Shown: positions 1 to 64,000 of the stretch, piece by piece
How the letters are laid out: the number at the start of each line of letters is the position of its first letter
How positions within the stretch are numbered: the stretch's first letter is position 1
NCBI RefSeq assembly: GCF_019355395.1
Contig: NZ_CP048829.1
Location: 1,426,001 to 1,490,000 of the forward strand
Length of the DNA: 64,000 nt
Direction of reading: 5' to 3'
From: Chordicoccus furentiruminis
Lineage (GTDB): Bacteria; Bacillota; Clostridia; Lachnospirales; Lachnospiraceae
Notes under the pieces: model-generated
What the model was told of the DNA's origin: nothing
What the model saw: the letters and a program-made list of their open reading frames with translations, nothing else
The model's database searches: none
Program-made: the position numbers and the translations under genes

Positions 1-1571
1 TCGCGGTCTTCCTCCCATACCGTACTCCAGGACCGCACATTCTCCTCCGGGGATAGTCCGCCGTCTTCCGCCGCTTCCTTATCCAGCACCAGAAGAACGA
101 CCAGCCCCGCGTCGCGGAGCGCGCGCACCGTCGCTGCATAGGATTCGCCCGCTTCCGGACGGAGCAGGTATGTGTGACGGCCGTTCCGAACCAGACGGAA
201 CTCCGCTTCCTCAATGGCCTCCGCTGTCGACCCGTCCTCGCCCGGACGGAACGTAAAGACGGCCGGCGTCTGCCAGTTGAGGGCCGCGCGCATCTGGCGG
301 TCCGCACGGGGATGGCTCTTCCGTCCGGATCCGGCCGTCTTCAGCACCACGCCGCAGGCCGAAGTCATATGGCTGATCCGGTCGATCAGGATCAGCTCGC
401 CCATCGTCCGGTGAGCGGCGAAGCGGTCCATCACGATCGGCTCGGTGACGGCGATCTCACAGACGGCGATCTCGTTCTTACCGAGATGATCCGTCTGTTC
501 CCTGGCGCCGCTGTTGACGTCGATCCGGAAATCGATCTTCGTCACAATGCCGGGAATCTGCTTCGTGCCGAGCTTCACCAGGAAGTTTTTCCCAACGGTC
601 AGCGGTACGTCGTCCATCCAGAGCAGCTCTGTCTGAAAGGCGTCCGAGATCGTAAGACCGCTGCCGCGCTCCAGCACGCAGCCGCGGGAGACATCCACCT
701 CCCGGTCAAGCTGCAGCGTCACCGGCTGCCCTTCCGCTGCCTCCTGCACGTCCCGGCCTGCCGTCAGGATGCGGCGGACGTGCGCCTCCTCGCCGCTCGG
801 CAGAGAGCGGACCGGATCGCCCACACGGATCGTGCCCTGCTCAATCTGGCCCTGGAATCCGCGGAAGGAGCGGTCCGGACGGCAGACCCTCTGAACAGGA
901 AGGTAGAAGCCCTTCTCATCCGCGGAAGCCTCCGCCACATCCACTGTTTCCAGATAGTGAAGCAGCGTCGGTCCGTGATACCAGCTGAAGCTGGCGGTGG
1001 GAGCGGTGATGTTGTCGCCCTCGGTCGCGGACACGGGGATCAGGATCAGATTCTGAAGATCGAGCTCCTTCCTGAGTTCCTCCACCTGAGCGGAGATCTC
1101 CCGGAACCGGTTCTCATCGTATCCGACGAGATCCATCTTGTTGACGGCGAACACGAAATAGCGGATTCCCATCAGTGCGCAGATCCGGGCGTGACGGCGC
1201 GTCTGGACGAGCACGCCCTTCGTGGCGTCGATCAGAATCACCGCCAGATCCGCGAAGGAGGCGCCGCAGGCCATGTTTCTCGTGTACTCCTCATGTCCCG
1301 GCGTGTCAGCGCAGATAAAGCTCCGGTTGTCCGTCGTAAAGTACCGGTACGCCACATCGATCGTGATTCCCTGTTCTCTCTCGGCGATCAGTCCGTCCAG
1401 AAGAAGCGAATAGTCGATGGCGCCGCCTCTGCTTCCCACCTTGGAATCAAGCTCCAGTGCCTGCTCCTGATCTGCGTAAAGCAGCTTGGCGTCATAAAGA
1501 AGGTGACCGATCAGTGTGGATTTTCCGTCGTCCACGCTGCCGCAGGTAATGAATTTCAGCAGTCCGCTCAT
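1..1571 (-). CDS. cysN: Sulfate adenylyltransferase subunit 1 (GTPase), with degenerate APS-kinase-like C-terminus; 3' end outside window
   Basis: GTPase subunit of ATP sulfurylase. With CysD it makes adenosine 5'-phosphosulfate (APS) from sulfate and ATP, driven by GTP hydrolysis. Seen: P-loop GSVDDGKST at residues 11-19, switch region GITID at 68-72, DTPGH at 89-93, NKMD at 144-147, then the EF-Tu-like barrel domains. From about residue 434 the protein continues past the usual CysN end into a stretch resembling APS kinase: PAVFTFRPGEDGST sits where the kinase P-loop GxSGxGKST should be, followed by GRHTYLL and LRDAGLVVLLV. The P-loop lysine is absent, so kinase activity is unlikely. The start is an ATG overlapping the cysD stop by one base (TGATG). 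The open frame of 523 codons reaches the window edge, so the true C-terminus is unknown. Last gene of the leftward sulfate operon seen here. Confidence 0.9.
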   Translation of the reverse strand, partial: MSGLLKFITCGSVDDGKSTLIGHLLYDAKLLYADQEQALELDSKVGSRGGAIDYSLLLDGLIAEREQGITIDVAYRYFTTDNRSFICADTPGHEEYTRNMACGASFADLAVILIDATKGVLVQTRRHARICALMGIRYFVFAVNKMDLVGYDENRFREISAQVEELRKELDLQNLILIPVSATEGDNITAPTASFSWYHGPTLLHYLETVDVAEASADEKGFYLPVQRVCRPDRSFRGFQGQIEQGTIRVGDPVRSLPSGEEAHVRRILTAGRDVQEAAEGQPVTLQLDREVDVSRGCVLERGSGLTISDAFQTELLWMDDVPLTVGKNFLVKLGTKQIPGIVTKIDFRIDVNSGAREQTDHLGKNEIAVCEIAVTEPIVMDRFAAHRTMGELILIDRISHMTSACGVVLKTAGSGRKSHPRADRQMRAALNWQTPAVFTFRPGEDGSTAEAIEEAEFRLVRNGRHTYLLRPEAGESYAATVRALRDAGLVVLLVLDKEAAEDGGLSPEENVRSWSTVWEEDR

Positions 1572-2482
1572 CAGAAATAGCCCTCCCTCTTCCGTTTCTC
1601 CATGCTGCCGGCCCCGCCGTCCTTATCGATCACGCGGCTCGTCCGCTCGGATTCCACGGCGCTCAGCGTCTCCGTGACGATCTTGTCCAGCGTATCCGCC
1701 TCCGACTCGATGCCGCCGGTCAGCGGATAGCATCCGAGCGTCCTGAAACGGATCTTTTTGTGCATGATGTCCTCCGGCTTCAGATGAAGATGATCTATGA
1801 TCCGGTGATCATCCACCATGATCAGATTGCCCTGATACTCGATGCACGGTCGCTCCTTCGCGAAATACAGCGGCACGATCTCGATTCCTTCCCGGCGGAT
1901 ATATTCCCAGATGTCCGTCTCCGTCCAGTTCGAGATCGGGAAGACCCGGATACTCTCGCCCCGGTTGATCTGCGTGTTGTAAAGCTTCCACATCTCCGGC
2001 CGCTGGTTCTTCGGATCCCACGCCTGCGCGGCGTTGCGGAAGGAGAAGATTCTCTCCTTCGCCCGTGACTTCTCCTCGTCCCGCCGTCCGCCGCCGAACG
2101 CGGCCGTGAACCCGTAGTGCGTCAGTGCCTGCTTCAGCGCCTGCGTCTTCATGATGTCCGTATAGGAGGCGCCGTAGTCGAAAGGATTGACTCCGGCCTT
2201 CACGCCTTCCTCATTCTTCCACTCGAGCATCGTCAGCCCGTACTTCTCCGCCTGCGCGTCCCGGAACTCAATCATCTCGTGAAACTTCCATGTCGTGTTG
2301 ACATGAAGGAACGGGAAGGGCGGCTTCTCCGGATAAAAGGCCTTCAGCGCCAGATGCAGCATAACGGAGCTGTCCTTTCCGATGGAATACAGCATCACCG
2401 GCTTTTCGCACTCCGCGGCCACCTCCCGGATGATGTAGATCGCTTCCGCCTCGAGGGCGTCCAGATGCGACAGATTGCTCAT
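1571..2482 (-). CDS. cysD: Sulfate adenylyltransferase subunit 2
   Basis: Catalytic subunit of ATP sulfurylase; binds ATP and sulfate and forms APS with CysN. It is 303 residues, the usual family length. Seen: the PP-loop-type motif YSIGKDSSV at residues 32-40, the CysD signature HVNTTWKF near 60-67, and [11 protein letters not shown] at 130-140. The start lies 13 nt after the aprB stop and has a purine-rich site (AAAAGGAGG) in front. The gene is translationally coupled to cysN by a one-base stop/start overlap. Its place after aprA/aprB shows that APS formed here is meant for direct reduction. Cytoplasmic. Confidence 0.95.
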
Positions 2483-2495
2483 GGTTTCCTCCTTT

Positions 2496-2810
2496 TCAGT
2501 ACCGGTTCGCGCTGCGCCGGTCCACGGTGATCGTCTTCGTACTGCCGTTCGGCGAAGTGACCGTCCAGCGGTAGACGCTTCCCTCCTTCCGGATGCTCAG
2601 CAGTGATCCGGCCCCTCCGATGTCCGCGCCCAGAAAATACCGGATCGCGCCGGCGGGGCATTCTTTCATGCAGGCCGTGCAGCCCCAGCAGTCCTCCGGA
2701 ATCCGGATCGCGGCCCGCTGCGAATCATCCAGCGCGATCAGATTCCCGGGACATGCCTCCGCGCAGCGCCCGCAGCCGATGCACAGCGCCCGGTCAATCG
2801 TGATGCTCAT
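2496..2810 (-). CDS. aprB: Adenylylsulfate reductase beta subunit-like ferredoxin
   Basis: Small 104-residue two-[4Fe-4S] protein. Cysteines are at 10, 13, 16, 20 ([11 protein letters not shown]) and 41, 44, 47, 51 ([11 protein letters not shown]). Beyond the clusters there is a short tail of about 45 residues with strand-rich sequence ([18 protein letters not shown]). Family knowledge: AprB carries electrons to the FAD of AprA, which reduces APS to sulfite and AMP. The gene lies between aprA (30 nt upstream) and cysD (13 nt downstream), so the assignment rests on both sequence and context. This compact form matches the assimilatory AprBA found in clostridia; an unrelated ferredoxin is possible but unlikely here. 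Confidence 0.88.
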
Positions 2811-2840
2811 GACAGCCTCCTTTCATCGCTTCCGGTTCGA

Positions 2841-4631
2841 TCAGTCGTGATGCTCATAGGTTTCTCCCTTCACGAGCGGACGGCGGATGATCCGGATCCG
2901 TCCGTCCCGCATCACGGAATTGATATAGCACAGGCCTTCCCCGCTCTTCTCCGGATAGTCGATAAACTCGCCGAAGGTATGCCAGCGTGTCTCCTTCCGC
3001 GCCGAAAGATGCGCGATCAGCGCCCGGCAGACCGTCAGCCGCTCCCGGATCTCAAAGACGTGCATCAGGTCAAATGCATCCGCCGACGGAAGCGACCGGG
3101 CGAGCGTCTCCAGACGGGCGATCCGCCGGTCCGCCTCCGCAAGCCGGCCGGCGCTGTAACGGTAATCGGTGCGGATTCCGCCCGCGTACTCGTCCATCAC
3201 CTTCTGCATCGCCTCTTCTGCCTGCTGCCATGTCAGCGTCGTCCTGGGCGCCTCCAGATGCCGGCGGTACGCAGCCACCGCCGCGGCGGCTTGAGCGGCC
3301 GGGTCATCCGGTGCGCCGCAGTCCGCATCCTTTTGAGAGGCGTTTCCAGGCACCTCCCGCACGACCGGCTCTGCTCCGTCCCGCGTCCCGACGGACGGCT
3401 CATATTCCGTCCCGGCCTCGTTGAGATACGCGGCGATGGATCCGGCCGCGATCTCTCCCTCGGCCAGCGCGCCGGTCACATATTTCTGCGGCGCGCCGCC
3501 CGCCACGTCTCCGGCTGCGAAGAGGCCTCTCAGCGTCGTCTCCCTCTTCGTATCCACCCAGTATCCGCCGGCCGTATGGCCTCCCACCACATAGGGTTCG
3601 GTGCCTTCGATCTCTACGTTCTGCGCCGAAGGTCCCCGGCCGGATTCCACCCATCGCAGCGTCTGCGCCGGCGCCATATTGAGATACGCCCGGAAAAGGT
3701 CGTCCTCCTGCTCCTTCGTGATCCCTGCCGTCTCGAGGTAGCAGGGGCCGTTTCCCTTCCGGTTCTCCTCCACCGTGCCGTAGATTCGCTGGGCTGTGGA
3801 AAGACCGTACACGTTTTCGTAAGTCTCTCCCTTCGCGTTGACCTGACGCGCATGCACGCCCTGGGCGATCGTGCCGGTGGGCGCGATAGTGTCCTTGCAG
3901 CGAAGCGCGACGAACCGCATCTCGAGCGTCGTCATCTCCGCGCCCGCCCTGAGGCCCATCGCGTAGCCGGCACCCGTGTTGAAGGGCGGATACCACATCT
4001 TGTGCCTCGAGAAGCCGGGGTTGTTCGGACGGTAAAGCCCGGCCGCTCCTCCGGTCGCCATCAGAACTGCCTTCGCACGGATCTCGTAGAACACGCGCTC
4101 CCGGACCGAAAAACCGACGGCGCCGGCCGCATGGCGTTCTTTTCCCCTGCCTTCGGTCAGCAGATCCGTGATGTTGACATGATTGAGAACCGTGACCGTC
4201 TTCTCCGCTTCCGCGCCCTTCGCCAGAATCGGCTTGATGTTCTCCCCGTTGATCTTGACGTTCCGCCAGCCCCTCGTCGCGTACCGGCCGTCGGCGTCCT
4301 TCAGGATCACCAGACCCCGGCGCTCCAGATCCTCCGTCACGCCGTTGAAACGGCGGGCAATCGAAAGGAGCAGGTCCTCCCGCACGATCCCGCCGGCATC
4401 TTCCCTCGCGTAATCCACATAGTCTTCCGGCGTATGCCCTTCGGAAATGTACGCGTTCAGCGCGTTGACTCCGGCGGCAAGACAGCCGCTTCTTGTGATG
4501 TTCGCTTTCTCGGCGATCAGCACCCGGATTCCCCCGCGCTCTCCCAGCCGGATCGCCGCATAGCATCCGGCCGTTCCGCCTCCGATGATCAGCACATCGG
4601 TCGTCAGCAGTTTCTTCGTCCATTCGGTCAT
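2841..4631 (-). CDS. aprA: Adenylylsulfate reductase alpha subunit (FAD)
   Basis: 596-residue flavoprotein of the succinate dehydrogenase/fumarate reductase fold. Seen: the dinucleotide-binding motif LIIGGGTAGCYAAI at residues 14-27, a GGAAGLY stretch near 200, and the conserved C-terminal FAD region VGGHTAGGYWVDT...GLFAAGDVAGG. The helical capping domain follows, and the tail contains SVMRDGRIRIIRR. Function: reduction of APS to sulfite and AMP, with electrons from AprB. The gene is 19 nt downstream of the ChrA-like transporter gene. A generic fumarate-reductase flavoprotein is the alternative, but the adjoining aprB, cysD and cysN make APS reductase by far the better call. A GGGAGG site precedes the ATG. 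Confidence 0.88.
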   Translation of the reverse strand: MTEWTKKLLTTDVLIIGGGTAGCYAAIRLGERGGIRVLIAEKANITRSGCLAAGVNALNAYISEGHTPEDYVDYAREDAGGIVREDLLLSIARRFNGVTEDLERRGLVILKDADGRYATRGWRNVKINGENIKPILAKGAEAEKTVTVLNHVNITDLLTEGRGKERHAAGAVGFSVRERVFYEIRAKAVLMATGGAAGLYRPNNPGFSRHKMWYPPFNTGAGYAMGLRAGAEMTTLEMRFVALRCKDTIAPTGTIAQGVHARQVNAKGETYENVYGLSTAQRIYGTVEENRKGNGPCYLETAGITKEQEDDLFRAYLNMAPAQTLRWVESGRGPSAQNVEIEGTEPYVVGGHTAGGYWVDTKRETTLRGLFAAGDVAGGAPQKYVTGALAEGEIAAGSIAAYLNEAGTEYEPSVGTRDGAEPVVREVPGNASQKDADCGAPDDPAAQAAAAVAAYRRHLEAPRTTLTWQQAEEAMQKVMDEYAGGIRTDYRYSAGRLAEADRRIARLETLARSLPSADAFDLMHVFEIRERLTVCRALIAHLSARKETRWHTFGEFIDYPEKSGEGLCYINSVMRDGRIRIIRRPLVKGETYEHHD

Positions 4632-4650
4632 GACCGGCCTTTCCTCCCTC

Positions 4651-6003
4651 TCATATCAGAACCAGCAGCGCCGCGCCTGCGGCCGCGGAAAACAGCATCG
4701 GAAGAATCTGTCCTGTCTTCTTCCGAAGAAGCAGGAAGAGGTCGGTTCCGACGACCGCCGCGGTGATCAGAAGCGTCGCGCCGGCACTTTTTCCCATCGC
4801 CGCACCCGTCTCAAGGTTCGTCTTCACCATCGTCAGCATGACATTCAGCAGAAGCCCGCCGATGATCGGCCGGATGAAACGCCCGAGGCGCCGGAAAAAC
4901 GGTGCGTCGCGAAATGTTCTCATCATCCAGCGTGTCAGACCGAAGATGACGCCGGAGGCGGCGACGCTGACGCCGAAACCGGCGGCCGCCAGAAGAAAAG
5001 CGTCCGTTCTTCCTCCGGACTCAAGACCGATCAGATACCCGGTGCCCGAAAGAATCTTGCAGAGAATCGATCCGGGAAGAAGGTTGGCCACCGGCACCAG
5101 CGTCCCGTAGAAGGCGTCCGCGCGGACCAGCCCGCTCCCTGCGAACAGTCCGTCCGCCACGGAAAGATAGGCGTCGCCGCCTCCGAAGGAAAGAAGGGAA
5201 GATACAAGACCGCGAATCAGATAATCGAAACTCCGGCCGGCCGTAAGAAGAGCCGGGAGAGAAAGAAGAAGCACGAAGGCGGTCCATGCGGACGTCTCAC
5301 GTCCGAGGCCGGTCCAGTCCGGCTTCGCCTTCACATGCATGCTCCGGCTCCCGGACCGCAGTCCGGTCACGAAGATCACGGCAAAAGAGATCAGCAGCAC
5401 CTCCACGGTACCGAAAGCGGGCAGGGGCAGCGACGTCCGTCCTCCCAGCGTCCTCCCGCAGGTGAGAAAGAATACAAGAAGCATCACGGCCGGCGCGCGC
5501 AGACGTTCTCTGCCGGTCTGGCCTGCGGCGGGCCGGACCGAACGGACGGCATAGACAATCAGGAGGCTGCTGATAAAGGCGCCAAGACCCACGGAGAGAT
5601 ACCGGACCGCCGTCATCACAGCCGCGCTTCCCGAAGATACGGCGGCCAGCGCGAGCACTGTGAGCAGCGCGCCCGGCAGCGCCATCAGCACGGAGGCAGC
5701 CAGCATCCCCGGAACGCCGCAGACTCTGCTGCCGACGCCGGCGGCGATCTCCACCGGAAGGGCGCCCGGCGTCACACAGGCCGCCACCACGTCCTCGTCA
5801 TATTCATCCTGCGTGACGAGACGACGTTCCGTGACGACCTCCTCCTCGATCACCGGGATCAGTGCACTGCCGCCCCCGAAGCCGATGGCTCCGATCCTGA
5901 GCATGGAAAGCATCAGCTTCAGCGCGGGGCTCTTTTCCAAAAGGCTCCGTCTGTCCGCCGTTCCCAGCGCTGCGCGTTCCGACACTCCAGCGAATTCTGT
6001 CAT
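4651..6003 (-). CDS. ChrA/CHR-family transporter, probable sulfate importer
   Basis: 450-residue polytopic membrane protein with two CHR halves. The first half has the FGGGSALIPVIEEEVV region near residues 40-60 and a P-G-A-L-P-rich segment; the second repeats the pattern as LSFGGGDAYLSVADGLF and LLPGSILCKILSGTGYLIG. The ATG at 6003 is chosen because GGAGG lies just ahead of it, whereas the longer open frame would begin inside the promoter. CHR proteins are named for chromate efflux, but chromate is a sulfate analogue. As the first gene of the operon chrA-aprA-aprB-cysD-cysN, this one most likely supplies sulfate. That substrate is inference from position. Transcribed from the promoter at 6059-6087. 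Confidence 0.85.
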   Translation of the reverse strand: MTEFAGVSERAALGTADRRSLLEKSPALKLMLSMLRIGAIGFGGGSALIPVIEEEVVTERRLVTQDEYDEDVVAACVTPGALPVEIAAGVGSRVCGVPGMLAASVLMALPGALLTVLALAAVSSGSAAVMTAVRYLSVGLGAFISSLLIVYAVRSVRPAAGQTGRERLRAPAVMLLVFFLTCGRTLGGRTSLPLPAFGTVEVLLISFAVIFVTGLRSGSRSMHVKAKPDWTGLGRETSAWTAFVLLLSLPALLTAGRSFDYLIRGLVSSLLSFGGGDAYLSVADGLFAGSGLVRADAFYGTLVPVANLLPGSILCKILSGTGYLIGLESGGRTDAFLLAAAGFGVSVAASGVIFGLTRWMMRTFRDAPFFRRLGRFIRPIIGGLLLNVMLTMVKTNLETGAAMGKSAGATLLITAAVVGTDLFLLLRKKTGQILPMLFSAAAGAALLVLI

Positions 6004-6027
6004 CCTGCCGCCTCCGCTATAATCATA

Positions 6028-6054
6028 GTAATTTGGTATGAATACTAGAATTAC
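6028..6054. promoter_or_regulatory. Operator-like nested dyads at the sulfate promoter start site
   Basis: Two overlapping inverted repeats lie just downstream of the -10 box: an outer GTAATT/AATTAC pair (arms 6028-6033 and 6049-6054) and an inner GTAT-GA-ATAC pair (6036-6045). Their position over the predicted start site is that of a repressor operator. The AT-rich dyad and the operon content suggest a sulfur or cysteine regulator (a CymR/Rrf2-type protein is an obvious candidate), but no regulator gene is in this window and the identity is inference. Confidence 0.5.
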
Positions 6055-6058
6055 GTGA

Positions 6059-6087
6059 ACTATAGCATTCAGGCAACGGATTGTCAA
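6059..6087 (-). promoter_or_regulatory. Sigma-A-type promoter of the sulfate operon
   Basis: Read on the minus strand, a perfect -35 TTGACA (6082-6087) and a -10 TATAGT (6059-6064) are separated by 17 nt. Initiation is expected near 6052, about 50 nt before the ChrA-like start codon. The -35 hexamer ends on the first base of the IS target duplication, so the insertion at 6092 sits immediately upstream of the promoter and leaves the core elements intact. Confidence 0.85.
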
Positions 6088-6132
6088 TGAATGTGAACTT
6101 CCTGAAAAATTAACTCTCGACGGCTCCCTGAG

Positions 6133-6354
6133 TTATTCCTGAGAGTCATCGGCGGTGAGAAAATCCATGATCTCCTCAAATGAGCGGTTGCTATGCTCGA
6201 TTGCCTGAAGCAGTTCCTTGTTGTGTAACTCATCGCGTTTTTTCATCAGCTGATTGAGCTGCTCGAGTTCAGCTTCGTACTTATCCTTGGCTTTGGAAAC
6301 GACCAGCTTCTGCTGTTCGATCTTGTCATCGATACTGATTCTTCTGCGTGCCAT
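6133..6354 (-). CDS. Small coiled-coil protein encoded inside the insertion sequence
   Basis: 73 residues, very rich in K, E and Q, with heptad-like spacing across residues 8-50 (for example KDKYEAELEQLNQLMKKRDEL), predicting a coiled coil. The tail is acidic (FLTADDSQE). It starts two bases after the transposase stop and has its own strong site, AAGGAGG, within the transposase 3' end, so it is co-transcribed and translated independently. It lies within the inverted repeats and is therefore part of the element. Possible roles are an accessory factor or inhibitor of transposition; function is not known. Some resemblance to small DUF4315-like helical proteins is noted but not claimed. Confidence 0.75.
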   Translation of the reverse strand: MARRRISIDDKIEQQKLVVSKAKDKYEAELEQLNQLMKKRDELHNKELLQAIEHSNRSFEEIMDFLTADDSQE

Positions 6355-6356
6355 GG

Positions 6357-8069
6357 TTATGCCTCCTTCGCAATGAAAGACTTCAGATCATCGTTGATTT
6401 CTACTGCCTGTTTCCTGACATTTGCTTCGGTTAATCCGAATGCTTTCAGAATAGACTTCTGGGTCGCAGTCACTGAGTAATCCAGATAGTATTCGCGGTC
6501 AGGCTGGCGCACGATCTCGATCTTTTCAAGTTCACGGATTGCGGCAGGCACCGTCATGTAGTTTTCTTTATGATGAGTTTTCAACATTTGTTCCTTCAGC
6601 AGGAAATGCATTCGATTTCGGATGATCAGAGCTACAAACTCAATGAAGATCTTTGCGTGCAGCGCCTCGTTGGTCTGGCAGCGCATTGTTCTGTCTCCAA
6701 GGAATGTTTTATCTTCCCGGAACATTTTTTCAGATGCATCCCGGCTCTTATAAAGATCCAGCGCCTCTGCCGCATCCATCTTTTCGGATGTGATGATAAC
6801 AAAGTAACCACATAGGGCGATTTCTTCATCGATAACATTGTAACGCTCACGGTCATACATGAACTTTTCATCATCTTGACCTTCATGGTAGTAGATCAGG
6901 TCGAAATACTTGCGGAACTCATGCCCAAGGTCAAGCTTCATGCCTTGATGTTCCTGAAGATACAGGGACATCCGGTCGATCTTTTCTTCAAAGAGCTCAC
7001 GTTCGGAAGTCTGCTTCCGTTCGTTGTAGTAGATGTGGAAGTAGCGCTCCTTCTCATCGGAAGGATACAGATGGTGCTTCACTGTAATGCCATTAACCCT
7101 GTAGTCACGAAGGCTGTATTCGCGCTTTTCCTCAAAGCTGCCTTTAACTGACAGAACAAGATCACGGACAAGTGATTTCATTCCTTTCATCATGATAATG
7201 AACTCGTAACCGTTCTTATCCATGAAGTGAATGTTTTCCTTGCTGAAATATCCACGGTCAAGAATAAATCCGACCTGACGGTAGCCGTAACCTTTTGCTT
7301 TCAGAAGCATTATCTGAAGCTGAGACACATCAACAATGCTTCCGGGATACTCTTCATAATAAAGAGGCTCAGAGTTATTGTGATCGTAAGCAATCGAGTA
7401 GTTAAGTACCGGCTTTCCATTGTCATCTTTGGGATGGCCGATCTCAACATATTCAAGATCACCGGCCTGGCAGTTCTTGTTGGTTGAGTCGTAAGTAATG
7501 TAGATCTTTTCCCGGTGATCATGCCTGCTGTTCCATTCATTCTGGAAAGCAATGCACTGATCCCGTGTGATGTCGTTGATGAAAGAAGATACCTTCGAAT
7601 CACTGTACAGTTTCATCTGCCGCGTAAAAAGCGGATGGTTGTAGGCGTAATCCGGATAGTACTGACCGGCATTATTCTCCGTGACAATGGAGTATGCTGC
7701 AAGATCAAGGAAAAGACCTGCGTCCTTTCCAATCAGCCGCCCAATGATCTCATCCAGATGATAACCGGCGATAATCTTGCGTATAACAAGAAACGCCCCA
7801 ATGCGCAGGCATGCACTTCGATCAGATGTTTCGTTAACCTGCGGAAGTTCTGCTTCCGGAAAGTATTTTAGGAAGTTTGTATTGGGATACATCGTCTCGG
7901 ACGAAGCATTCAGGCACTTTCCGATCGTTGTGTTTTTCGGAACGGAATAATGTTTTTCCGAACTGTATTTGCGATCGTAAGCATAGTAAATATAGGTTAT
8001 TCCACGGATCGTTTTCCGGGTGATCCCATGCTTGGAATCCGGTATTTTGACCTCGTAATCGAGATACAC
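6357..8069 (-). CDS. IS1634-family DDE transposase
   Basis: 570-residue transposase. Catalytic triad seen as D194 (ITYDSTN), D271 (ILDRGYFS) and E447 in the exact Y-(2)-R-(3)-E-(6)-K signature Y440/R443/E447/K454 (YKSRDASEKMFREDK). This is the IS4-superfamily arrangement typical of IS1634. The start is GTG at 8069, preceded by AGGAGGG at 5-nt spacing. A TATAAT box at 8106-8111 would drive it, with only a weak -35 (TGATCA, 17 nt upstream). A perfect 18-bp palindrome lies between this -10 and the ribosome-binding site. No disruption is visible. Confidence 0.9.
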   Translation of the reverse strand: MYLDYEVKIPDSKHGITRKTIRGITYIYYAYDRKYSSEKHYSVPKNTTIGKCLNASSETMYPNTNFLKYFPEAELPQVNETSDRSACLRIGAFLVIRKIIAGYHLDEIIGRLIGKDAGLFLDLAAYSIVTENNAGQYYPDYAYNHPLFTRQMKLYSDSKVSSFINDITRDQCIAFQNEWNSRHDHREKIYITYDSTNKNCQAGDLEYVEIGHPKDDNGKPVLNYSIAYDHNNSEPLYYEEYPGSIVDVSQLQIMLLKAKGYGYRQVGFILDRGYFSKENIHFMDKNGYEFIIMMKGMKSLVRDLVLSVKGSFEEKREYSLRDYRVNGITVKHHLYPSDEKERYFHIYYNERKQTSERELFEEKIDRMSLYLQEHQGMKLDLGHEFRKYFDLIYYHEGQDDEKFMYDRERYNVIDEEIALCGYFVIITSEKMDAAEALDLYKSRDASEKMFREDKTFLGDRTMRCQTNEALHAKIFIEFVALIIRNRMHFLLKEQMLKTHHKENYMTVPAAIRELEKIEIVRQPDREYYLDYSVTATQKSILKAFGLTEANVRKQAVEINDDLKSFIAKEA

Positions 8070-8083
8070 GGTGCCCTCCTAAC

Positions 8084-8101
8084 GAGAGTTAATTAACTCT
8101 C
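8084..8101. promoter_or_regulatory. 18-bp perfect palindrome in transposase leader
   Basis: GAGAGTTAATTAACTCTC lies between the transposase -10 box and its ribosome-binding site. Each half (GAGAGTTAAT) also occurs in both terminal inverted repeats (about 6109-6118 and 8201-8210). The transposase therefore probably recognises the same sequence at the ends and at its own promoter, allowing autorepression; alternatively the palindrome forms a leader hairpin. Confidence 0.6.
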
Positions 8102-8275
8102 CATTATTATAGCACCAACCACGAAAAATGATCACCTAAAATGCAAGTTTTTGGCTTAAAATCAACCTTTCTGGAGTCGAGAAAGATCACGATTCAGAAA
8201 CGAGAGTTAATAATCGAGGAAGTTCACAATGAAAGAATCCGAATCGTGGAAAACGGAGCCGCTTTGCCCGGATGA

Positions 8276-8284
8276 TGATATAAT
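8276..8284 (+). promoter_or_regulatory. Extended -10 promoter for the hydrolase/CDF pair
   Basis: TGATATAAT (TGn followed by a perfect TATAAT at 8279-8284) lies 80 nt ahead of the hydrolase ATG. No good -35 is present, consistent with an extended -10 promoter. It lies outside the insertion sequence. Confidence 0.5.
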
Positions 8285-8363
8285 GGAATGCATTCACCGT
8301 GGTTTTTGAAGAAGATGGCCCGGAAGCGCCCGGGTTCTTCATACGGAAAGGAGAAAAATCGGC

Positions 8364-9290
8364 ATGTCTGAAATCAGTGAACGACTGAGAGCCGAATTCG
8401 GCGCCGGAGACGCGCAGCGCGATGCCGGACTGACGACGCCGGCCAACATCCGTCGGTATGACGGCATCCGCTACGGAGAAGATGCGGAATGGAACGTGCT
8501 GGACGTCTACCGGCCCCGGTATGCCTTCGGAAAAAAGCTTCCGGTGATCCTGATCGTCCACGGAGGCGCCTGGGTCTACGGCACAAAGGAAGTCTATCAG
8601 TTCTACGGAATGGAGCTGGCCTCCAAAGGCTTCGCCGTCGTCAACTACACCTACCGGCTCGCGCCGGAACACCCGTTTCCTGCATCCCTTGAGGACAGCG
8701 TCCGGGTCTGCCGCTGGATTCTCGCCCAGTCGGACACCTTTCTCTTCGACACGGACCGGATCTTTGCGGTGGGCGATTCCGCCGGCGGCCATCTGCTCGG
8801 CCTGCTCTGCGCGTTCCTCTGCCGGCCGGACTATGCGGCGCGTTTCCGGTTTTCCGCCCCGGAAGGCTTCCGTCTCCGCGGAATCGGCATGAACTGCGGG
8901 ATCTACGATCCCTTCGTCAAAGGCGCCGGTTCCGACGCGCTGGACCGGGAAGCGCTGATGGCGGATCTGCTCGGAGCGAAGAAGGACGACCCCGCCGCGC
9001 ACTCTCTGACCGACGTCCTCTCATGGGTCAGCGCCGCCTTCCCGCCGATGATGATCGTATCCGCGAAGGGAGATTATCTTCTGCCGCAGGCTGCTCTGCT
9101 GGAGGAAGCCTGCCGCAAGGCCGAGGTCCGCTATGTGACCCGGATCTACGGCGACGCTGATACGCCGCTGTACCATGTCTTCCACTGCAACCTGCGCGAG
9201 CCCGCCGGCCGGGTCTGCAACGACGAGGAATGCGCCTTTTTCCGGAAACTCGGTAGCGAGGAAGCGGAAAGGAGTTCACTTGAATACTGA
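8364..9290 (+). CDS. Alpha/beta hydrolase (acetyl esterase/lipase type)
   Basis: 308-residue soluble serine hydrolase of the alpha/beta hydrolase-3 / BD-FAE group. Seen: oxyanion-hole motif HGGAW at residues 66-70, nucleophile elbow GDSAGG with S139, and a C-terminal DTPLYHVFH segment near 275 supplying the catalytic histidine. No signal peptide. The family removes acyl groups such as acetyl from sugars or other small esters; the substrate here is not deducible. GAAAGGAG precedes the ATG. Its stop overlaps the TTG start of the following CDF gene, so the two form an operon. Confidence 0.88.
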   Translation: MSEISERLRAEFGAGDAQRDAGLTTPANIRRYDGIRYGEDAEWNVLDVYRPRYAFGKKLPVILIVHGGAWVYGTKEVYQFYGMELASKGFAVVNYTYRLAPEHPFPASLEDSVRVCRWILAQSDTFLFDTDRIFAVGDSAGGHLLGLLCAFLCRPDYAARFRFSAPEGFRLRGIGMNCGIYDPFVKGAGSDALDREALMADLLGAKKDDPAAHSLTDVLSWVSAAFPPMMIVSAKGDYLLPQAALLEEACRKAEVRYVTRIYGDADTPLYHVFHCNLREPAGRVCNDEECAFFRKLGSEEAERSSLEY

Positions 9291-10416
9291 AAAAACGAGC
9301 CATATGGAAAACGCCAGCCGCGAGCAGCGGATCATCCGGACCAGCATCATCGGGATCATCGCCAACGTCCTGCTGGCCGGCTTCAAGGCGGCCGTCGGCC
9401 TGATCTCTCACTCCGTGGCGATCACGCTCGACGCCGTCAACAATCTGAGCGACGCGCTCTCTTCGCTGATTACCATCATCGGCACCCGGCTCGCCCAGAA
9501 GGCGCCGGATAAAAAGCACCCGCTCGGATACGGCCGCATCGAGTATCTGAGCGCCACGATCATCTCGGTCATCGTTCTCTACGCCGGCGTTACCTCCTTC
9601 ATCGAATCCGTGAAGAAGATCATGCATCCGGAGGCGTCCGACTATTCAGCCGTCGCGCTGCTGATCATCTCGGTCGCCGTCGCGGTCAAGATCCTGCTCG
9701 GCACATACGTGCGCCGGGTCGGCCGGGAGGTCAGCTCGGATTCGCTGGTCGCGTCCGGCAGCGACGCGCTCTTTGACTCGGTGATTTCCGCCTCGACGCT
9801 GGCCGCCGCCATTCTCTATCTGACCGTCGGGATCCGCGTCGAGGCATGGCTTGGCGCGGCGATCTCGGTCATCATCATCCGTTCCGGCATCGATTTGCTC
9901 AGGGGCACCACAAGCGAGATTCTCGGCGAGCGGATAAACCATGAGCTCGCCCGGAACGTAAAGAAAACGATCAATTCCTTCCCGGAAGTGGAAGGAGCGT
10001 ATGATCTGATCATCCACAGCTACGGACCGGAGAAGCTGATCGGCTCAGTCCATATCGCGGTGCCGGAATCGATGACGGTAGGCGAGCTGGATCATCTGGA
10101 GCGTGCGATCGTCCTGAAAGTGATGGAGGAAACCCAGGTCGTCATGGCCGGCATCTCCGTCTACTCCATCAGCCGCTCGCCCAGGGCGCGCGAAGTGGAA
10201 TCCGCCATCCGGGACTATGTAATGACCCAGCCCGGCGTGCTCCAGATGCACGGCTTCTATCTCGATGAGCAGGAGAAATGCATCCGCTTCGACCTCATCA
10301 TCGACTACGCTGCCCCGAATCGACGTGAAACCTTACTTGCGGTTCAGAAGAAGATCGAAGAAATGTATCCGCACGACAAAGTTCAGATCATCCTCGACGG
10401 CGATGTCTCAGACTGA
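9280..10416 (+). CDS. Cation diffusion facilitator (CDF) metal efflux transporter
   Basis: 378-residue membrane transporter of the CDF family (Zn2+, Mn2+, Fe2+ or Co2+/proton antiport). Seen: N-terminal transmembrane segments with the SVAITLDAVNNLSDALSSL motif carrying the metal-site Asp residues, a second D pair at VASGSDALFDSVIS, then a cytoplasmic ferredoxin-like domain (SFPEVEGAYDLIIHSYGPEK) and a further C-terminal domain. A TTG start at 9280 is preferred: AAGGAG sits 5 nt upstream and it overlaps the hydrolase end by 11 bases. An ATG at 9304 is the alternative but lacks a clear ribosome-binding site. Followed by a strong terminator. Confidence 0.88.
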   Translation: MNTEKTSHMENASREQRIIRTSIIGIIANVLLAGFKAAVGLISHSVAITLDAVNNLSDALSSLITIIGTRLAQKAPDKKHPLGYGRIEYLSATIISVIVLYAGVTSFIESVKKIMHPEASDYSAVALLIISVAVAVKILLGTYVRRVGREVSSDSLVASGSDALFDSVISASTLAAAILYLTVGIRVEAWLGAAISVIIIRSGIDLLRGTTSEILGERINHELARNVKKTINSFPEVEGAYDLIIHSYGPEKLIGSVHIAVPESMTVGELDHLERAIVLKVMEETQVVMAGISVYSISRSPRAREVESAIRDYVMTQPGVLQMHGFYLDEQEKCIRFDLIIDYAAPNRRETLLAVQKKIEEMYPHDKVQIILDGDVSD

Positions 10417-10434
10417 GATGGAATTATGTGAACA

Positions 10435-10470
10435 AAAGCCCGTGTCCGGAAAGCGGACACGGGCTTTCTT
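10435..10470. terminator. Bidirectional rho-independent terminator
   Basis: A perfect 14-bp stem AAAGCCCGTGTCCG (10435-10448) with a 5-nt loop and complement at 10454-10467, followed by a T-rich run on the plus strand and A-rich/T-rich context on the minus strand. It ends the rightward hydrolase-CDF operon and the leftward aldo/keto reductase gene. Confidence 0.92.
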
Positions 10471-10488
10471 TCATTCTGGATACCGGGA

Positions 10489-11628
10489 TCAGGCTCCGGC
10501 CGGCTCGAACGCCGCCGCCACCTTCTTCAGCAGCTCCCGGATCTTGAGATGCTGCGGACAGACCTTCTCGCAGCCGCCGCAGCCGATGCAGCTGCCCGCA
10601 CGGCCGCCGTTCTCCGTCAGATCCTGGTACCAGATCCGCTGGTTCTCGTCATGGTAGAGCTCCTTCTTGTTGAGACAGTCAAAGAGCCTCGGGATCCGGA
10701 TTTTTTCCGGACAGTGGTTCTCCTCGATGCAGTAGCGGCAGCCTGTGCAGGGGATCAGCCGCATCGAGCGGAAAATTTCCGCCGCCCGGTTCACCGCTTC
10801 CAGCTCCCGCTCATCGAGCGGCCGGAAGTCCTTCATGAACGAGAGATTGTCCTTCATCTGCACGACGGAGCTCATGCCGGACAGCACCATCTCCATTCCC
10901 TCGAAGCCCGCCGCGTACCGGATCGCGTAACTGGCATTGGAGCCCGTCCTCGGAAGCCCGTCGAACACCTTCTCCACCTCGTCCGGGAGGTCCACCAGAT
11001 GCCCGCCCTTCACCGGCTCCATCACAATCACCGGCTTGCCGTGCCTTCTCGCCGTCTCGTAAACCGCGCGCGACTGGATGAAGGGATCGTCATAATCCAC
11101 GTAATTGAACTGGATCTGGACGATCTCGACCTCCGGATAGGCCGTCAGAATCTGATCCAGCACCTCCGGCCGGTCGTGGAACGAGATGCCCAGATGATGA
11201 ATCTTCCCTTCCCGCTTCAGCTCCATCGCGGTCTCATAGGCCCGGCATGCCTGAAAATGCCGGAAATTCTCCGCGTTCTGCGCGTGCATCAGATAAAAGT
11301 CAAAATAAGATACGCCGCAGGCCTCAAGCTGGCTCTCGAAAAACGGCCGGATGTCCGCTTCCGTCCGGAAGTACGGCTCCGTCAGCTTGTCCGTCAGCAC
11401 GTACGAAGACCGCGGATAGCGTGAGGAGAGGCATGTCTTCACTGCCTGCTCCGACTTCCCGTCGATGTATCCGTGAGCGGTATCAAAATAATTGCATCCG
11501 CTCTCAAGAAACAGATCCACCATCCGGCAGACCTGATCCGTATCCACTTCGGTCCCTTTCATCGGCAGCCGCATCAGACCGAATCCGAAACGGTTTCTGA
11601 TTTCAGGGAAATGCACCTGATCCGTCAT
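10489..11628 (-). CDS. Aldo/keto reductase with C-terminal ferredoxin domain
   Basis: 379-residue oxidoreductase. The N-terminal TIM barrel (about residues 1-270) has the aldo/keto reductase features: FGLMRLPM, the FDTAHGYIDGKSE active-site region (D, Y), a barrel Lys in TDKL, and the LMHAQN histidine. A [4Fe-4S] domain follows with CTGCRYCIEENHCP and CIGCGGCEKVCP. This fused form is common in anaerobes and is predicted to reduce aldehydes or ketones using NAD(P)H or ferredoxin-level electrons; the substrate is unknown. The ATG at 11628 is chosen because GGAAAGGAG precedes it. It lies 73 nt downstream of the GH3 gene, with a GC-rich hairpin between. Confidence 0.88.
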   Translation of the reverse strand: MTDQVHFPEIRNRFGFGLMRLPMKGTEVDTDQVCRMVDLFLESGCNYFDTAHGYIDGKSEQAVKTCLSSRYPRSSYVLTDKLTEPYFRTEADIRPFFESQLEACGVSYFDFYLMHAQNAENFRHFQACRAYETAMELKREGKIHHLGISFHDRPEVLDQILTAYPEVEIVQIQFNYVDYDDPFIQSRAVYETARRHGKPVIVMEPVKGGHLVDLPDEVEKVFDGLPRTGSNASYAIRYAAGFEGMEMVLSGMSSVVQMKDNLSFMKDFRPLDERELEAVNRAAEIFRSMRLIPCTGCRYCIEENHCPEKIRIPRLFDCLNKKELYHDENQRIWYQDLTENGGRAGSCIGCGGCEKVCPQHLKIRELLKKVAAAFEPAGA

Positions 11629-11650
11629 GTCTCGTCTCCTTTCCAAAACA

Positions 11651-11690
11651 CCGGCCGGCGGCGGCTTATCCGCCGCTCCGCCGGCCCGGA
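11651..11690 (-). terminator. GC-rich hairpin between GH3 and aldo/keto reductase genes
   Basis: On the minus strand, GCCGGCGG and CGGCGG pair with downstream CCGCCG and CCGGC around a short loop, followed by a short GTTTTGG stretch. It lies directly after the GH3 stop and ahead of the reductase ribosome-binding site. The T-tract is short, so it may be a weak terminator or attenuator rather than a full stop. Confidence 0.45.
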
Positions 11691-11701
11691 TCTCCCCGGT
11701 T

Positions 11702-14257
11702 TTATTTACCGAGCTTCTGAATCATCCGGTAGACCCGTGTCGCATTGACCTCAAGCTGACGGCGGCTCAGATCGCCGCTCTTCAGCGCCTCCAGAAGGTT
11801 CTCATAGACCGCCTGCGACCCCGGCATGATCAGATCGCCGCCGGCCGCCGCGATCTTCCACGCCGTCGGAGCCGGATACTTCGATCCCTTCTTCTTCATC
11901 TCCGGAAGCAGCCAGTCGGTCATCACGATGCCCTGATAGCCGAACTCCTCTCTCAGAATTTCCATCAGTCCCTTCCGCTCGTTGGTATGCTCCCCGTTCA
12001 GAAGGTTATAGGACGTCATCAGCGCGTGCGGCTGGGATTCGCGCACACAGATTCCGAAGCCCCTCAGATATATCTCTCTCATCGCCCGCTCGCTCACCTG
12101 ACTGTTGCTCGTGTAGCGGTTCGTCTCCTGATTGTTGACACAGAAGTGCTTGATCGTCGTACCACATCCCGGATGCTTCTGCACGCCGTCCGTGATGGCG
12201 GCCGCGAACCGCCCGCTCACCAGCGGATCCTCCGAGTAGTACTCGAAATTCCGCCCGCAGAGGACATGCCGGTGAATGTTGAGCGCGGGCGCCAGCCAGA
12301 GCTGAACACCGAAACGCTCCATCTCATCCCCGACGATATCCCCGCAAAGCGCCGCAAAATCCGTGTTCCAGCTCTGCGCGATCGCCGTGCCGATCGGAAT
12401 CGCGGTAGCGAACTGATCCCTGACTTCCTCTCCCCTCTTCGGCCGGTACGCGAGGAAGGTCTGCATCGCCCAGCGGGCCGCGCCGGGGAGGTACTCCAGC
12501 ATGGATTCCGGCACCGGGCTGCCCAGAGAATGAGCTCCATCCGCGCCGCGCACAAAATGACGCGCGAGACGGAGTCCGGCCGGGCCGTCCGCCATCACCA
12601 GCGATCCGATCCCGATATCCTGAAGCGCCCGGGTCGTCTCGCCGGCGGCGCCTGCCACTGATCCCGCAGAGTCGCCGACCATCGTCAGCAGGCGCCGCTT
12701 CGGATTGAAATGGCCGACGTTCAGATACGCCAGCTGCTCATCCGTGAGACCGTGCAGATACGCGTCGATATCCGCCGGCTGCCCGGTTTCGTCCGCTGCC
12801 TTCGTTCCGTCCGTCTCTTCTCCGGACGCCGCTGTCTTTTCCCCGGACGCCGCTGTCTTTTCTCCGGCTGTCCGGTCCTCTCCGCTCTGCCCGGAGGCGT
12901 GCTCATCCGTCTGATCCGCCGCTTCGGGCGCCGTGCTCAGGATATCCGCCGCGTTCATGGCAAGCACGGGGACATCCTCCGGCGTCTCACTGACCGGCTG
13001 TTCCGGCTTCCAGTCCTCGAAATCCGGCGTGCCGCAGCGGCAGGCTGACCGGCGAACCACCACGTCTTCCGCCAGCCTCACCACGGCGGCCGGCTCTGTG
13101 CTGCGGCTGTCCGTGCCGAGGCGGAGCACATAGTCTCCCTTTTCAAGAACATAGCAGGCGTTCTCCGTATCCCATGACGCCAGATCCACCATCGCGGCGT
13201 CGATCATCACGGTTTCGCTCTCCCCCGGAGCCAGCTCCGCGGTTTTCGCCCAGCCGGCGAGCTCCTGATACGGCTGATCCAACCGTCCCGCGGGCTTCGA
13301 CACGTAGAGCTCGATCACCTGCCGGCCGGGCCGGTTTCCTGTGTTGCGTACCTCCGCGGAAACCTGCAGCCGGCCGTTCTCCGCCGTCACCAGCGCGTTC
13401 GACATGGCAAACGTCGTGTAGCTCAATCCATAGCCGAACGGAAACAGCGGCTTTGTCCCGAAGGAGTCGAAGTAGCGGTAGCCCACATAGATCCCCTCGC
13501 GGTAATGCGTGTCGTCCTCTTCCCCGAAGTCACCGACCCAGGAGTAATCCGTGGCGGCGGCCCAGGTTGTGGTAAGACGGCCTGACGGATTGTCCTTGCC
13601 GACCAGAATCCGGCTCAGCGCCAGCCCCGTATCGACACCGAGCTGCGACAGGAGAAGGATATTGTCGAGATCCATCACCGGGGAAAGGTCCACCGGCCCG
13701 CCCACGTTGAGCACGAGCATGCATGTTTTGTACTTCTGCTGCATCGTATGAAGATCGCGGATCTCCGTCTCTGTCAGATAGAAATCCCCTTCCTCCGCCT
13801 TCCGGTCGTTTCCCTCTCCGCAGATCCGGGCGAGAACATACACCGCCGCATCGCCTTCCGCGTCCATCGGAAGATCGTAATCAGGCTCCGGCATCACCCG
13901 GCCCATACCCTCCAGCACAGCCGGCACCTTCTTTTTCCTCGCCACGGCCTTCACCTCTTTCAGAAAGCGGGCCTTCGCTCTGGCAATCTCCCGGTCATAT
14001 CCGTCAAGCCACGCTCCGGAGGTGATCGTGAATCCCGTGTGGCAGAGCGCCTCCTCGACGGAAACCGCAAACCGGGAATTCACCTCTCCTGATCCGGTGC
14101 CGCCCTTCAGCGTATGCCGGGCGCCGCTGCCGTACAGGGCGATCCTGCAAGGCCGCGCCAGAGGAAAATCGCCGTTGCTCTTCAGAAGAACTGTGCACTC
14201 TGCGAGATGCGGTCGCAGCGCCTTCAGATGCTCTTTCTCGTACTCATATAATTCCAT
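11702..14257 (-). CDS. Glycoside hydrolase family 3 beta-glucosidase, circularly permuted domain order
   Basis: 851 residues. The domains are in reversed order: the GH3 C-terminal alpha/beta-sandwich domain and fibronectin-like domain come first (ALSRILVGKDNPSGRLTTTW, FPFGYGLSYT, then VRNTGNRPGRQVIELYVSKP). A disordered linker follows (about residues 440-500, A/E/T/G-rich, with EKTAASG repeated twice). The catalytic TIM barrel is last (VMADGPAGLR, IKHFCVNNQETNR, and the nucleophile Asp in GIVMTDWLLPE). This order is known for GH3 enzymes of ruminal Ruminococcus and Butyrivibrio. No signal peptide, so intracellular hydrolysis of imported beta-glucosides is likely. The second ATG is chosen because AAGGAG lies 6 nt before it. 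Divergent from the alarmone synthetase gene. Confidence 0.9.
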   Translation of the reverse strand: MELYEYEKEHLKALRPHLAECTVLLKSNGDFPLARPCRIALYGSGARHTLKGGTGSGEVNSRFAVSVEEALCHTGFTITSGAWLDGYDREIARAKARFLKEVKAVARKKKVPAVLEGMGRVMPEPDYDLPMDAEGDAAVYVLARICGEGNDRKAEEGDFYLTETEIRDLHTMQQKYKTCMLVLNVGGPVDLSPVMDLDNILLLSQLGVDTGLALSRILVGKDNPSGRLTTTWAAATDYSWVGDFGEEDDTHYREGIYVGYRYFDSFGTKPLFPFGYGLSYTTFAMSNALVTAENGRLQVSAEVRNTGNRPGRQVIELYVSKPAGRLDQPYQELAGWAKTAELAPGESETVMIDAAMVDLASWDTENACYVLEKGDYVLRLGTDSRSTEPAAVVRLAEDVVVRRSACRCGTPDFEDWKPEQPVSETPEDVPVLAMNAADILSTAPEAADQTDEHASGQSGEDRTAGEKTAASGEKTAASGEETDGTKAADETGQPADIDAYLHGLTDEQLAYLNVGHFNPKRRLLTMVGDSAGSVAGAAGETTRALQDIGIGSLVMADGPAGLRLARHFVRGADGAHSLGSPVPESMLEYLPGAARWAMQTFLAYRPKRGEEVRDQFATAIPIGTAIAQSWNTDFAALCGDIVGDEMERFGVQLWLAPALNIHRHVLCGRNFEYYSEDPLVSGRFAAAITDGVQKHPGCGTTIKHFCVNNQETNRYTSNSQVSERAMREIYLRGFGICVRESQPHALMTSYNLLNGEHTNERKGLMEILREEFGYQGIVMTDWLLPEMKKKGSKYPAPTAWKIAAAGGDLIMPGSQAVYENLLEALKSGDLSRRQLEVNATRVYRMIQKLGK
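12829..12872. repeat. Tandem 21-bp coding repeat in the GH3 linker
   Basis: Two near-perfect 21-bp copies containing CCGGACGCCGCTGTCTTTTC, encoding the repeated EKTAASG peptide in the disordered linker of the permuted GH3 enzyme. In frame, so copy number can change without breaking the gene. Confidence 0.7.
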
Positions 14258-14395
14258 CTGCATCTCCTTTCTTAACCCGGGACGCCGAAAGCGTCTGTAG
14301 TTTTACTTTACCATCTGCTTCAGATGAACACAATCGGAATCGCTTAACACAGGCGTCCGTTTGCTCTGCCCTGTCTTCATTTCTTCACATCTTCC

Positions 14396-14404
14396 TGTTA
14401 TACT
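14396..14404 (+). promoter_or_regulatory. Extended -10 promoter of the alarmone synthetase/two-component operon
   Basis: TGTTATACT (TGn plus TATACT at 14399-14404) lies 55 nt ahead of the first candidate ATG. The -35 region (TTCATT at 14376-14381, 17-nt spacing) is weak. Confidence 0.5.
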
Positions 14405-14458
14405 GAAACTGTTTCGCATCAGGAGCCGGTTCATAATCCTGATGCAGTACGAACCGGT

Positions 14459-15232
14459 ATGTATGAAAGCCAAAGGGATCAAAACAGGGATATGAAGGAA
14501 CAGAAAAAAGAAGAGCGAACGGCGGAGGAATGCCTCTCCGGCACGGCAGAAGGCGAAGCGGAATGTGCCGACGAGTGCATTGCCCCCGCTTCGGACGAAG
14601 AAACTGATCCGCTGCCGGAAACGGACGCCACCGGCATCTACGGGGACGCGCTGCCACGTATGAAAACCGCCCTCGGCGAGGTGATGGAGCGGGTGGCTGC
14701 GTTTCGAAGGAAAGAGAAAGCGGCGCGGGGCGAGGATCCGGTGGAACACTGCCTGTACCGGATCAAATCCGATGAAAGCATGCGGGAAAAATGCCGCCGG
14801 AAGGGACTTCCGGAGACAAAGGAATCCGCACTCGGGCGGATTCATGACGCTGTCGGTATCCGGGTCGTCTGCGCGTTTCTCGACGATGTCTTTGCGGTCC
14901 GCGATGATCTCGTCTCGATGCCGGGCATCGAGGTGATCGAAGAAAAGGACTACATCCGGCACGCGAAGCCCAACGGCTACCGGAGCTACCACATGATTCT
15001 CCGGGTCCGGGACATCTATGTGGAGGTACAGCTCCGGACGATTTCCATGGACACATGGGCCGCGCTTGAGCACCAGCTGCGCTATAAAAAGGTACACTGC
15101 TCCGAGGACAGCCTGATCTTCAGCGAGCTCAAGCGGTGCGCCGACGAACTGGCGTCCACCGATATCTCGATGCAGACCATACGGGATATGATCCGGAAGG
15201 AAGGCGTCTTCAGGAAAGGAGAACAGCCATGA
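14459..15232 (+). CDS. Small alarmone synthetase, (p)ppGpp synthetase
   Basis: 257-residue single-domain RelA/SpoT-type synthetase (YjbM/YwaC class) with no hydrolase, TGS or ACT domains. Seen: basic motif YRIKSDESMREKCRRKG near residue 100, GRIHDAVGIRVV with the metal-binding Asp, YIRHAKPNGYRSYHMIL for G-loop/nucleotide contacts, and VEVQLRT with the catalytic Glu. The first 60 residues are acidic and low complexity. It would transfer pyrophosphate from ATP to GDP or GTP. The start is uncertain: ATG 14459 or ATG 14492, both with weak ribosome-binding sites. Its stop overlaps the response regulator start (ATGA), so stress alarmone synthesis and a two-component system are expressed together. 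Confidence 0.88.
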   Translation: MYESQRDQNRDMKEQKKEERTAEECLSGTAEGEAECADECIAPASDEETDPLPETDATGIYGDALPRMKTALGEVMERVAAFRRKEKAARGEDPVEHCLYRIKSDESMREKCRRKGLPETKESALGRIHDAVGIRVVCAFLDDVFAVRDDLVSMPGIEVIEEKDYIRHAKPNGYRSYHMILRVRDIYVEVQLRTISMDTWAALEHQLRYKKVHCSEDSLIFSELKRCADELASTDISMQTIRDMIRKEGVFRKGEQP

Positions 15233-15903
15233 AGCTTCTGCTGGCAGAAGATACAAGAGATCTCAACCGCGCGCTGAGCGCGGTGCTGATCCATAACGGT
15301 TACGAGGTGGACTCCGTCTTTGACGGAATGGCCGCCGATGAACATATCCATCATGACAGCTACGACGCCATCATCCTCGATATCATGATGCCGAAGAAAA
15401 ACGGTCTCGACGTGCTGCGGGACATGCGTGCGAAGAACATCCTGACGCCGGTCCTGCTTCTCACGGCAAAGGCCGAGGTGGACGACCGGGTGACCGGGCT
15501 GGACGCAGGCGCCGACGACTATCTGACGAAGCCCTTCGCAATGAAAGAGCTGCTGGCCCGGATCCGCTCGATGACGCGGCGCCGGTCGGACTACAGTCTC
15601 CGGGATCTCAGCTACGGCGATATCACCCTCAACGCGGATTCTCTGGAGCTGCGCTCGGTCAACGCCGTCCGGCTCTCGATCAAGGAATTCGAGCTGATGC
15701 AGGTGCTGCTGCTGGATCCGGACCACGAGATCGACACCGCCTATATTCTTGAACATGTATGGGAAAACGAACCGGACGCGAAGCCGGACACCGTCTGGCT
15801 CTACATCTCTTACCTGAACGGAAAGCTGAAAGCCATCGACTCCCGGATTACGATCACCGGCAGCCGCGGCGGAAGCTTCCGGCTGGAGGCCGTCAACGAA
15901 TGA
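15229..15903 (+). CDS. OmpR/PhoB-family response regulator
   Basis: 224-residue DNA-binding response regulator. The receiver domain has the acidic pocket AED at residues 6-8, phosphoacceptor D51 (ILDIMMP), T79 and K101 (LTKPF). The winged-helix effector domain follows from about residue 128 (LSYGDITLNADSLELRS, SIKEFELMQVLLLDP, VWLYISYLNGKL). The ATG at 15229 is preceded by AAAGGAG and overlaps the synthetase stop by four bases. The stop overlaps the kinase start in the same way, so all three genes are translationally coupled. Confidence 0.93.
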   Translation: MKLLLAEDTRDLNRALSAVLIHNGYEVDSVFDGMAADEHIHHDSYDAIILDIMMPKKNGLDVLRDMRAKNILTPVLLLTAKAEVDDRVTGLDAGADDYLTKPFAMKELLARIRSMTRRRSDYSLRDLSYGDITLNADSLELRSVNAVRLSIKEFELMQVLLLDPDHEIDTAYILEHVWENEPDAKPDTVWLYISYLNGKLKAIDSRITITGSRGGSFRLEAVNE

Positions 15904-17210
15904 ATTCCGCTACCGTCCGGCGGCTTCGCCGGAAATTCATCTTCACCGCGACGCTGACCTATTTTCTCGTGATGATCTTCATGGGCTTCTTCATCAACAC
16001 ATCCAACATCGTGCTGTCGCTGAAGCAGATCCATGCCGTGCTGGACTACATCGTCAGCACAGAGGGCACGATGGTCGCGCCGGACCGGTCCGCTGCCTCA
16101 GACGGCACGAAAAACGGTTCCGATGCGGAGACAGTCCGCGAAGCGAACGGCGCGGATACGGACAACGGGGAGGATCTCGACGACTTCTCCCCTGAATTCC
16201 GACTGTCCACGCGTTATTTCGCGGTCTTCTACGAATCGGACCGCCAGACGGTATCGGATGTCATTGATTCTCATATCTCTGAAATAAGCGAAGAAAAAGG
16301 CATCCGGATGGCGGACCGCGTCATCCGCCAGAAGATCAGCTTCGGACGGACCGGTGTCTACTTCTGGGAAACCGGACGCTGCAGCGATGGTCGCTACATC
16401 GCCGCCTTCGTCAACTGTCAGTCCCAGATCAGTTCGATTGAACGGATCCTCCGAATGACGCTCTGGATCGCCGTCTGCGGGATGGGCATCACGTTCCTGC
16501 TGGTCAACATTTTTTCCTCCCGGATCATCCGTCCGGAGCTTGAAAACATCCGGAGGCAGAAGCAGTTCATCACCAACGCGTCCCACGAACTGAAGACGCC
16601 GCTGGCCGTCATCCGCGCCAACACCGAAATTGAGGAAATGATGAACGGGGAGAACGAGTGGACCCAGTCGACAATGCGCCAGGTCGACCGGCTCAACGGA
16701 CTCGTGCAGAATCTTGTGATGATCGCCCGTGCGCAGGAGCGGGAGGACCGCTCGGTGATGACGGAAATCAACGTCTCCACGAACGTGGAGGAGACCGTGA
16801 AGCCGTACGAATCGCTGGCCCAGCAGGATAAAAAGAAGCTCGTCCTCGAGATCGAGCCGGATATCCGAATGCTGGCCGATGAGAGCCGGATCCGTCAGCT
16901 TGCCTCCCTGCTCATCGACAACGCCTTCAAATACTGTGACGACGGGGGCACCGTCATCGTCTCCCTCTCCTCCCTTCACAAGGGAAAGCAGGTGCGTCTG
17001 GTAATCTCCAATTCGTTCCGCAGCGGCGCCGACTTGGACTACAGCCGCTTCTTCGAGCGCTTCTACCGTCAGGACGAGTCACACAATGTGGATAAGGGCG
17101 GATACGGAATCGGACTCAGCATCGCCGAAAGCATCGTGCAGCAGTACGGCGGCTCGATCTCCGTCAGCTGGAAGGACGGCATGATCAGCTTCACATGCCT
17201 GCTGCAGTGA
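15900..17210 (+). CDS. Sensor histidine kinase
   Basis: 436-residue membrane kinase. Layout: transmembrane segment at about 13-35, an extracytoplasmic sensor of about 145 residues (with an acidic, low-complexity stretch near 60-95), a second transmembrane segment near 185-207, then the dimerisation domain with H229 in NASHELKTPL, and an ATPase domain with N box (LLIDNAFKYC), a G box (GGYGIGLSIAESIV) and FERFYRQDESH. No obvious HAMP domain: the second membrane segment leads almost directly into the dimerisation helix. ATG overlaps the regulator stop (ATGA). The signal sensed is unknown. Confidence 0.93.
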   Translation: MNSATVRRLRRKFIFTATLTYFLVMIFMGFFINTSNIVLSLKQIHAVLDYIVSTEGTMVAPDRSAASDGTKNGSDAETVREANGADTDNGEDLDDFSPEFRLSTRYFAVFYESDRQTVSDVIDSHISEISEEKGIRMADRVIRQKISFGRTGVYFWETGRCSDGRYIAAFVNCQSQISSIERILRMTLWIAVCGMGITFLLVNIFSSRIIRPELENIRRQKQFITNASHELKTPLAVIRANTEIEEMMNGENEWTQSTMRQVDRLNGLVQNLVMIARAQEREDRSVMTEINVSTNVEETVKPYESLAQQDKKKLVLEIEPDIRMLADESRIRQLASLLIDNAFKYCDDGGTVIVSLSSLHKGKQVRLVISNSFRSGADLDYSRFFERFYRQDESHNVDKGGYGIGLSIAESIVQQYGGSISVSWKDGMISFTCLLQ

Positions 17211-17221
17211 AGGAAACTTTC

Positions 17222-17301
17222 ACTCATGCTTTACTTTTCATGCGTCTCATGCGGCAATGAGTAAAGCCAGATGAGTTAATGCTTCAGAAAAAGTAAAGCA
17301 T
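17222..17301. other. Structured intergenic element with two alternative pairings
   Basis: After the kinase stop, ACTCAT-GCTTTACT (17222-17235) can pair with AGTAAAGC (17260-17267) plus ATGAGT (17271-17276). Alternatively ATGCTTTACTT (17226-17236) can pair with the exact 11-bp complement AAGTAAAGCAT (17291-17301). The two structures exclude each other. It lies in the 3' region between the rightward kinase and the leftward glgB. It may be a 3'-UTR stabiliser, an inefficient terminator or a small RNA. Confidence 0.45.
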
Positions 17302-17368
17302 TGCGGAAAAGCCGCTCGAACAGTGTCATCCCCTTCCCGAAGTTCTGAAAGAATGCCAGCTGCAACCC

Positions 17369-17396
17369 AAAAAAATCCGGAGCTTTCGCTCCGGAT
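17369..17396 (-). terminator. Terminator of glgB
   Basis: ATCCGGAGC / GCTCCGGAT (9-bp stem, 4-nt loop) followed on the minus strand by seven T residues. Lies 59 nt beyond the glgB stop. Confidence 0.9.
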
Positions 17397-17454
17397 GCGT
17401 TCACTCAATATCTAAGCACCTCGGCTTCGCAGACCGCATCAACGCGCCGCCTGC

Positions 17455-19644
17455 TCAGCTCTCCGCCGGCTTCTTCGCCGCGCGGCGGCCTCCCGTGGTC
17501 CGTTTCGCGGTCTTTTTCTCCGGAGCGGCAGCGGTTCCCGCCTTCACGGTCCCTGCCGTTCTGTCCGCCGGCTCCGTCTTCTTTTCCGACGTCTTCGCTC
17601 TTGTTCCGGCGCCGGTGCGCTTCTTCGTCTTCTCCTCCTGCGGTGCGGCCGGAGCGTCCGCGGTTGTCCTTGCGGATCCGGTGCGCTTCTTCACCGCGCT
17701 CTTCGGCGCTTCTGCCGCCTTCTTTTCCTTCTCCGATTGATAGAGGAATACCAGCGCGCCGTAGCCCGGAAGCCTGAATCCGAAGCTGTAGGGCTTCCCG
17801 TCGCATTCCTTCTTCACCGCCCGGAAGGACTTCTTCGTGAAAACGGAGTGGCCTCCGTATTTCGGATCCATCGAGTTGAGGATCAGCTTATAGCTGCCCG
17901 GCTCGAAACAGCCGACACGGTAATCATCCCGCTCCACCGGCGTCATGTTGAGGACGAAGAGCAGGTTGTTTTTGCCGTCCGGCGATTTCCGCACGAAGCT
18001 GTAGATACTCCGGCTCGCGTCGTCGGCGTTGATCCACTGGAATCCGTTGGGATCATAATCCGTCGCATAAAGCGCAGGATACTTGCCGACCATCGTCCAG
18101 AGCGCCTTCACATAATCCTGCAGCTGCTTGTTCAGCGGCTCAGCGAGCAGATACCAGTCGATTTCCCGCTCCTCGCTCCACTCGCGCTGCTGCCCGAATT
18201 CCTGGCCCATAAAGAGGAGCTTCTTGCCCGGATGCCCGGCCATATAGGTATAGCCCGCCTTCAGGTTGGAGAATTTATCCTCATAGATTCCCGGCATCTT
18301 GCTCCACATCGAGCATTTCAGATGGACCACCTCGTCATGGGAGAGAACGAGAACGTATTTCTCCGCGTACGCGTAGGATGTGGAGAAGGTCATCTTGTAA
18401 TGATTGCCTTTGCGGAAGAGCGGATCGAGCTTCATGTACTCCAGGAAATCGTTCATCCAGCCCATATTCCACTTCAGCGTAAAGCCCAGACCGTTCTCCT
18501 TCTCAACATCTCCGGTCACCTTCGGCCATGCCGTGGACTCTTCCGCGATCGTGACCGCGCCCGGATTCCGGCCGCGAAGCAGCGTATTCAGATGCTTGAA
18601 AAATTCAATCGCGTCGAGATTCTTGTTCTCGCCGTACTTGTTGGCGATCCACTCGCCGTCCTTCTTGCCGTAGTCGAGATACAGCATGGAGGCGACCGCG
18701 TCCACGCGGAGTCCGTCCACATGCATGAACTCCACCCAGAACAGGGCGTTCGCCAGCAGGAAGTTCTTGACCTCCGGCTTGCCGTAGTTGAAGATCTTTG
18801 TGCCCCACTCCGGATGCTCGCCCATTCGCGGATCGGCATGCTCATACAGCGCGCAGCCGTCGAAGTCGGCAAGCCCGCAGGCATCCTTCGGAAAATGCGC
18901 CGGCACCCAGTCAAGGATCACGCCGATGCCTTCCCGATGGAAATAATTGATCATATACACAAAGTCTTCCGGCGTGCCGTAGCGCGAGGTCGGGGCATAA
19001 TAGCCCGTGACCTGATAGCCCCACGATCCGTCGAAGGGATGCTCGGCGATCCCCATCAGCTCGATGTGGGTATAGCCGAGGTCCTTGATGTAATCGGCCG
19101 CCCGCTCGGCGAACTCCCGATATGTGTAAAACCCGTCTACGCGCCCGTCGCAGGCCGGATGCTTCATCCACGAACCGATATGACATTCGTAGATAATCAT
19201 CGGATCCTTGTCCGGATTGAAAGCTGCGCGTTTTTTCATCCAGGCGCTGTCCGTCCATTTCAGATGCGTCAGATCCGTCACGATGGACGCGGTTCCCGGC
19301 CGAAGCTCCATCTGGTTGCCGTACGGATCCGCCTTATAGAGCCGTTCGCCGTTCGGTCCGACGATGAAATACTTGTACATGGAGCCGACGCCGATACCCG
19401 GAATAAAGACCTGCCATACGCCGATCTCGTCCCGGTTCCCGATCACGTTCGCGTCCGGATTCCAGCCGTTGAAGTCGCCCACCACGGAAACGCTTCGGGC
19501 ATCCGGCGCCCAGACCGCAAAATATGTGCCTGCCTGACCGTCTATTTCCGTCGGATGCGCGCCCAGCTTCTTATAGAGATCGTAGTGCGTCGCATGCCCG
19601 AAATAATACTGGTCCGTCTTAGTAAACTCATATTTGTTTTCCAT
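17455..19644 (-). CDS. glgB: 1,4-alpha-glucan branching enzyme with lysine-rich C-terminal tail
   Basis: 729-residue GH13 enzyme that forms alpha-1,6 branches in glycogen. Seen: N-terminal CBM48 (YFAVWAPDARSVSVVGDFN), GH13 motifs ILDWVPAHF, GLRVDAVASMLY (nucleophile Asp), TIAEESTAWP (acid/base Glu) and LSHDEVVH. The catalytic part ends near residue 636 (GYGALVFLYQ). About 93 residues then follow, rich in K, R, A and T with repeated KKRTG and EKKT elements, resembling a histone H1-like tail that GlgB normally lacks. The ATG at 19644 is preferred because GGGGTGGG precedes it; an ATG five codons upstream lacks such a site. No other glg genes are in the window. Promoter at 19716-19744. Confidence 0.92.
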   Translation of the reverse strand: MENKYEFTKTDQYYFGHATHYDLYKKLGAHPTEIDGQAGTYFAVWAPDARSVSVVGDFNGWNPDANVIGNRDEIGVWQVFIPGIGVGSMYKYFIVGPNGERLYKADPYGNQMELRPGTASIVTDLTHLKWTDSAWMKKRAAFNPDKDPMIIYECHIGSWMKHPACDGRVDGFYTYREFAERAADYIKDLGYTHIELMGIAEHPFDGSWGYQVTGYYAPTSRYGTPEDFVYMINYFHREGIGVILDWVPAHFPKDACGLADFDGCALYEHADPRMGEHPEWGTKIFNYGKPEVKNFLLANALFWVEFMHVDGLRVDAVASMLYLDYGKKDGEWIANKYGENKNLDAIEFFKHLNTLLRGRNPGAVTIAEESTAWPKVTGDVEKENGLGFTLKWNMGWMNDFLEYMKLDPLFRKGNHYKMTFSTSYAYAEKYVLVLSHDEVVHLKCSMWSKMPGIYEDKFSNLKAGYTYMAGHPGKKLLFMGQEFGQQREWSEEREIDWYLLAEPLNKQLQDYVKALWTMVGKYPALYATDYDPNGFQWINADDASRSIYSFVRKSPDGKNNLLFVLNMTPVERDDYRVGCFEPGSYKLILNSMDPKYGGHSVFTKKSFRAVKKECDGKPYSFGFRLPGYGALVFLYQSEKEKKAAEAPKSAVKKRTGSARTTADAPAAPQEEKTKKRTGAGTRAKTSEKKTEPADRTAGTVKAGTAAAPEKKTAKRTTGGRRAAKKPAES

Positions 19645-19715
19645 CGGTACCCACCCCATTTGTTTTTTACAGACAATCCTGCCTCAGATCGCCGGAAGCC
19701 TGACAATCTTACCTT

Positions 19716-19744
19716 ATTATAGTATGAAGCGCGCGCGCTGTAAA
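19716..19744 (-). promoter_or_regulatory. glgB promoter
   Basis: On the minus strand, TTTACA (19739-19744), 17 nt, TATAAT (19716-19721), about 72 nt ahead of the glgB start. The spacer contains an alternating GC run (GCGCGCGCGC). Confidence 0.8.
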
Positions 19745-19850
19745 CGCAGTTTCGCTATACAGACCTCCTGTTCTGTCATATTGATTTGTGGTTATGCACA
19801 AAATGCAAACTGCACGTTCGGGCATCCTGGCTATGCAAACAGCTGTACCG

Positions 19851-19987
19851 GGATGCGTCCGCATCCGGATGCATGTCCATAAAATGCATCCGGATGATGT
19901 ACCCCCGGATGCATGTCCACAAAATGCATCCGGATGACGCGCTCCCGAATGGTTCCGAAGCCGGGTGCATGCCGATAAGATGCACCC
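19851..19987. repeat. Array of three covarying hairpins after the GH1-like gene
   Basis: Three palindromic units, each a stem with a 9-nt loop. Unit 1: arms CATCCGGATGCAT 19862-19874 and 19884-19896. Unit 2: core CCGGATGCAT 19905-19914 with complement from 19924. Unit 3: GGGTGCAT 19963-19970 and ATGCACCC 19980-19987. Units 1 and 2 repeat at exactly 40 bp. Unit 3 changes both arms in a compensating way and keeps the loop length. A degenerate GGATGC/GCATCC pair lies at 19851-19866. The array begins 16 nt past the GH1-like stop codon and ends over 100 nt before the glgB promoter, so it would be in the 3' UTR of the GH1-like message. No T-tract follows. Confidence 0.8.
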
Positions 19988-20003
19988 CCTCCGGATTTGC
20001 GCG

Positions 20004-21293
20004 TCAGGGATGATACTGCTGGGCTTTCACATAGCGCTCGGCCAGCTCCTCGGTCACGCCTCTGCAGGCGATGATCTCCCGGTAGAAGTGGCCGCTCCGC
20101 TTCACGCGCCGCTCGCCGCTTTCAAAGTCCACATGGACGAGTCCGTACCGGCGGCTCTCTCCGCCCAGCCACTCGAAGCCGTCGAGGAAGGAATAATAAC
20201 AGTACCGCTCCACCGGAAGACTGGTACGGGCGAGCACCGCCAGCTGGTCGTAGAGCCAGAGGCTCCGGAACGAATCCGAGTTGTCGCAGACGCCGTTCGC
20301 GAGAATCCAGACCGGCTTCTGACAGATCGCATAGAGCTCCCTCATCGCATCCTCCAGCCCCTGCGGATAGATTTCCTTCCCGCAGTCACTCTTCGGATCC
20401 TGCGCCCGCGTCTCGTTGTCGCCGATGCGGACGACATGAGAACGCGTGCAGTAATCGAGGCCGAGGTAGTCGCAGTATGTTCCCTTTCGGAACCGGGCGA
20501 GATTCTCCATCGGGAATTGGAAATCCCCGAGAAGGAACGCGCGGGCCGGCAGTTCCTGATAGAGATACTGGCTGATCCGCGCAGCCTGGGACTCCGTCGT
20601 GCTGAACGGGTGCAGCGCGGCAAAGGAGCGCATCGCAAGCGCCACGCCGACGCGGGTATCCGTGTATCCCATCGCCTCTCTCATCCGGTGAATCTTCTCA
20701 TACGCCCGGATGTGGCAGCCCGCCATCACGGAGAGCACGCGGCGGACCGTGATCAGATTGCTGTCTCCCGGCGGAAAGCCGTGACCCGCGTAGCCCATCC
20801 AGGCGTAGACGTTCGGTGCGTCGAAGGTGACATAATCCGACACCAGATCGCCGAAGCAGTTGACGACCAGCCCCACATATCTAAGAAAACTGCGCACATT
20901 GGCCGGCCGCGTGAACGCGCCTCTCCGCTCGAACCAGATCGGATTCGTAAACTCATGAATCGTCAGTATCGGACGGATCCCGCGGCTTTTCATCGAGATC
21001 AGCTCATCCCGGTAATGGTTCACCGCCTCATAGTCGATCCGATCCGGCTCCGGCTGAATCCGCGCCCACTCCACACTGAAACGGTATGTCTGCACGCCGA
21101 GCGCGGCCATCAGATCCAGATCGCTCCGGACCCGTTCCCAGTGTCCGGCAGCCCGCCGGCTGTCCGCGCCGTCGCGGATGCGGTCCGTCCGGCTCCATTC
21201 GTCCCAGTTCGTCCGGACGAAGCCGCCCTCGATTTCCGTCGCCGTCGAGGCAACGCCCAGCAGAATGCCTTCCGGCAGCCTGTAGCCCTTCAT
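20004..21293 (-). CDS. GH1-fold protein lacking both catalytic glutamates (probable pseudoenzyme)
   Basis: 429 residues, close to the normal length of family 1 glycosidases, with the fold's landmarks intact: GVASTATEIEGG at 13-24, FSVEWARIQPEP at 72-83, an LTIHE segment near 110-114, and the C-terminal FLDGFEWLGGESRRYGLVHVDF. However, the acid/base motif T(F/L)NEP reads TFDAP (residues 156-160; A159 at 20817-20819) and the nucleophile motif TENG reads ILANG (A332 at 20298-20300). Both catalytic Glu residues are alanine, with no frameshift or stop. Ordinary beta-glucosidase or phospho-beta-glucosidase activity is therefore not expected. It may bind a sugar or have another role. ATG chosen because AGAGGAG precedes it. 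Followed by a hairpin array. Confidence 0.85.
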   Translation of the reverse strand: MKGYRLPEGILLGVASTATEIEGGFVRTNWDEWSRTDRIRDGADSRRAAGHWERVRSDLDLMAALGVQTYRFSVEWARIQPEPDRIDYEAVNHYRDELISMKSRGIRPILTIHEFTNPIWFERRGAFTRPANVRSFLRYVGLVVNCFGDLVSDYVTFDAPNVYAWMGYAGHGFPPGDSNLITVRRVLSVMAGCHIRAYEKIHRMREAMGYTDTRVGVALAMRSFAALHPFSTTESQAARISQYLYQELPARAFLLGDFQFPMENLARFRKGTYCDYLGLDYCTRSHVVRIGDNETRAQDPKSDCGKEIYPQGLEDAMRELYAICQKPVWILANGVCDNSDSFRSLWLYDQLAVLARTSLPVERYCYYSFLDGFEWLGGESRRYGLVHVDFESGERRVKRSGHFYREIIACRGVTEELAERYVKAQQYHP

Positions 21294-21464
21294 CACAGAT
21301 CTCCTCTCTGCATCATCCCGAACCTGCTGACGGTTCCGCCCGTCAGGCAGGCGGCCTCTCCGTCGGCGTTTTTTCCGCGGACGCATTCCGTTCACGGGAA
21401 AAGGCCGCGCCATCGGGTCAGCGGGAAGCGGAGCGTCTTCGCCGCCGCCCCGCCTCCTCCGTTT

Positions 21465-23168
21465 TCACCGGATGATCTTCCCTTCCGTCACACTGTAGAC
21501 GCCGCGCGGCGTGCAGCGGATCTCCGGGATCACCGGCAGTGCCATAAACGACAGCGTCACAAACGGTTCCATATCCTTCGGGACACCCATCCTGTGCGCC
21601 TTCGCCGTCATCCGGCGGACCTTGCGGTCCACATAGGAATAGCTCTTATCCGAAATCAGTCCCATGATCGGCAGTTCCAGCGTGTCGAAGACTTCCCCGT
21701 TCTCGACGATCGTGTACCCGCCGTGGACCCGTTCCAGTTCCCTTACAGCCGTCAGGATATCCTCGTCCGATGAACCGATCGCGATGATGTTGTGGCTGTC
21801 GTGGGAGACCGAGGAAGCGATCGCGCCGTTTTTGAGGCCGAAGCCTCTCACCACGCCGGCGCCGATCTTTCCGGTCGCCTTATGCCGTTCAAACGCCGCG
21901 ATCTTGTCCAGCTCTCCGTCCGGCGCGAACAGCCCGTCCGGCCCCGCGGGCAGCACAAGATCCTCCCGCTCGGTCAGAATCTGCCCCGGAATCATACGGA
22001 TCACCGGGAACATTCCGCCGTCCGCCCGGATCTTCAGCTTCTCCGGATCGATCACGCCGAGATGCACCGTATCCAGAAGCTGCGGCGGACAGGGCTTCGG
22101 ACGGACCTTCAGCATGTCGTCGATCCGGTGTCCTTTGTAGAAGACCATCTGGGCGTTGAATTCCTTGATGGAATCCCAGACGACCAGATCCGCGTCATAC
22201 CCGGGCGCGACCGCGCCGGTCCGGCGCAGCCCATAGCAGCGCGCCGGCTGAATCGTCGCCATCTTGACCGCCGCGATCGGGCTGATCCCCATACTGACCG
22301 CCTTGCGCACGTTGTGGTCGATGTCGCCCTCCCGGCCGATGTCCTCGATGTGCTTGTCGTCGGTGCAGAAGCAGAAACCTTCGGTGTTCGTGTTGTTCTC
22401 CACGATTCCTTTCACGATCATCTCGAGATTCCGCGCCGCGCTGCCCTCCCGGATGTGGCAGGTCATGCCCATCGAGCGCTCCTTCATCACATACTCGTAG
22501 GTTGTTCCCTCATGATCCGTGGTGATGCCCGCCATCACATAGGCCGCCATCTGCTCGTCCGTAAGACCCGGCGCGTGGCCGTCCTTCACCTTCCCGTCGA
22601 AGAGCTCGATCTTCTCGTTCATCGCGGGATCCCCGTTGATGACGGACATGCAGTCCATCACCTCGCCGAGTCCCAGTACACGGCGGTTCTTCAGATACGG
22701 CGCCATCTTCCCGGCCGTCAGAATGAAGCCGTTGTCGTCGATCGCGGTCGCCGGAACACAGCTCGCCATCATCACATAGACATGCGCCGGCGAATCCTTT
22801 GTCTGCTCCAGAAGATAGTCGATGCCGTCCGTTCCGGAGACATTGGCCGCCTCATGGGGATCCACCATAAACGTCGTCGTCCCGTGCTGCGCCGCCTTGG
22901 CGATCAGTACCTGGGGATTGACCATCGTCGATTCAAGATGCAGGTGCGCGTCGATGAAGCCGCTTGTCAGGTACTGCCCGTAAAGATCAATCTCTTCCTT
23001 TCCCTCGTAATCGCCGATTCCGACGATCATTCCGTTGGTGATCGCCACATTTCCTTCCTCCACGCGGTCGGTGAAGACGTTGACGATCTTCGCATTCCTC
23101 AGGACAAGGTCCGCTTTCTCAAGCTTCTGCGCCGCTCTCGAACAGCCGATGTATTTGTCGAGCTTCAT
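21465..23168 (-). CDS. ade: Adenine deaminase
   Basis: 567-residue amidohydrolase that converts adenine to hypoxanthine and ammonia in purine salvage. Seen: metal-binding DAHLHLEST near residue 74, HGTTTFMVDPHEAANVSG, the FCFCTDDKHIEDI segment, and the C-terminal Ade domain with SVSHDSHNIIAIGSSDEDI. Length matches the family. GGGAGG lies upstream of the ATG. 171 nt separate it from the downstream GH1-like gene. Confidence 0.95.
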   Translation of the reverse strand: MKLDKYIGCSRAAQKLEKADLVLRNAKIVNVFTDRVEEGNVAITNGMIVGIGDYEGKEEIDLYGQYLTSGFIDAHLHLESTMVNPQVLIAKAAQHGTTTFMVDPHEAANVSGTDGIDYLLEQTKDSPAHVYVMMASCVPATAIDDNGFILTAGKMAPYLKNRRVLGLGEVMDCMSVINGDPAMNEKIELFDGKVKDGHAPGLTDEQMAAYVMAGITTDHEGTTYEYVMKERSMGMTCHIREGSAARNLEMIVKGIVENNTNTEGFCFCTDDKHIEDIGREGDIDHNVRKAVSMGISPIAAVKMATIQPARCYGLRRTGAVAPGYDADLVVWDSIKEFNAQMVFYKGHRIDDMLKVRPKPCPPQLLDTVHLGVIDPEKLKIRADGGMFPVIRMIPGQILTEREDLVLPAGPDGLFAPDGELDKIAAFERHKATGKIGAGVVRGFGLKNGAIASSVSHDSHNIIAIGSSDEDILTAVRELERVHGGYTIVENGEVFDTLELPIMGLISDKSYSYVDRKVRRMTAKAHRMGVPKDMEPFVTLSFMALPVIPEIRCTPRGVYSVTEGKIIR

Positions 23169-23468
23169 AAAACCAACCTCCCTTTCTGATCTCTGGCAGG
23201 ATCATCGGATCGGCCGATCCGGGAAAGGCCGCTGCCGTACTCCGCCTTTCCCTGTCCTCCATCCGGTCAATTGTCAGACGCTTTTTCTTATCTTACAACT
23301 TGTTCGCATAAAGTGCACCTGATTCTCGAATTTTTAAGAAATGCAGACGGTATCCGCCAAAAAAGAAGCTGCCGCACCAGGTTCGGAACGGCGATGCCGT
23401 GCGGGCTTCTCCGAAGAGAATCACACGATATAACCACTTCCTCCTCTGATGCGGCAGCCTCCGCCGTA
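23169..23468. other. 300-bp intergenic region between DUF362 gene and ade
   Basis: No gene is supported here. The upstream part (23358-23460) holds a long-range inverted repeat, CTGATGCGGCAGCC at about 23446-23459 with GGCTGCCGCACCAG-like complement ending near 23380, and on the minus strand it is followed by TTCTTTTTT. This is a plausible terminator with a long loop for the DUF362 gene. Between it and ade there is a GATCGGCCGATC palindrome near 23209. No purine riboswitch aptamer was recognised in front of ade. Confidence 0.45.
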
Positions 23469-24608
23469 TCACTCCATCGTAATCAGTTCGTACGCCCTTG
23501 TCCCGAGCCCGATCTTCTCGCCGTGCGCAAGGGTCTCGCGCCACGCGACGTTCGGATTGCTGTTGGTCCAGTGATCGCCGTGGTCATGCCAGTCGGGCTT
23601 CGCCAGATTTTCGCCCAGCTGGCTGCTCCGGATCGGCGCGGCCTTCTGACAGAGGTCGACGCACGCCTGATCGAGCGCCACCGGATCAAAGCTCGCGAGC
23701 ATGCCGACATCCGGCAGGATCGGCGCGTCGTTTTCCGCGTGACAGTCGCAGTTCGGAGACACGTCGGTGATCAGCGTGATGTGGAAGCAGGGACGGTCCG
23801 CGCAGACCGCCGCCGTATACTCGGCCATTTTGCAGCCGAGAATGGAGTTTGCGCTGGCATTATCATTCTCGATGGCGTCGAACGCGCAGGCGCCGATGCA
23901 GCGGCCGCAGCCTTTGCAGAGAGCGGGGTCGATCCACGCGACGTGCCGGTCCCCGCGCATATGATTGTAGGAAATCGCGTTCGATCCGCACTCCTTCGCG
24001 CACCGTCTGCAGCCCCGGCAGGACTCCTCGATCACATGCGGATGCCCCTCGTTGTGCTGCTGCATCTTGCCAGCCCGGCTTCCGCAGCCCATTCCGATAT
24101 TCTTGATCGTTCCGCCGAATCCGGTCAGCTCATGGCCCTTGAAATGTGTCAGCGAGATGAAGATATCCGCATCCATCACCGCGCGGCCGATGTAAGCTGT
24201 CTTGCAGTACTCGCCGTTCGGCACCGGAACCTCAAGGTCATCCGTGCCGCGGAGACCGTCCGCGATCAGAATCTGACATCCGGTCGTAACGGGATTGAAT
24301 CCGTTGATATTCGCGCAGTCCAGATGCTCAAGCGCGTGCTTGCGGGAACCGGGATAGAGCGTGTTGCAGTCCGTGAGGAACGGCATACCGCCCTGCTCCT
24401 TCACCACGTCCGCCACAGCCCGGGCGTAATTCGGACGGAGATAAGCGAGATTGCCCAGCTCCCCGAAATGCATCTTGATCGCCACGAACTTGCCGTCCAT
24501 ATCGATGGTCCCAATGCCTGCCTTCCGGATCAGTTTCTGCAGCTTCTTCGTCACCGGGACGTCGATCTTCGTGCGAAAATCCGTGAAATACACCTTCGCC
24601 TTGTCCAT
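23469..24608 (-). CDS. DUF362 iron-sulfur protein
   Basis: 379 residues. An N-terminal DUF362 region (KMHFGELGNLAYLRP, LTDCNTLYPGSR, SLTHFKGHELTGFGGTIKN) is followed by a two-[4Fe-4S] ferredoxin module (CRGCRRCAKECG and CKGCGRCIGACAF, about residues 190-240) and a C-terminal conserved stretch (LASFDPVALDQACVDLC). Predicted electron carrier or redox enzyme of unknown reaction; no signal peptide. GGAGG precedes the ATG. It follows rfbH by 187 nt on the same strand, raising the possibility that it supplies electrons to the iron-sulfur enzyme RfbH; this is inference only. Confidence 0.82.
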   Translation of the reverse strand: MDKAKVYFTDFRTKIDVPVTKKLQKLIRKAGIGTIDMDGKFVAIKMHFGELGNLAYLRPNYARAVADVVKEQGGMPFLTDCNTLYPGSRKHALEHLDCANINGFNPVTTGCQILIADGLRGTDDLEVPVPNGEYCKTAYIGRAVMDADIFISLTHFKGHELTGFGGTIKNIGMGCGSRAGKMQQHNEGHPHVIEESCRGCRRCAKECGSNAISYNHMRGDRHVAWIDPALCKGCGRCIGACAFDAIENDNASANSILGCKMAEYTAAVCADRPCFHITLITDVSPNCDCHAENDAPILPDVGMLASFDPVALDQACVDLCQKAAPIRSSQLGENLAKPDWHDHGDHWTNSNPNVAWRETLAHGEKIGLGTRAYELITME

Positions 24609-24795
24609 GCATTGCCTCCTTTATTTTGATGCAGGTCATGAGCGGGCGGAACGGTCCGTCCGGCGCCCTGTATCTTGCTCCGCTGCGCGGAGGCGTGGCT
24701 TCCCTTCCAGCTTGCGCCAGGGACTGTCAGGCCATGCCGTGCGCGGGGAAATTCTGTCGCTGTCCGGCCTCTCCTCAGGCTGACGCCGCGTAACG

Positions 24796-26166
24796 TCACA
24801 CCTCGCGGAGCGCCGCCACAATCGTCTTCGCCATATAGGCCAGCTTCTCATCGGTCATACCCGGATAGACGCCCACCCAGAAGGCGTCGTTCATGATCCG
24901 GTCCGTATTCGTCAGCTCTCCGGAAATGCGGTAGCCCGCGTGCTCAAGGTCGCCCGCCTCATACGCCGCCCGCATCTCGTCGAAGCAGGGATGACGGGTC
25001 AGATTGCCCGAGAAAAGCATCCGTGTCTGCACGCCGTGATCCTCAATGAAGCGGACGACCTTTTCCCGGCGGCCGCTCTCCCGTATCACCATCAGATATC
25101 CGAACCAGTCCGGATCCGAATGCTCGGTCGCGGCGGGAAGAAGCAGTTCCTTCTCCGCGCCGAGCGCGCGGAGCTGCTCCGTCAGATAGCGGAAGTTGTG
25201 GCGTCTCCTCTCCGCAAATCCGTCCAGCTTGTCGAGCTGCGCGCATCCGATCGCCGCCTGCAGATCCGTCGCCTTCAGATTCCATCCGAAGTGAGAGTAG
25301 ACATATTTGTGGTCATATCCCTTCGGCAGCGTGCCGTACTGGCCGTCGTAGCGGTGTCCGCAGGTATTGTCCCGTCCGGACGGGCAGTAGCAGTCCCGTC
25401 CCCAGTCCCGCATCGAGCGGACGATCCGGTGCAGCAGCGGGTTGTTCGTATAGACAGCTCCGCCCTCTCCCATCGTCAGATGATGGGGCGGATAGAAGGA
25501 GGACGTCGCGATATCGCCGAAGGTTCCCGTGAAACGGGTTTCTCCGTTCAGAGTGTAAGTGGTGCCGAGCGAATCGCAGTTGTCCTCGACCAGCCAGAGG
25601 CCGTGGCGTTCGCAGAAAGCGCGGACCGCGCCGATGTCAAACGGATTGCCGAGCGAATGCGCCAGCATCACCGCCCGGGTCTTCGGGGTGTACGCCTCCT
25701 CCAGCTTCGACACGTCCACATTTCCGGTCTCCAGCTTCACATCCACGAAAACCGGCACCGCTCCGTACTGAATCATCGGCGTCACCGTCGTCGGAAAACC
25801 GGCGGCCACCGTGATCACCTCGTCGCCCTTCCGGATCCGGCGGTCCCCGAGAAGCGGCGACGTCAGCGCGTGAAACGCGAGCAGATTGGCCGAGGAACCG
25901 GAATTGACAACACTCACGAAGCGCACGCCCAGCTTTTCGCCGAACTTCCGCTCAAATTCCTTCGTATAGCGGCCTGTGGTGAGCCAGAACTCCAGCGCCG
26001 CGTCCACCAGGTTGGTCATCTCGTGCTCATCGTAGACACGGGACGCGTAGGGAATCCGGTCGCCCTCGTGAAACGGCGCCGGCCGGTTGTGAAACGTCCG
26101 GCAGTAGGCCGCGACCTCGTCAAGGATCTGCTTCCGGGCCTCTTCCTCCGTCTTGTTCTCAAACAT
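24796..26166 (-). CDS. rfbH: CDP-4-keto-6-deoxyglucose 3-dehydrase (E1)
   Basis: 456-residue PMP-dependent, [2Fe-2S]-containing dehydrase of the DegT/StrS fold. It removes the C3 hydroxyl of CDP-4-keto-6-deoxyglucose on the route to 3,6-dideoxyhexoses. Diagnostic residues are visible: the PLP-lysine position is histidine (SFYPPHHLTMGEGG, H228), and the cluster cysteines follow the E1 pattern, C197 then C259-X-C261-X7-C269. ATG at 26166 chosen by GGAGA upstream; the longer frame is not needed. The start overlaps the end of rfbG by 8 nt. The usual E1 reductase partner (RfbI/AscD type) is not in the window. Confidence 0.92.
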   Translation of the reverse strand: MFENKTEEEARKQILDEVAAYCRTFHNRPAPFHEGDRIPYASRVYDEHEMTNLVDAALEFWLTTGRYTKEFERKFGEKLGVRFVSVVNSGSSANLLAFHALTSPLLGDRRIRKGDEVITVAAGFPTTVTPMIQYGAVPVFVDVKLETGNVDVSKLEEAYTPKTRAVMLAHSLGNPFDIGAVRAFCERHGLWLVEDNCDSLGTTYTLNGETRFTGTFGDIATSSFYPPHHLTMGEGGAVYTNNPLLHRIVRSMRDWGRDCYCPSGRDNTCGHRYDGQYGTLPKGYDHKYVYSHFGWNLKATDLQAAIGCAQLDKLDGFAERRRHNFRYLTEQLRALGAEKELLLPAATEHSDPDWFGYLMVIRESGRREKVVRFIEDHGVQTRMLFSGNLTRHPCFDEMRAAYEAGDLEHAGYRISGELTNTDRIMNDAFWVGVYPGMTDEKLAYMAKTIVAALREV

Positions 26167-27235
26167 GGCTGCTTCTCTCCTCTTCTTTGAAAAATGCCCG
26201 GATCTGCTCCTCCATACAGGCGGGAACGGACGCCGGGTCACGGATCCACACCTTCGACCAGTCCACCGTGCGCCGGACCGCTTCTGCCACGTTCCATCGC
26301 GGCTTCCAGCCGAAAGCGGCCTTCAGCTTCGAGCAGTCCAGCTTCAGATAGTTCGCCTCATGGGGACCGTCCGTCCTCTCCGTGTACCAGGATGAGCCCT
26401 CTCCCCAGTCCGCGCAAAACAGATCCGCAAGTTCGCCGGTCGTGATCGCGTCCGCCTCGTCCGGCCCGACGTTGTAGCTCCCCGCGGCATCCGGGCGGAC
26501 ATACTGCTCCGCGGCGATCATCAGGTAGACCGCCAGTGGCTCCAGCACATGCTGATACGGCCGCACCGAGTGAGGATTCCGCACAAGAATACGCCGTCCG
26601 GCCGTAACCGCCCGGACGCAGTCCGGGACGATCCGGTCCTCCGCGAAGTCGCCGCCGCCGATGACATTTCCCGCACGGGCCGTCGAAACCGCGACGCCCT
26701 GCGCGTCGAAAAACGATTTCCGGTAGCTGTGCGTCACCAGCTCCGAACAGGATTTACTGTTGGAATACGGGTCGTAGCCGTCCAGCGGCTCGTTCTCCCG
26801 ATAGCCCCAGACCCACTCGCGGTTCTCATAGACCTTGTCCGTCGTCACGTTGAGGAAGGAGCGGACCGTGTCGGACCGCCGGATGCATTCACAGACATTC
26901 ACCGTCCCCATGACGTTTGTCTCATAGGTGAGCCGCGGCTCCCGGTAGGAGGTCCGGACGATCGGCTGCGCGGCCAGATGGAAGACGATATCCGGCTTCG
27001 CGAGATCAAAGGCGGCCTGAAGCGCGTCAGGGTCCCGCACGTCTCCCCGGATGGAGCGGATCCGGTCCCCCACGCCGGAAAGCGTGTAGAGATTCGGCTC
27101 CGTCGGCGGATCCAGCGAATATCCGGTCACATCCGCCCCGGCCTGCGCGAGAATTGTCACAAGCCAGCTCCCCTTGAAGCCGGTATGGCCTGTCACCAGG
27201 ACGCGTTTTCCGCGATACAGATTTCTTTCAGTCAT
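26159..27235 (-). CDS. rfbG: CDP-glucose 4,6-dehydratase
   Basis: 358-residue extended short-chain dehydrogenase that converts CDP-glucose to CDP-4-keto-6-deoxyglucose. Seen: NAD-binding TGHTGFKGSWL near residue 14, FHLAAQPIVRTSY typical of this enzyme, TTDKVYENREW, and the catalytic YxxxK in DPYSNSKS. ATG at 27235 preceded by GAAAGGAA. It is 212 nt downstream of rfbF, separated by a tandem 40-bp repeat, and overlaps rfbH. Confidence 0.93.
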   Translation of the reverse strand: MTERNLYRGKRVLVTGHTGFKGSWLVTILAQAGADVTGYSLDPPTEPNLYTLSGVGDRIRSIRGDVRDPDALQAAFDLAKPDIVFHLAAQPIVRTSYREPRLTYETNVMGTVNVCECIRRSDTVRSFLNVTTDKVYENREWVWGYRENEPLDGYDPYSNSKSCSELVTHSYRKSFFDAQGVAVSTARAGNVIGGGDFAEDRIVPDCVRAVTAGRRILVRNPHSVRPYQHVLEPLAVYLMIAAEQYVRPDAAGSYNVGPDEADAITTGELADLFCADWGEGSSWYTERTDGPHEANYLKLDCSKLKAAFGWKPRWNVAEAVRRTVDWSKVWIRDPASVPACMEEQIRAFFKEEERSSHV

Positions 27236-27320
27236 TCCGTTCCTTTCTGTGATCCCTGATTCCGTTTCGGGACATGCAGGCCGCGTTCCGGAAGAATCGG
27301 GCCGCCGCCGGATCAAAGGC

Positions 27321-27460
27321 AGCGTGCTCACCGGCTTCCTGCCTCTGCCGGGCAGTGTGCGGCGTGCTCACCCGTCTCCTGGCCTGGCCGGGCGATGAGC
27401 GGCGTGCTCATCCGTTTCCCTCCGTATCCGGACGATAAGCGGCGTGCTCACCACCGCTTC
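27321..27460. repeat. Tandem 40-bp repeat between rfbF and rfbG
   Basis: Four copies beginning at 27321, 27361, 27401 and 27441, each opening with (A/G)GCGTGCTCA; the GTGCTCA core recurs at 27324, 27364, 27404 and 27444, exactly 40 bp apart. The last copy overlaps the rfbF stop codon (27448-27450) and 3' end, so the array looks like serial duplication of the end of rfbF. Copies are diverged in their second halves. No open frame depends on it. Confidence 0.85.
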
Positions 27461-28218
27461 CACGGCGCGTTTCCGGAGGCCCAGAGTGCCTCCAGCTTCT
27501 TCTTCTCCCGCTGGGTATCCATGCACTGCCAGAACCCCTCGTGCAGATACCCCATCAGCTGCCCCTCATCCGCCAGCCGCTGCATCGGCTCCTGCTCAAG
27601 CACGCAGCTGTCTCCGTCCAGATAGTCAAAAATCGCCGGCTCGAAAACCATAAAGCCGCCGTTGATCAGGTCGCCGTCCCTCCGGTTCTTCTCCCGGAAC
27701 TGACGGACCCGTCCGTCCGGCGCGCAGTCGATGACTCCCTTCTGCTGTGCGAAGCGGATCATCGTATCCGTGGCGATCCGCCCGTGACTCCGGTGAAACG
27801 CCAGCAGAGCGTCCAGATCCACATTGGATACGCCGTCGCCGTAGGTCAGCATAAACGTCTCGTCGCCGACATACTTCTTTACCCGCTTCACGCGGCCGCC
27901 GGTCATCGTGTCAAGGCCCGTATCCACGATGGTGACCGTCCAGTTCTCCGAGTGACCGTCCAGCACCTTCATCTCATTCGTCTCGAGATTGAAGGAGACG
28001 TCGGAGTTGTGCAGAAAATAGTCCGCGAAGAACTCCTTGATGACATACTGCTTGTAGCCGCCCAGAATGATGAAATCGCGGTAGCCGAATGAAGAATAGT
28101 ACTTCATGATATGCCAGAGGATCGGCTTCCCGCCGATCTCGATCATCGGCTTCGGCTTATACTGGGATTCCTCCGAGATACGGGTTCCGTAGCCGCCCGC
28201 CAGAATCAGAACCTTCAT
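27448..28218 (-). CDS. rfbF: Glucose-1-phosphate cytidylyltransferase
   Basis: 256-residue nucleotidyltransferase making CDP-glucose from CTP and glucose-1-phosphate, first step of the CDP-dideoxyhexose pathway. Seen: LAGGYGTRISEESQYKPKPM at the N-terminus, GGKPILWHIMKYYSSFG, YGDGVSNVDLDALLAFH with the metal-binding Asp, and GGFMVFEPAIFDYL. ATG at 28218 chosen by the GGAAGGA upstream. Same strand as tatD (107 nt upstream) and rfbG. Confidence 0.95.
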   Translation of the reverse strand: MKVLILAGGYGTRISEESQYKPKPMIEIGGKPILWHIMKYYSSFGYRDFIILGGYKQYVIKEFFADYFLHNSDVSFNLETNEMKVLDGHSENWTVTIVDTGLDTMTGGRVKRVKKYVGDETFMLTYGDGVSNVDLDALLAFHRSHGRIATDTMIRFAQQKGVIDCAPDGRVRQFREKNRRDGDLINGGFMVFEPAIFDYLDGDSCVLEQEPMQRLADEGQLMGYLHEGFWQCMDTQREKKKLEALWASGNAPWKRW

Positions 28219-28325
28219 ACGCCCGTCCTTCCTGCCGGCTCCGCCGACATCGCACATTTCCCGTGTTCGTTCCCGCCTGATCCGCGCTTTTTCCGGCGGC
28301 AGGGCCGTCTTCCCGCTTTGTTCCG

Positions 28326-29153
28326 TCATTGCCTCAGATCAAACAGCCGCAGCGCGTTCTCAAAGGTCGCGCGTTCCACTTCGGCCTCCGGGACCCCCTT
28401 GATCTCCGCGACGGCCTGCGCCACCAGCGGAAGGTAAGCGGACGTATTGCGCCCGCCTTTGTGCGGCTCGGGAGCCAGATACGGCGCGTCCGTCTCCAGC
28501 ACGAAGCAGGAGAGCGGAAGATGCTCCACCACACGCTTCAGCTTCTTTGATCCCTGATAGGTCAGCACGCCGCCGACGCCCAGAAGAAAGCCCAGCGAAG
28601 TATAGATCTTCGCCTGCTCAAGCGACCCCGAATAGCTGTGAATGACGCCCGGCACCCGGCTGCCCGCGGCCAGCGCGGCCGCGAAGGCCGGATTCTCCGC
28701 CGCGCAGACGGAGGAATCGCCGTACATCGCCTCGATCACGCTCAGTGTGTCGGCGGCTGCATTTCTCGAATGAACGAGGATCGGCTTTCCGAAAGCCATC
28801 GCGAGACGGATCTGCTCCCGGAAGCACCGGATCTGCACGTCGTGAGGCTGGATGTCCCAGTGGTAGTCAAGCCCGATCTCACCCACCGCGGCGATCTTCG
28901 GATCCTTCAGATCCTCCCTCATCTCCGCCATCACCGCCGGCGTCAGATCCCCCACCTCGTCGGGATGAAGCCCCACCGCGCCGTACGCGAAATCATGCGA
29001 ATCCGCGATGGCGCGCACGCGGGCGAGACTGTCCGCCGAGGCGCTCACATCACAGATCCGCGTGACGCCGGCCGCCGGAAGACCCGCGAGCACCTCCTCC
29101 CGGTCGGCGTCAAACTGGCTGTCGTCATAGTGCGCATGCGTGTCGAAGATCAT
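28326..29153 (-). CDS. tatD: TatD-family metal-dependent DNase
   Basis: 275-residue metallo-hydrolase. Seen: HxH motif DTHAHYDD at the N-terminus, GEIGLDYHWD with metal-binding Glu near 95, PILVHSRNA, GVIHSYSGS, and ETDAPYLAPEP carrying the last Asp. Family members are 3' exonucleases or deoxyribonucleases. It starts 4 nt after metG ends, a pairing (metG-tatD) common in Firmicutes, so the two are co-transcribed. Confidence 0.93.
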   Translation of the reverse strand: MIFDTHAHYDDSQFDADREEVLAGLPAAGVTRICDVSASADSLARVRAIADSHDFAYGAVGLHPDEVGDLTPAVMAEMREDLKDPKIAAVGEIGLDYHWDIQPHDVQIRCFREQIRLAMAFGKPILVHSRNAAADTLSVIEAMYGDSSVCAAENPAFAAALAAGSRVPGVIHSYSGSLEQAKIYTSLGFLLGVGGVLTYQGSKKLKRVVEHLPLSCFVLETDAPYLAPEPHKGGRNTSAYLPLVAQAVAEIKGVPEAEVERATFENALRLFDLRQ

Positions 29154-29157
29154 GGAT

Positions 29158-31173
29158 TCACCCGATCTCCGATCCGCCCGGCACCGTCTCCGGATCCGAC
29201 GGTGTCATCAGAGACAGCGTGCCGTCCGGCGCCTCCGCGCAGAGAATCATCCCCTCGGACTCAAGGCCCGCCATCTTCCGCGGGGCAAGGTTCGTGATCA
29301 CCATCACCTTCCGGCCTTTCATCATCTCCGGCGTGTACTGCGGACGAAGCCCCGACAGAATCTGCACGGTCCGGTCGCCGAGATCCACCTGGCTGACCAG
29401 CAGCTTCTTTGACTTCTTCACCGCCTCGCAGGTAACGATCTCGCCCACGCGGAACTCGCACTTCGCGAAATCATCGTAAGTGCAGACCGGCTTGTGGGCG
29501 AGCGCCGGCTTTGGCGCCTCCGCCGCTTCCTTCGCGGCCGCTTCGGCCTTTTCCTTCGCCTCGGCCTCGGCCAGAGACGGCAGACCCGCCGCCTTCCGCT
29601 GCGCGTCGATCTTCGCCATCACATCCTCCATCTTCAGCCGCTGGAAGAGGATCTCCGGCGTCTCCGTCACCCGGTTCTCCGCCGGGTAGTTCCCGGTGCG
29701 GGAAAGATTCTCAAACGGAACCGGCTCCGCGTGAATCTGGTCGAGGATCCGGGCGCTTGTCTCCGGCATATAGGCTTCAAGCAGCGTCGCGCCGGTCTGA
29801 ATGCTGTCCAGCAGGTTGTAGAGCACGGTGGAAAGACGGTCCGAAGCCGCCGGATCCTTCGCCAGCTTCCACGGCTCCGTCTCGTCGATATACTTATTGC
29901 AGCGCTTGAAGAGATTGAAAACCTCCGTCAGCGCGTCCGCCACCCGGAGCTGGTCCATCTTCGCGGTCACCCGTTCCGCCGTGGAAGCCGTCACCGCGGC
30001 GAGATCTTTGTCGATGCCCTCCGTGTCATGGACGTTCCGGTTCGATACCGCGCCGCCGAAGTACTTGTTGCTCATGGCGATCGTCCGGTTCACGAGATTG
30101 CCCATCGTATTCGCCAGCTCGGAGTTCCACCGCTCCACCATCAGATCATAGGAGATCACGCCGTCATTTTCGAAAGGCATCTCATGGATGCAGAAGTAAC
30201 GGACCGCGTCCACATTGAAGATCTCGGCGAGATCGTCGGCGTAGATCACGTTGCCCTTGGACTTCGACATCTTGCCGCCGCTCTGCAGCAGCCACGGGTG
30301 GCCGAACACCTGCTTCGGAAGCGGCAGATCCAGCGACATCAGGAAAATCGGCCAGTAGATCGTATGGAACCGGATGATGTCCTTGCCGATCAGATGAAGA
30401 TCCGCCGGCCAGTATTTGTGAAATTCATCCGACGAATGCCCGTCCGCGTCGTAGCCGAGACCGGTGATGTAGTTGCACAGCGCGTCCAGCCAGACATAGG
30501 CGACGTGTCCCGGCGCGAAATCGATCGGAACCCCCCAGCTGAAGGACGTTCGGGAAACGCAGAGATCCTGAAGCCCCGGCAGCAGGAAGTTGTTCATCAT
30601 CTCGTTCTTCCGCGACTCCGGCTGGATGAAGTCCGGATGGGTGTTGATGTAGTCGATCAGCCGGTCTGCGTAGCGGCTCATCCGGAAGAAATAAGCCGGC
30701 TCGGAGGCGGGCTCGACATCACAGCCGTCCAGCGGGCATTTGCCGTCCACCAGCTGGGATTCGGTGTAGAAGGACTCGCACTCCTTGCAGTACATACCCT
30801 TGTATTCGCCCAGATAGATATCGCCCTTGTCGTACATTTTCCGGAAAATCTTCTGGATCTGCTTTTCGTGATACTCGTCCGTCGTCCGGATGAAGTGATC
30901 ATAGGACGTATTCATCAGGTCCCAGATCCGCCGGATCTCGCCCGCGGTCCGGTCCACATATTCCTTCGGCGTCATACCGGCCGCCTCGGCCCGGTCCTGA
31001 ATCTTCTGGCCGTGCTCGTCCGTACCTGTCTGGAAATGCACGTCGAAGCCTTCCAGTCTCTTGTAGCGCGCGATCGCGTCCGCGAGAATGATCTCGTACG
31101 TGTTGCCGATATGCGGCTTTCCGGATGCGTAGGCGATCGCCGTCGTGATGTAATAAGGTTTTCTGTCAGCCAT
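29158..31173 (-). CDS. metG: Methionyl-tRNA synthetase
   Basis: 671-residue class I synthetase charging tRNA-Met. Seen: HIGH-type PHIGNTYEI at residues 18-26, the zinc-knuckle cysteines (CKECESFY and CPLDGC), KMSKS signature GGKMSKSKGNVI near 300, the alpha-helical anticodon-binding domain, a charged A/K/E linker near 545-565, and a C-terminal OB-fold tRNA-binding domain (FRVGEIVTCEAVKKSKKLL). Full length. Promoter candidate on the minus strand: TTGTTC (31281-31286), 17 nt, TATGAT (31258-31263). No T-box leader or S-adenosylmethionine riboswitch was recognised in the 290-bp upstream region. Confidence 0.97.
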   Translation of the reverse strand: MADRKPYYITTAIAYASGKPHIGNTYEIILADAIARYKRLEGFDVHFQTGTDEHGQKIQDRAEAAGMTPKEYVDRTAGEIRRIWDLMNTSYDHFIRTTDEYHEKQIQKIFRKMYDKGDIYLGEYKGMYCKECESFYTESQLVDGKCPLDGCDVEPASEPAYFFRMSRYADRLIDYINTHPDFIQPESRKNEMMNNFLLPGLQDLCVSRTSFSWGVPIDFAPGHVAYVWLDALCNYITGLGYDADGHSSDEFHKYWPADLHLIGKDIIRFHTIYWPIFLMSLDLPLPKQVFGHPWLLQSGGKMSKSKGNVIYADDLAEIFNVDAVRYFCIHEMPFENDGVISYDLMVERWNSELANTMGNLVNRTIAMSNKYFGGAVSNRNVHDTEGIDKDLAAVTASTAERVTAKMDQLRVADALTEVFNLFKRCNKYIDETEPWKLAKDPAASDRLSTVLYNLLDSIQTGATLLEAYMPETSARILDQIHAEPVPFENLSRTGNYPAENRVTETPEILFQRLKMEDVMAKIDAQRKAAGLPSLAEAEAKEKAEAAAKEAAEAPKPALAHKPVCTYDDFAKCEFRVGEIVTCEAVKKSKKLLVSQVDLGDRTVQILSGLRPQYTPEMMKGRKVMVITNLAPRKMAGLESEGMILCAEAPDGTLSLMTPSDPETVPGGSEIG

Positions 31174-31257
31174 GTTCTCCGTTTACCTCCCTGAGCAGAT
31201 GAGCTCCTGTCAGCGCCAGTGCCCGCCGGTATGGCCGGCCGGACGCATACTGCTTTT

Positions 31258-31286
31258 ATCATATCGTATTTGCCGCCGGTGAACAA
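31258..31286 (-). promoter_or_regulatory. Candidate metG-tatD promoter
   Basis: TTGTTC (31281-31286), 17-nt spacer, TATGAT (31258-31263), about 85 nt ahead of the metG ATG. The rest of the 294-bp gap up to 31467 holds no gene; a CCGGTC/GACCGG inverted repeat near 31292-31320 is the only notable structure. Confidence 0.55.
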
Positions 31287-31467
31287 GACGGAGAGACCGG
31301 TCCGCATCTGACAGACCGGATCTCAGCCGCCGCTCGGGCACGCAGACAACGGGAGCTTCCCCGTGCAGAACCGCCTTCCTGGAACGAGCTTTCTCATCCC
31401 TTCGCCCGGAGTCTCCCGCACCATCCGGACAAAGAGAATCGTAACGTACACTTCCCTGCGCACCGTC

Positions 31468-34242
31468 TCATCCCTTCTTCCAGAGAGAATCGACCTCCAT
31501 GATGTACGTCGACGTGCCGTCAGAGAAGGCCACCTTTCCCAGCTTCTGCAGCAGCGCGTCCTGCACGGTTCCGTACGTCTCGCGTTCCAGCGCACCGATG
31601 TAGATGTAAGAGATCCGGTACTTCCGGATCAGATTCTTCACGGTTTCCTCATCGGAGGAAGTATAGATGGCGCGGATATCGCTCACTCTCTGGTTCAGTT
31701 CATCGACCCGGTTGCGCCAGAGCCACTCGTGAACATACCAGCCCGCCACCGTCGGCAGACCGGTCGCCACAGAGACGCGGCCGCAGTCGGTGTAGCTGTT
31801 TCCGGATGCCTCCAGCACAGTCGGCTGTCCGTCCACATGCTGCGTGAGCCAGCGGACGGCGCGGAAGTCAGTGGGGAAGGACTGGGCGATAAAGACCGAG
31901 GCATCCGATGAAATCCGCTTCGAGGGGTCGAATACGTTTCCGAACCACGAGGATACCGCTGTGCCGGTGTAGCCGCCCAGCACGCAAAGAAGCAGAATGC
32001 CCGCCACGGCGGCGGTAAGGCGCGCCTTCCGGCGCCGGTCCGCCCGTCTGTGAAGGAGGCTCACCGCCATATGCGCGCTGTGCGCCGTCCTCCGGGCAAG
32101 AGGTTCCTCCGCCTCCTCCCCCAGAATGTGCCGTGCGGCGTCGTCTGTCCGGTCGATGAGCGACGCGAGATCCGCGTCCGGCTTCGCATCGATGCGGAAA
32201 CGCTCCTCAAAGGCACGCCGGCGGTTGACCGCCAGCACCCGGACCAGCGCGTAGGCCATCACGATGCCGAACAGGATGAACGCCTGGTATGTCAGCTTGA
32301 ACATCGTGTTCGCGCGGTAGTTCTCCCCGCCGTAGATGTCCTTCACATAGATGAACTCGGGCATCGCCACCAGGCCCGCCGCGCAGAGACCAAGCAGCAG
32401 CACGGTCAGATCCGGCAGAGCGACGGGATGAGCCGACCACTGCATTTTCCGGGTCGTCCGGCGCATGTGGCGCTGCTCCCGAAAGAGCGTCAGCGCGAAC
32501 CAGACATAAAGGATACAGGGCAGCCCCCAGATCACCAGAAGCTGATGAAACAGCGTATGGCTGTGCGTAAGGCCGATCTGCGAGGAAATCTGCCAGAATG
32601 TCAGCGTAAACGGAAGGGCTCCCGCCCATCCCGCGGCGAACATCACCGCGGCCTCGGCCAGCGTCACGCCCAGAAACCGGAGCAGCGAGCCCCGGTACGT
32701 CCTCCGGTTGACAAAAAGGAGGATCGCTCCGCAGACCACGAAATAGATCGGAAAATCCCAGAAATTCGTCCAGCGGAACACGCCGGTCATCAGGCCGGTC
32801 AGCAGCACCTCCGGCCGGAGGAACGGCAGCCGGTCCGGATGACGCGCATCCTGCTTTTCCGCCCACGCGTAAGCCACCGCCACCACCGTCACAACGAAGA
32901 GGATGTTGATGTAGTGGGCATGCAGATCCCCGAGCACCGAGGAATAGGCCGGAAACTCGTGGATCGTCTTGTCCGGAAGATCCGGGTTATAGCCGATATA
33001 GCGCGTCGAATCCGGAAACCAGTAGCTGTACTTCACGCCGGACGCTGCCGACTGAACCGTCTTCACAATGCCGTAGATAAAGTAATGCATTGTGCCGCAG
33101 AAGGCCACGGCCAGCCCCGCCAGCAGACCGCAGCCATAGCTGGCGGGATCTGCCGGATCCCTGAGTACGGCCGCCCTCGCCGCCAGTGTCTCCCGGGCGG
33201 AAGAGCGGCGGCGCCGGGCGGGGCGCTTCGCGCCGCCCGCCGCGCCGCCCGGCTCGGCGTCCGCCAGGAAGGCCCCGGCGCGCGCGCTGTCCGCTTCCTT
33301 CTTCGCGCGGACAGCCGCCTGCGCCGTCCGGCTTCCCTTCCAGCGGCGGGCCTGGTGCGCCGCCCGCGCCGATGTGAGAAGTCCCTCCGCCTGTTCCGGC
33401 ATCTCCTCGGCCGGCACGCGGCGTGCCGCCCGGCCCAGACGGTCGGCGAGGGAGAGCATCCTGCTGAACTGCTTCGCCGTATCCTGATTCATGAGGTCGT
33501 ACATCAGCTGGAACGCCAGCGAGAACGGAAGCACGAAGGAACAGGCTGTGATCAGGCTCCGCATCACATTGTAGGCCAGCCCCGCGGTCGTTCCCGTCAG
33601 CTTCATGAGCCAGGCTGTGATATACTGTCCGCCGTAATAATAATTGACGTGATAGCCCGCGTACCAGGGATCCGGAAACGGCATCGTCTCGCTCCGCGCC
33701 ATCGAGGTGAGGAACGCGTAGTCCATGAATTTTTCCGTCCCGTATGCCTCCGGCTTGAATCCGACGATCCACATCCAGGCCGTCATGATGCCGAGAAGCA
33801 GGATCTCCTCCGTGAAAATCAGACGCCGGGTCCCCGGATCGCCGAGCCACCCGAAGCCCGGAGACGGGCGCTCCGCCCGGACCGGCGTCACGTCCTTCTC
33901 TTCCGTTTCCTCCTCAGGCACAAATTCCTCCCCGGGAAGCGGTTCGTCCTCTTCATCCGGCTCTTCCGCCTCCGGCGCCGGCCTGCGCCGTCTCGCGGCC
34001 AGATACCCCAGCCAGTTCACCGCGAAGCAGAGGACCAGACAGCCGATTGCCGCCTCCTGGCGGAAAGGCAGAATGCCCGCGACATTCAGCGTCCAGGTCA
34101 GCCACGCCGTCAGAAAGAGGCCGATCATCTTCGAGAAAATCCAGCCATGATCACGGAACCGTTGAAAAATCAGATTGGCAAACGGCAGAAAAGCGACGCC
34201 GATGAACAGCAGAACCGCCCACCAGTACAGGGCATACAGCAT
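31468..34242 (-). CDS. DUF2298 (YYY-motif) multi-spanning membrane protein
   Basis: 924-residue polytopic protein of the DUF2298 / Chlor_Arch_YYY family; the name-giving motif is visible as GYHVNYYYGGQYITAWLMK near residue 210. Many transmembrane segments and a C-terminal soluble region (YKISYIYIGALERETYG) follow. The family is related in architecture to membrane glycosyltransferases, but the activity is not established. Two cytoplasmic low-complexity regions stand out: an acidic one near residues 90-125 and an Ala/Arg-rich one (about residues 270-360, ending KRPARRRRSS). ATG at 34242 chosen by GGAG at 6-nt spacing. Confidence 0.82.
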   Translation of the reverse strand: MLYALYWWAVLLFIGVAFLPFANLIFQRFRDHGWIFSKMIGLFLTAWLTWTLNVAGILPFRQEAAIGCLVLCFAVNWLGYLAARRRRPAPEAEEPDEEDEPLPGEEFVPEEETEEKDVTPVRAERPSPGFGWLGDPGTRRLIFTEEILLLGIMTAWMWIVGFKPEAYGTEKFMDYAFLTSMARSETMPFPDPWYAGYHVNYYYGGQYITAWLMKLTGTTAGLAYNVMRSLITACSFVLPFSLAFQLMYDLMNQDTAKQFSRMLSLADRLGRAARRVPAEEMPEQAEGLLTSARAAHQARRWKGSRTAQAAVRAKKEADSARAGAFLADAEPGGAAGGAKRPARRRRSSARETLAARAAVLRDPADPASYGCGLLAGLAVAFCGTMHYFIYGIVKTVQSAASGVKYSYWFPDSTRYIGYNPDLPDKTIHEFPAYSSVLGDLHAHYINILFVVTVVAVAYAWAEKQDARHPDRLPFLRPEVLLTGLMTGVFRWTNFWDFPIYFVVCGAILLFVNRRTYRGSLLRFLGVTLAEAAVMFAAGWAGALPFTLTFWQISSQIGLTHSHTLFHQLLVIWGLPCILYVWFALTLFREQRHMRRTTRKMQWSAHPVALPDLTVLLLGLCAAGLVAMPEFIYVKDIYGGENYRANTMFKLTYQAFILFGIVMAYALVRVLAVNRRRAFEERFRIDAKPDADLASLIDRTDDAARHILGEEAEEPLARRTAHSAHMAVSLLHRRADRRRKARLTAAVAGILLLCVLGGYTGTAVSSWFGNVFDPSKRISSDASVFIAQSFPTDFRAVRWLTQHVDGQPTVLEASGNSYTDCGRVSVATGLPTVAGWYVHEWLWRNRVDELNQRVSDIRAIYTSSDEETVKNLIRKYRISYIYIGALERETYGTVQDALLQKLGKVAFSDGTSTYIMEVDSLWKKG

Positions 34243-34387
34243 GAAGCACTCCTTTGCATCCGTCATTTCCGAAAGACACGTCGCAGGCGCCGCGGCAGCC
34301 GTTTCCGGCCGTCACTCCGCCTGCATTTTTACTATTCCAGTATAACGCGGCGGGCCGCAATTCACAATTTTTTAATGGCCGCCTTCA

Positions 34388-34416
34388 TTGTGATTTGACA
34401 TCCCCCGTGTTATACT
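34388..34416 (+). promoter_or_regulatory. Rubrerythrin promoter
   Basis: TTGTGA (34388-34393), 17 nt, TATACT (34411-34416), 45 nt before the ATG. A better-looking TTGACA at 34395-34400 is only 10 nt from the -10 and cannot serve it. No PerR box was recognised. Confidence 0.6.
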
Positions 34417-34461
34417 CGGAAAGAAAGCAACTGCGTTGTTTCCAGCAAAGGAGATGCAATT

Positions 34462-35004
34462 ATGGCAAAATGGGTTTGCAGTGTCTGCGGTTACGTTTAT
34501 GAAGGCGATCAGGCTCCGGCACAGTGTCCGGTCTGCAAGGCTCCGGCCTCCAAGTTCGTCAGACAGGACGAGGAGATGACATGGGCTTCCGAGCACGTGC
34601 TCGGTGTCGCTTCCGACGTGCCGGAAGATATCAAGGCTGATCTTCGCGCCAACTTCACGGGCGAGTGCTCCGAGGTCGGCATGTATCTCGCGATGGCGCG
34701 CGTCGCGTTCCGCGAGGGTTATCCGGAAATCGGTCTTTACTATGAGAAGGCGGCTCATGAGGAAGCGGAGCATGCGTCCAAGTTCGCCGAACTTCTCGGT
34801 GAGGTGCTGACCAACAGCACGAAGAAGAACCTCGAGATGAGAATCGAGGCGGAGAACGGCGCTACCGCCGGCAAGACGGATCTCGCAAAGCGCGCGAAGG
34901 CGGCGAACCTCGACGCGATCCATGACACGGTTCATGAGATGGCACGCGACGAGGCACGTCACGGCAAGGCTTTCAAGGGTCTGCACGACAGATATTTCGG
35001 CTGA
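34462..35004 (+). CDS. Rubrerythrin with N-terminal rubredoxin domain
   Basis: 180 residues. The rubredoxin domain comes first (CSVCGYVY at 6-13 and CPVCKAP at about 22-28), then the ferritin-like diiron domain with two helix pairs carrying ExxH motifs ([26 protein letters not shown], and [11 protein letters not shown]). This is the 'reverse' arrangement common in clostridia, which acts as an NADH- or rubredoxin-linked peroxidase against hydrogen peroxide. AAAGGAG precedes the ATG. Codon use here is strongly biased, as expected for a highly expressed gene. Followed by a bidirectional terminator. Confidence 0.95.
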
Positions 35005-35049
35005 AGTCCCTTTCCGGCTGTCTCCGTTCCGGAGAGAGCCGTGTGAACG

Positions 35050-35094
35050 AAAAAGACGCGCACCGGATGAAAACAATCCGGTGCGCGTCTTTTT
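35050..35094. terminator. Bidirectional rho-independent terminator
   Basis: Perfect 19-bp stem (AAAAAGACGCGCACCGGAT, 35050-35068, with complement from 35076) and a 7-nt loop, giving T-runs on both strands. Shared by the rubrerythrin gene and the leftward DUF1002 gene. Confidence 0.93.
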
Positions 35095-35112
35095 CTGTCT
35101 TTCCAATTTAAT

Positions 35113-36033
35113 TCATCCGCTGATGTGAAAGACGCCCCGCAGCCAGCTCACAAACTCACGGAGCAGCGCCGGCAGCTCGCTGAAGAAGGTGTTCACTTCT
35201 TCCTGGCTGATGCCGTACTTGCTGAGATCCAGTCCGCTGTCCTTCGCCTTCCGGTAGATGCTCTGCGCCTGCTCCGTCAGCTGATCCACGTCGAGATCCA
35301 TGGAGGCGAGCTTCTTCATCAGCGCGACGATCGCGTCGATGTCGCTTTCCGTAAGACTGACGCCAAGCTGCGTCGCCACGTCGGCGATCGCGTCGCGGAT
35401 ATCGCTTTCATCGGTGATCTTCTTCTCCGCGATGATCTGCTTCACCGCCGCGATCAGCTGGGCCGTGCGGTCGGAATCGCCTGTATGCTCGGCGACGCTG
35501 GCTTCCGTGACAAGCTCGCGGACTGCATTTTCCACAGACTCCGTATCGACGGCCGTCCCCTGCATCTTGGAGTAGGCTTCCATCGCCCCGACCAGTGCCG
35601 CCGTGCCGGAGACGCTGACGGGCGCCGCCACGACGACTTCCGCGTCGGACATACCCGCGGTCGCGAGTGCATTCTCATACATATCCGCGGTGACATAGCT
35701 GATGTTGTGGGTTTTGACCTGAATCCCGTAGCCCTTCGACATCGCCGTGACCTTGCAGGACGAGATCGCCTTCGTCCCGATCTGGGCGCTGTCGATGATG
35801 GTGCCGAGATATTTATGCTCGTCCGCGTTCGTCACGGTCACGACGGTATCCTGCGTCAGCTCGTCGGATGTGACGTTCAGCAGCTTCATCACCTTCGTCT
35901 TCTGGGTTTCCGTCAGATCGGCGCCCAGCGCAACAAAAGGCGTATCGCTGCCGCCCACCGCCGTCACCGGACTCAGCATCGCGGCAAGTCCCGTCGCCGC
36001 GGCCGTAACAAACGCTGTGATTCCGTATTTCAT
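35113..36033 (-). CDS. DUF1002 secreted protein
   Basis: 306 residues. An N-terminal signal sequence (MKYGITAFVTAAATGLAAML, cleavage probably shortly after) is followed by the DUF1002 region: VALGADLTETQKTKVMKLL, ISYVTADMYENALATAGMSDAEVVVAAPV, and helical C-terminal repeats. Function unknown; it is expected outside the membrane and has no lipobox cysteine. ATG at 36033 is preferred since GGAGG lies 11 nt ahead, whereas the longer frame lacks a site. Single-gene unit with a strong terminator. Confidence 0.85.
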   Translation of the reverse strand: MKYGITAFVTAAATGLAAMLSPVTAVGGSDTPFVALGADLTETQKTKVMKLLNVTSDELTQDTVVTVTNADEHKYLGTIIDSAQIGTKAISSCKVTAMSKGYGIQVKTHNISYVTADMYENALATAGMSDAEVVVAAPVSVSGTAALVGAMEAYSKMQGTAVDTESVENAVRELVTEASVAEHTGDSDRTAQLIAAVKQIIAEKKITDESDIRDAIADVATQLGVSLTESDIDAIVALMKKLASMDLDVDQLTEQAQSIYRKAKDSGLDLSKYGISQEEVNTFFSELPALLREFVSWLRGVFHISG

Positions 36034-36142
36034 GATGGATCGACCCTCCTTTGCAGATAAATCTGGTCTGACTGTCATCATTTCTTCACAGATACCCGCC
36101 ATTATACGTCAATCCTGCGAAAAAGCAATGAAGAGATTCTGA

Positions 36143-36296
36143 AATCTCTATTTCACCGACGAATCGGTCGTGAAAAAGCTGGAGGAGCAGTTTCCGCTCT
36201 ACGCGCCGAACTTCCCGGTCTGGGCCTCTCAGGCGAACGGCATGCTGCAGATCAGCCTCTGGTCCGCGCTCCGTGAAAAGGGGATCGCCGCGGAAG
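36143..36296 (+). pseudogene. Remnant of a nitroreductase-family gene
   Basis: A plus-strand stretch translates to a block highly typical of the middle of nitroreductase-family proteins: VVKKLEEQFPLYAPNFPVW, then ASQANGMLQISLWSALREKG. In intact proteins this continues into an ASLQHYNP-type segment, which is absent. An in-frame TGA lies at 36140-36142 and after position 36296 the frame runs into the perfect palindrome at 36292-36323 and then antisense of addA. Both the flavin-binding N-terminus and the C-terminus are missing. This is a decayed fragment, not a gene. Confidence 0.6.
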
Positions 36297-36323
36297 CGGC
36301 CGGACGTCCGTCCGGCCGCTTCC
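36292..36323. terminator. Perfect 15-bp palindrome after addA
   Basis: GGAAGCGGCCGGACG (36292-36306) and its exact complement (36309-36323) separated by two bases, 15 nt beyond the addA stop. No T-tract follows on either strand, so it is either a non-canonical terminator for addA or an mRNA-protecting hairpin. Confidence 0.45.
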
Positions 36324-36337
36324 TTCGATTCTGTCTC

Positions 36338-39300
36338 TCAGAGATCCGCCCGCACCGCGCGCCGCAGCGCGAAGGACCAGATCCACCGCTCCTTCACGTT
36401 TTTCCCAGTCGCCTGCGCCAGCGCGTCCGCGTAGGTTCTGAGCTGAAGACCGTATCGGCGGAGCAGCTCGCCTTCCTCACGAATTCGGTCCGTCTTGTAA
36501 TCCAGCAGCACAACCTCTCCTTCCTCGTAGAAAAAGGCGTCGATCATGCCCTGCACGAAGACCGGCTCCTCCTCCGGCCAGTCGCCGCGGATGCGGGAGG
36601 CCGGCACCTCAAGCACGAAGGGCTGCTCACGGAAAAGCCGCCCCGTCTCGCCGGCCTGCGCGAGCCGCCGCCCGACCCCGCTTCCGGCAAAGGCGGCGAT
36701 GTCCGAAGCCCTCACGCTCATCCGTTCCGCTTCCGTCAGAATACCGCTCTTCCTCAGCGCCAGCATCCGGTCAGAGATCTCCTTTGCAAGCTCATCCCCC
36801 GCCATATCGTCAAGACCGCTGAAATCCATCCGCTGCATCACATGATGATAGGCAGTACCGCGCTCGGCGCCGCGGAGCGGCGCCGAGGCCTGAGCACCCT
36901 GCGCCATGCCGCCCGGCGCAGGCGTTCCCGTTTCCCGCGCCGCGCCTTGCCCGGCCGTCTCCGCTTCCTGTGCCGTGTTTTGCCCGGCTGTTCCCGTTTC
37001 CCGCGACTCGTACCGGCCGGCCGCGTCCGGCCGGATTTTCTCTTCCACAGCCTCTGTCCACTCCGCCGCCGGGCGCGTTTCCTTCCGCTCCGCCTCCCGG
37101 ATAAACGCCGGCACCAGCGGCTCGCTCTCCTCCCGCTCCGCCTCCGGCACCAGCTGCATGACCGGCGGAGTCTCGTCCTCCGCCTCCGCCGCGTCATAGA
37201 GATGATGCTCGATCGCCGAAACCGAAACCTCGACCGGGATCTGCTCCCGGCCGGCATACGGATACATCCACGCGAACCGCTCCTCCAGCATACGGCGCGT
37301 CGGTCCGTCGAAGACCTGCTCCGGCTTCAGCTCCCGCAGCTCCCGGACCGCGTCCTCCCTCCGGATCACCGTCGCCGTCTCCTCCGCCGCCAGCGCAGAC
37401 GCGCCCGTCGGAAGAATCACCAGCGGACATTCAAGGTGCGCCAGCTCCGCGCGCCGCGCCATCCGTTCCGCAGCCGGTACGATCCAGCTGAAGAAGGAGG
37501 GCGCGGAGACGAGAAAATTCACCGGAAGCTGCGTCTCCCGCAGCGGGAGATCCGGCGTCATCTTCCGGAGCGCGTCCTCGTCCTTCACGGTGCCCGTGAT
37601 GATCAGCTTCTCCCTCGCCCGCGTCATCGCGACGTACAGCACGCGGAGCTCCTCGCCGGCCGCGTCCCGCCGCAGCCGGTCCCGGAGCGCCTCCCGCCGG
37701 AGCGTCGTCCTTCTGACGCGCCGCTCAAGATCCACCAGGTCCGACGCGAGCCCCAGCTCCGGATGAATCAGCGGGCTCGCGTTCATGTCCTGCCGGTTGA
37801 ACCGACGGTTCATGCCCGCGAGAAAGACGACCGGAAATTCCAGTCCCTTGCTCTTGTGAATAGTGTAGATGCGGACCACATTCTCGTTTTCCGCCACCGC
37901 GCTCTGTTCATCCGGACTGATCGCCTGCTTCTTCAGGTTCTCGATATAGCGGACGAAATGAAACAGCCCGATGTAGGAACTCTGCTCGTATTCCGCCGCC
38001 TGATCCACCAGCATCCGCAGGTTCAGCTCCCGCTGGGCGCCTCCCGGGAGCGCCGAAACATATGCGAGATAGCCGCTCTCCGTCAGGATCCGGTTGATCA
38101 GCTCATGAAGCGGCGTATCCTCCATGCCCTCCTTCAGACTGTCATAGAAACCGAAGAAGGTCTCCAGCCTCCCCCGCAGCGCCGGCCGCGCGCCGGTACG
38201 GGCGTACTGCCGCGCCGCGTCATAGTAGGAAACTGCGTCCCGGTTCATCGAGCCGGCCCAGTTCACCGCGTCCGGCGTCATCCGGACCTCCGCCATCTCC
38301 TCGGCGGACAGACCCACAAAAGCCGACCGGAGCACTGCCGCCGCCGCAATATCGTTCTGCGCGTTGTCAAGAAGCGAAAGAAAGCTGAGAACCGTCCTGA
38401 CCTCGAGGGAATCGAAGTACCCTCCTTTCGTGTCCGCATAGACCGGGATCCGCATCGATTCCAGCACGCGGAGAAAGCTCTCTCCCGCCGTGCCGACCGA
38501 GCGCATCAGAATCACAATATCGCGGTACTGCACCGGCCGCATCGCCCCCGTCCGCGGGTCATGAATCCTTCCCCCGCCGACCAGCTGACGGATCCGGCCT
38601 CCGATCGCCCGCGCCTCCAGCTCGGCCTTCGCCCGCGCCGACGTATCCTCCAGAAGACTCCCGCCCTCCTCATCCGTCTCACCGGTCAGAACCGGCAGAA
38701 TTTCGGTCCGGAAATCCATGGGAAATGCATCCGTCCCGGAAGCGGCGGGATCTCCCTCCGGCTCCGCCCCGCCGCCGGGAGACAGCGCCGCCTCGTCGTC
38801 ATATTCCACGCCGCCGACCTCCGAGCGCATGATCTGCCGGAAGATCCCGTTCACCGTATCGATGACCTCCCGCCGGGACCGGAAATTCCGGTGCAGATCG
38901 ATCCTCGTGCCGCTCTCCGGATGCGCGGCGTAGTCGTGAAACTTCCGCATGAACAGCGCGGGACGGGCCTGACGGAAGCTGTAGATGCTCTGCTTCACGT
39001 CGCCGATGCAGGTATAGTTGTCCTCCCCGTCCCCGATCCGGCTCACAGCCGTCAGAATCGCCTCCTGAAGATCATTGCTGTCCTGATACTCGTCGATCAT
39101 CACCTCGTCGTACCGGGCGGCCAGCTCCCGGGCCGCGTCGGTCCGGCCGTCCGGACCGCGGAGAATCTTCAGCGCCGCATGCTCCAGATCGGCAAAGTCC
39201 ATCACGCCCCGTTTCTGCTTCTCCTCCGCGTAGCGCTCCGAAAACGTCTCCGTCAGATCCAGAAGCGTCGTCAGCGGACCCGCGCTCCTTCTGACATCCG

Positions 39301-40276
39301 CAAACGCCTGATCCGGCGGCGCGGCGAACACGGCTTTCAGCTCCTTGATCGCCGCCGTCACGGTTTCACGGTTCGTCTTGAAGGTTTCACGCAGAGCCGG
39401 GTCCTCCTCCGGTCCCGGCTTCTTCGACGACAGCCGCGTTCCCTCATAGTCTGTCAGCAGGCGGTGCCACTCCTCATAGGACTCCGCTCTGACCAGCGCC
39501 TCCAGCAGTCCCTGCTCGTCCTCTGCGGTCCGGGCATAGGCAGCCGGCCCGTCCGGCCGTCCGGTGAGACGCACATTGGCGTCCGCCCGCTCCTTCGCGT
39601 CGCCCGCCAGAATCCGCTCCTGAGAAAGAAACGCCTGCATCCACGTCGAAGACTCCGACGCGTCCTCATTGCTTTCCCGGCACATCCGAAGCCATCCGGA
39701 GGGATCGGGATGGCTCCGGGATTCCTCGTAGAGGTCCAGAAGAATCGCCTCCAGCCGGTCATCTGTCTTCTCCGGCGCGAAGGTTTCGACGCACGCTTCC
39801 CACCCGGGATATTCTCCTTCCGCCTGACGTTCATACGCCTCCTCGATCACGGCGGAGATCACATCGTGCCGGAGCAGCTTCAGCTCGCCCTCCGCCGCGA
39901 CCCGGAAGCCGGGAACAAGTCCGATCGTATGTCCGTAGCTGCGCGCCACATAGGAACAGAAACCGTCGATGGTGGTGATCTGGGCACGGCTCGCCAGCGT
40001 CAGCTGACGTGCGAGATGCTCGTTGTCCGGATCCTGCTCCCGGGCCGCCGCGATCGTTTTCATGATCCGCGTCTTCATCTCACCGGCCGCCGCCCGGGTG
40101 AACGTCACCACCAGCAGCCGGTCCACATCCACCGGATGAACCGGATCGAGAATCAGCCTCCGGATCCGCTCGACCAGAACGGCTGTCTTGCCGCTGCCGG
40201 CCGCCGCGCTGACCAGCAGATTGCTGTGACGCGCGCTGATGACGCGCGCCTGCTCCTCAGTCCACCGGATTGCCAT
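36338..40276 (-). CDS. addA: ATP-dependent helicase/nuclease subunit A
   Basis: 1312-residue UvrD-like helicase with C-terminal RecB nuclease domain; with AddB it resects double-strand breaks for recombination. Seen: Walker A AAAGSGKTAVL near residue 32, MIDEYQDSNDLQ (Walker B), TIHKSKGLEFPVVFLAGM (motif V/VI region), LYVAMTRAREKL, and the nuclease motif LLDYKTDRI near the C-terminus. A low-complexity insert rich in A, G, E and T (around residues 1085-1140) precedes the nuclease domain. ATG at 40276 has GGAG upstream and overlaps the end of addB by 20 nt, which places the two in one operon. Confidence 0.95.
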   Translation of the reverse strand: MAIRWTEEQARVISARHSNLLVSAAAGSGKTAVLVERIRRLILDPVHPVDVDRLLVVTFTRAAAGEMKTRIMKTIAAAREQDPDNEHLARQLTLASRAQITTIDGFCSYVARSYGHTIGLVPGFRVAAEGELKLLRHDVISAVIEEAYERQAEGEYPGWEACVETFAPEKTDDRLEAILLDLYEESRSHPDPSGWLRMCRESNEDASESSTWMQAFLSQERILAGDAKERADANVRLTGRPDGPAAYARTAEDEQGLLEALVRAESYEEWHRLLTDYEGTRLSSKKPGPEEDPALRETFKTNRETVTAAIKELKAVFAAPPDQAFADVRRSAGPLTTLLDLTETFSERYAEEKQKRGVMDFADLEHAALKILRGPDGRTDAARELAARYDEVMIDEYQDSNDLQEAILTAVSRIGDGEDNYTCIGDVKQSIYSFRQARPALFMRKFHDYAAHPESGTRIDLHRNFRSRREVIDTVNGIFRQIMRSEVGGVEYDDEAALSPGGGAEPEGDPAASGTDAFPMDFRTEILPVLTGETDEEGGSLLEDTSARAKAELEARAIGGRIRQLVGGGRIHDPRTGAMRPVQYRDIVILMRSVGTAGESFLRVLESMRIPVYADTKGGYFDSLEVRTVLSFLSLLDNAQNDIAAAAVLRSAFVGLSAEEMAEVRMTPDAVNWAGSMNRDAVSYYDAARQYARTGARPALRGRLETFFGFYDSLKEGMEDTPLHELINRILTESGYLAYVSALPGGAQRELNLRMLVDQAAEYEQSSYIGLFHFVRYIENLKKQAISPDEQSAVAENENVVRIYTIHKSKGLEFPVVFLAGMNRRFNRQDMNASPLIHPELGLASDLVDLERRVRRTTLRREALRDRLRRDAAGEELRVLYVAMTRAREKLIITGTVKDEDALRKMTPDLPLRETQLPVNFLVSAPSFFSWIVPAAERMARRAELAHLECPLVILPTGASALAAEETATVIRREDAVRELRELKPEQVFDGPTRRMLEERFAWMYPYAGREQIPVEVSVSAIEHHLYDAAEAEDETPPVMQLVPEAEREESEPLVPAFIREAERKETRPAAEWTEAVEEKIRPDAAGRYESRETGTAGQNTAQEAETAGQGAARETGTPAPGGMAQGAQASAPLRGAERGTAYHHVMQRMDFSGLDDMAGDELAKEISDRMLALRKSGILTEAERMSVRASDIAAFAGSGVGRRLAQAGETGRLFREQPFVLEVPASRIRGDWPEEEPVFVQGMIDAFFYEEGEVVLLDYKTDRIREEGELLRRYGLQLRTYADALAQATGKNVKERWIWSFALRRAVRADL

Positions 40277-43200
40277 CCTCTTTCTCCTCTCCCGGCGTCT
40301 TGCCGCTCTCATCCGCCGTCATCGTCTCTTCCATCTTCGCAATCGCGAGCTTCGTATCCATCTTCGCCAGCATCCGGTACGTGCAGCCGGGGATCCGCTG
40401 TTCAAATCCGCAGGCGCTCCGGAAGGGACACCATGTGCAGGCGGTCCGCTGACCGTAGGCATAGGGATTCATCTCCGCGGCGCCTCTCATCATAGCCGCG
40501 CCGGCCTTCTGCACCCGGAAGGCCGCATAGCGCCCGAGCACCTGAAAACCGCTGTCGTCGAGCACGGCCGAGCGGCTCCCGAACGCGCCTTTCTTCGTGC
40601 GCGAAACCGGAATCACGTCCGAGCGGCCGGCGGCCTTCAGATCCCGGTCCAGCGCGTCAAGCACCGCTTCGTCCGTGCTCACCACTCCGGAGCCCGTCAT
40701 CTTCTTCAGCCGCACTCCGGCCAGCTCCTCGTCCGTCTCTCCGTGATCCGGGAGAATCGGGTCCTGCACCCTGAAATAAAACAGCCCGCCGGGCTGCGGA
40801 TGCTTTCCCTCCTTCCGGAGGATCTCCATCGCCGCGTTCATGTACATCACCAGCTGAAGCTGGAGGCCGTAATAGACAAGCGACGGGTCAAAGACGGTTC
40901 CGCCGGTCTTGTAATCCACAATCTTCACATACGTCACATCGCCGTCGTCGCAGGTGTCGATCCGGTCGATCCGTCCGGTCAGCGTCATGCTCGTCCCGTC
41001 CGGGAACGAAAAGGCCAGCGACTGCAGCCCCTCCCGGCTCCGGAAATCCTCCTCGACCGCATAGACAGAGAAGCGGCCGGCGCCCAGCTGCGCCCCGATG
41101 GCATCAAGAGACGCGTCGAGCAGCCGCTGCATTTTCCTGATCCGGTACTGATCCCGCGCCGTAGAGTAAAGAACCGACGACTCGCCGACCTCCCGCACCG
41201 CCTGCTTGAGCGAATCCACCGCCAGAGAGGACAGCGCGCCCGGCTCCGTCCCCTCAAGGTTCTTCCCGATGAGGCGCGTGCCGGCCAGCTCCAGCGACCG
41301 GTGCATCAGATTCCCGAAATCCATCCCGGTGAACTGATAATCCGGGCGCTGCCTGAGCCGCAGTCCGTACTGCAGAAAATGGCCGAACGCACAGGCGCAG
41401 AAGCTCTCCAGCCGCGTGGCCGAGCAGTGAAGATCCGTCCCGTACAGCGCACGCGCGGCCGCCCGGCCGATCTGGTCCGCCGGTTTCCGGCGGACTGCCG
41501 CCGAAAGCAGCCGCTCCGTGAAATCCGCGTAGTCAGGATCGAACCGGTAGCTGAGAAACAGCTCCTTTTCCGGTCCGTCGAGAGGCCGTTCCCCCAGCCG
41601 CTGCATGACATCCGTGAGACGCCGGACCGACGCCCGCTTCCGCTCCGCACGGGGACTCCGGCTGACATCCTCCACCTCCGGATCACCGAACAGCCGGCGC
41701 ACCGACTCGAAAAGATACGCCGGGCTGAGCGATTCGCCCTTCGCTCCGGTCCGGCTCGCCGAGAGATACAGCCGGGCCGACGGGCGGGTCAGCGCCGTGT
41801 AGAGATAGAACCGCTCGATATAGGCGGCCTGACGGGCGGTCGGCTTCAGCGCGATGTCGGCCTTCTCCAGCGTCTCGCGGTCGCATTCGGTGAGAAGACC
41901 GCCCGACGCCTCCGTCTTCGGGATCAGGCCTTCATTGACGCCGAGGAACAGCAGCGCCTTCACCTCCCCGAGACGTGTCCGCTCCACATCGCCGATCACG
42001 ACCCGGTCGCTGCCCGGCGGAATCACCGCCACCCGCGCCTCGGCGAATCCCGCCTCCAGCAGAGCGCGGAAATCCGCCATGGAAATCGGCTGATCCCCCA
42101 GCACCGCCACCAGCTTGTCAAGAAATCCGATCACATAAGGATAGACCTGGGCATACTCCCGAGCCAGCGCCCCCTCGCCGGACTCGCGCAGCGCCTGCTC
42201 CCTTTCGGCCAGCTTACGCTCGGCACCGCTGCGGACGCAGAACGAATAGAGCGCCTCGGCCTTTTCCCGCACCGTACCGCCCCGCCGCGCCAGCGCGACG
42301 GACAGCGGATCGATCAGCGCGCAGATCTCCGCCCGGAGCGCGTCCAGCTTCGGTACCTCCGCCGGATCCTCATCCCGGTAGTGATAGATCAGCTTCTCCC
42401 GCCAGCGTCCTTTGCCCTTCAGGCCCGTTCCGAGCGCGTAATTCTCGAGCTGCTCGATATCCGCCCGCGGAAAGTCCGTCATGCCGCTCTTCAGCATCCG
42501 GAACATGCTCTCGAACGAATACCCGTCCGTGCACGCTTCCAGCGCCGCCCGCAGATATTCGATAAAAGGATTCCGGAGAAGGCTCCGTTTCTCATCGATG
42601 AAATACGGAATCTCCGCTTCTGAAAATGCTTCCGCCGCGCAGATCCCGTACGAAGTCAGATCCCCCGTCACCACCGCGATGTCCCGGTACCGGAATCCTT
42701 CCTCCCGGACAAGGCGGCAGATCTCCCGCGCCGCCGCTTCCGTCTCCTCCCGGGGGCTCTTCGCCCCGGCGAACACGATATCATGAGGGCGCGGCGGATC
42801 CGTGCGCGGCTTCAGGCCCCGGAACAGATACCGTTCCAGATATGAAAGCTCTGGCGAACCGGCGTGCCGGCTCGCCGGTCCCTGCCTGCATACCACCGGC
42901 TCCCGCACCGGCACCCCCGCCCGGCCCGCAACGCGCCGCAGCGCGTCCGCGGTCTCCCGGCTGAGCGCAAACAGATCCGACCGGTGCCAGGGCCCGGTGA
43001 TCCCCTGCTCCGGATCCGCCGTCAGCGCCACATAGACGTTCTCAGCCACCGGCATCAGTCTCTCCAGCAGCCGGAGCTGCACAGGCGTGAAACCGGTGAA
43101 CCCGTCCAGCGCGATCACACTCCCGCGAAGCAGCCGTGACCGGTCCGCCACGCGGCAGAACCGGTCCGGCACCTCCTCCGCGGTCATATAGGTGCCGGCC

Positions 43201-43946
43201 AGCTTCGTGAGAAACGCGCGGTAAACCGTCACGACATCGGCCATCTTCAGTCGGAACCGGGCTCCGGACACCGGCGCTGCATGATCCGTTCCGGCCGAAA
43301 TACGTTTCTCTTCTCCCGCCGCTTTCCGGCCGTCTCCGATTCCCGTCCACGTCCCCGTGTCCGGCCGGTCTGCTGCGTTCGGCTGCTCTGCTGCGTTCGG
43401 CTGCTCTGCCGCGTTCGGCTGCTCTGCCGCATTCGGCTGCTCTGCCGCATTCGGCCGATCCGCCTCGCCTCCCTGTTTTCCACTCTCAGTATCATTCGTT
43501 TCCTCCGGCAGTATGCCCGTCGCCTTCTCCAGAGCCTCCGGCGTCACGCCGTACAGCATCAGCTCGGAGAGCAACGACTTCATCTCCGCCAGATAGGCCG
43601 GCTTCGCCAGACAGCCGCCCAGATACGGCAGCTCCTTCTTCTTTTCCAGCGCGATCTTCTCGATCAGAAAGGTTTTCCCGATCTCCTCGAGAAACGCCCC
43701 ATTCTGCGCGCCGACCTCATCGAACACCCGGTAGGCGAGCCGGTTCAGCGACGTGACCTCCAGATTCAGGATGCATTTCCTCGGATGAAGGCTGACAAGC
43801 TTCCGCTGCATCTCCATCGTCGCCTGCTCCGGCACAATCACAAAGAACCGCCGTTCTGGCCGCTCCATCGACTGCCGGATCATTTCCTTCATCATTGCCG
43901 TCGTCTTGCCGGCCCCGCTCCCGCCGATATAGAACTGTAGCGCCAT
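40257..43946 (-). CDS. addB: ATP-dependent helicase/nuclease subunit B
   Basis: 1229-residue subunit B. Seen: N-terminal Walker A GGSGAGKTTAMM, the helicase-like body (GYSFESMFRMLKSGM and others), and the C-terminal nuclease motif IVDYKTGGTVFD. The [4Fe-4S] cysteines are present: one in FCACAFGHFLQYG and three in CTWCPFRSACGF. An insert near residues 155-185 consists of hexapeptide NAAEQP repeats (43365-43460), not expected in the family. A promoter with extended -10 TGGTACAAT (TACAAT at 43973-43978 on the minus strand) lies just ahead of GGAGG and the ATG. Confidence 0.95.
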   Translation of the reverse strand: MALQFYIGGSGAGKTTAMMKEMIRQSMERPERRFFVIVPEQATMEMQRKLVSLHPRKCILNLEVTSLNRLAYRVFDEVGAQNGAFLEEIGKTFLIEKIALEKKKELPYLGGCLAKPAYLAEMKSLLSELMLYGVTPEALEKATGILPEETNDTESGKQGGEADRPNAAEQPNAAEQPNAAEQPNAAEQPNAADRPDTGTWTGIGDGRKAAGEEKRISAGTDHAAPVSGARFRLKMADVVTVYRAFLTKLAGTYMTAEEVPDRFCRVADRSRLLRGSVIALDGFTGFTPVQLRLLERLMPVAENVYVALTADPEQGITGPWHRSDLFALSRETADALRRVAGRAGVPVREPVVCRQGPASRHAGSPELSYLERYLFRGLKPRTDPPRPHDIVFAGAKSPREETEAAAREICRLVREEGFRYRDIAVVTGDLTSYGICAAEAFSEAEIPYFIDEKRSLLRNPFIEYLRAALEACTDGYSFESMFRMLKSGMTDFPRADIEQLENYALGTGLKGKGRWREKLIYHYRDEDPAEVPKLDALRAEICALIDPLSVALARRGGTVREKAEALYSFCVRSGAERKLAEREQALRESGEGALAREYAQVYPYVIGFLDKLVAVLGDQPISMADFRALLEAGFAEARVAVIPPGSDRVVIGDVERTRLGEVKALLFLGVNEGLIPKTEASGGLLTECDRETLEKADIALKPTARQAAYIERFYLYTALTRPSARLYLSASRTGAKGESLSPAYLFESVRRLFGDPEVEDVSRSPRAERKRASVRRLTDVMQRLGERPLDGPEKELFLSYRFDPDYADFTERLLSAAVRRKPADQIGRAAARALYGTDLHCSATRLESFCACAFGHFLQYGLRLRQRPDYQFTGMDFGNLMHRSLELAGTRLIGKNLEGTEPGALSSLAVDSLKQAVREVGESSVLYSTARDQYRIRKMQRLLDASLDAIGAQLGAGRFSVYAVEEDFRSREGLQSLAFSFPDGTSMTLTGRIDRIDTCDDGDVTYVKIVDYKTGGTVFDPSLVYYGLQLQLVMYMNAAMEILRKEGKHPQPGGLFYFRVQDPILPDHGETDEELAGVRLKKMTGSGVVSTDEAVLDALDRDLKAAGRSDVIPVSRTKKGAFGSRSAVLDDSGFQVLGRYAAFRVQKAGAAMMRGAAEMNPYAYGQRTACTWCPFRSACGFEQRIPGCTYRMLAKMDTKLAIAKMEETMTADESGKTPGEEKEDGNPVD
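43364..43462. repeat. 18-bp coding minisatellite in addB
   Basis: Five consecutive 18-bp units of the form TCTGC(T/C)GC(G/A)TTCGGCTGC encode NAAEQP five times (last copy NAADRP). Third-position differences show limited decay. Being a multiple of three, slippage would change length without frameshift. Confidence 0.85.
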
Positions 43947-44025
43947 GCTCTTCTTCCTCCGAATATAACCCTATTGTACCAGATCCGGGGCGGAAAGGAG
44001 AGGGACGGTGCGGCGGATGAGGCGC

Positions 44026-44060
44026 AAAAAAGGACCGGCCTGTTGCCAGGCCGGCCCTTC
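44026..44060 (-). terminator. Terminator of the liv-creatininase operon
   Basis: On the minus strand, GGGCCGGCCTG / CAGGCCGGTCC with a 4-nt loop is followed by TTTTTT. Lies 20-55 nt beyond the creatininase stop. Confidence 0.9.
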
Positions 44061-44080
44061 ACCGCTTTTCACTCCGCCTT

Positions 44081-44842
44081 TCAGCGGATCCCCGACGTGC
44101 GGTAATCCCAGCCGCACGCGTCCAGCTCGTTGATCGCCTTTACGCAGGCGTCCACGAGAACCTTCGTCATCTTTTCGCCCTTCTCCGGCGTCGCCTTCGT
44201 CGGGTCGCCCGTCGCCGCGCAGTTCGTCAGCTCAGAGAAGTCCCACTTCATCTCGACGTAGTCCGGAAGACAGTCCGGTACAAACCCCTTCGCCTGATCC
44301 GGCTCATTCCACTGCGGATACAGGTAGTAGGCGATGCTGCTCTCGCCCTCGCCCGCGTGGCCGAGACCGTTCCAGACCTCGAAGGTATCCGGAGGCAGCA
44401 GCTCGCCCGCTGTCACCCACCACTGCGGCAGGCAGGCAATTTTCACATCCGGATACTGCTCCTTCAGCTTTCTCGATGCGATCTCGATCGGCGCGATGTT
44501 CCCGTCGTGCCCGTTCATGATGAAGATATGATTGATTCCGTTGCGGATCACGGACTCCGCGATGTCATAGATCACCTGCGTGCAGGTGTCATAGCGCAGC
44601 GTCAGCGTGAACGGGAATGTGTCATAATGCGCGCTGTAGCCGACTGTAATCGGCGGGAGAACAAGCAGTCCGTCCACCTTCTCCGCGATTTTGCAGGAAA
44701 GCATATAGGACACCAGCGTATCCGTGCCTTCAGCGAGATGCTGGCCGTGCGCCTCGCAGGACCCGACCGAAAGAATCGCCTTATCGAACTTCTTCTCCTT
44801 TACCTGATGCGCGGTCAGCTTCAGCAGCTCATTGTTTGCCAT
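44081..44842 (-). CDS. Creatininase-family amidohydrolase
   Basis: 253-residue metal-dependent hydrolase. Family landmarks: SVGSCEAHGQHLAEGTDTLV near residues 26-45 (Glu, His and Asp metal ligands), IFIMNGHDGN near 107-116, and GLGHAGEGESS near 160-170. Family members hydrolyse cyclic amides (creatinine) or formamides in cofactor and nucleotide breakdown; the substrate here is unknown. GGAGG precedes the ATG. It lies only 28 nt after the binding-protein gene of the liv operon, so it is co-transcribed with an importer and probably acts on the imported compound. Confidence 0.87.
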   Translation of the reverse strand: MANNELLKLTAHQVKEKKFDKAILSVGSCEAHGQHLAEGTDTLVSYMLSCKIAEKVDGLLVLPPITVGYSAHYDTFPFTLTLRYDTCTQVIYDIAESVIRNGINHIFIMNGHDGNIAPIEIASRKLKEQYPDVKIACLPQWWVTAGELLPPDTFEVWNGLGHAGEGESSIAYYLYPQWNEPDQAKGFVPDCLPDYVEMKWDFSELTNCAATGDPTKATPEKGEKMTKVLVDACVKAINELDACGWDYRTSGIR

Positions 44843-44870
44843 GATTCTTTCCTCCTTTGGAAAAATGCAT

Positions 44871-46031
44871 TCAGATATCCTTGCGGAATTTCAGCATGCC
44901 GTCCTCGGCCTGCGTGACCACCACCGTCTTGTCCGGTACGTGGCTTTCCTTTGAATAGGAAATCGTTCCGGTAACACCCTCAAATCCCTTCGTATTCTCC
45001 AGCTGGTCGCGGATGTTGGCCGGCGTCACATCGTCGCCGCACGCCTTGACCGCCGACGCGATCAGATAGGCTGTGTCATATCCGAGCGCGGCAAATGCAT
45101 TTTCAGGAGCCTTGCCGTATGCCTTCTTATAAGCGGAGATGAAATTCTGGACCTTCTCGGAATCGTCATCCGCCGAGAAATGCGTGCAGACATAGACATC
45201 CTGATTGGCCAGATCGCCCGCGACGCCCCAGAGATCTGTATCCCAGCCGTCACCTGAGATCATCGGCGCGGCCACGCCCGCCGAGCGGTACTGCTGGATG
45301 ACCGTGCTGGCGTCGTCCGGGCCGGTCGCCATAAACATGATGCCCGCCTCGTCGCCGAGTTTCTGATAGCGGCTGATCTGGGCCGAGTAGTCATAATCGC
45401 CGGACTGGAAATAGTCCTGCAGAACGACCTTGCCGCCGTCCTTCTCGAACTGCTCGATGAAATATTCGGACAGATTGGTTGTGTAGCTCATCGACTTGTC
45501 CGTCAGCACATACGCGGTCTTGGCTCCCAGCTCCTGCGACGCGTAATCCGCCGCGGCATGAGCGCAGACATCGTCGCCGAAGGCTGCGAGGAAGGCACAG
45601 TCACCGACCGTTGAAGGAATATCCGGCGTCGTAGCGCCCGTGAAGACGAACGGGACGCCCGCGTCCTGCGCCACCGCGCCGCCGGCGTACGCGTAATCGC
45701 TGTCCGAGAAACCGGCGAGCGCCACCGCGCCGTCATTGTTGATCAGCTTCTTCGCGTCGCTGGCGCATACCGCTGTGTCCGTCTGACCGTCATAGTACAC
45801 GGCCTTCAGCTGCTTTCCGTTTACCCCGCCGGCTGCATTGATCTCCTTGACGGCAAGATCGAAGCCCTGCTGGGTCGGCTCGTCCAGTGAAGACTGATCG
45901 CCCGTCACGTTGAAGATGCCGCCGATGACAATCTCATCCGCCGCGAACGCCGGTACGCTGATCATCGCCGCCGTCATGCCGGCGGTCAGAAGCAAGGCCA
46001 TTCCCCGTCTCACTGCATTGTTCGTTTTCAT
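44871..46031 (-). CDS. livJ: Branched-chain amino acid-type ABC transporter substrate-binding protein
   Basis: 386-residue type I periplasmic-binding fold protein. It has a Sec signal peptide (ALLLTAGMTAAMISVPAFA, cleavage after AFA) and a LivJ/K-type start (IVIGGIFNVTGDQSSLDEPTQ). No lipobox cysteine is present, which is unusual for a Gram-positive binding protein. The first ATG abuts GGAGG directly, so the second ATG (46031), 6 nt beyond GGAGG, is preferred. Substrate unproven: members bind Leu/Ile/Val, other amino acids, amides or aromatic compounds. Sits after the permease genes and before the creatininase gene. Confidence 0.9.
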   Translation of the reverse strand: MKTNNAVRRGMALLLTAGMTAAMISVPAFAADEIVIGGIFNVTGDQSSLDEPTQQGFDLAVKEINAAGGVNGKQLKAVYYDGQTDTAVCASDAKKLINNDGAVALAGFSDSDYAYAGGAVAQDAGVPFVFTGATTPDIPSTVGDCAFLAAFGDDVCAHAAADYASQELGAKTAYVLTDKSMSYTTNLSEYFIEQFEKDGGKVVLQDYFQSGDYDYSAQISRYQKLGDEAGIMFMATGPDDASTVIQQYRSAGVAAPMISGDGWDTDLWGVAGDLANQDVYVCTHFSADDDSEKVQNFISAYKKAYGKAPENAFAALGYDTAYLIASAVKACGDDVTPANIRDQLENTKGFEGVTGTISYSKESHVPDKTVVVTQAEDGMLKFRKDI

Positions 46032-46110
46032 TGTCATCCTCCCTTTCCTTTTTTGATGTATGCCATCCAGGCCCGCTGCCGCGCAAACGGAAGTCAGGAA
46101 CCCTGCATGC

Positions 46111-47220
46111 TCAGGAACGTGCGGCTTTGCCGCACTTCAGAAGCCGTGCCAGCCGACTGTACTCGTCCTTCCGGAAGAGCGCCAGATAGGTATCCTTCGA
46201 GAACCAGGCGTCGAAGATGATCTCGCTGTTCCCCATGATGCCCTGCCCCCGGAAAATAATCAGCAGGATCAGCAGCACAGCCATGATGATGTTGGACAGT
46301 CCGAACATGGACGGAAGCTGGATACCTCCGATCCGAAGACCGCCCTCCAGCGGAGCCAGCAGTTCCGGCACCACAGTGTAAAAGATCGCGCCCGGGATCG
46401 CGCCGCTGAGTGAAAACATGCCGCCGATGATACTCATCTCGACGATGTCAAAGCTCTTGGAAAAATAAAAGTTGGAGGAAGAAATTGTCGTCAGATAGTG
46501 GGCCCACAGCCCGCCGCCGATCCCGGCAAAGAAGGCGCTGATCGCAAAGCAGGAGATCTTTTTTCTGACCAGATTGATGCCCAGCGTCTGAGCCGCAACC
46601 GGATCGTCCCGCATCGCCACCAGTCCTCTTCCGTAATCCGAATGGGTGATCCGGTAAAGTACAAACGCCGTAACGACGACGCCGAGATAGACGGTTCCCA
46701 CGTTCGCCGTCGCCGGTAGTCCGGTCAGCCCTTTTGAGCCGTGGGTCACGCCGTCCTGATTGTCGATCACGGCCCGGACGATCACGATCAGCGCCAGCGT
46801 CACGACGGAGAGATAGTGTCCTTTGGTCCGGACCACCGGGAACCCGATGATGAGCGCGACGACCGCCGCGCAGAGTCCGCCGATCACCAGTGATGGCAGC
46901 ATGGGGATCTGCGTCTGCTTCAGCCAGCCCGGAAGATCCGGGCACATATTGTTCTTCACCTGAGGCGGCAGCGTGAAAAAGGCGGATATATAGGCACCGA
47001 TCGCCATAAACGCCGCGTGCCCCATGGAAAACATGCCGCTGAAGCCGTTAATCAGGTTCAGACTGGCAGTCAGGACAATATAGATACCGATCAGAATCAC
47101 GATGCCGGTGAGATAGCCCTTCGGATGAAACGCGCAGGCAGTCAGAAAGACGGCAGGCAGAAGGACAAAGACCAGCAGGCGGAACAGATTGGAATCTGTC
47201 AGTTTTTCTTTTGTATTCAT
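46111..47220 (-). CDS. livM: Branched-chain amino acid-type ABC transporter permease LivM
   Basis: 369-residue polytopic permease. Seen: LNLINGFSGMFSMGHAAFMAIGAY near residues 50-73, VLIGFPVVRTKGHYLSVVTLAL, and SALIPGA-type EAA loop region (SIIGGMFSLSGAIPGAIFYT). ATG at 47220 chosen by GGAG upstream. A GTGCGGC/GCCGCAC hairpin at 46119-46135 overlaps the last codons; such hairpins after permease genes can stabilise or separate expression of the following binding-protein gene. Confidence 0.92.
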   Translation of the reverse strand: MNTKEKLTDSNLFRLLVFVLLPAVFLTACAFHPKGYLTGIVILIGIYIVLTASLNLINGFSGMFSMGHAAFMAIGAYISAFFTLPPQVKNNMCPDLPGWLKQTQIPMLPSLVIGGLCAAVVALIIGFPVVRTKGHYLSVVTLALIVIVRAVIDNQDGVTHGSKGLTGLPATANVGTVYLGVVVTAFVLYRITHSDYGRGLVAMRDDPVAAQTLGINLVRKKISCFAISAFFAGIGGGLWAHYLTTISSSNFYFSKSFDIVEMSIIGGMFSLSGAIPGAIFYTVVPELLAPLEGGLRIGGIQLPSMFGLSNIIMAVLLILLIIFRGQGIMGNSEIIFDAWFSKDTYLALFRKDEYSRLARLLKCGKAARS

Positions 47221-47245
47221 GTCCGTATGCTCCTTTCCCGTCCTG

Positions 47246-48142
47246 TCAGCTTCTCGACGTCTCTCTGCTCCCGAACAGTCCCTGCGGGCAGAACAGAAGC
47301 ACAAGGATCATAAGAAGGAACACGAAAGCATCCCTGTATGCGGTCATCGTGGTCGGCATCAGCCCGGCAAACAGCATCTCTGCCACACCGATGATGAACG
47401 CGCCCGTCACAGCTCCGCCTACGCTTCCGATCCCGCCGATTACGGCGGCGCAGAAAGCCTTCAGCCCCGGAACGAACCCAAGCGAAGGATAGATGGTCTT
47501 GTACTCGCCGGCAAGAAGCAGCCCGGCCACTACCGCCATTCCGGATCCGACGGCAAAAGCGGTCATCACCACCCGGTTCACATTCACGCCCATCAGACGC
47601 GCCGCCTGAAGGTTTTCCGCGCAGGCGCGCATCGCCTTGCCGATCCTCGTCTTCTTCAGCATCAGGTAGGTAAGAATCAGGAACGCCGCCGTGATAACGA
47701 ACGTCAGGATGTTGACGGTTGACAGGTTGACGTTCCCGATCCGGTGAACCTGAATCAGACTGGTCGGAAGCATGAATGGCTGCCGCTGCGCGGAGAAGAT
47801 CATCTGCAGGAGATTCTGGAGCAGGGCCGATACTGCCAGAGAGGAAATCAGCGTCGCCTCCTCGGAACGGTCGCGCAGCGGACGGTAGGCGAACCGCTCG
47901 ATCAGAAGACCGACCCCGATGCTGAATCCGACTGAAATCAGAACCGACGCGAGAATCGGCACTCCCATCGAATTCATCAGAAACAGGATCATGTAGACGC
48001 CCACGGTCATGATATCGCCGTGCGCAAAATTGATCAGACGGAGGATCCCGTAGACAATCGAATAGCCGATCGCCACGATGGCGTAAATGCTGCCCAGCTT
48101 CAGTCCGCTGATCAGCATGTTGATGACATAGGTGATATTCAT
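47246..48142 (-). CDS. livH: Branched-chain amino acid-type ABC transporter permease LivH
   Basis: 298-residue permease. Typical features: SGLKLGSIYAIVAIGYSIVYGILRLINFAHGD at the N-terminus (shown here as the GYSIVYGILRLINFAHGD motif), RACAENLQAARLMGVNVNRV, and the coupling region VIGGIGSVGGAVTGAFIIG. GGGAGG precedes the ATG, which overlaps the livF stop by four bases. Confidence 0.93.
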   Translation of the reverse strand: MNITYVINMLISGLKLGSIYAIVAIGYSIVYGILRLINFAHGDIMTVGVYMILFLMNSMGVPILASVLISVGFSIGVGLLIERFAYRPLRDRSEEATLISSLAVSALLQNLLQMIFSAQRQPFMLPTSLIQVHRIGNVNLSTVNILTFVITAAFLILTYLMLKKTRIGKAMRACAENLQAARLMGVNVNRVVMTAFAVGSGMAVVAGLLLAGEYKTIYPSLGFVPGLKAFCAAVIGGIGSVGGAVTGAFIIGVAEMLFAGLMPTTMTAYRDAFVFLLMILVLLFCPQGLFGSRETSRS

Positions 48143-48849
48143 AGACTGCCTCCCAGATACGCATCTCGGACTCTTGTATCCTGCATCAGATCAGCGCTCT
48201 TTCCCTCCAGCGTGATGCGCCCGGTCTCCATGATATAGGCCCGGTCCGAGATCGCCAGCGCGTCGTAGGCATTCTGCTCGATCAGGAAGATCGTCGTCTT
48301 CTGCCGCTTCAGTTCCTTCAGAACATCGAACACCTCGTCCGTCATGATCGGCGAAAGGCCCATCGAAGGCTCGTCCAGAAGCAGCATCCGGGGCGAGCTC
48401 ATCAGTGCCCGTCCGATTGCCAGCATCTGCTGTTCGCCGCCGGACAGCGTGCCCGCGGACTGCCTCGCCCGTTCCCTGAGGATCGGGAACAGAGACAGCA
48501 CGCGCTCGTGGTTGTCCTCGATCTGGCGTTTGTCACGGCTGACATACGCGCCCATCTGCAGATTTTCCTCGACGGTCAGTCTGGTGAAGATCTGCCGCCC
48601 CTCCGGAACCTGAACGATTCCCTTCTGCACGATCCTGTCAGGTCCGATGCCGTCGATTCTCTGCCTTCCGAAGGAAATCTCGCCGGAAGCGATCCGCTGC
48701 AGCCCGGAAACCGCACGCAGCGTGGAGCTCTTTCCCGCTCCGTTCGCCCCGATCAGCGCTACTGTCTCACCGTCATCAATATGAAGCGAAATCCGGTCCA
48801 CCGCCGTGATCCCGCCGTACTTCACCACCAGATCCCTGATTTCAAACAT
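48139..48849 (-). CDS. livF: Branched-chain amino acid-type ABC transporter ATPase LivF
   Basis: 236-residue ABC ATPase. Walker A GANGAGKSST near residue 35, signature LSGGEQQMLAIGRAL, Walker B MLLLDEPSMGLSP, and the LivF hallmark VPEGRQIFTRLTVEENL. Overlaps livG (8 nt) and livH (4 nt), indicating tight translational coupling. Confidence 0.95.
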   Translation of the reverse strand: MFEIRDLVVKYGGITAVDRISLHIDDGETVALIGANGAGKSSTLRAVSGLQRIASGEISFGRQRIDGIGPDRIVQKGIVQVPEGRQIFTRLTVEENLQMGAYVSRDKRQIEDNHERVLSLFPILRERARQSAGTLSGGEQQMLAIGRALMSSPRMLLLDEPSMGLSPIMTDEVFDVLKELKRQKTTIFLIEQNAYDALAISDRAYIMETGRITLEGKSADLMQDTRVRDAYLGGSL

Positions 48850-49615
48850 GAGCCCGTCTCCCCAGATATGCCGTGATGACCTTCGGATCGCTGCGGATCT
48901 GCTCCGGCGTTCCCTCCGCGATCACCTCACCCTGCGCCATCGCGTAGATGTAGCTGCAGAGATTCATAATGACCTTCATGTCATGCTCGATCAGCAGCAC
49001 CGTCAGATGATAGGTTTCCTGCACATGCCGGATCATCTGCACCAGCTCGGCGCTTTCCTGCGGGTTCATGCCGGCCGCCGGCTCGTCGAGAAGAATCAGC
49101 TTCGGATCCGCGGCGAGAATCCGGGCGATCTCCAGCCGCCGCTGACTTCCGTACGGAAGCGAGGCGGCCTGCACATCCGCGTAAGACTCCAGACGAACCT
49201 CCCGCAGCATCGCCATCGCCTTCTCTCTGTATTTCTGTTCGTTCTCGCTGTAGCGTTTCGTGTGAAGCAGGCCGTCTGCGAAGCTGTAGCCACGGTGCAT
49301 CTGCGCTCCGATGACTACATTTTCCAGTACTGTCATCTTATTGAACAGCCGCAGATTCTGATACGTCCGGAGGATACCTGCCTTGGCCACGCGGTCCGGC
49401 TTCCAGTCCGTGATATCGGTTCCTTTGTAGAGAATCTTCCCGGAAGTAGGGGCGAGAACGCCGGAAAGCATGTTGATCACCGTGGTTTTGCCCGCTCCGT
49501 TGGTCCCGATCAGTCCGTATATGTTTCCTTCTTCGAGCTTCGCGGAAAACTGCTTCACCGCCACCAGACCCTTGAAGGTTCTGCTGCAATTCTCCGCCTG
49601 CAAAATTGTGGCCAT
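48842..49615 (-). CDS. livG: Branched-chain amino acid-type ABC transporter ATPase LivG
   Basis: 257-residue ABC ATPase. Walker A GTNGAGKTTVINML near residue 38, the LivG-type FNKMTVLENVVIGAQMH, signature LPYGSQRRLEIARIL, Walker B LILLDEPAAGMNPQE. ATG at 49615 chosen with GAAAGGA upstream; the longer open frame would extend through the promoter. First gene of the operon livG-livF-livH-livM-livJ-creatininase. Confidence 0.95.
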   Translation of the reverse strand: MATILQAENCSRTFKGLVAVKQFSAKLEEGNIYGLIGTNGAGKTTVINMLSGVLAPTSGKILYKGTDITDWKPDRVAKAGILRTYQNLRLFNKMTVLENVVIGAQMHRGYSFADGLLHTKRYSENEQKYREKAMAMLREVRLESYADVQAASLPYGSQRRLEIARILAADPKLILLDEPAAGMNPQESAELVQMIRHVQETYHLTVLLIEHDMKVIMNLCSYIYAMAQGEVIAEGTPEQIRSDPKVITAYLGRRAHV

Positions 49616-49685
49616 ATGATCGCGATCCTTTCTTCGCTGCCGGAAGCAGCCGGGATAGAAAAATTCACAACTGTATGTGGAACCT

Positions 49686-49714
49686 ATTATACGGTTATTG
49701 ACTGAATATTGCAA
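49686..49714 (-). promoter_or_regulatory. Promoter of the liv operon
   Basis: On the minus strand, TTGCAA (49709-49714), 17 nt, TATAAT (49686-49691), about 70 nt ahead of livG. The remainder of the gap to asparaginase (49874) holds no supported gene; a GCTGC/GCAGC hairpin lies in the leader near 49638-49654. Confidence 0.85.
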
Positions 49715-49873
49715 AAGATTTGTTATCTCGTTCTCTCTTGTATGCAGAATTGCCGTGCGTGCACGTATGAAAATGCAACTGTCACGGCAGCCCCGCCGGA
49801 CTTCACGGCGCGGCCGCTGAATGGCATTCATGAAGAGGCACCCGCCCGGCGGACCGTCTCCCGTCTCCGCCCG

Positions 49874-50875
49874 TCAGGAAAGCGTCACCTCGTTGCAGAG
49901 GCTGACCGAGAAATAGTCCCGGATCTCCTGTCTGTCCTCCGTCCGTCCCAGCACCCACATCAGCTTGGTCACAGCGGATTCAGAGGTCATGTCCAGTGCC
50001 TGCAGGACGCCCGCCTCCAGCGCCCGCCGGCCGGTCTCATACACATTCAGATTGCTTCCCTCGTACCGGCACTGGGTCCCCACCAGCACGGTGATGCCCC
50101 GGCTGCAAAGGTCCGCGATCTCGTCGATCAGGTCATGCTTCATGAAAGGCATGCCGCCGACGCCGAAGGCTTCGATGTAAATCCCCCGGTAGCCCTGATC
50201 CGCCAGCGCTCTCAGAACCGACCGGTGCATGCCCGGAAACAGCTTCAGCATGAAGACCTTGTCCGAATAGGTTCCGCAGAGCCGGAACACGCCCTGCCGG
50301 ACCGGCAGCGTTCCTCGGTTCACTTTCATGCCGAGCGAACTGATCCTCGCTACATCCGGGTAGTTGATGCTGTCAAACGCGTCGAAGGAGAGCGAGCGCA
50401 CCTTTGAGGTCCGGCACCCGAGCATCACCTTCCGGTTGAAAGCGACAAACACGCCGGGCGCGCCGCTGGCCGCCATATGGACGGCGCAGCGCAGATTTTC
50501 CATCGCGTCCGCGACCGGGTTCACCATGGAAAGCTGCGATCCCGTGAGCACCACCGGAATATCAATGTTGCGAAGCATGAAAGAGAGCATGGAGCTCGTG
50601 TAGGCCATCGTGTCCGTTCCATGGATGATCACGATCCCGTCGCATTCCCGCCGCAGCTCCGCCACCTTCCCGGCGAGATTCGTCCAGTCCTCCGGAAAAA
50701 TGTTGGCGCTGTCCAGCGAACAGAGATCCTGCGTCTCCAGATCGATCCCCCGGGACACCATGCGGATTTCCTTCTGTATGTCGCTGGTCCTGAGTCCCGG
50801 TGCGAGCCCGTTTTCCTTCATCACCGAGGAGAGCGTGCCGCCGGTATTCAGAATCACAATCCTTTTATTTTCCAT
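49874..50875 (-). CDS. L-asparaginase (type I-like)
   Basis: 333-residue cytoplasmic asparaginase/glutaminase-fold amidohydrolase, converting asparagine to aspartate and ammonia. Seen: first catalytic Thr in LNTGGTLSS at residues 9-17 and second in IHGTDTMAYTSS near 84-95, with LTGSQLSM following. No signal peptide, pointing to the cytoplasmic class. GGGGG-type ribosome-binding site before the ATG. A weak TATGAT box (about 50914-50919, minus strand) could drive it. Confidence 0.93.
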   Translation of the reverse strand: MENKRIVILNTGGTLSSVMKENGLAPGLRTSDIQKEIRMVSRGIDLETQDLCSLDSANIFPEDWTNLAGKVAELRRECDGIVIIHGTDTMAYTSSMLSFMLRNIDIPVVLTGSQLSMVNPVADAMENLRCAVHMAASGAPGVFVAFNRKVMLGCRTSKVRSLSFDAFDSINYPDVARISSLGMKVNRGTLPVRQGVFRLCGTYSDKVFMLKLFPGMHRSVLRALADQGYRGIYIEAFGVGGMPFMKHDLIDEIADLCSRGITVLVGTQCRYEGSNLNVYETGRRALEAGVLQALDMTSESAVTKLMWVLGRTEDRQEIRDYFSVSLCNEVTLS

Positions 50876-50998
50876 CTGAGCCCCCTTCTGAACGCATTTT
50901 TTTCATCATAGCGCAGATCGGGCGCTTCGGACAGACGAAAAATCATCCCGCAGGGGCGGATACAGAAGTCCGGAACCGGAAAGGCTCCATGAGCATGC

Positions 50999-51697
50999 TC
51001 AGCGTTTCTTTTCCTGCTTTCGCTCATACGCCATCTTCCCCATGGCACTGGACGCAAGGATGACGATCATGAGGATGAGAAGTCTCTTCAGGTTTCCGCT
51101 GGCCAGCGAGTCGCCGCCCATGACGGTCAGAAAGATGGACGGGAGCCGGCCGGCCAGCGCGGAGACCATCAGACGGGCAAAGGAGACGCGTCCGGACAAA
51201 CCGGCTGCGTACGGGGCAAGGTCCTTGGGCATACCGGGAACCAGATACACCAGAAAAAGGCTCTCCTTCGCGCGGGTATCCGACCATTCGGAGGTCGGCA
51301 GACGGATCTCGCCCTCCTCCACCATCAGCGTGAGGAGCTTCCTGCCCATCGTGCGGGCCAGCACCCATGCCGTGCCGCATCCGATCGCCGCGTACGCGTC
51401 GTAGAGCAGACAGCCCCGGACCGGGCCGTACAGATAACCGGCCGCCATCTGGAACGGTCCGGCCGGAAAAAAGCCTGAGATCACCTGCAGCACGACCATG
51501 GCAAAGAAGACCAGATTGGCCATGCTCCCTCTCTCCGCGAGATACGCCCTCATCTGATCGGGTTTTCTGAGCATCCGGATCAGCGGCATCCCCCAGACCG
51601 TAAGACAGATCGCCAGCACCGCGAAAGCAGCCAGAACCCCCGCGACCCATTTCCTGTTCAGTCTGACGCCCCCGTTCGTTCCCTTCCGATGTCTCAT
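50999..51697 (-). CDS. TVP38/TMEM64 (DedA-like) membrane protein
   Basis: 232-residue membrane protein of the SNARE-associated/VTT family. Seen: N-terminal hydrophobic segment, the re-entrant FFPAGPFQMAAGYLYGPVRGCLL region with glycine-rich character, LLTLMVEEG, YLVPGMPKDLAPYAAGLS carrying the P-G-x-P-K-D hallmark, and a C-terminal membrane segment. Family roles include lipid scrambling and membrane homeostasis; specific function unknown. ATG at 51697 chosen by GGAGG upstream. Ends ahead of a weak CCGC/GCGG hairpin with T-run (50937-50957). Confidence 0.87.
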   Translation of the reverse strand: MRHRKGTNGGVRLNRKWVAGVLAAFAVLAICLTVWGMPLIRMLRKPDQMRAYLAERGSMANLVFFAMVVLQVISGFFPAGPFQMAAGYLYGPVRGCLLYDAYAAIGCGTAWVLARTMGRKLLTLMVEEGEIRLPTSEWSDTRAKESLFLVYLVPGMPKDLAPYAAGLSGRVSFARLMVSALAGRLPSIFLTVMGGDSLASGNLKRLLILMIVILASSAMGKMAYERKQEKKR

Positions 51698-51775
51698 CGG
51701 GCCTCCTCCCGCGTCACGTCCCGGCCGCGGGGCTGCTCCCGCGCCTTCCGGCATACGCACGCATTTTCCTGTCTA

Positions 51776-51804
51776 TTCTCAAGAAATCGATATTGCTGTA
51801 TAGT
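51776..51804 (+). promoter_or_regulatory. Candidate promoter of the cardiolipin synthase gene
   Basis: TTCTCA (51776-51781), 17 nt, TATAGT (51799-51804), about 95 nt ahead of the ATG. Confidence 0.5.
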
Positions 51805-51899
51805 TATCTTATCATCTGAGAGGGAAGGCGGCACGGCTGATTGTCAGAATTTTTCCAGTGCATGCAGCCCGCGGGCGCCGCCAGTCGGGGAGTGCTGCG

Positions 51900-53588
51900 A
51901 TGAGACAGGAAGACCGGACGCATGTAAAGATCAATCTGACCAGAATGCTCTTTGTCATTCTGTCTCTGGCGCTGCAGTGCTTCTGGTTCGTCACGCTCGC
52001 CTCGACGGCGGAGCAGTACGCCCCCTGGGTCTCGGCGGTCTACCAGTTTCTTCCGGTGATCATCGTTCTCCTGATCTACTCCCGCCGGACCAATGCCCAG
52101 TTCAAGATGCCCTGGATGATTCTCATCACCGCTTTTCCGCTGCTTGGCGTCTGCCTGTTCCTGCTGTTCGGGCGGCATCACGGAACCCGGAGAATCCGGA
52201 GAATCTTCCGCCAGCTGGATCATGAGACGGCCGGCCTTCTCCGTCAGGATGCCTCCGTGCTCCGCTCGCTTCGGGATGAGGACGAAGGGTTAGCCAACGA
52301 ATCCCGCTATCTGCGGATCTGCGGCGGCTTTCCGCTCTGCCGGGAAGAGGACAGCCGCTACTACAGCGACAGCGCGGACGCGTTCCGGGACCAGCTGGAG
52401 GAAATCCGCAGTGCGAAGCGCTTCATTTTTCTCGAATATCACTGCATCGAGGATGGTTCCAGCTTCGCCCGCATGCTGGAGCTGCTGAAGACAAAGGCGG
52501 AGGAAGGTCTCGATGTGCGGATTCTCTACGACGACCTCGGGAGCATGCTGTTCATCAACCGGAAATTCATCCGGAAAATCACGGAGTCAGGAATCCGTTG
52601 CCGCCGTTTCAATCCGGTGCTGCCGTTTCTCAACGTCTTCATGGGAAACCGGGATCATCATAAGATCATGGTCGTGGACGGCCGGGTGGCCTTCACCGGC
52701 GGCTACAATCTGGCGGACGAATACTTTCACGTCACATGTCCCTACGGAGAATGGAAGGACACCGGAATCCGCTTCACCGGCGCGGCGGTTGACAGCGTCA
52801 CGCTGACTTTCCTGAAGATGTGGAACGCCGTGCGGCGAACCGACTCCGACCCGGGCCGGTACCTTCGGGCCGGCAGAGCCGCAGATTCGGCCTGCAGTCC
52901 CTTTCCGGTACCGCAGGCAGCCGGAATGCCGGGCATTTCGGACACGAAATCCGCCTCTTCCCGCGGAGCGCCGCAAAGCGGAACGGGTCATAACGGAAGC
53001 CTTTCCCCTGAACTGCGTTCCGATCCCGCGGCGCAGGCCGGCGGCTATATCCAGCCCTACTCCGATTCTCCGCTGGACCACATCCATATCGGAGAGGACG
53101 TTTACATGAACATCATACGCAATGCCCGCCGGTATGTCTGGTTCTCGACTCCTTATCTGGTGCTGACGGACGAGATGATCTGCGAGCTGACCGGCGCCGC
53201 CCGCCGCGGCGTCGATGTCCGGATCCTCACACCGGGCCGGCCGGACAAGAGAATCGTCTACTCCGCCACCCGCTCCTACTACGCGGAGCTTCTCCGTGCC
53301 GGCGTCCGGATCTATGAGTTCACGCCCGGCTTCAATCACGCCAAGCTCTGCGTCTCGGACGATTCGGCCGCGGTCATCGGCACGATCAACCTGGATTACC
53401 GGAGCCTTTTTCTTCATTTTGAAAATGCGGTGCTTCTCATGAAATCCCATATCGTGCATGAGGTCCGGGACGATCTGGCCTCGCTCTTTCCGGTCAGCAG
53501 GCGGATCAGCGGAGCGTACCCTGAGCGGAGAGGACCGGTGATCCGGATCTGGCAGTGCCTGCTGCGGCTCATCGCGCCGATGCTCTGA
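51900..53588 (+). CDS. cls: Cardiolipin synthase
   Basis: 562-residue phospholipase D-superfamily enzyme joining two phosphatidylglycerols into cardiolipin at the membrane. Two N-terminal transmembrane segments (LFVILSLALQCFW and FLPVIIVLLIYS) are followed by HKD motif 1, HHKIMVVDGRVAFTGGYN, and HKD motif 2, HAKLCVSDDSAAVIGTINLD. Between them is a Ser/Gly/Pro-rich stretch of about 60 residues (around 315-380) that typical enzymes lack or have shorter. ATG at 51900 chosen by GGGGAG. The next gene starts 48 nt later. Confidence 0.93.
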   Translation: MRQEDRTHVKINLTRMLFVILSLALQCFWFVTLASTAEQYAPWVSAVYQFLPVIIVLLIYSRRTNAQFKMPWMILITAFPLLGVCLFLLFGRHHGTRRIRRIFRQLDHETAGLLRQDASVLRSLRDEDEGLANESRYLRICGGFPLCREEDSRYYSDSADAFRDQLEEIRSAKRFIFLEYHCIEDGSSFARMLELLKTKAEEGLDVRILYDDLGSMLFINRKFIRKITESGIRCRRFNPVLPFLNVFMGNRDHHKIMVVDGRVAFTGGYNLADEYFHVTCPYGEWKDTGIRFTGAAVDSVTLTFLKMWNAVRRTDSDPGRYLRAGRAADSACSPFPVPQAAGMPGISDTKSASSRGAPQSGTGHNGSLSPELRSDPAAQAGGYIQPYSDSPLDHIHIGEDVYMNIIRNARRYVWFSTPYLVLTDEMICELTGAARRGVDVRILTPGRPDKRIVYSATRSYYAELLRAGVRIYEFTPGFNHAKLCVSDDSAAVIGTINLDYRSLFLHFENAVLLMKSHIVHEVRDDLASLFPVSRRISGAYPERRGPVIRIWQCLLRLIAPML

Positions 53589-54214
53589 GTCCGGGTTCCG
53601 TACCCTTGAGCGGCACCGAATAAACGGAGGCATAAGATGAATCTCAACAAAAAAATAAGAAGGCTGAAGGACAGGATCCGGCTGAACCGCCGGACTTTTC
53701 TGATCTATTCCGTACTCCGGGCGCTCGTTCTCGTCGCGATGGTCCGCTGCGCGGTCATGCGTCAGTACGAGGATGTGGCGCTCTGCGCCCTTTCTCTTTT
53801 TCTCTTCCTCCTGCCTTCCTACTTTGAGGACCGGATGAGCCTGACAGTGTCCCCGATGTTCGAAACCGTGATCTATATCTTCATCTACGCGGCCTGGATG
53901 CTCGGCGAGCTCCATCATCTTTATATTCTGGTTCCGGGCTGGGACACCCTGCTCCATACGATCAACGGATTTCTGTGTGTATGTTGTAAACTAATAATAC
54001 CAGGAATTGGAAATAAAAATCCCTGAAATCGGAAAAGGAATTCCTTATAAATGGAAAGGACACGTTGAAACACCAACCCATCAAAATTATCCTTTATCTA
54101 AAGCACAACCAATAGATAAGGGAGGAAAGGAAGATGCTCAGCATGTCCGATATCAATCATATCAGAGATTTATACCAAAGTGGCTATAAGATCAGTGAAA
54201 TTCATAAAAAAACC

Positions 54215-55930
54215 GCTTCAATCACAAATCTTATGGGATAAGGGGTTGCGAATATAACCCTTCCTGCTGGCGTCAAACAGCCTGAGGAAGAAATAATCGT
54301 CATCCGGAAGTCCGTAGGCCTGTCGCCGTAAGACTTTGATCTTGTTGTTGATGCCCTCCATCTTGCCAGAGGAGATTTTATAAGTTGCATGGGCTATGAT
54401 GCCCTCAAAGTGGTTTCCAAGGAGTCTTCCGAACCACTGAAGATGACTGTTTCCGGATGCACTGCAGGTATCCATGATCCAGGTGATGTCATCCGCCATA
54501 CGGGCTTCATCAGTGCGGGTGTAGGAAAGAGACAGACGCTCCTTAATCAGATCAAGCGTGAACAGAAGCTTGTTCTGACTGAGAAGTTCGTCATATCTTG
54601 CTTCATAACCCTCTTTCCGGACGTACTCTTCCTTGGGAAAGATGGAACCGGACCGGCTGATCGGCTCACCTGTCCTGGCTTGCGCATCTTTCGCCTGAAG
54701 CGTTGATCGACTTGACATCAGGATGTAACGGGTCTTTTTTAAAGCCCTTGCCTCCTCCATAAGGCCTTCCTCATACAGGCGGCGCTGCTCGTCCTTGCGG
54801 ACTTCACTGACCACCTTGTCGTTGAAGTTCTTTACGATGTGGAAGTAATCGAACACCGGCTGTATCCAGGGGCATTTTTCCTCAAAAGCCTCCTGGAAAT
54901 CGGAGTTCATGTCGCAGGCGACGGCCTCGACAGAGTCCATCCATTCCAGGCCGACATGGTCGATGAAGTCATAGACCACCTGCTTTTTCTTCCCATGGGA
55001 GATCCAGAGGATATGGCCGGTATCAAGATCTATGATGTGGGTGGCATAGCGGTGGCCGTTGTGGAGCTTGAACTCATCAATGGCAAGCATTTTTGCCGGC
55101 TGCTCCGGTCTGATCAGTTTCGTGCCGTCGATGGTATAGAGCTCCTTCAGGCGCTTAAGGTCTAAGGCTTTGACCGTGTTCTTTCCGAGCCCGGTGATCT
55201 CAGCTACCTGCTTGAGCGTGTAAGTGCCAAGTGCCAACAGATCCCTGGTATACTGGTACAGTTCCACAGATATCTGATGGCCGTCTGCTTTGAACGGAAC
55301 AGACTGCATATGGGAATGTCCGCATTTGCAGATGAGCTGCACGCGGTCAAAATGGATCGCACTGAGGCTTCCGCCAAAGCAAAGATGCCGGAGCGTAAGA
55401 TCCCGGTGACCGTTGATGTGCATACGGCTTCCACACTTTGGACATCTGCGGTCAGCATCCGCCAGATCGAGCTTGCCGTTAAAGCACAACACTTCGCGGC
55501 CGGAAGCTGCCCGGTGTACGCTTGTGTCAGAATTATTAAAGCCTTCCAGCCGGGAGGGGATGCTTAAAAAAGTATATCTGTTTTCAGAGAATGCCAGTTG
55601 TCCATCGGACTCAGTATGTGTATAATTCATGTACGGGCCACCGCCTTGTTGAGTTTGTACACTTCTGCCAGGAAATACAGTCTCAACTATAGACGATGGT
55701 CCTTTTTCTATGCAACTGTTTTTGGCCCGGTTTAAGGGCCGGGGCGTCCTTACGCCCCTTGATTACCCTGCCGCTCCTGGATGGAGCAGTGTCAGGGGAA
55801 GAAGGCCTTTTATGCTCACGCCCTTTGGGCGGGAGGGATAAATGGCCGGATGACCTTGACACTGGTACAGCCAGGTGCTACCTGAAATTACCTGGGATAC
55901 CACCTATCCCATAAGAAAAGTGATTGACCC
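54215..55930 (-). mobile_element. ISL3-family insertion sequence nested in istA
   Basis: 1716-bp element flanked by the 8-bp direct repeat AAAAAACC (54207-54214 and 55931-55938), the duplication length of ISL3. Imperfect terminal inverted repeats share TCAATCAC and TCTTATGGGATA at both ends. One transposase gene, leftward, fills most of it. The 300 bp beyond the transposase start contain its promoter and no other supported gene. Being inside IS21, it is the later insertion. Confidence 0.92.
54218..55630 (-). CDS. ISL3-family transposase
   Basis: 470-residue transposase. Seen: N-terminal zinc-finger cysteines (CPKCGS and CKCGH near residues 63-105), helix-turn-helix region LKQVAEITGLGKNTVK, and DDE catalytic residues in AIDEFKLHNG (Asp), ACDMNSDF (Asp) and SSGKMEGINNKIKVLRR (Glu), the ISL3 pattern. 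The frame is intact. Promoter: TTGCAT (55710-55715), 18 nt, TATAGT (55686-55691) on the minus strand. Confidence 0.93.
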   Translation of the reverse strand: MNYTHTESDGQLAFSENRYTFLSIPSRLEGFNNSDTSVHRAASGREVLCFNGKLDLADADRRCPKCGSRMHINGHRDLTLRHLCFGGSLSAIHFDRVQLICKCGHSHMQSVPFKADGHQISVELYQYTRDLLALGTYTLKQVAEITGLGKNTVKALDLKRLKELYTIDGTKLIRPEQPAKMLAIDEFKLHNGHRYATHIIDLDTGHILWISHGKKKQVVYDFIDHVGLEWMDSVEAVACDMNSDFQEAFEEKCPWIQPVFDYFHIVKNFNDKVVSEVRKDEQRRLYEEGLMEEARALKKTRYILMSSRSTLQAKDAQARTGEPISRSGSIFPKEEYVRKEGYEARYDELLSQNKLLFTLDLIKERLSLSYTRTDEARMADDITWIMDTCSASGNSHLQWFGRLLGNHFEGIIAHATYKISSGKMEGINNKIKVLRRQAYGLPDDDYFFLRLFDASRKGYIRNPLSHKICD

Positions 55931-57323
55931 AAAAAACCGGTGCTGATCCAAAAACCATAAAGAAATACCTGGAGAAGGAGGATTTTTCGGACAACCCAGT
56001 TACGGTTTCGCCAAAGGCATCCATTCTTGATCCGTTTAAACCGGTGATCAGGCAGTGGCTTGAAGAGGACCGAAAACACTGGTGCAAACAACATCATACA
56101 GCACAGCGGGTCTACGACCGGCTGGTTGAGGAACAAGGTTATACAGGCAGCTATGAGACAGTACAGCGGTATCTGAAAAAGATCCGTAAGGATGTCCAGA
56201 ACAAAGCTTCGCAGGAACTGGTCTGGGATCCCGGCTATGCTCAAGTGGATTTCGGAGAGGCGGATTTCTATGAGGACAACCGTTGCGTCCGCAGGAAATA
56301 TCTGGTCGTTTCGTTTCCGTTCAGCAATGACTCCTATACTCAGCTCTTCTGTGGTGAAAACGCAGAGTGCGTCTGTCAGGGACTTGAGGATATCTTTACC
56401 CACATCGGAGGAGTTCCGCCGGTCCTGATCTTCGACAATGCTACCGGAGTCGGCCATCGGGTACATGACAAAGTCATCGAAACCGAGATGTTTAAAAAGT
56501 TCCGTGCTCAATACCGCTTTCAGGTCAGGTACTGTAATCCGGAATCCGGCTGGGAAAAGGGCAATGTCGAGAATAAAGTAGGGACGATCCGGAGAAACCT
56601 CTTTGTGCCAGCGCCACACTATCATGACATGGTCGAATATAACAAGACTCTGCTCCCAATGAATGAGCGCAAGGCTGCCAAGCCTCATTACAAGAAGTTG
56701 CAGCTGATCAAAGATCTCTTCAAAGAAGATCAGAAGCAGTTCCTGTCCCTTCCATCAAGGCCATTTGATGTATGTCGGTATGATTGGTTCAAGGCGGATG
56801 GCTACGGCAAGGTATGCATTGACGGAAAGCATTACTATTCAACCAAACCTGAACTCCATAATCAGAAAGTGTTAATCGGTATCAGAGCTCATTACATTGA
56901 TGTTCTCGAGGAAAATGGTCAGTTGATCGTACGGCACCGACGTCAATACGGCGATGTACGGACCGACGTTTCTGATTACAGCACGACACTCAGTGTACTT
57001 TCCCGAAATGCCGGTGCCTGGAACAACAGCGGTATACGGAAGGAACTTCCGGATCCGCTCAGGGATTACCTGGACGGACTGGAAAAACCGGAGCTTAAGG
57101 AAAAGCTCAGACTTATGAGCGGGCTTAACGATGAGTATGGTTACAGAGCGGCTGTGGATGCCATGACTATGTCCCTTAAAAACGGAGATGTTAATTCATC
57201 CGATGCCACGATTATTGCGCAACGCATCACAGGCTATGGTATTGATACTCCTCCGGAGTCAGGACCATCTTTAGAAGTGTATGATAGGGCGTTTTTGGGT
57301 CCAGGAAGGGAGGATGAGGCATC

Positions 57324-58103
57324 ATGATGACAGCAAAGGAACAGACCGGGATACTCGACGACATCAACGGTTACTGCAAAAAACTGTTTTTCACGGCAGC
57401 AATCCCAGAAATGTGCCAGACGGATGGTACCCCTAAGCAGATCGAGTATCTGCGCGATGCCCTCAAAAAGGAAATCGAAAATCGGGAGATCAATCACATC
57501 CACCGGCTGATCAAACGAGCCTGCTTCCCCGTTTATAAAACCTTTGATGGCTATGACTTTTGCCAAACCAAACTGCCTCCAGCTCTGGCAAAAGAGGATC
57601 TGTTAAATGTCTCTTTCATCGAAAAGAAGCAGAACCTGGTTCTCTATGGACCAGTGGGGCTTGGGAAGACACACATGGCAATCGCCGCAGGCGTACTGGC
57701 CTGCAAAAAAGGCTATAAGGTGCGTTTCTATACGGTGACTGAATTGGTTCTGAAACTCGCCGAGGCGCGAAAAAACGGTACGCTGGAGCGCCTGAGAACA
57801 ACTCTTAACCAACAGGACCTGCTGATCCTCGATGAGTGGGGGTATGTGCCGGTAGATCGGGATGGATCCGAGCTGCTTTTTCAGGTGATATCGGACAGCT
57901 ACGAAAGCAGGAGTCTGATTCTGACCACAAATATCGAATTTTCAAAATGGGGAGGCATCTTTACGGATGAACAGATGGCTGCCGCGATGATTGACCGTCT
58001 CGTCCATCATGGACACTTAATCATGTTCGACGGGAAAAGTTATCGGATGCAGCATGCATTGATGCGCCAGACAGTACCCCGGAATGAAGAAATCGTGTCC
58101 TGA
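57324..58103 (+). CDS. istB: IS21 helper ATPase IstB
   Basis: 259-residue AAA+ ATPase that assists IstA by forming oligomers on target DNA. Walker A YGPVGLGKTHMA near residue 112, Walker B LLILDEWGYVP, sensor ILTTNIEFSKW, and arginine residue in MIDRLVHHG. ATG overlaps the istA stop (ATGA). Intact, unlike istA. Confidence 0.94.
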   Translation: MMTAKEQTGILDDINGYCKKLFFTAAIPEMCQTDGTPKQIEYLRDALKKEIENREINHIHRLIKRACFPVYKTFDGYDFCQTKLPPALAKEDLLNVSFIEKKQNLVLYGPVGLGKTHMAIAAGVLACKKGYKVRFYTVTELVLKLAEARKNGTLERLRTTLNQQDLLILDEWGYVPVDRDGSELLFQVISDSYESRSLILTTNIEFSKWGGIFTDEQMAAAMIDRLVHHGHLIMFDGKSYRMQHALMRQTVPRNEEIVS

Positions 58104-58710
58104 CAACAACAAGGAATTCCCTTTCCAAAAACAGGGAATTTTGATGACAATTTTGAGGATTACCTATTGACAATATACATTCTGTGCGCCGCAGTGGGAT
58201 TCTCTCTCTTTGACATCCTGAACGCCGGCAGCCGGCGGATCCAGCTCTCACCGGTCTATCTCGCGGTCGTCGCCTTCTGCTTCTCCATGACGGTCGGCGT
58301 GCTCTGGGAATTCATCGAATTCGGCGGCGACGTGCTTTTCCGTCTGGACATGCAGAAAGACTACGTGATCCCGTATTTCGGATCGGTCACCCTTGATCCC
58401 ACCCATTCACAGATCCCGGTCAACGTCTCCGGCATCACAAAGACCATCATCGAAACCTCCGGCGGAAAGACCTATGTCATCCCGGGCGGGTATCTGGACA
58501 TCGGCATCGTAGATACGATGAAGGATCTGTTCGTGAATTTTCTCGGGGCGCTGACCTTCAGCATCATCGGATACAGACAGGTGTGTCATCGCTCGAAGCT
58601 CCGCATCACGGAGCACTTCGCGGTCCGTCCGGAGACGGATGAGGAGCGGGCGGTGATCGCGAAGGAAATCGACGAGGAGGAAGCGGCCTATGAGAGCCGC
58701 CGCATGCGCC

Positions 58711-58770
58711 GCAGAAAATAAACGCCCGCCGCGATCAGCATGCGGTCAGGCATGCTTCGCTGGTCGGCGG
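58711..58770 (-). terminator. Terminator of the GT8 gene
   Basis: On the minus strand, CCGCCGACCAGC and GCATGC pair with downstream GCATGCTGATCGCGGCGG around a short loop (58726-58770), followed by a T-rich stretch (TTTATTTT). It overlaps the end of the rightward membrane-protein gene. Confidence 0.75.
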
Positions 58771-58789
58771 ACAAAAAACGCAGCGGAAA

Positions 58790-59641
58790 TCATCCCTCCT
58801 CCGCGCGGCTGGCTGCCTGATTCCGCGCGGCGTCAGCCATCCGTGCCGCCATCTCCCGATAGAAAAGATCCAGCTCGCCCAGATAGACTTCCTTCCACGG
58901 CTTGTTCCTTCCGATATAGTGAAGGATCGCCGTCCTCTGACGGATCCGGTCCAGATTCTGTTCCGGGTCACGCATCCGGTCCGCGCGCCAGATCCGCTCC
59001 GTCATGTTGTAGACGCGCGGATCCAGAAGCAGGATCCTCCGGCCGTACACCGCGCTCAGGATGTCCTGATCGGGAAGGCAGAGACAGAAACGGTGCGTCC
59101 GGGCGTACTTCGTCAGCCGCTCCGATCCGCGTTCCTCCCTCATCTTTTTGAGATCCATCAGCATCACGCCGGAATTGATATAGCAACCCGGCGTCCACGC
59201 CAGCAGGCGCAGCCGGTTGAAGAAGCAGCCGAGAGCATGCACATGACTGGCCGCCGCGATGACATATCCTTCCATGGGCGTCTCCCACAGCTCCGTCAGC
59301 GGATTCAGGATGACGATATCCGGGTCCAGATAGAGCACCCGCTCCACTTCCTCCGGAAGATAGTCGGCCGCGAACAGACGGTCATAGATGGCGTCCGGAT
59401 AGCGCCGGCTCGTCGGCATATGCTTCATACGGGCCTTCGGAACCCGGATCAGCCGGATTTCGAGACGGCGGACGCCCGAGGCCGCCAGATCCGCCTCCAG
59501 CGCGCAAAGATCCGCGCCGGTGAGATCACGGCTGAGAAGCCATACCCGGATCGCCGTCGGGCCGCTGTTCACGGCAAGGCTGAACAGCATCACCCGAAGG
59601 TGTCCGGCGTAACGGCGGTCTGTGGTCATCAGGATTTCCAT
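58790..59641 (-). CDS. Glycosyltransferase family 8 protein
   Basis: 283-residue GT-A fold retaining transferase. Seen: N-terminal MEILMTTDRRYAGHLRVML, the DxD metal-binding motif in VLYLDPDIVILNPL, INSGVMLMDLKKMR, and LPDQDILSAVYG, all typical of GT8; HYIGRNKPWKE near the end matches the family's HxxGxxKPW. Likely transfers glucose or galactose to a surface glycan. ATG at 59641 chosen by AAAAGGAGA. Its 5' end overlaps the preceding metallophosphatase frame by 116 nt. Confidence 0.9.
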   Translation of the reverse strand: MEILMTTDRRYAGHLRVMLFSLAVNSGPTAIRVWLLSRDLTGADLCALEADLAASGVRRLEIRLIRVPKARMKHMPTSRRYPDAIYDRLFAADYLPEEVERVLYLDPDIVILNPLTELWETPMEGYVIAAASHVHALGCFFNRLRLLAWTPGCYINSGVMLMDLKKMREERGSERLTKYARTHRFCLCLPDQDILSAVYGRRILLLDPRVYNMTERIWRADRMRDPEQNLDRIRQRTAILHYIGRNKPWKEVYLGELDLFYREMAARMADAARNQAASRAEEG

Positions 59642-60797
59642 CCGTCCGTCTCCTTTTCGCGCCGTACAGATCGGCGCAGACGATTTCGCTGTCCGTTCCG
59701 ATCCGGATCGGGATCTGGAAGCAGCCCGTGCCGGATGATACGATGCAGGTTGTTCCGTGACAGTCCGATTTTCCATAGGATGTACCATGTCTGTATTTCC
59801 AGCGGATCATATACATCAGCGGAAAATACTGTCCATTGTGCGTATGCCCGCAGAGAAAAAGGTCTGCGCCCGCCTCCGAGGCTTCCCGAAGCCCGTCCGG
59901 ATAGTGATCGAGGACGATCCGGACTCTGTTCTGAGCATGCTCCGGGAGAAAGCTCCCGATCGGCGGACGGTCCGTCATATGGGCTCCGTCCCGCCCCAGC
60001 AGGACGCAATGCGGCAGCACCGCGCTCTGGTTTCTCAGAAGCCGAATGCCCGCCTCGGAGAAAAAACGCCCGAACGCCGGGTCGGACGGATCCGGATCAT
60101 GATTGCCCGTCACCGCGTACACACCGTCCCGGGCTCTCATGCCCGCCAGTATGCGGGCTGCCCCGTCCGCGTCCCCGCACTCATTCATTCCGCCGTGATT
60201 GATCAAATCGCCTGTGATCACGATCAGATCCGGCCGCAGCGCGTTCACCCGCTCCATCACGCGGCTCAGATACCGTTTCCCGATGATCGAGCCGATGTGA
60301 AGGTCGCTGAGCTGCACGACACGGTACGTCTCTCCTTCGTCGAGGGCAGCGGTCGGGACGCGGTACGGCCGGACTCTGACGGACCGGGCGTGGATCACGC
60401 CGCCCGCCGTGATGCCGAGGGACAGGCAGGCTGCGGTCACCGCCGTCACGGCTTTCAGTGTCCGGTTCCCGCGCGCCGCCGGCACACAGAATTCCACGAT
60501 CCGAACCGGAATCAGGATTCCCAGATCATAGACCAGAAACGCGATCACGACGCCGGAGATCCGGACCGCCCAGCGGTACGCTCCGGAATAAGGGTGCGGT
60601 CCCGGAAGATCCGAATAGCCCTGAAAGAGCAGCGCGGCCGCGAACAGAAGGCACAGAGCAGGGCGTAAGTCTGGGCCGCCCAGCGTCCGGATTCCCCCGC
60701 CCAGACTCAGCCCTGCCCCGACAGCGCATAGTCCGGAAATCAGGATCAGTCCTCCGCGAAACAGCTTCCTTCTCTCTCTGCTGACATTCTCCTCCAT
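59526..60797 (-). CDS. Membrane-anchored calcineurin-type metallophosphoesterase
   Basis: 423 residues. About four N-terminal hydrophobic segments (residues 15-130) precede a YkuE-type phosphoesterase domain: VVQLSDLHIGSIIG, VITGDLINHGG, VYAVTGNHDPDPSD, DLFLCGHTHNGQYFPL. The ligands D-x-H, GD, GNH(D) and GHTHxGQ are all present. The domain normally ends near IGTDSEIV; here about 45 extra Arg/Pro-rich residues follow, reading through the ribosome-binding site and first 39 codons of the GT8 gene in another frame. Loss of the original stop codon is likely. Predicted to act on nucleotides or lipid-linked phosphates. Confidence 0.87.
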   Translation of the reverse strand: MEENVSRERRKLFRGGLILISGLCAVGAGLSLGGGIRTLGGPDLRPALCLLFAAALLFQGYSDLPGPHPYSGAYRWAVRISGVVIAFLVYDLGILIPVRIVEFCVPAARGNRTLKAVTAVTAACLSLGITAGGVIHARSVRVRPYRVPTAALDEGETYRVVQLSDLHIGSIIGKRYLSRVMERVNALRPDLIVITGDLINHGGMNECGDADGAARILAGMRARDGVYAVTGNHDPDPSDPAFGRFFSEAGIRLLRNQSAVLPHCVLLGRDGAHMTDRPPIGSFLPEHAQNRVRIVLDHYPDGLREASEAGADLFLCGHTHNGQYFPLMYMIRWKYRHGTSYGKSDCHGTTCIVSSGTGCFQIPIRIGTDSEIVCADLYGAKRRRTDGNPDDHRPPLRRTPSGDAVQPCREQRPDGDPGMASQP

Positions 60798-61225
60798 ACC
60801 CGCCTCCCGCGGCGAAACGGTCCGGCCGCATCTATTTTATCATATCATGATAGATCGGATCGATCCCCGGCATAAGATTCGGGCTTGAAAAACTGTCGGT
60901 TTCCGCTACACAATTCCGGCAATCTGTATAGCGTCTGCCGGCCGGAGGCGGAAGCGCGGGACGGACAGACGCAGCGCAGAACCGGGGCGAGACGACGGGC
61001 AGAGGCAAAGGCGACGGACAATCTGGCGTCGATCCGGCTCCTTCCGGTAAGGGCCGTTCCGCCGGACGCATAACACCACCGCTCCCCGGTCCGAAAGCCG
61101 GAAGACAGCCGAACCGGACGTTCCGTCGGACGCACAACAGCAGGAGCTCCGCGCCGCGCTGCGTTCCGCAGCCGGCACGGAGCCCCTGAAAGCTGGTTCT
61201 TTTTATTCGATTCGGTCCGTCCCGT
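60798..61225. other. Intergenic region with no supported protein gene
   Basis: About 430 bp between the metallophosphatase start and the 29-residue ORF. A TATGAT/TAAAAT-rich stretch at 60832-60850 is a possible promoter for the metallophosphatase. Further in are a pair of 20-bp direct repeats with two mismatches (from 61055 and 61119, 64 bp apart, CGTTCCG-CGGACGCA) and an imperfect GC-rich hairpin (about 61143-61188) that would follow the 29-residue ORF. Several overlapping short open frames exist but none has a ribosome-binding site or recognisable product. Confidence 0.5.
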
Positions 61226-61315
61226 TCAGCCCTTCCGACCGGAGGCCATATGGTCCGTAAACATATCTCCGTAAGTCAGACAGAACGCTTTGACCGCCGC
61301 AATCAGTTTTTTCAT
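61226..61315 (-). CDS. Candidate 29-residue small protein
   Basis: Short frame encoding MKKLIAAVKAFCLTYGDM and ending FTDHMASGRKG, preceded by a strong site (GGAGG, 8 nt before the ATG). A promoter-like pair lies upstream on the minus strand: GTGCAA (61438-61443), 17 nt, TTTATA (61415-61420). The N-terminal half is basic and amphipathic with a single Cys. It sits alone between the MFS gene (186 nt upstream) and the metallophosphatase. No family recognised; the case rests on the start-site quality only. Confidence 0.45.
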   Translation of the reverse strand: MKKLIAAVKAFCLTYGDMFTDHMASGRKG

Positions 61316-61501
61316 AATGAGTCCCTCCGTTCTCCGGCACGCTGCCGGTGCATATTCCGGAAAACTCAAGCGCCTGTGGTTTTCTTTCGTTATCTGTATT
61401 CTACCGCTTGTCTTTATAAAATGGAAATACCGATACCTTGCACGGATCTATACAAAAAATATATAGTTACGCAGAATCGATATGCTCTGGATACACGAAT
61501 C

Positions 61502-62677
61502 TTACCGGCGTTCGGTATCCTGCCGGCTCTCCCGAACCAGTCCCGCGGCCGACAGCGCCGCCGGAAACAGCATCACCGCCAGTCCGAAAAGCGCGATGGA
61601 GGGCGCGCCGAACAGGCTGATCAGAAATCCGGAGCAGCAAAGCGCGAGGATGCCCGAAAAGCTGCCGTAAACCGCATCCACCGCGCTGTGCGCGGTATTG
61701 CGCATCCGGGCCGGCACATACCGCTCCGTCAGCTGCCGCTGCGTCGGGAGCTGGAAGCCGTAGGCCATATTGGACAGCACGGTGCCGGCGATCACCATCA
61801 GCGGCGAGTGCGCCAGCGCGGTCAGCAGCATCGTCAGAAGGAGCAGGCAGGACAGAATCAGCATCCGGACGTAGGGACGGATTCCGCTCAGACGGCCGTA
61901 CAGGAATATAAAGAGCGCCTGCGTCATCACGCCGAGGAACTGATCGATGCCCAGCATCCCCACATCGCCGCCCACCGCCCGGAGCAGCACGATTTTCAGG
62001 TTATTGACCGGAGAAATCGCAAGTCCGCAGAAGAACACGATCAGGAGCATGTAGAGATATGGCCTGATCCGGAACAATTCCTTCAGACTGCCGCTGCCGC
62101 CTCCCGGAAGCCTGCTGTACGGTTCCTCCGGTGTCCGAAGCGCCAGCAGAAAAACCGCTGCCGCCAAAGTCAGCGTCATCCACAGAATCATCTGATATCC
62201 GAACAGACGGATCAGCTGGCCTCCGACCAGCATCGCCGCCGCGTACCCGGCCGATCCCGTTCCCCTCGCGCGTCCGTACATCGCGCTGTCATGCCGGAAG
62301 GAGCGCAGCATCCACGCGTCGAGATTCGTGCCCAGAGAGGAGACAAGAAAGCCGAGGGCCAGATAGAGAAAAGAGGAAAGCAGAAGGCTCCGTCCCGCCG
62401 CGAGAAACGCCAGCGCGCTCAGAAGCGTTGCCGAGAAGAACACAGGCAGAAAAATCCGCCGGTTCGTCTCCTTCCGGTCGCACAGCCTTCCCCAGAAAAA
62501 GGCTCCGCCGAAGGAAGTCAGCATATAGGCGGCCAGAAGAAGACTGAGCACACCCTCCGGCATGCCGCAGGCCAGCAGATAAGTGGGAATAAAACCGAAG
62601 AAAGCGGCGCTGAACGCCCAGTAGAGTCCGTCCAGAATTCCGAAACGGGCGACGGATGCAGAAGAAGCCTGACGCAT
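61502..62677 (-). CDS. Major facilitator superfamily transporter
   Basis: 391-residue 12-helix transporter. Seen: GLYWAFSAAFFGFIPTYLL in helix 1, loop 2-3 motif GRLCDRKETNRR (the MFS GxxxDRxxRR pattern), and AYGFQLPTQRQLTERYVPARMRNTAHSAVDAVYG in the second half (motif around residues 305-340). Substrate cannot be deduced; the weak similarity to sugar or multidrug permeases does not settle it. Only a weak AGG precedes the ATG. It follows the ABC-2 permease gene on the same strand, separated by a hairpin. Confidence 0.87.
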   Translation of the reverse strand: MRQASSASVARFGILDGLYWAFSAAFFGFIPTYLLACGMPEGVLSLLLAAYMLTSFGGAFFWGRLCDRKETNRRIFLPVFFSATLLSALAFLAAGRSLLLSSFLYLALGFLVSSLGTNLDAWMLRSFRHDSAMYGRARGTGSAGYAAAMLVGGQLIRLFGYQMILWMTLTLAAAVFLLALRTPEEPYSRLPGGGSGSLKELFRIRPYLYMLLIVFFCGLAISPVNNLKIVLLRAVGGDVGMLGIDQFLGVMTQALFIFLYGRLSGIRPYVRMLILSCLLLLTMLLTALAHSPLMVIAGTVLSNMAYGFQLPTQRQLTERYVPARMRNTAHSAVDAVYGSFSGILALCCSGFLISLFGAPSIALFGLAVMLFPAALSAAGLVRESRQDTERR

Positions 62678-62774
62678 AGCACAATAACCTGTAAGAAGAG
62701 ACGCTTGCCGCGTCCGGAAACGTCCGCCGCAAGCCGGCGGAAATCAGCGGAAAACCAGATCCTTCATGAAACCG

Positions 62775-62803
62775 GAGATTGTTCGGGCATTCCGAACAAT
62801 CTC
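62775..62803 (-). terminator. Hairpin overlapping the ABC-2 permease stop codon
   Basis: GAGATTGTTCGG / CCGAACAATCTC, a perfect 12-bp stem with a 5-nt loop that includes part of the permease stop codon. Only a short T-stretch follows, so termination may be partial. Confidence 0.5.
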
Positions 62804-63533
62804 ACAGATTCTTCTTCCGGTAGATGAACAGGACGGAAAGCGCCGTGAACGCGGCAAAATAAATCAGCAGCACAGCGATGCCCGTCCAGCCCGCCGGCCC
62901 GCCCACCGAGATGCTCCGGACCATCTGAGATGTCTGGGAGAGCGGAAGGGCCTGCACAAACTGCCGGATGCCGTTCGGCATCTGGTCCGTCGAAAGGAAC
63001 GTATTACAGAGAAAGGACATCGGCACGATGATATACGCGTTGTACCGGGGCGCGTCCGAGTAGCTCTTCGCCAGAAAAGAAAGGACAAGCGCCATCGTCG
63101 AGAAGACCGTGCCGTTCAGAAAGAGGATCAGGCACGACAGACCGTTGAAAATCAGTCCGGTCCGGATCGGCAGAACCAGCAGGAGGATCATCCCCGCCGC
63201 GTACATACCTCTGAGCGCGCCGCCGATCACCTGACCGACGATAAACTGCCACAGCGGCGTCGGCGAAATCATCACCTGATCCAGCGCCTTCTCGTAGAGT
63301 CTCTGCACACTCATATTCTGCGCCACCGCGCTGAAGCTCCCGGTCATCGTTGCCATCGACACCACGCCGGGAATCAGGTAGTTGAGATACGGCTCACCGT
63401 GAGACGTCGTCTGAATCCCTAGACCGAAGATCATCAGATACATCAGCGGCGAGATCATCGCGGCCAGCGTGATCTTGAAGAAATCCCTGCGAAATTCAGT
63501 CCATTTTTCCCACAGAACCGTGATGATGCCCAA
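62802..63533 (-). CDS. ABC-2 type exporter permease
   Basis: 243-residue six-helix permease of the ABC-2 family (DrrB/YadH-like). Seen: N-terminal amphipathic WEKWTEFRRDFFKIT, LMYLMIFGLGI, PYLNYLIPGVVSMATMTGSF, and the conserved motif QVMISPTPLWQFIVGQVIGG, followed by FLCNTFLSTDQMPNGIRQ. The start is TTG at 63533, with GGAGGG 6 nt upstream. With the upstream ATPase it would form an exporter for a drug, lipid or polymer; substrate unknown. Confidence 0.88.
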   Translation of the reverse strand: MGIITVLWEKWTEFRRDFFKITLAAMISPLMYLMIFGLGIQTTSHGEPYLNYLIPGVVSMATMTGSFSAVAQNMSVQRLYEKALDQVMISPTPLWQFIVGQVIGGALRGMYAAGMILLLVLPIRTGLIFNGLSCLILFLNGTVFSTMALVLSFLAKSYSDAPRYNAYIIVPMSFLCNTFLSTDQMPNGIRQFVQALPLSQTSQMVRSISVGGPAGWTGIAVLLIYFAAFTALSVLFIYRKKNL

Positions 63534-63721
63534 CCCGTTCCCTCCCGCTCCGCCGTGTGCCGCCGGATGCCGAGTGCATTGACCCGCACAAAACCTTCTC
63601 GTCCGTCCTGTTCTCCAAAGCTGCAGTCCGCGTCTTCTGTTTCTCCTGTCGTCCCACGTGAAGGCGCCGCACGCGTCTTCCGTTTATCCCGGTCTGCGGC
63701 GCATCCAAACCGCCCGCGCCG

Positions 63722-64000
63722 TCAGCTCTGCTTCCCGACCCGTTCCACGAAGACGTCCTCCAGCGTCGTTCTGCGGAACGCGGTCTGGCCGCCGTCCGGC
63801 AGCGACGAAAGATACGCGATCGCTTCTCCCCGGGTCTGAAAAAACCGGCTCCGCTGCCGTCCGTCCGTCACCTCATCGACCGCGAAACGGCCGAGCCGGC
63901 CGATCAGCGCGGCGGGCGTATCCACAACGTCGATCCGGCCTCGGTGAAGGAACGCGACCCGGTCGCAGAGCGCCTCCGCCTCCTCGATATAGTGCGTCGT
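63722..64000 (-). CDS. ABC transporter ATPase (DrrA-like), 5' part outside window
   Basis: The last 92 codons of an ABC ATPase: THYIEEAEALCDRVAFLHRG, the H-loop histidine and downstream sequence, then GRIDVVDTPAALIGRLG and the drug-exporter ATPase C-terminal domain ending TTLEDVFVERVGKQS (the TLEDVF motif is typical of DrrA-type ATPases). Walker A, signature and Walker B lie beyond the window. The next gene is the ABC-2 permease 188 nt downstream on the same strand; that gap holds no supported gene. Confidence 0.88.
   Translation of the reverse strand, partial: TTHYIEEAEALCDRVAFLHRGRIDVVDTPAALIGRLGRFAVDEVTDGRQRSRFFQTRGEAIAYLSSLPDGGQTAFRRTTLEDVFVERVGKQS

Follow-up and report, generated by a model that had tools for sequence, protein, structure and literature searches.

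A gene with the GH1 fold lies on the minus strand of the window, the 64,000-nucleotide stretch of the Chordicoccus furentiruminis chromosome analyzed here, with adenine deaminase (adeC) upstream and the 1,4-alpha-glucan branching enzyme (glgB) downstream (Table 1). Read in the sequence, its frame runs from an ATG at 21293 through 429 codons to a single stop at the very end, behind an AGGAG, and the original prediction of a full-length, undamaged gene, which gave no strand, is borne out. A simple string match placed a similar Shine-Dalgarno-like site before the gene in 7 of the 14 genus orthologues. An antisense open frame of 602 residues overlaps the gene and looks like a by-product of high third-position G+C (0.797 in the GH1 gene) and no gene in itself. 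Between the GH1 gene and glgB there is one promoter-like site, a consensus match only, where 2.6 such sites were expected in shuffles; glgB may thus have a promoter of its own.

Table 1. Features of the GH1 locus and of its surroundings in the window.
Feature	Position	Strand	Remarks
GH1-fold gene	20004..21293	minus	429 aa, ATG start; predicted barrel intact, without catalytic glutamates
Shine-Dalgarno-like AGGAG	21301..21305	minus	7 bases 5′ of the GH1-gene ATG; read in sequence
Residue 20 = Glu	21234..21236	minus	Gln in 77/80 relatives (best 80 of 211)
Residue 114 = Glu	20952..20954	minus	His in 79/80 relatives (best 80 of 211)
Acid/base motif TFDAP, residues 156-160	20814..20828	minus	Glu159 to Ala, Asn158 to Asp
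Residues 280-282 = D-Y-C	20448..20456	minus	N-Y-Y in intact relatives
Nucleophile motif ILANG, residues 330-334	20292..20306	minus	Glu332 to Ala
Residue 372 (N of DNFEW) = Gly	20178..20180	minus	non-Asn in 9/9 aligned proteins without Glu332
Antisense open frame	19965..21773	plus	602 residues; overlaps the GH1 gene
Promoter-like site TTTACA, 17, TATAAT	19716..19744	minus	between GH1 gene and glgB; consensus match only
GlgB (1,4-alpha-glucan branching enzyme)	17455..19659	minus	NCBIfam NF003811, 863.2 bits; downstream of GH1 gene
GlgB C-terminal tail	17455..17740	minus	about 90 residues
Adenine deaminase gene (adeC)	21465..23168	minus	NCBIfam TIGR01178, 526.8 bits; upstream of GH1 gene
CDP-sugar genes	24796..28329	minus	between tatD and adeC
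Membrane protein with DUF2298	31468..34266	minus	932 residues; 9.1e-97
Permuted GH3 protein	11702..14263	minus

Several other features of the window are recorded here in their own right. The C-terminal tail of GlgB, rich in Lys, Ala, Thr and Glu, extends beyond the branching-enzyme domains, which stop near residue 640, and in several genus relatives the GlgB frame has only about 660-675 residues. The CDP-sugar genes encode a glucose-1-phosphate cytidylyltransferase, a CDP-glucose 4,6-dehydratase and an RfbH-like protein; two or all three of these genes have homologues at the equivalent place in L005, L010 and L034, the nearest relatives of the window in the flanking-gene tree, and no match to them was found in the other genus loci that span tatD to the GH1 gene. 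Homologues of the DUF2298 protein occur near metG in five fetched genus loci (L043, L044, L046, L049, and L053). The permuted GH3 protein carries a GH3 C-terminal domain at residues 24-282, an Fn3-like domain at 316-386 and a GH3 N-terminal domain at 608-846; another GH3 of permuted architecture, BrGH3A from the rumen, is named in PMC11233000.

The window protein belongs to GH1 by its Pfam match (PF00232; 1.3e-58, 199 bits, curated cut-off 22.6). Against the NCBIfam GH1 beta-glucosidase equivalog it scores 185.9 bits, far under the cut-off of 478.5, so that the beta-glucosidase name is not given by that model; misannotation by homology, as had been foreseen, is likely where Pfam alone is used and would be avoided where the equivalog is applied. 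In an AlphaFold model (pLDDT 96.5, pTM 0.94, no residue below 70) the predicted fold is intact. Foldseek returned 779 matches at E <= 0.001, and the 50 matches listed, all described as beta-glucosidases or beta-glycosidases, superpose with TM scores on the query of 0.76-0.88, as fits the (beta/alpha)8 barrel of GH1. The barrel is shared with the ancestral GH1 structure 6z1h and with the Pyrococcus horikoshii GH1 structure 1vff, the best sequence match (E 1.9e-54; 27% identity in Foldseek), both of which have glutamates at the two catalytic places in the alignment, while the window protein has alanine at both. A second GH1 gene in the same genome has intact motifs.

In a phmmer alignment TFDAP and ILANG pair with TFNEP and ITENG of 6z1h, in agreement with the earlier statement that they replace T(F/L)NEP and (I/V)TENG. 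The alanines are encoded by GCA (residue 159) and GCG (residue 332), and neither the T-x-N-E-P acid/base motif nor the (I/V)-T-E-N-G nucleophile motif of active retaining GH1 enzymes is present; a GH1 fold without catalytic glutamates is what is expected of a pseudoglycosidase. The alignment gives further changes (Q20E, H114E, N158D, N280D, Y282C, W306K, W367Y, and N372G). From GH1 structures we take Gln20, His114 and Asn158 to be sugar-contact positions, and Asn280 and Tyr282 would likewise have sugar-contact or nucleophile-neighbour roles. A scan of genome contigs with an alignment found 211 relatives, of which the best 80 were kept (13 from the genus and 67 from outside it), while a scan of the contigs with the single sequence gave no match. 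Among these best 80, position 159 is Glu in all 80 and position 332 in 72, so that the paired loss of both glutamates is confined to the window protein and loss of the nucleophile is common to others. Sequencing error or a frame artefact was ruled out, since the frame is open, several active-site changes go together, and the nucleophile is missing in separate genomes too. That the protein is an ordinary active glycosidase with displaced catalytic residues would agree with a Pfam score well above the cut-off, but it is highly improbable: Asp158 is the sole carboxylate directly beside positions 159 and 332, and the nucleophile neighbours Asn280, Tyr282 and Asn372 have gone as well.

Orthologues were found in 14 of 42 genus genomes, including the window's own (E <= 1e-60). 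The other 13 are on contigs assigned to Lachnospiraceae (eleven) or Clostridiales (two), and ten of these bear the label RUG, for rumen uncultured genome, which suggests that the window too comes from a rumen bacterium. Each of the 14 has one match at that threshold, which rules out an extra copy beside an active orthologue; more distant GH1 genes are present in several genus genomes. The nucleophile is missing in half of the orthologues (7/14), being replaced by Ala in the window protein, L005, L006, L012 and L013, by Ser in L010 and by Gly in L034. The acid/base Glu is kept in 13/14, with the window protein as the exception. Absence of the gene from 28 of the 42 genomes, many of them incomplete assemblies, and from 13 of the 18 with completeness of 90% or more and contamination of 5% or less (5/18 have it), indicates that it is dispensable. 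It also favors a relaxed, slowly decaying gene, whose enzyme was unneeded in the genus, whose nucleophile was lost several times and which is drifting toward deletion, as do three loci among the 30 genus glgB loci examined (L148, L159, and L167), where adeC stands beside glgB with no GH1 match between. Likewise L015, with both glutamates present, is missing the QIEG segment, some of the FEW motif, His114 and Trp367, and is therefore probably inactive as well. We nevertheless regard decay as unlikely, since the GH1 frames are open across the match in all 14 orthologues and many changes at conserved columns fall in the active site; the rates discussed below bear on it further.

Beyond the genus the gene is rare in our samples, with matches in 9/397 genomes of a family-wide draw (E <= 1e-40) and, with a profile, in 17/392 of an order-wide draw (E <= 1e-70), the window's genome being counted in each. 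Other gut clostridia and Treponema have intact relatives (among L075-L142), which belong to the subfamily of the window protein and are 41-50% identical to it. Of the 67 proteins from outside the genus among the best 80 of 211, 65 keep Glu332 and all 67 keep Glu159, whereas the window protein keeps neither; this sample was drawn partly by an EPN pattern (one of two patterns) and by similarity to the window protein, so the high acid/base retention is partly built in. The two remaining proteins are isolated losses: L140 (3901-5181) combines Ala at the nucleophile position with Glu20, and L106 (3729-4970) combines Lys with Asp158. Both have Gly372, as in the window protein, and the three motifs of L175 are identical to those of L106. 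A clade sharing DAP and LANG, which had been named as a result that would support the prediction, does not exist among these relatives, as acid/base loss occurs only in the window protein among the best 80 of 211. The opposite case, in which homologues would all carry NEP and TENG with the window copy alone mutated and evolving neutrally, does not hold either, for there are nucleophile-less relatives and omega is far below 1 in them.

Loss of the nucleophile is accompanied by changes around it. Asn372 is lost in all nine nucleophile-less proteins (the seven genus rows, L106, and L140) and kept in all 71 proteins with Glu332 and no gap there (65 outside the genus and 6 within). Ile157 is changed to Phe in all seven nucleophile-less genus rows, a change that L106 and L140 do not have. 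On our reading, residues that hold the nucleophile in place were released or re-packed. Among the other six genus proteins without the nucleophile, Asn372 remains in 0/6 and Asn280, Tyr282 and Trp306 each in 1/6, while the contacts Gln20, His114, Glu159 and Trp375 are kept in 6/6, Trp367 in 5/6 and Asn158 in 4/6; most contacts and the acid/base Glu thus remain, which fits a binding protein or a catalyst that works with one residue. Five columns (16, 103, 157, 332, and 372) separate the seven nucleophile-less from the other seven genus rows, which is unremarkable as a number given that eleven similar groupings of rows yielded 0 to 8; only the catalytic-motif location of columns 157, 332 and 372 stands out. 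The window's four-member clade has no residue that is fixed in it and found nowhere else, so that no newly gained site is seen there, a point against the favored reading; a control clade of equal size had three such columns.

Two proposals would retain some chemistry in this pocket. In the window protein, Glu20, Glu114 and Asp158 could form a new acid/base pair or a metal- or amino-sugar-binding site. Such new catalysis in an old pocket draws on three sugar-contact positions being acidic in one protein and on the pairing of Glu20 with Ala332 in the distant relative L140; the triple change is found in none of the 80 aligned relatives (best 80 of 211), and we consider the idea less likely than decay. 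For the six relatives, a glycosynthase- or phosphorylase-like chemistry can be envisaged, in which an anionic donor or phosphate would fill the shrunken nucleophile place and the acid/base residue would do the rest. Glu159 is kept in all six, and alpha-glucose-1-phosphate is a metabolite of the glycogen pathway. Engineered GH1 glycosynthases keep the acid/base Glu; the window protein, having Ala159, resembles them in its nucleophile change. The replacements Ala, Gly and Ser are those used to make glycosynthases, according to excerpts of two sources (PMC6151457; PMC8950772), the first of which covers the GH1 glycosynthases Abg E358A, E358S and E358G. These are laboratory mutants that use glycosyl fluorides, unlike the natural window protein and its relatives. 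The second source, in the portion drawn on, also has inverting phosphorylases needing one catalytic residue only, but GH1 is absent from the inverting phosphorylase families in that portion (PMC8950772). Position 306 shows no common new cationic residue across the seven nucleophile-less genus proteins (K, R, H, H, L, I, and W), and Glu159 is missing from the window protein, which makes this chemistry a very doubtful one. Its most specific form is scarcely more probable: the nucleophile-less genus proteins would perform inverting transfer or phosphorolysis with alpha-glucose-1-phosphate, as natural glycosynthases or the first GH1 phosphorylases, and the window protein would be a later offshoot, non-catalytic or re-armed.

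The nucleophile was lost at least three separate times within the genus. A tree built from four flanking genes places the window in a group with three other nucleophile-less loci, L010, L005 and L034 (100/99); L012 and L013 make up a second nucleophile-less group, and L006, also nucleophile-less, falls within a group of intact orthologues (98/98). A single clade of all seven is rejected by the flanking genes (AU p about 2e-80, with L012 represented by only 39% of columns), by the GH1 tree with its active-site columns (p 0.037; window's group 93/92) and by GH1 without 17 active-site columns (p 0.0015), although these p-values are somewhat weakened because the seven-member group was named after the residues had been seen. 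Without the 17 columns, the GH1 tree does not separate the intact pair L008/L035 from the window's group. The minimum number of changes within the genus is three, and the count on the GH1 tree including L106 and L140 is five. A single ancestral loss is thus rejected by both the flanking-gene and the GH1 trees.

Despite these losses, the gene has stayed under purifying selection, as is expected of a pseudoglycosidase after loss of its catalytic residues. This is measured well on the relatives L012 and L013, both with Ala332, the sole unsaturated pair (dS 0.507, dN 0.033, omega 0.066; omega of glgB in the same genomes 0.039). The other seven of the eight pairs computed are saturated (dS 1.3-2.1). 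Pairs with the window gene gave omegas of 0.177 and 0.171 at dS 1.7-2.0, two intact pairs gave 0.123 and 0.110, and three pairs including L005/L034 or L006 gave about 0.10. Selection on the window lineage may have relaxed mildly, given that its pairs lie somewhat above the intact ones, and these slightly higher values (0.17-0.18) would suit decay. A GY94-type codon model (F3x4, topology of the flanking-gene tree) gave omega 0.074 on nucleophile-less branches and 0.087 elsewhere, a difference that is not significant (p 0.18). An omega of 1 is strongly rejected on the nucleophile-less branches (2 dlnL 1114) and on the window branch (2 dlnL 117), where the branch's own estimate lies at the lower bound and its value was not used. 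Together with the low omega of the L012/L013 pair, these rejections speak against decay. The dN/dS check that the original prediction called for thus indicates purifying selection, as run on the relatives. Its central inference, that an intact frame without the glutamates reflects selection for a non-hydrolytic role and not decay, is supported insofar as relatives are nucleophile-less too with omega far below 1 in them, while an omega value for the window branch itself cannot be measured. The roles it put forward, namely sugar sensing, carbohydrate binding or another chemistry, are candidates.

The genomic setting is conserved. In all 14 genus loci glgB lies directly downstream on the same strand (partly visible in L008, L011, and L035), and adeC precedes the GH1 gene in 12/14; the stretches of L012 and L013 hold no adeC and have tatD upstream on the opposite strand. 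Outside the genus, six neighbourhoods were examined (L056-L061), with Pfam typing for sugar genes on L056, L057 and L058. Near the GH1 gene there are GH13 (L056 and L057), GH36 (L057 and L058) and an MFS_2 sugar symporter (L057 and L058), and no glgB match was found in the L056, L057 and L058 neighbourhoods. L057 has metG and tatD a few kilobases from the GH1 gene, as in the window's genus, and the genus locus may on this account be a remnant of a sugar-use cluster. With adenine deaminase on one side of the gene and the glycogen-branching enzyme on the other, its likeliest role would be in glycogen or storage-sugar metabolism, as a partner that binds or regulates, a link that comes from gene position alone. 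GH1 enzymes act on beta-linkages, whereas glycogen is an alpha-glucan, which, with the possible separate promoter of glgB, counts against the link.

Taking these lines of evidence together, we favor a kept GH1 pseudoglycosidase with a binding or regulatory role, to which we assign a probability of roughly 60%. Separate losses of the key residue in a gene still under selection suggest that the protein probably has a job other than cutting sugars. On the best reading these genes represent a lineage of bacterial GH1 pseudoglycosidases in which, among the nucleophile-less members, the window protein has changed most; it would probably bind a ligand or a partner and be linked to the glycogen-branching locus. 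Comparison among relatives suggests an order of changes. Glu332 would have gone first, to Ala (Ser or Gly in some), with the changes at Asn372 and Ile157; the nucleophile surroundings Asn280, Tyr282 and Trp306 would then have been released. In the window protein only, Glu159, the acid/base residue, would have changed last, along with the contact residues Gln20 and His114, leaving a pocket that lacks both catalytic residues and has gained acidic side chains. Double-displacement chemistry would thereby have been lost, and the beta-glucosidase-type barrel kept for binding. The window protein would accordingly be non-hydrolytic, and the ancestral sugar is probably no longer bound by it as it once was.

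Pseudoglycosidases are already known, Klotho being the GH1 case, and so are engineered glycosynthases. In the parts of the Klotho literature drawn on here, the GH1-like domains have their catalytic glutamates replaced (human N239 and S872, mouse N241 and A874), much as in the window protein (PMC8302672), and are kept for binding (PMC7828330). Klothos are, however, tandem-domain proteins of animals that serve as co-receptors for FGF hormones, while the window protein is bacterial and single-domain, lies beside glgB and comes from a genus with several losses. A search of the open-access literature brought up no paper on a lineage of bacterial GH1 pseudoenzymes; subscription journals lie mostly outside that search, and absence there says little.

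A second group of altered GH1 proteins came to light in L041/L061/L192 (G119:C19) and L178/L190 (G573:C5), of which L041 and L178 are more distant relatives of the window protein. Their acid/base Glu is replaced by Asp and their nucleophile Glu by Gln (TFNDA with MQNG; TFNDL with IIQNG). Both sets of genes lie within polyketide-synthase clusters that also contain an HMG-CoA-synthase-like gene, enoyl-CoA hydratases, a hydratase-thioesterase and a ketosynthase. These GH1 proteins may possibly be non-hydrolytic components of polyketide beta-branching, a process for which no paper on a GH1 protein was found in the open-access literature.

Counts of GH1 genes in genomes such as these overstate beta-glucosidase capacity. 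If the nucleophile-less relatives of the window protein are active, they would be natural counterparts of glycosynthases. Moreover, because intact and disarmed orthologues occupy one locus in related species, with at least three losses, the cause and order of the disarming of an enzyme are directly testable in this genus.
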